Below the pieces are notes generated by a model, which did no database searches, was not told the origin of the DNA, and saw only the letters and a list, made by a program, of their open reading frames with translations. The translations under genes and the position numbers were made by a program. DNA of 14,580 nucleotides from Lachnospiraceae bacterium (GTDB lineage: Bacteria; Bacillota_A; Clostridia; Lachnospirales; Lachnospiraceae), in NCBI GenBank assembly GCA_017553965.1, contig JAFZJK010000031.1, positions 1-14,580 on the forward strand, in the 5' to 3' direction. Shown in pieces: positions 1 to 14,580 of this stretch. Each line of letters begins with the position of its first letter. Position 1 is the first letter of the stretch.

Positions 1-789
1 AATACTGCACGTACTTACGGATTAAAGCATTTGGGAGCTATAGTACCCGGTGCACAGGCCGATCTGGTGGTTTTAAGCAGCCTGGAAAACGTGGATGTGA
101 CAGCTGTATATTATAAGGGTAAAAAGGTGGAAAAGAGTGCTGATATTACTTTAAAGCCCTGCCCGGATAAGCTGAAGCACACAATGAACTTTACCGATGT
201 TAACGCTGACAGCTTTAAGCTTTCGATAACCGGTGAAGAGACACATGTGATAGGCATCGACAGAAAACAGATAACCACTACGGATACCGTAAGAAAGTTT
301 GATGTAACTGAGAATTACGTGCCCGACGGAAACAGCGATATACTCAAGATAGCAGCTGTGGAACGTCATAAAAATACAGGAAAGATTGGCGTGGCTCTGG
401 CTTCGGGCTATGGCTTAAAGGGCGGGGCGGTTGCTTCATCCGTATCTCATGACTCACACAATATCATAGTTATTGGTGATAGTGACAGGGATATAGCACT
501 GGCTGTTAATACACTAAAGGAGTCAGGCGGCGGTTATGTTATAGTAGAGGACGGAAAGGTGTTTGAAGTCCTGCCTCTTCCCATCATGGGACTTATGTCG
601 GATGCGGGCTTTGCAACAGTAGATGAAAAGCTTCAGCGTATGAAGAAAAAGGCATATGAAATGGGTGTTGATAAGGACATAGACCCTTTTATCACACTTT
701 CATTCCTTGCTCTTCCCGTTATCCCTGAGATAAGGATAACACCCAGAGGCTTATGTAAGCTCGACAGTAAGGGATTGTATCTGGTATGA
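1..789 (+). CDS. ade: Adenine deaminase, C-terminal part (5' end outside window)
   Basis: Open in frame from base 1, giving 262 residues before the TGA at 787-789. Adenine deaminase (EC 3.5.4.2) hydrolyses adenine to hypoxanthine and ammonia in the cytoplasm for purine salvage. The visible part starts in the last piece of the metal-dependent amidohydrolase barrel (NTARTYGLKHLGAIVPGAQADLVV, where the family has its GxIxPGxxADLVV signature). It continues through the small beta-rich segment (VYYKGKKV) into the adenine-deaminase-specific C-terminal domain, with IAAVERHKNTGKIGVALASGYGL and HDSHNIIVIG as typical stretches. Full-length family members run near 570-600 residues, so more than half lies upstream. 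The apparent TTG start at 31 is internal and is not a real start. A strong terminator follows. Recognised from memory of the family, not by search. Confidence 0.86.
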   Translation, partial: NTARTYGLKHLGAIVPGAQADLVVLSSLENVDVTAVYYKGKKVEKSADITLKPCPDKLKHTMNFTDVNADSFKLSITGEETHVIGIDRKQITTTDTVRKFDVTENYVPDGNSDILKIAAVERHKNTGKIGVALASGYGLKGGAVASSVSHDSHNIIVIGDSDRDIALAVNTLKESGGGYVIVEDGKVFEVLPLPIMGLMSDAGFATVDEKLQRMKKKAYEMGVDKDIDPFITLSFLALPVIPEIRITPRGLCKLDSKGLYLV

Positions 790-850
790 TAAACAGTCTG
801 TTTGCTTTTGCAACGGGCTATATAGACGCATAAAATGATTTATAAATCGC

Positions 851-893
851 AAATATAGCATAGACTTAAAACAAGTTCTATGCTATATTTTTT
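851..893 (+). terminator. Rho-independent terminator after adenine deaminase
   Basis: A 14-bp perfect stem (851-864 with 877-890, arm AAATATAGCATAGA) can extend by CTT/AAG around a short A-rich loop, and the 3' arm runs into six T residues (888-893). It lies about 60 bases after the adenine deaminase stop and before the GH43 gene, so it should separate the two transcripts. The stem is AT-rich but long and unbroken. Confidence 0.85.
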
Positions 894-961
894 ATAACAG
901 TATTCTACGGAGTCAGTTTGGTTATCCGATACTGTAACAATGTATTAGGCAGGTGAAAATG

Positions 962-2680
962 ATGCGAAAGAGCTTTAAAAAAGGTGCGGTTCTATGCATG
1001 CTTGGTGTTACGGCACTTGCTCTTATGGGTTGTCTTGGTATTACAGACGGGTTAGATGAGAATCCAACTGCAACAGTAACTATGGAACCGAGCGGTTCAC
1101 AGGTTACGGGTACGGAGGTTCAGGGTATTATACCGGATACCGGAACAGAGCCTACAACAGTCACTACGCCGGCTGACGACGAAAAAAATGATACGAAGGA
1201 GAAGAGTATGGATTACGAGAGCATTTTTAAGAACATCACATTGTCAAAGAGTTATAAGGGTGTTGCAAATAACAACCCCATTATCGAGCAGCATTACGGC
1301 GCAGATCCTTTTGCGCTTGTATATGACGACACAGTATATTTCTACATGACAGCTGATGCATACGAGTATGATGCAAAGGGAGAGATCAAAGAAAACTCAT
1401 ATTCACAGATAAGAAGTCTTTATGTGGTATCCACAAAGGATATGATCAACTTTACCGATCATGGCGAGATCACCATAGCTGGCGCAAACGGAGCTACAAA
1501 GTGGGCTCATAATTCATGGGCACCCGCTGCAGCTTGGAAGATGATAGACGGTAAGCCCAAGTTCTTCCTGTATTTTGCTGATAACGGCGGCGGAATAGGC
1601 GTAGTTACATCCGACAGCCCCGTAGGTCCTTTTGTAGATGAGCTCGGACACGGACTCATCAGACGTGATATGGAAAACTGCGGTAACGTAGAATGGCTGT
1701 TTGACCCGGCAGTAATTGTGGACGATGACGGAAGAGCATATATCTACTTTGGCGGCGGCGTACCTTTTGACAGGGAAGCAGGAAAGCCTAAGGCAGCTCA
1801 TCCTATGACCGGCAGATGTGCAGAGCTCGGAGATGATATGATGAGCCTTAAGGATGTACCTGTAACGATCGATGCACCTTTCCTTTTCGAGGATTCGGGC
1901 ATACATAAATTTGGTGATACATATTATTACAGCTATTGCAGTAACTTTAACGTAGAAGAAAACGGATCTAATGAGTACGGCTTTGCAAACGGCGAGATCT
2001 GTATTATGGAAAGCAAGAATCCTTTAGGACCGTTCACTTTCAAAGAGAGAGTACTTAAGAACCCCGGATATTTCTTCGGTTTAGGCGGAAATAACCATCA
2101 TGCTATCTTTAAGTTTAAGGATCAGTGGTATATCTGTTATCATAGCAGGATATTAGAGAAAGAGCAGGGCATACTGCACGGTTACCGATCAACCAGTATT
2201 GAAGAGATCAATATAGCAAAGGATGGCACCATAGGTGATATCAAGATGACCAAGAACGGCGGCAGAGCTCAGGTGGGTACTCTTAATCCTTATGAGAAGA
2301 TAAACGGTGCCACATTTGCCGTTATGGCAGGTGTTGATACAGCTCCTGCTGATGAAGTAAGCAAAAAGTACGGATGCGGCAACCTTTTACTTACTGCTAT
2401 CAATGACGGTGACTTTGTAAAGCTTCAGGGTGTGGATTTTGGTGATAAGGGAGCTAAGAAGCTTACAGCTACAGTGCGTACCAACGGAAAAGACGGAGTT
2501 ATCCGTATTACCACTAAGTATCCTAACGGAGAAGTTGCCGGATATATGGCAGTTAAGGGTGACAGCGCAGAGACAACCGTTATTTCAGCTGAACTTGATA
2601 ACGCTATAACAGGCCTTCAGGATGTATTCTTCACATTCAGCGGTGAAGGATATGAGATAGTAGATTGGATATTTGAGTAG
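962..2680 (+). CDS. GH43 family glycosidase lipoprotein (arabinofuranosidase/xylosidase-like) with CBM6-like C-terminus
   Basis: A predicted lipoprotein of 572 residues. The signal peptide ends in the lipobox LMGC (Cys24), followed by a Thr/Pro/Glu-rich linker to about residue 80, so the enzyme should be tethered outside the membrane. The catalytic five-bladed propeller of glycoside hydrolase family 43 spans about 95-430. Likely catalytic residues are Asp115 in YGADPF (general base), Asp248 in LFDPAVIVDDDG (pKa modulator) and Glu310 in FLFEDSGIHK (general acid). The last ~125 residues (VKLQGVDFG ... DVFFTF ... DWIFE) resemble a CBM6-type carbohydrate-binding module. The layout fits arabinoxylan arabinofuranohydrolases or xylosidases; exact specificity cannot be read. 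I chose ATG 962 because AGGTG (951-955) is 6 bases upstream; ATG 959 and GTG 953 are alternatives. It is preceded by a terminator, so it has its own promoter, but I could not place one convincingly. No clear terminator follows. Confidence 0.88.
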   Translation: MRKSFKKGAVLCMLGVTALALMGCLGITDGLDENPTATVTMEPSGSQVTGTEVQGIIPDTGTEPTTVTTPADDEKNDTKEKSMDYESIFKNITLSKSYKGVANNNPIIEQHYGADPFALVYDDTVYFYMTADAYEYDAKGEIKENSYSQIRSLYVVSTKDMINFTDHGEITIAGANGATKWAHNSWAPAAAWKMIDGKPKFFLYFADNGGGIGVVTSDSPVGPFVDELGHGLIRRDMENCGNVEWLFDPAVIVDDDGRAYIYFGGGVPFDREAGKPKAAHPMTGRCAELGDDMMSLKDVPVTIDAPFLFEDSGIHKFGDTYYYSYCSNFNVEENGSNEYGFANGEICIMESKNPLGPFTFKERVLKNPGYFFGLGGNNHHAIFKFKDQWYICYHSRILEKEQGILHGYRSTSIEEINIAKDGTIGDIKMTKNGGRAQVGTLNPYEKINGATFAVMAGVDTAPADEVSKKYGCGNLLLTAINDGDFVKLQGVDFGDKGAKKLTATVRTNGKDGVIRITTKYPNGEVAGYMAVKGDSAETTVISAELDNAITGLQDVFFTFSGEGYEIVDWIFE

Positions 2681-2720
2681 GAAATCAGTCGATTTGGCAG
2701 CTGTTTTGACACTTTTCGTT

Positions 2721-2788
2721 AAAAAAACGCCCTAAAATCCCAAAAAACCTCAAAAAAATACAAAAAAACTTAAAAAAATTAAAAAAAA
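2721..2788. promoter_or_regulatory. Helically phased A-tracts upstream of the HU promoter (predicted curved DNA / UP-like element)
   Basis: Seven A-runs of 4-8 bases begin at 2721, 2734, 2742, 2752, 2762, 2772 and 2781. The last five are spaced 9-10 bases apart, close to one helical turn. Such phasing is known to bend DNA, and A-rich DNA just upstream of a -35 box can bind the RNA polymerase alpha C-terminal domain. It sits directly before the HU promoter. HU itself prefers bent or flexible DNA, so autoregulation is possible but is only inferred. Confidence 0.65.
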
Positions 2789-2791
2789 GTA

Positions 2792-2820
2792 TGGATTTTT
2801 CATAAGATATATAGTATACT
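2792..2820 (+). promoter_or_regulatory. Probable sigma-A promoter of the HU leader/HU operon
   Basis: A good -10 box TATACT lies at 2815-2820. At 17-bp spacing upstream is TGGATT (2792-2797), a poor match to TTGACA, probably helped by the phased A-tracts just before it. Transcription would start near 2826, only a few bases before the first ribosome site (AGGAGG, 2832-2837). Confidence 0.6.
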
Positions 2821-2843
2821 GTTGAATATACAGGAGGCAGTCG

Positions 2844-2891
2844 ATGTCAACCTGTGTAGAAGACAAACTACGAAAGGGGTTTAGATTATGA
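2844..2891 (+). CDS. Putative 15-residue leader peptide translationally coupled to HU
   Basis: A short [18 protein letters not shown], starts at ATG 2844, six bases after a perfect AGGAGG (2832-2837). Its TGA at 2889-2891 overlaps the HU start codon in an ATGA arrangement (HU ATG 2888-2890). The HU gene has its own AAGGGG site (2874-2879) lying inside this ORF. The ORF fills almost the whole predicted leader, since transcription should begin near 2826. A strong ribosome site, ideal spacing and exact stop/start overlap argue against chance, and translational coupling is the natural reading. No function is recognised for the peptide and it may matter only for being translated. It could be spurious, as short ORFs are common. 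Confidence 0.5.
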
Positions 2892-3193
2892 ACAAAACTG
2901 AATTAGTAGCTGCAGTAGCAGAGAAGACTGCTTTAAAGAAGAAAGACGCAGCAGCAGCCATCGAGGCTGTATTCGGTGTAATCGGTGATGCATTACAGAA
3001 GAAGGAGAAGGTTCAGCTTATCGGCTTCGGTACCTTCCAGACCAGCGAAAGAAAGGCTCGTACAGGAAAGAATCCTCGTACCGGCGAGGCTGTTAAGATC
3101 GCAGCTGCTACTGTTCCTGGATTTAAGGCAGGAAAGGCTCTTAAGGAGAAGGTTAACACCAAACCCGCTAAGAAGGCTGCTAAGAAGAAATAA
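2888..3193 (+). CDS. hup: DNA-binding protein HU with lysine/alanine-rich tail
   Basis: A 101-residue histone-like HU protein, the nucleoid architectural factor that bends and compacts DNA as a dimer. The start [14 protein letters not shown], the signature GFGTF (46-50) and the beta-arm [11 protein letters not shown] (57-67) with its intercalating proline are all present. The core of about 90 residues is normal length; residues 91-101 form an extra tail, [10 protein letters not shown], reminiscent of the basic tails on some actinobacterial and clostridial HU proteins, which probably adds non-specific DNA contact. The start is ATG 2888, with AAGGGG 8 bases upstream. It is preceded by phased A-tracts, a promoter and an overlapping leader ORF, and followed by a strong terminator, so it is probably an abundant short transcript. 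Codon use (GCA, CGT, AAG rich) also suggests high expression. Confidence 0.96.
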
Positions 3194-3210
3194 TTTAATC
3201 ATGATTAAAT
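3193..3210. repeat. 18-bp perfect palindrome after hup
   Basis: ATTTAATCATGATTAAAT reads the same on both strands with no spacer. It begins on the last base of the hup stop codon and abuts the terminator stem at 3211. It could be a protein-binding site or a second 3'-end structure; the sequence alone does not decide. Confidence 0.7.
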
Positions 3211-3247
3211 AAAGAAATCACCCGAAAGTTTCGGGTGATTTCTTTTT
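3211..3247. terminator. Bidirectional terminator between convergent hup and glycosyltransferase genes
   Basis: A 15-bp perfect stem (3211-3225 with 3231-3245, arm AAAGAAATCACCCGA) with a five-base loop. On the plus strand it ends in a T run (3243-3247), terminating hup. On the minus strand the glycosyltransferase stop codon is at 3246-3248 and the stem is followed by a weaker T-rich stretch, so it probably serves both genes. Confidence 0.88.
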
Positions 3248-4211
3248 ATGTATATTTGAAAAGAATCGGAAAATTAATGAACATCCTGCATTGGGACTTT
3301 AATTTGCTGTCCTTAAATACTTCTTTATGTTCTTTATACAGCTCTTTAGCCTTCGCAAGTATATCCTTTTTGATCATAGGAGAGTCGGGAGTTTCTATCA
3401 GATGTGTATATGTCCTCATGAGCACTGTCATATAGGTCTGATATGTATTCTCGAGATGTTTATCCAATCCGTTTTCCTTAAAGTACTCGATACGGTTCTC
3501 AAAGGCTGTGATCATGTCTGTGTTTTTAACGGCCACTCTTGAGATACTTCCTTCACGTATGATGTAGAAGTAGAGTATGGCGTCGGTATAAACCGTTTTG
3601 GAGCTTTTATGTATAAATTGATGAGCGGTAGCCACATCCTCGAATACCTTGCCTACAGGGAATTTAACAGACTTTAACAGCTCTATTTTGTAAAGCTTGT
3701 TCCATGCGGATGTAAACTGCTGTATGTGGTTGGCCGTAAAGTAGTTGTATTCAAGTTCGCAGAGCTCGGAGAGTGCTTTGTCGGTATCATATATCGTAAT
3801 GGTGTTGGTTGGATTGGATTCCATGTCAACTGCTTCATCAGGCTTTACACGGCGATAGTTGCCTATGGCAAGATCAGCATCGTTTTCCGTAAGGTTTTGA
3901 TAAAGTATACGTATTGCATCGCGGTGCATATAATCATCGGAATCAACCAATATGCCGTATTTACCGGATGCGAGTTTTATGCCTTCGTTCCTGGCATCGG
4001 AAAGACCGCCGTTTTTCTTATGTATGCATATAAAACGATCGTCGATACGTGTATATTCGTCGCATACCTTCTGAGAGCCATCCGTTGAACCGTCGTCAAC
4101 CATGATGACTTCTATATTTTTATAAGTCTGAGTTCTGATGGACTCCAGACTGGGGCGGAGATATTTTCCTACATTATATACCGGTACTATTACAGAGATA
4201 AGATCGTTCAT
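3246..4211 (-). CDS. Family 2 glycosyltransferase (GT-A fold)
   Basis: A 321-residue cytoplasmic glycosyltransferase that would transfer a sugar from a nucleotide-sugar donor to a surface glycan or lipid-linked acceptor. The GT-A domain is at the N-terminus: SVIVPVYN (6-13), VDDGSTDGS (38-46), NGGLSDARN (67-75) and the metal/donor-binding VDSDD (89-93). The C-terminal ~200 residues are more variable, as in EpsJ/WaaE-type enzymes, and no transmembrane helix is evident. ATG at 4209-4211 is preceded by GGGAAGGTG on the minus strand. A TATAAA (plus 4232-4237) could be its -10 box, but no well-spaced -35 was found. It stands alone between two terminators, not inside a visible polysaccharide cluster, so the acceptor is unknown. 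Confidence 0.9.
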   Translation of the reverse strand: MNDLISVIVPVYNVGKYLRPSLESIRTQTYKNIEVIMVDDGSTDGSQKVCDEYTRIDDRFICIHKKNGGLSDARNEGIKLASGKYGILVDSDDYMHRDAIRILYQNLTENDADLAIGNYRRVKPDEAVDMESNPTNTITIYDTDKALSELCELEYNYFTANHIQQFTSAWNKLYKIELLKSVKFPVGKVFEDVATAHQFIHKSSKTVYTDAILYFYIIREGSISRVAVKNTDMITAFENRIEYFKENGLDKHLENTYQTYMTVLMRTYTHLIETPDSPMIKKDILAKAKELYKEHKEVFKDSKLKSQCRMFINFPILFKYT

Positions 4212-4254
4212 AGTTACACCTTCCCGCTCAATTTATAGACTGCTTTGATAATGT

Positions 4255-4301
4255 AAAAAGAAAAACAATACAGCTCCATGCCTGTTTAGCACAGAGCTGT
4301 A
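4255..4301 (-). terminator. Rho-independent terminator of the 4317-5111 gene
   Basis: Read on the minus strand, an 8-bp stem TACAGCTC/GAGCTGTA (4294-4301 with 4269-4276) has a 17-base loop. It is followed by a T-rich run TTGTTTTTCTTTTT. It begins 16 bases past the stop of the upstream minus-strand gene and before the glycosyltransferase. Confidence 0.7.
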
Positions 4302-4316
4302 ATAAGCATAAGAAGA

Positions 4317-5111
4317 TCAGCCCTTCTCAAATACATACATACAGGTAAGAGGATTTGTAGGCTCGCCGTTAAAGAGGGTCAGCTGATTGCCTTCAAGCTT
4401 TCCTGTATAATCTATGGTACCTAAGAATTTCTCGGTAAGTTTGAAATCGCCGTTTTCACAGCTCCAGTTGGGAACATCGATATCAAGGTCGTTACGATGG
4501 CTCTTGCCTGTGCCGTTAGCCTCTAATTCCAATTTGAAGGGATCGTCTGTGTTCTTAGAAGTATCGGGATCACCCACAAATTTATTGTATAAGCAAGTAT
4601 ATGTTCCGGCATAGGGTACTAATGCAGGATCGTCAGCTTTTACTTCAATAACGGTTTTCTTAACATCGGAAGGAGTCTCGCCTTTACGTACTACCTGGTA
4701 AGTACCGTTTATTATGATTGTATTTCCGAGTACTTCTACGGGTTTCCAAGGGTTAATAGCCTCGCCGAGGACTTCACCTCTTTCACCGGAGTCGATAAGT
4801 ACATTGCCGTCTTCTTCCTTCCAGTCCATATCACGGGCCATAAAGATGTCGTTGTCAACTACTATAACCTGGCCTGCATCAACTGCTTCTTTAAGTTCGT
4901 CAGCGGGTACATCGTCAACTGTTTTTCCGGTACAGCTGATCATTGTTACCTTACCGTTATCTTTAAAGTCAAATGTGGCATTTGCCATCATCTTGTTGAA
5001 ATTATCTTCGGGAAGAAGATTTAACTCCTCGTTTGTGATCCATACCTGCTTAAAGGTTGCAGCATCAAATCCATGAGCTGAAACAAGTTCCCATTCACCC
5101 AGTACATTCAT
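4317..5111 (-). CDS. Hypothetical acidic beta-rich protein, possibly two lipocalin-like halves
   Basis: 264 residues beginning MNVLGEWELVSAHG. I do not recognise a named family. There is no signal peptide or membrane helix, so it is probably cytoplasmic. The composition is acidic with many short beta-type stretches. Two halves can be suggested. About residues 4-145 run from GEWELV through FDFKDNGKVTM and DGNVLIDSG to NTIIINGTYQVV. About 168-264 run from AGTYTCLY through LELEANGTG and DFKLTEKFLG to QLTLFNGE and MYVFEKG. Each opens with a G-[EWT]-[WY] pattern and ends in a strand, as in lipocalin-like or copper-resistance NlpE-like barrels; this is a weak resemblance. ATG 5111 is chosen because GGAGG (plus 5120-5124) lies 8 bases before it; an in-frame TTG at 5126 overlaps that site and is rejected. 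It has its own promoter, a structured 5' UTR and a terminator. Confidence 0.75.
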   Translation of the reverse strand: MNVLGEWELVSAHGFDAATFKQVWITNEELNLLPEDNFNKMMANATFDFKDNGKVTMISCTGKTVDDVPADELKEAVDAGQVIVVDNDIFMARDMDWKEEDGNVLIDSGERGEVLGEAINPWKPVEVLGNTIIINGTYQVVRKGETPSDVKKTVIEVKADDPALVPYAGTYTCLYNKFVGDPDTSKNTDDPFKLELEANGTGKSHRNDLDIDVPNWSCENGDFKLTEKFLGTIDYTGKLEGNQLTLFNGEPTNPLTCMYVFEKG

Positions 5112-5135
5112 GTTTTTATCCTCCAAAATTTATTG

Positions 5136-5198
5136 ACACTGCAATATGTTTAACCCGGCATTAAGTTTAGGTTTTATGCCTGTCATCATTTGCAGTGT
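5136..5198 (-). promoter_or_regulatory. Structured 5' UTR, candidate cis-regulatory RNA with possible pseudoknot
   Basis: On the minus-strand transcript, a 9-bp outer stem (ACACUGCAA, plus 5190-5198, with UUGCAGUGU, plus 5136-5144) encloses a 5-bp hairpin GGCAU/AUGCC (plus 5176-5180 with 5157-5161). The hairpin loop contains AACCU, which can pair with GGGUU directly 3' of the hairpin, giving an H-type pseudoknot inside the outer stem. It starts within ~5 bases of the predicted transcription start and ends 11 bases before the GGAGG site. It matches no riboswitch class I can name. The outer repeat could instead be paired operator sites. Confidence 0.45.
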
Positions 5199-5208
5199 AC
5201 TTGTAATT

Positions 5209-5237
5209 ATTATACAGTAAAATATGTATTTTTACAA
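5209..5237 (-). promoter_or_regulatory. Sigma-A promoter for the 4317-5111 gene
   Basis: On the minus strand, TTGTAA (plus 5232-5237) is followed after exactly 17 bp by a perfect TATAAT (plus 5209-5214). Transcription would start near 5202, leaving a ~90-base 5' UTR before the ATG at 5111. Confidence 0.75.
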
Positions 5238-5290
5238 GGATTATTCGCAACAATTAAAGAAATTATTATGTTTTTTAAGGCATTTTTTAG

Positions 5291-5318
5291 TTTACATAAA
5301 AAAATTATATGGTATAAT
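5291..5318 (+). promoter_or_regulatory. Sigma-A promoter with extended -10 for the 5364-11613 operon
   Basis: TTTACA (5291-5296), a 16-bp spacer and a perfect extended -10, TGGTATAAT (5310-5318). The start point near 5325 is just upstream of ATG 5364 and downstream of the longer in-frame ORF beginning at 5190, which decides against that longer start. No terminator was seen from here to 11613. Confidence 0.78.
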
Positions 5319-5363
5319 GTATTTAGTGATTTTATGCTTAAGAATAATATATTTGGGGTGCTT

Positions 5364-7223
5364 ATGCGAAAGATATCAGCCGGACTGTTTTCTATAAAAA
5401 TCTTTTTAATCCTTTCGGTACTGTTTTTGGTACTTATTTTTGTTCCGAGAGCAGCTGTTTCTGCTTCGGAACTTGCGTTTGAACAGGACAGTATCGTTCT
5501 TTATGAAGGAAATACCCTCAGACTTAATCTAATATACGACGGACAGGAGTTTTTCCAGGATTCGGAAGAATTTGCCTATGACTGGTATGCTTACTTTGAG
5601 AGTGAAGACTCCGATATCGTTAGGGTATACTATGACGGCTCCATAGACTGCATGGGTACGGGCAAGACTGTTATAAAGGCTTATTATAACGGTTTGACGG
5701 CCGAATGTACCGTAAAGGTTAAAAAGAATAAGTTTAAGCTTTCGGAAACAGAGATCACGCTTTATTCCAATCAGTCGATGGATGTTAAGCTTTCCGGTAT
5801 CAAGAAGATAACAGAGTATGATTATACAACTTCCAACCTTGATCCCGATGCGGAGTATTCCTGGACCGATTCTCCGAAGGTGGAGATAAAGGGTGGTGGC
5901 AAATTTACAATAACTGCCGGCAAGAAAGGCAGACATGAGATCAGACTCATGGGTACCAATAAAAAAGGTGTCAGATATGCTAAAAAGCTGATAGTATATA
6001 CCGTGCAGGTCGGACCCGAGCAGGACGACATAAGTATAGCTAAAGGCTGCTCCAAGAGTATTAACATGATCGATTCCGAGATCACATCGGTCGAGCTTGT
6101 ATCGTGGACCGACGGAAACATGATCTATAGTGCTGATGTATATGGTACCGACGGAGGCTATATCGTAAGAGACGGCTTTGATTCCTTTACCACAAAAGAG
6201 GGTTGCCCCGATGAAGCAATGTCAACCTTCAGGATCGGATACGAGACAGAAGACGGTACACAGCTTTATTCTTATCTTAATATCATAGCTTACGAACCGG
6301 AATATGTTCCTTTTGACGAATATCTCTGGGTGGGACAAATATATGAGCCCGGTATACTCAATGCAACAGCGTATTCTGATATTAAATGTACATCCTCCGA
6401 TAAAGAGATACTCGAGATTAACGATTACGGTCAGCTTGTACCAAAAGCAAGCGGCAATGTTACTGTCAAGATAGATGTTGACGGCAAGATATTTAAAGAG
6501 GAACTGACAATAATAGATGTACATGTGGCAGGCAATAATCTGCTTACATGGACGGGTACAAAGTTTAGTTATAAAGTAACCGGAGCTCCTTCGGATATGA
6601 AGATATCTTATTCAAGTTCCGATCCTTCGGTAGCTTCGATATCTAAAAAGGGTACACTTAAGACCAAGAAAAAAGGCTTTACATTTATAACTGTTACGGT
6701 CGGAGACGTTGAGACGCAGTATACAGTAAATGTCGGTGATGAAACAGCAGTTAAGGCAGTGCTTTATGCAGGTGAATATGTCGGAAAAGCCAAGTATGAT
6801 CAGGGCAGACGTATGGAAGAAGGCTATTTTGACTGCAGTTCTCTGGCTTGGAGAAGCTATGCTAAGGCAGGCCTTAAGATACAGAATAATGATTATGCAC
6901 CGACATCGGCCGATCTTGCCAAGTATATGGATGAGAACGGTTATACAATAGCTTACGGAGATCTTAATCCTGAGGATCTATTACCGGGTGACCTGCTGTT
7001 TTATGCGGGAAGCTCCGATAACGGAAGGTTCATGAAGATAAATCACGTAGCTATGTATTACGGTACTGATTATTATTATGATTATTATGATTTCTGGACA
7101 GATACATTTGTTGAAGGACTGCAGGGGAGCATAGTCCATGCGGGGACCGGTGGAGGCGGAGTATACTTCAGTCCTTACCCCGGATACAGCGGAGCGGTAT
7201 TAATAGCAAGAATTTGTAAGTAG
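5364..7223 (+). CDS. Secreted NlpC/P60 cell-wall hydrolase with bacterial Ig-like repeats
   Basis: 619 residues. Residues 1-34 are a signal peptide with a long hydrophobic core, cleavable after VSA. Residues ~36-460 hold several Ig-like domains of the BIG2 type; clear ones run from LAFEQDSIVLYEG to ECTVKVK, then KFKLSETEITLYSN onward, and a last one at ~393-458 with SDPSVASISKKGTLKTKKKG. The C-terminus (~462-619) is an NlpC/P60 cysteine peptidase domain that would cut peptide links in peptidoglycan stems. Catalytic Cys491 lies in FDCSSLAW, His561 in NHVAMYYG and His592 in IVHAG, so the triad looks intact. Between the two histidines is an unusual Tyr/Asp-rich insertion. ATG 5364 follows GGGGTG closely (3 bases); ATG 5334 is a weaker alternative that would lengthen the N-terminus ahead of the signal peptide. 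First gene of a probable four-gene operon; the next starts 15 bases later. Confidence 0.88.
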   Translation: MRKISAGLFSIKIFLILSVLFLVLIFVPRAAVSASELAFEQDSIVLYEGNTLRLNLIYDGQEFFQDSEEFAYDWYAYFESEDSDIVRVYYDGSIDCMGTGKTVIKAYYNGLTAECTVKVKKNKFKLSETEITLYSNQSMDVKLSGIKKITEYDYTTSNLDPDAEYSWTDSPKVEIKGGGKFTITAGKKGRHEIRLMGTNKKGVRYAKKLIVYTVQVGPEQDDISIAKGCSKSINMIDSEITSVELVSWTDGNMIYSADVYGTDGGYIVRDGFDSFTTKEGCPDEAMSTFRIGYETEDGTQLYSYLNIIAYEPEYVPFDEYLWVGQIYEPGILNATAYSDIKCTSSDKEILEINDYGQLVPKASGNVTVKIDVDGKIFKEELTIIDVHVAGNNLLTWTGTKFSYKVTGAPSDMKISYSSSDPSVASISKKGTLKTKKKGFTFITVTVGDVETQYTVNVGDETAVKAVLYAGEYVGKAKYDQGRRMEEGYFDCSSLAWRSYAKAGLKIQNNDYAPTSADLAKYMDENGYTIAYGDLNPEDLLPGDLLFYAGSSDNGRFMKINHVAMYYGTDYYYDYYDFWTDTFVEGLQGSIVHAGTGGGGVYFSPYPGYSGAVLIARICK

Positions 7224-7238
7224 TTTTGGAGGTTAGAG

Positions 7239-8609
7239 ATGAGGCTTAATCCTTTTTCAAAGAAGAAAAAGAAGAAGAATACGGTTGAGAGAGGCCATCG
7301 TGAACCGATAGTCGTAAAGTTTTTTAAGGAGAAGGACCCTGATAAGTCACTTCATGTAAGTATAGACGAGGATGCTGTAGAAGAAGATAAAGCATCAGGC
7401 ACAATAGAAGATGAAAACGCTGAAGCTACAGGTAAAAAGGGCCATGCTCGTTTTGTACCCAATGATAAATATTTTACGGTTACAGTATATGCGTTTACCG
7501 CAGTGATGGCTTTGATCCTCTTTGCAGTCATCATAACCAACATTGCCCCGGTATTGGCGGGCGTAAGAAGGTTTTTAGGTGTTCTTTCACCGTTTATAAT
7601 CGGTGCTATAATCGCATTTATTCTTACTCCTATAGTTAATTTCGTGGATGAAGCTTTTTTTGAAAAGGTATGTAAGATCAAGAAGCCGAAGCTGCGTGCA
7701 GGTCTTTCCATAGCCATTACATTTATTGTATTTTTCGGATTGATCATTCTTTCGATAGTAAAACTGGCTCCTGAGATCAGCGAAAGTATCGTTAATCTCT
7801 ATGATAAGTCAAAGACTATCGGTCCTTCTATAGGAAAGAAGATCAATGACCTGCTTGATAATTTAAAAACAAGCTTCCCGACACTTGATGTTGACAAGAT
7901 CACAACTGCCGTTAACGAGAACCTTCCTTCGGTATTCTCGGTAGCCGGTGATAAGATCATGGCTTTTATACCAAAGATTTTCAGTACGTCATATTCCATC
8001 ATTCATGTACTAATCGATATATTGCTTGCTATGGCCATATCCATCTATATGGTATGTGATAAGAGAAGAATAGCACATGCAGCAACAAAGATGGTATATT
8101 GCTTATTTAAACCGGGGAAGGCAAGCAGCTTTATAGAGAACGCTAAGGAAAGCTTCCAGATATTTACCGGCTTTATAATCGGTAAAGCTATCGATTCACT
8201 GATAATCGGTATTCTTTCCTTCTTTATACTTAATATCTTCCAATTGAAATACAGCTTACTGGTAGCGGTTATAATAGGCGTTACCAATATGATACCGTTC
8301 TTCGGTCCTTTCATCGGAGCGATACCCGGTATACTTCTTTATTTATGTATAGATCCTGTTGATGCTCTTATTTTCGGAGGCATCGTACTTGCTATCCAGC
8401 AGTTTGACGGCTGGGTATTGGGACCTATGATACTCGGTGATTCCACCGGTGTCAGACCTATCTGGGTTATATTCGGTATCACGGTCGGAGGAGCATATTT
8501 CGGATTTGCCGGCATGTTCCTTGGAGTACCCGTGACTGCCGTTATAGTATATCTTGTAAATAAGATGGTAGATAAAAAGCTGAATGAAAAACATATAGAG
8601 GTTCAATAG
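7239..8609 (+). CDS. AI-2E family (UPF0118) membrane transporter
   Basis: 456 residues. A charged, Lys/Glu-rich cytoplasmic N-terminus (~1-75) precedes about seven to eight membrane helices: ~80-105, 113-140, 155-180, then after an exposed loop ~235-260 and a cluster in the last 160 residues. Family hallmarks are MIPFFGPFIGAIPG, DGWVLGPMILGDSTGVRP and GGAYFGFAGMFLGVPVTA near the C-terminus. The AI-2E family is named for an E. coli protein linked to autoinducer-2 export, but members also include cation/proton antiporters and sporulation proteins such as YtvI, so the substrate here is unknown. GGAGG at 7227-7231 lies 7 bases before ATG. It is 15 bases after the NlpC/P60 gene and 3 bases before the GH2 gene, implying one transcript. 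Confidence 0.9.
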   Translation: MRLNPFSKKKKKKNTVERGHREPIVVKFFKEKDPDKSLHVSIDEDAVEEDKASGTIEDENAEATGKKGHARFVPNDKYFTVTVYAFTAVMALILFAVIITNIAPVLAGVRRFLGVLSPFIIGAIIAFILTPIVNFVDEAFFEKVCKIKKPKLRAGLSIAITFIVFFGLIILSIVKLAPEISESIVNLYDKSKTIGPSIGKKINDLLDNLKTSFPTLDVDKITTAVNENLPSVFSVAGDKIMAFIPKIFSTSYSIIHVLIDILLAMAISIYMVCDKRRIAHAATKMVYCLFKPGKASSFIENAKESFQIFTGFIIGKAIDSLIIGILSFFILNIFQLKYSLLVAVIIGVTNMIPFFGPFIGAIPGILLYLCIDPVDALIFGGIVLAIQQFDGWVLGPMILGDSTGVRPIWVIFGITVGGAYFGFAGMFLGVPVTAVIVYLVNKMVDKKLNEKHIEVQ

Positions 8610-8612
8610 CAT

Positions 8613-10295
8613 ATGGACAATGATCTGATATTAAATCAGCAAAGTTCCGTGGAAGAACATATCCCGTGGAATGTCTATCCCAGACCGCAGATGCGCAGGG
8701 ACAGCTTCTATAACTTAAACGGTGAATGGGATTTTGAAGTGGCTCAGTATGACTATCCTCCTAAAACATATTCTATGAGGATCACTGTACCTTATCCCGT
8801 GGAATCAAAGCTGTCGGGTATTGGAAAACACTTTAAAAAGGGGAGCAGGCTCTTTTACAGAAGATATTTTGATGCTCCGATAAAGCTTAGATGGAGAAGA
8901 GTACTGCTGCACTGCGGCGGTATAGACCAGAAAGCGGATATATTCATCAACGGACATTTTGTAATATCATGCTGTACGCCCATAGAGGGTCCGCTTGAGG
9001 TTGATATTACTCCGTTCCTTTTGGATGAAAATGAGCTGGTAATAAAAGTAATAGATGACATGGATAAAAATGTCCCTTACGGAAAGCAGAGTGAAAATCC
9101 GAAGGAAATCTGGTATTCACCGGTATCCGGCATATGGCAGACGGTATGGCTGGAGTCCGTACCCGAGTATTATATAAAGGGACTTAAGGTGACTACGACA
9201 CTTGACTATGCCGACATTGAGATATTCGGTGTTGACGAAGGCAGAGTTATGTTTGAGGGTAAGAGCTATCGTTTCTATGACGGAAAGATAAGGCTCACAC
9301 CTGTTGTTAAGAAACCATGGAGCCCTGCAGACCCGCATCTGTATTTCTTTACAGTGCAGGTAGGTAACGATAAGGTTGATTCTTATTTTGCACTTAGGAC
9401 TTTAGAGATAAAGGATGATTACGGGTTAAAACGTCTGTGCCTTAACGGAGAGTCATATTTCTTTAACGGTGTCATGCATCAGGGCTACTGGAAGGACGGT
9501 CTTTATACTCCGGAAAGAGCTGATGATTATAAGTTTGATATCATAGCCGCTAAAAACATGGGCTTTAATACCATAAGAAAGCACTTGAAGATAGAGCCCG
9601 AGGAGTTTTATTACCAATGTGATAAGCTCGGGATGATCGTATTTCAGGATATGGTCAATAACGGCAAATACTCTAAAGTAAGAGATATCGTTTTCCCTAT
9701 AATCGGTTTTACCAAGTTTTCCGACAAGTTTAAGCACAGGGGAAAGGTACAGAGAAGGTCATATATAAATGCTGCACAGAGTACGGTTAAAACACTTTAC
9801 AGCCATCCTTGTATCTGTTACTGGACACTGTTTAATGAGGGATGGGGCCAGTTCTGCAGCAGTCAGATATACGATCTGATAAAGGGCATGGATAAGACCC
9901 GTTTTATAGACAGTGCTTCCGGCTGGTTTAAGGGCGGAAAGACCGATGTAGAGTCGATTCATTGTTATTTCAAGAGGTTTAATCCTCCCAGGACAGAAAA
10001 GCCAATCATTCTTTCGGAGTTTGGGGGATATTCATTAAAGATAAAAGATCATGCCGAAGAAACCGCAGGATACGGATATAAGCAGTTTGATGATAAGCGT
10101 TCTTATCTTGAAGCTATAAGAAAACTGTATGAAGAAGATGTGATCCCGGCCATAGGTCTTGGCCTTTGCGGATGTATCTATACACAGTTCTGTGACATAG
10201 AACAGGAAACAAACGGACTGATCACCTATGACAGAAAATATATCAAGGCTGACGAGAATATTTTTAAGCCGTTTGAAAGCAGACTAACAATATAA
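8613..10295 (+). CDS. Glycoside hydrolase family 2 protein (beta-galactosidase/glucuronidase-like), intracellular
   Basis: 560 residues without a signal peptide, so a cytoplasmic exo-glycosidase. The domain order is that of compact GH2 enzymes. A sugar-binding jelly-roll spans ~18-180 (LNGEWDF, FYRRYFDAP, LHCGGIDQKADIFING, GIWQTVWLE). A shortened Ig-like segment covers ~185-270. The TIM barrel runs from ~275 (LCLNGESYFFNGVMHQG). The acid/base is probably Glu409 in LFNEGWGQF and the nucleophile Glu469 in ILSEFGG; both expected glutamates are present. The exact substrate (galactoside, glucuronide or mannoside) cannot be assigned. Many relatives are ~600 residues, so this is slightly short, mainly in the Ig-like part. 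It begins 3 bases after the AI-2E gene, with AGAGG (8597-8601) 11 bases upstream, suggesting translational coupling. Confidence 0.88.
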   Translation: MDNDLILNQQSSVEEHIPWNVYPRPQMRRDSFYNLNGEWDFEVAQYDYPPKTYSMRITVPYPVESKLSGIGKHFKKGSRLFYRRYFDAPIKLRWRRVLLHCGGIDQKADIFINGHFVISCCTPIEGPLEVDITPFLLDENELVIKVIDDMDKNVPYGKQSENPKEIWYSPVSGIWQTVWLESVPEYYIKGLKVTTTLDYADIEIFGVDEGRVMFEGKSYRFYDGKIRLTPVVKKPWSPADPHLYFFTVQVGNDKVDSYFALRTLEIKDDYGLKRLCLNGESYFFNGVMHQGYWKDGLYTPERADDYKFDIIAAKNMGFNTIRKHLKIEPEEFYYQCDKLGMIVFQDMVNNGKYSKVRDIVFPIIGFTKFSDKFKHRGKVQRRSYINAAQSTVKTLYSHPCICYWTLFNEGWGQFCSSQIYDLIKGMDKTRFIDSASGWFKGGKTDVESIHCYFKRFNPPRTEKPIILSEFGGYSLKIKDHAEETAGYGYKQFDDKRSYLEAIRKLYEEDVIPAIGLGLCGCIYTQFCDIEQETNGLITYDRKYIKADENIFKPFESRLTI

Positions 10296-10314
10296 TTCAT
10301 ATTGGAGAAAAAAG

Positions 10315-11613
10315 TTGAGTTACAAGTTTAAGAACTGCATAATACTTGCTACAGATGAAAACGGTAATTTTACCGTACTAAGACATGAAGTATTGTGCGT
10401 AAAGGACGATAAGATCATATATATAGGACCGGAAGGCGAGGCACCCGCATGTGAGTGTGAGAAAGACATGAAGGGCAGCATTCTTATGCCCGGAATCGTT
10501 GATGCACACTGTCACGGACCGATGACACTGCTCAGAGGTGTAGGCGGTGGACTGGCATTACAGGACTGGCTTGAAAAAGCTATTTTCCCCATAGAGGATA
10601 AGTTAACACCTCTTGATGTGGAAAGAGGCGAGAGACTTGCCGTTATGGAAATGCTGGCATCAGGTATCACATATGTATCGGAAATGTATGATTTCCCGAA
10701 GGCTACCGGTATGGTACTTAGGGAGACAGGTATGCGTGCCAATATATGCAGAGTCGGTCTGTCGTTTTCTGAAGAAACACAGATACCTCCCGGAAGGTTT
10801 GAGGAATGTGTGGAACTGGTAAGAGACTGGAAAGACCCTGATGACAGGGTACGTGCAGAATTCTGTCTGCACTCGGAGTATCTGACCAATGAAGGTTTTG
10901 CAAGAAAGATTGCTGAGATAAACCGTGATTATAATGCTACAGTCAATATTCATGTATCCGAGACCAGAAAAGAGCATGAGGAGTGTAAGGCAAGGCATAA
11001 CGGTCTTACACCCATAGCATATCTTGAAAAATGCGGCATACTGGATAATAAAACATATGCAGCACATTGCGTATGGGTTGAGCCTGAAGATATGGAGATA
11101 ATGGCAGCTAAAGGAACATCCGCCATATTTAATCCAAGCAGCAACTGTAAACTTGCATCGGGCTTTGCACCTATTACTGAGCTTAAAAAAGCCGGCGTAA
11201 ATGTCGGTATTGGTACTGACGGTACAGCCAGCAACGATAACCTCAATATGTTTGAGGAAATGCATCTGGCTTCACTGATAATAAAAAATACCGGCAGGGA
11301 TGCTACATTAGCTACCGCAGAAGAGATATTAAAGATGGCTACGGTAAACGGAGCACGTGCCATGGGCAGGACCGATACAGGCGAGCTTAAATGCGGCATG
11401 AAGGCTGATATTATAGCCGTATCTCTTGAAAAGCCACACATGTTCCCGGCATTTGATATACCCAATATACTGGTATACAGTGCACAGGCTTCCGATGTGG
11501 TTATGACCATGGTAGACGGCCGTATACTTTATGAAAACGGTGAGTATACTACTTTAGATGCCGAAAAAGTTAAGGCTGAAATGCAGGAAAGTTTAAACTG
11601 GATATATAATTAA
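10315..11613 (+). CDS. mtaD: Amidohydrolase, probable 5'-methylthioadenosine/S-adenosylhomocysteine deaminase
   Basis: 432 residues. Members of this metal-dependent family deaminate adenosine-type nucleosides such as SAH or MTA to the inosine forms in the cytoplasm. Visible motifs: PGIVDAHCHGPMTLLRG with metal ligands His65 and His67, NIHVSET with His213 and Glu216, AAHCVWV with His251, NPSSNCKLASG, and GTDGTASNDNLNMFEEM with metal ligand Asp302. The C-terminus closes with TGELKCGMKADIIAV and VDGRILYENGEY. The GTDGxASNxxLxMFEEM motif is typical of MTA/SAH deaminases, but related deaminases cannot be excluded. The start is TTG 10315: GGAG (10304-10307) lies 7 bases upstream and no in-frame ATG occurs before residue ~50. 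It follows the GH2 gene by 19 bases and no terminator separates it from the riboswitch downstream. Confidence 0.86.
   Translation: MSYKFKNCIILATDENGNFTVLRHEVLCVKDDKIIYIGPEGEAPACECEKDMKGSILMPGIVDAHCHGPMTLLRGVGGGLALQDWLEKAIFPIEDKLTPLDVERGERLAVMEMLASGITYVSEMYDFPKATGMVLRETGMRANICRVGLSFSEETQIPPGRFEECVELVRDWKDPDDRVRAEFCLHSEYLTNEGFARKIAEINRDYNATVNIHVSETRKEHEECKARHNGLTPIAYLEKCGILDNKTYAAHCVWVEPEDMEIMAAKGTSAIFNPSSNCKLASGFAPITELKKAGVNVGIGTDGTASNDNLNMFEEMHLASLIIKNTGRDATLATAEEILKMATVNGARAMGRTDTGELKCGMKADIIAVSLEKPHMFPAFDIPNILVYSAQASDVVMTMVDGRILYENGEYTTLDAEKVKAEMQESLNWIYN
11605..11610 (+). promoter_or_regulatory. Candidate -10 box for the cobalamin riboswitch transcript
   Basis: A perfect TATAAT lies just before the stop codon (11611-11613) of the deaminase gene. 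It would start transcription near 11617, right at the 5' edge of the riboswitch. No convincing -35 was found at 16-18 bp spacing, so it is a candidate only; read-through from the upstream operon is the alternative. Confidence 0.4.
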
Positions 11614-11619
11614 TGTTAA

Positions 11620-11860
11620 TAAGCGGTAACGGAGTAAGGAATCAGGTGAAAAACCTGAGCGGGCCCGCCGCCGTAAATAAACTATATTTACATGTCTGAA
11701 AGACTTCCTATTGAGGGAAGCTGACTGACGAGGTGTAAATACATATCAAGCGGAGAGAAAAGCAGCCGCAAAGCTTTTCTCTTAAATGCCATTGAAGCTT
11801 TTGCTTTGAGAAGGTACGTGCGATATGAATGTTTATGAGCCGGAAGACTTAGCCGTGTTT
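11620..11860 (+). promoter_or_regulatory. Cobalamin (B12) riboswitch
   Basis: The conserved core is clear. GGAATCAGGTGAAAAACCTG (11638-11657) corresponds to the GGAAxxxGGTGxAAxxCC block, GCGGGCCCGCCGCCGTAA (11659-11676) to GCGGxCCCGCCxCTGTAA, and CGGAGAG (11751-11757), GCCATTG and GAGAAGGTAC follow in the usual order. The B12 box is GAGCCGGAAGACTTAGCC (11837-11854). CGGT (11624-11627) can pair with GCCG (11852-11855) to close the aptamer. Between CCGTAA and CGGAGAG there is a ~70-base extra insertion (see findings). The 371-base gap before ATG 11985 holds this aptamer plus a short downstream region with a hairpin at 11933-11956 and a weak hairpin over the GGAGG site (11966-11977). In this family, binding of a cobalamin normally lowers expression of the downstream gene. 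No intrinsic terminator was seen, so control of translation is more likely. Confidence 0.93.
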
Positions 11861-11901
11861 TCTGTAGACCATTGTGTCGTCTGCGAGCACCGGATATCAT
11901 T

Positions 11902-11929
11902 TTGATTACAGGAAGCTGCTTAATATAAT
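11902..11929 (+). promoter_or_regulatory. Candidate promoter between riboswitch and first surface-protein gene
   Basis: TTGATT (11902-11907), a 16-bp spacer and a perfect TATAAT (11924-11929). If used, it would make a transcript that lacks the riboswitch aptamer. Chance matches are frequent in AT-rich leaders, so this is tentative. Confidence 0.3.
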
Positions 11930-11984
11930 ACGGTCTTTTAACTTAAGGGAGAAGACTGTAATTTATCTCTATGGAGGACATAAA

Positions 11985-12914
11985 ATGAAGAAGAAATTAG
12001 CTAAATTTATGTCTATGATCATGATTGCGGCATTGATCGTGACAAGTTATACCGGCTTTTCCGGTAATGTTAGTGCATACGCTGACGAAGGTGATACACC
12101 TTTACTGATTGCTACCGCTACAGTACCTTCAGAGGCAACAGTGTATGTTACTATTTCTAACAAGGGTGACCTTGTTGTAAGACAGCAGTCCGTTACAGTT
12201 ATGGATACTGATGATGACGGAGCTCTTACTATCTCAGACGCTCTTTACTGTGCGCATGAAAAGTACTACAAGGGCGGCGCAGCTGAAGGTTATGGCGCAG
12301 AGGTTGGACAGTGGGGTTTAGGCGTTACAAAGCTCTGGGGCGATACCTCAGGAAACTTTGGATACTATGTAAATGATATCATGTCTATGGGAGCAAGTGA
12401 TCCCATAAGTGACGGTGATTATCTTAATGCATGGGTATATGTAAATTCAGATTTTTCAGATCAGTATGCATTCTTTAATACCCGTAAGTTAGGTATTAAG
12501 ATAGGTCAGAAAAAGACCATCAGACTTTATACAGCAGGTTTTGATGCAAATTGGGCTCAGGTTAACAGCCCCTTAAAGAATGCTGTTATCACTATCGGTG
12601 GTGAGCCTACAGAGTATGGTACAAGTAAGAAGGGTGGATTTAAGTTCTCAGCTAACCAGTCAGGCAGTTATTTCCTTTCAGCCTTTTCTGAGGATGCTAC
12701 TATAGTACCTCCCACACTTATCGTATTTGTTCAGCCTGAAAAAGGTGAAGTTATCGAAGTAAAGAATAAGAAATATACCGTTACCAAGCTTGGTACAGTT
12801 AAGACAGGAAAGAAGGGTAAGGTTACCTTCTCCAAGTCAGCAAACGAAGGTAAGGAAGCTCCCAAGACAGTTGAATACGCAGGAGTTACTTACAAGGTTA
12901 AAGTAGTTGACTGA
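11985..12914 (+). CDS. Secreted DUF4430-like surface protein under B12 riboswitch control
   Basis: 309 residues. A signal peptide (1-33) has a hydrophobic core IMIAALIV and a likely AYA cleavage site before Asp34. Residues ~50-165 resemble the DUF4430/transcobalamin C-terminal beta domain type: VYVTISNKGDLVV, then TISDALYCAHE, GYYVNDIMSMGAS and SDGDYLNAWVYV, matching the usual order of 'x-DAL', 'GYYVN' and 'DGD-x-x-W-x-Y'. Inside is an EF-hand-like loop DTDDDGALTISD (74-85). Residues ~168-250 look like an Ig-like domain. The last ~55 (KKYTVTKLG ... VEYAGVTYKVKVVD) resemble a surface-protein repeat seen in Lachnospiraceae. There is no LPXTG, lipobox or membrane anchor. ATG 11985 has GGAGG (11973-11977) 7 bases upstream; a longer in-frame ORF from 11874 runs through the riboswitch leader and is rejected. 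Cobalamin binding is inferred from family and riboswitch. Confidence 0.82.
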   Translation: MKKKLAKFMSMIMIAALIVTSYTGFSGNVSAYADEGDTPLLIATATVPSEATVYVTISNKGDLVVRQQSVTVMDTDDDGALTISDALYCAHEKYYKGGAAEGYGAEVGQWGLGVTKLWGDTSGNFGYYVNDIMSMGASDPISDGDYLNAWVYVNSDFSDQYAFFNTRKLGIKIGQKKTIRLYTAGFDANWAQVNSPLKNAVITIGGEPTEYGTSKKGGFKFSANQSGSYFLSAFSEDATIVPPTLIVFVQPEKGEVIEVKNKKYTVTKLGTVKTGKKGKVTFSKSANEGKEAPKTVEYAGVTYKVKVVD

Positions 12915-12941
12915 TAATCTTAAACTAAGAAACATGAAATG

Positions 12942-12977
12942 TAGTATGCGCTTCCCACAAAAGGGAGGCGCATACTA
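12942..12977 (+). other. Strong intergenic stem-loop without T-run
   Basis: A 15-bp stem pairs 12942-12951 with 12968-12977 (arm TAGTATGCGC) and continues through TTCCC/GGGAG around the loop ACAAAA. It starts 28 bases after the upstream stop. The 3' side continues AATATC with no T-run on either strand, so it is unlike a standard intrinsic terminator. It could protect the upstream mRNA 3' end or partly stop transcription, giving more of the secreted protein than of the membrane protein. Confidence 0.7.
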
Positions 12978-13002
12978 ATATCAATCATTGGGACGGTTTT
13001 AT

Positions 13003-14580
13003 ATGAAAAAGAAGATACTGTTTTATATAATACTTAGTTTTGCATTTATATTCCTTTGTCTTGGGAAAGTTATTCCGGCAAAGGCTGATTATGATGCATC
13101 AAATGATGTTAAAGGTATTATAGACGGTATCATTTTTTTTAATACAGGAAACACAGAAGATTCAAGTGAAGCGGTTTCGAAAGAATCACGAGATATAAAG
13201 ATCAAAGAATATGTAGAAAATACTCTGCCTAATAACATCGGCGGCACAGCGGAATGGTATGCATTGGGACTTTATCAGTACGGAGATTATGATTTTACCG
13301 CATATAGAAAAGCGCTGGTAAATTACCTAAGTGAAAAAGAGATAGGCGGAGCTTCTACAAGACTTAAGTTTGCGTTGCTTTTGGCCTTTGTTTCCGATGA
13401 TGGTGATATAGACAAAGCAACAGGCAGATTATATGATTCGGATTTTATCGAAAAAGCTTTAAACGATGATTCCATAGGCGGACAGGGTATCATGAGCTAC
13501 GTGTTCGGCCTGCATCTGTATAATAACGGATATAAAGGTGCTGTTTCCGAAGAGGAGATAATCGATACATTCAGGGAACTTCAGCATGAGGATGGTGGCT
13601 GGTCTGTTATGGGGGATAACGGTGATGTGGACGTAACCGCCATGGTACTACAGGCACTGGCTCCATTGACTGATAAAGCTTTTGTACCGGATCCGGGAAA
13701 TACCGAGACAGGACTTACCGAATATACCGCATCTATCATTACGATGGCTAAACGAGGGATAGAGTTCTTATCGGAAAAACAGGATGATGATGGCGGATAT
13801 GCAGGTTTTGGAGTCAAAAATGCGGAGAGTACCGCACAGGTTATAGCAGCTATGTCAGCTCTGGGTATTGACTGTGCGACTGATGCAAGATTTGTAAAGA
13901 ACGGTAATTCACCTATAGACGGAATTGCTAAATTCAAACTGGAGGACGGCAGTTTTTCTCATGATGAAAGCGGGGTGTCAAGTCCATCCGCAACAGTACA
14001 GACCTTTTATTCCATGGTAGCTTATCTTAGGATGAAGGAAGGATTGTCACCTCTGTATGTGAAAGACAGTAATGAAAAGAAACTCGTCGAAATATACGGT
14101 GAGAAGATCAATACTGATACTCAGGATGAAAAAGATGGTAATGAACCCGGTATCAATACTGATAGTGACGGTAATAACGGGGATAAATCCGATGTAAATA
14201 ATAACGGCTTTAACAGTGATAGCAGTAATAAAAACGATGTCATTGATAAAACGCCAAATGATAACAATGTATCATCCGGTTCAGGTTACAAGCCTATTGC
14301 AATAGCGATACTTGCAGGTGTGTGTCTTTTGATATGCGGAATACTGTTTGCCCTTAAAAAGCATTGGAAAAACTTTCTGTTTGTCGGTATAGTTGGTATT
14401 ATCGGCGTATTGATCATCATACTCACCGATTTTTCCAAGCCTGAGGATTATTATGGAAAGGCTACCGACAAGGAAAATACGGTAGGTACCGTAACCATGT
14501 CCATACGCTGCGATATATTAAAGGATAAAGAACGTAACGAACATATACCTGAGGATTATTGTATACTCGATACCACGGAG
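13003..14580 (+). CDS. Transcobalamin-like membrane-anchored protein: alpha/alpha toroid plus DUF4430 domain (3' end outside window)
   Basis: Open from ATG 13003 to the window end, 526 residues visible. A signal peptide covers 1-28 (PAKA before Asp29). Residues ~75-345 form about six helical repeats of the terpenoid-cyclase/prenyltransferase toroid type: three IGG-starting units (near 79, 114, 157) and three with DGGW (198-201), DGGY (263-266) and DGSF (315-318), each followed by a helix such as TAMVLQALAPL. An Asn/Asp/Ser-rich linker spans ~360-428. Two hydrophobic helices (~431-451 and 457-475), separated by KKHWKN, form a membrane hairpin. From ~496, TVTMSIRCDILKD and IPEDYCILDTTE match the start of a DUF4430 domain. 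Both folded modules would face outward. An alpha-barrel followed by a DUF4430-type domain is the order in intrinsic factor and transcobalamin, so corrinoid capture is inferred. The ribosome site GGGACGG (12990-12996) is weak. Confidence 0.85.
   Translation, partial: MKKKILFYIILSFAFIFLCLGKVIPAKADYDASNDVKGIIDGIIFFNTGNTEDSSEAVSKESRDIKIKEYVENTLPNNIGGTAEWYALGLYQYGDYDFTAYRKALVNYLSEKEIGGASTRLKFALLLAFVSDDGDIDKATGRLYDSDFIEKALNDDSIGGQGIMSYVFGLHLYNNGYKGAVSEEEIIDTFRELQHEDGGWSVMGDNGDVDVTAMVLQALAPLTDKAFVPDPGNTETGLTEYTASIITMAKRGIEFLSEKQDDDGGYAGFGVKNAESTAQVIAAMSALGIDCATDARFVKNGNSPIDGIAKFKLEDGSFSHDESGVSSPSATVQTFYSMVAYLRMKEGLSPLYVKDSNEKKLVEIYGEKINTDTQDEKDGNEPGINTDSDGNNGDKSDVNNNGFNSDSSNKNDVIDKTPNDNNVSSGSGYKPIAIAILAGVCLLICGILFALKKHWKNFLFVGIVGIIGVLIIILTDFSKPEDYYGKATDKENTVGTVTMSIRCDILKDKERNEHIPEDYCILDTTE

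Follow-up and report, generated by a model that had tools for sequence, protein, structure and literature searches.

Described systems for cobalamin capture and import

The animal B12 carriers intrinsic factor, transcobalamin and haptocorrin combine, in a single chain, an alpha/alpha toroid with a beta domain. Among bacteria, surface-assisted B12 uptake and an ECF-type B12 importer are already known. ECF-CbrT from Lactobacillus delbrueckii has an S component with an ECF module of EcfT and ECF ATPases (PMC5997447), and Bacteroidetes have surface proteins, BtuG and BtuH, whose genes accompany B12 uptake genes and cobamide riboswitches (PMC6977713, PMC8941943). BtuG is a beta-propeller that partners BtuB, and the B12 domain of the lipoprotein BtuH hardly resembles other known structures; in those reports neither is described as a toroid plus DUF4430. 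Competition of BtuG2 with human intrinsic factor for B12 in vitro has been reported (PMC6977713). Many Gram-positive gut species are stated there to carry btuFCD without btuB, with the L. delbrueckii ECF transporter cited (PMC6977713), and a further paper, which found both homologs and paralogs of CbrT in gut genomes, treats the identification of B12 transport systems as an open problem (PMC6593275). Corrinoid capture by Gram-positive gut bacteria that lack BtuB is poorly known. A parallel to what is proposed here is provided by the Isd haem relay of Gram-positive bacteria, in which wall- and membrane-held binders hand their cofactor to an importer, although that system uses NEAT domains, carries haem and depends on a lipoprotein-dependent ABC importer.

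We analyzed a stretch of 14,580 nucleotides from a Lachnospiraceae bacterium (the window), which ends in a cobalamin riboswitch, a gene for a secreted protein (gene1) and the first part of a gene for a membrane-anchored protein (gene2). Like the animal B12 carriers, gene2 joins an alpha/alpha toroid to a beta domain in one chain, and the beta domains of these carriers are also the best match of the gene1 beta domain. Unlike them, gene2 is bacterial, has a transmembrane hairpin between its two modules, is encoded with an importer, and is without a sequence match to the carriers' PDB chains; its binding of corrinoids is predicted. The S component found here is kin to that of ECF-CbrT but carries about 60 additional N-terminal residues, and the operon further differs from ECF-CbrT in having a T component and fused AA' ATPase of its own, a riboswitch and genes for two surface proteins. 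A literature search of open-licence full texts recognized no description of the operon and found no pairing of such an importer with an intrinsic-factor-like anchored protein; a survey of ECF transporters published by Rodionov and colleagues in 2009 may contain an earlier prediction.

The riboswitch and the two surface proteins of the window

The first-pass annotation had placed a cobalamin riboswitch ahead of gene1, and covariance-model searching bore this out. RF00174 matches at 11607-11784 (+ strand) with 35.3 bits (E 6e-6), above its gathering cut-off of 31.5 bits, and is the sole above-cut-off Rfam match in the window. The model reaches 48 bits in a relative (L034), where it draws its 3' half from the strand GAGCCGGAAGACTTAGCCG. 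Because this strand is also present in the window, at about 11837-11855, and because the leader is conserved to about 11897 in an alignment with relatives (8 aligned leaders), the aptamer very likely extends beyond the Rfam 3' end, the comparison with relatives placing the true 3' half of the riboswitch further downstream. A search of the + strand from 11500 to 13100 revealed no terminator-like site.

The secreted 309-residue protein encoded by gene1 (11985-12914, + strand) has 200 homologs at E ≤ 0.001. Its reading frame was listed from an upstream GTG; the ATG at 11985 was chosen by the ribosome-binding site GGAGGA (11973-11978, + strand), which ends six bases before it and is kept in all eight aligned leaders. 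Following a hydrophobic N-terminal signal, residues 49-158 (12129-12458, + strand) form by fold a transcobalamin-type beta domain that includes an EF-hand-like D-x-D-x-D-G loop (D74, D76, D78, D85), and residues 159-251 (12459-12737, + strand) form an Ig-like domain. The description of gene1 as DUF4430-like stands by fold, since the top matches of its AlphaFold model are haptocorrin and transcobalamin beta domains together with the DUF4430-like structure 3u7z, but not by sequence family: DUF4430 (PF14478) was not among its Pfam matches at E ≤ 0.1, short of the gathering score, and a profile comparison of gene1 with the gene2 beta domain gave no match. The entry 3u7z is RUMGNA_00854 of Ruminococcus gnavus, deposited as a putative metal-binding protein with a structure of the domain alone, and a literature search by locus name found no published function for it. 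One paper that contains the term DUF4430 refers to fish proteins (PMC4350170).

Relatives of gene1 differ in how they end. Among 65 homologs (64 loci from the best 80 of 310 gene2 relatives, plus the window), a hydropathy script found a C-terminal hydrophobic segment in 53, and 41 carry PxTG within the last 60 residues, often as SPKTGD; two (L109 and L114) end in a type I dockerin. Seven, including the gene1 of the window, end in VKVVD without an anchor of those kinds. On the evidence of the hydrophobic segments, PxTG motifs and dockerins, gene1 would usually be held at the surface, and in some Ruminococcus it is possibly docked on the cellulosome.

The second gene runs from an ATG at 13003 and is still open at the end of the window (13003-14580, + strand; 526 codons), with a full-length relative at L033:5557-7419 (- strand). 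Beyond a predicted signal, structure modeling and fold searches place an alpha/alpha toroid at residues 32-348 (13096-14046, + strand), and the model places a two-helix transmembrane hairpin with a short, positively charged loop at residues 429-474 (14287-14424, + strand). By the positive-inside rule, the toroid and the beta domain would lie on the same, outer side of the membrane. The DUF4430 beta domain begins at 14479 and is cut by the window end (14479-14580, + strand), so that the window holds only its start; the full-length relative in the nearest genome (G001), 98% identical over the part present in the window, matches PF14478 at 7.1e-17 (62.1 bits against a gathering score of 23.8). 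The toroid, membrane anchor and DUF4430 start reported for gene2 in the first-pass annotation were thus recovered, and its sequence observation as a whole is confirmed.

That annotation had also likened the system to transcobalamin, and here the outcome is divided. Foldseek with the gene2 model ranked transcobalamin, intrinsic factor and haptocorrin 1 to 14 (E 1.9e-7 to 2.2e-5, over 570-615 columns), and gene2 shares with them the combination of toroid plus beta domain in one chain. However, the TM-scores against transcobalamin over the whole chain are just 0.26-0.33 (by query length), and the modules of gene2 therefore match the carriers singly and not as one rigid body. For the toroid by itself, terpene cyclases are nearest. 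In a second structure search with gene2, the 50 matches listed are toroid enzymes and include none of the animal carriers. Sequence searches of the PDB with gene2, its beta domain and its toroid gave no match to intrinsic factor, transcobalamin or haptocorrin, the matches being toroid enzymes, alpha-2-macroglobulin-like proteins or chance matches. Cobalamin_bind, which we take to be the Pfam domain of the eukaryotic B12 carriers, was absent from the matches of the full-length gene2 relative at E ≤ 0.1.

Importer genes and B12 riboswitches in relatives

The annotation had proposed looking for transport genes past position 14580, and relatives supplied them: EcfT, EcfAA' and a CbrT-like S component. 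This stretch was read chiefly from G001, and the genome of the window itself would have the same continuation. There, the genes that come after the complete gene2 encode a 292-aa protein at the EcfT position, a 559-aa fused double ATPase that passes TIGR04520, a 228-aa metallo-beta-lactamase-fold protein, and a 228-aa S component that passes PF07155 and PF12822. No Pfam match of weight was found for the G001 T protein, which is the exception among five T homologs tested, the other four passing CbiQ. In relatives, outside the window, the ATPase, T and S components that make up an ECF transporter are encoded together. A profile of 26 S components matched 6FNP_A at 4.1e-13, the next best match being at 0.032; 6FNP is ECF-CbrT, identified as a B12 transporter (PMC5997447). 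By this kinship the S component is CbrT-like, and B12 transport is predicted for it.

A protein search with gene2 found at least 1289 relatives at E ≤ 0.001, and a scan in which a single genome represented each GTDB species yielded 310, of which the best 80 were analyzed. The hosts named are Lachnospiraceae, Ruminococcus and other Clostridia, many of them ruminant-derived and including cultured Ruminococcus flavefaciens. Neighboring genes on the same strand were identified by iterated HMMER on reading frames of at least 60 aa, with counts depressed by contig ends and with one locus (L097) included though its gene2 frame was not called. In these best 80 of 310 loci, gene2 is accompanied by gene1 in 64, EcfT in 69, the ATPase in 75 and EcfS in 68, and by all four in 53. 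The usual order is gene1-gene2-T-AA'-S, T-AA'-S being placed first in three loci (L067, L104 and L113). Because the gene1-gene2 pair is kept with the ECF transporter across genera, its association is beyond chance.

The ECF importer might instead handle corrinoids alone, with gene1 and gene2 serving adhesion, scaffolding on the wall or cellulosome, or sensing. The Ig-like domains, anchors and, in two cases, dockerin of gene1 relatives would suit such roles, and L. delbrueckii ECF-CbrT is reported to sustain B12-dependent growth in Escherichia coli without such partners, in a paper that also describes a btuF btuC metE deletion strain of E. coli (PMC5997447). We nevertheless consider this unlikely, given that gene1 lies near gene2 in 64 of the best 80 of 310 loci, mostly between the riboswitch and the ECF genes, and that the beta domains of both proteins match B12 carriers best. 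In one genome (G017), moreover, the toroid and a DUF4430 protein are encoded by two different genes, and even so these lie directly 5' of an EcfT gene.

Riboswitches upstream of gene2 belong to two classes. Of the best 80 of 310 genomes, 30 (26 above cut-off) have RF00174 no more than 6 kb upstream of gene2 and in the same orientation, against a random expectation of about 0.08 matches for genomes of 2.8 Mb; in all 30 genomes with both on one contig, the copy closest to gene2 precedes it in the same orientation. AdoCbl-II (RF01689) has 24 matches in the same best 80, of which 23 lie 0.99-1.31 kb upstream of gene2 and the remaining one (G049) is on a contig other than that of gene2. One or both classes thus precede gene2 on the same strand in 50/80 genomes, or 41/80 above curated cut-offs, nine of the 50 depending on below-cut-off matches; RF00174 was scored under stricter filters in 47/80. 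The first-pass expectation that homologs would be associated with B12 riboswitches therefore held for these 50 of the best 80 of 310, whereas neither RF00174 nor AdoCbl-II was found upstream in the other 30. In four of the negative loci (L045, L086, L101 and L103), less than 1 kb of sequence precedes gene2. The L045 contig is broken within gene1, and RF00174, left uncounted, precedes gene1 on the other fragment; in G030, the RF00174 of the genome is some 100 bases 5' of a gene1 homolog, on a contig other than that of gene2. In the Ruminococcus genomes RF00174 lies away from these loci, but at a lowered Rfam threshold three loci show AdoCbl-II immediately before gene1. In the three loci with T-AA'-S first, the riboswitch precedes T, and in G082 a second RF00174 lies just 3' of gene2, before EcfT, in addition to the upstream one. 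Control by two B12 riboswitch classes says that B12 status would govern the operon genes.

Within the genus of the window, RF00174 was found in 7 of 12 stretches (L034-L038, L042 and L043); three others (L039, L040 and L041) possess the genes but show no riboswitch match above cut-off, one (L033) starts inside gene1, and one (L044) has gene2 without an adjoining gene1. EcfS is present in 13/13 genomes and gene2 in 12/13. The exception, G007, is rated 100% complete and has the riboswitch and gene1 without a gene2 match; its EcfS is cut (149-aa frame), and the absence of gene2 may therefore be an assembly gap. The corrin-ring enzyme CbiD was found in 0/13 of these genomes, one of them rated 100% complete, whereas a B12-binding domain was found in 12/13, in 825-876-aa frames in 11 of the 12. 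This combination indicates that bacteria of this genus probably use corrinoids but do not make them, with CbiD as the one marker used and the majority of these genomes incomplete.

B12 riboswitches often control cobalt ECF transporters, and four of five T homologs tested belong to the CbiQ family; import of cobalt by this operon is very improbable, however, and was set aside, since the S component is CbrT-like (PF07155/PF12822) with the CbiM family not among its matches, and CbiD absence, as a single marker, points to little use of cobalt in corrin synthesis.

A predicted corrinoid relay

In transcobalamin, the N-terminal ends of the inner helices face the ligand. In a 67-row alignment, the six inner-helix N-termini of the gene2 toroid, assigned by helix order in the model, are the best-conserved positions of the barrel (mean 0.693 against 0.583 barrel-wide; 0/5000 random draws as high). 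The conserved residues at these ends are E84-W85-Y86, R120/K122, Q161/S165, D208/D210/T212, E275/S276/Q279 and T331/Q333. This pattern is no more than suggestive of a B12 pocket between the domains and may also be structural. It is scarcely credible that gene2 is a toroid-class enzyme, a terpene cyclase or a sugar-active protein perhaps trimming corrinoids before uptake, and we set this aside: only 4/67 rows contain DxDD, the motif of class II cyclases, conservation at the inner-helix N-termini fits a lid-facing pocket, and an attached DUF4430 domain is not known to play a part in such enzymes.

The best explanation of the locus, in which we have good confidence, is an operon for corrinoid capture and import under cobalamin riboswitch control. 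Genes, gene order, riboswitches, folds and S-component kinship are taken from sequence and models; we infer from them the binding, clamping, hand-off and direction of riboswitch control as follows. When cellular cobalamin is low, the riboswitch would permit expression of the operon, and gene1 and gene2 would be exported. At or near the surface, gene1 would bind corrinoids; membrane-held gene2 would clamp a corrinoid between its toroid and its beta domain, as intrinsic factor and transcobalamin do; and the CbrT-like S component would receive it from gene2, with the ECF module energizing import. That the operon serves B12 or corrinoid uptake is the part of which we are nearly certain. It is probable that gene2 is a corrinoid binder, and a relay from gene1 through gene2 to the S component is put forward tentatively. 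Slightly more speculative is the wider proposal that Clostridia own an intrinsic-factor-like membrane clamp beside a dedicated CbrT-like ECF importer, fed by a second protein of B12-carrier type (wall-held, or cellulosome-docked in some Ruminococcus), as a Gram-positive B12 relay, and that the clamp and the animal carriers may share one ancestral design of toroid plus DUF4430.

The operon suggests a way in which Gram-positive gut bacteria unable to make B12 may catch it. It names five proteins, connects corrinoid uptake with a domain of unknown function, and provides the animal B12 carriers with a counterpart in bacteria. Ruminant hosts depend on microbial B12, and the operon is relevant to competition for B12 in the rumen. 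Cultured strains of R. flavefaciens carry it, which makes these predictions directly testable.

Variation in the two genes among relatives

At L042 (9097-12255, genome G011) two genes intervene between those for the secreted beta-domain protein (gene1) and the membrane-anchored toroid-DUF4430 protein (gene2): one encodes a lipoprotein of the Peripla_BP_2 family, the other a member of the Na+/H+ antiporter family. In G007 the start of an antiporter of similar appearance lies 3' of gene1. Two gene1 homologs, L109:7394-8959 and L114:7405-8955, end in a C-terminal type I dockerin (1.5e-9 and 1.1e-9, respectively), which may place a domain of the B12-carrier type on the cellulosome. Another homolog stands alone in G030, apart from the gene2 operon and with its own RF00174 cobalamin riboswitch (L130:5339-6572).

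In G017, which belongs to a different family of the same order as the window organism, toroid and DUF4430 protein are encoded by separate genes immediately 5' of EcfT (L019:1330-3792); the S-like region lies downstream at this locus, inside an 845-aa frame. At 19265-25737 on contig C34, G095 carries a second toroid-related frame, the longer of the two at 1153 aa, together with a 536-aa frame, and two RF00174 matches precede them.

Genes upstream of the window riboswitch

Immediately 5' of the riboswitch, the window encodes an amidohydrolase of the MTA/SAH/5'-deoxyadenosine deaminase kind (10315-11613). This gene is probably a mere neighbour of the riboswitch operon, because such an amidohydrolase lies close to gene2 in just 6 of the 80 loci read (the best 80 of 310 gene2 relatives). 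The GH43/CBM6 (953-2680), Big_2/NlpC/P60 surface (5190-7223) and GH2-like (8613-10295) proteins are ordinary in a fibre-degrading gut bacterium.

A second riboswitch-led gene set in Ruminococcus

In Ruminococcus, RF00174 also precedes a CbiK-family/BtuFCD-type gene set (L127:605-5907), which encodes a CbiK-family protein, a weak-NEAT protein, a Peripla_BP_2 protein, FecCD and an ABC ATPase. Similar sets occur in Ruminococcus genomes at L125, L126, L128 and L132; the Pfam assignments are those of L127 alone, where a lipoprotein-like protein matched PF06180 (CbiK family, 1.5e-83) and one protein matched NEAT weakly. An extracytoplasmic CbiK homolog adjoining a BtuFCD-type transporter is an odd pairing.
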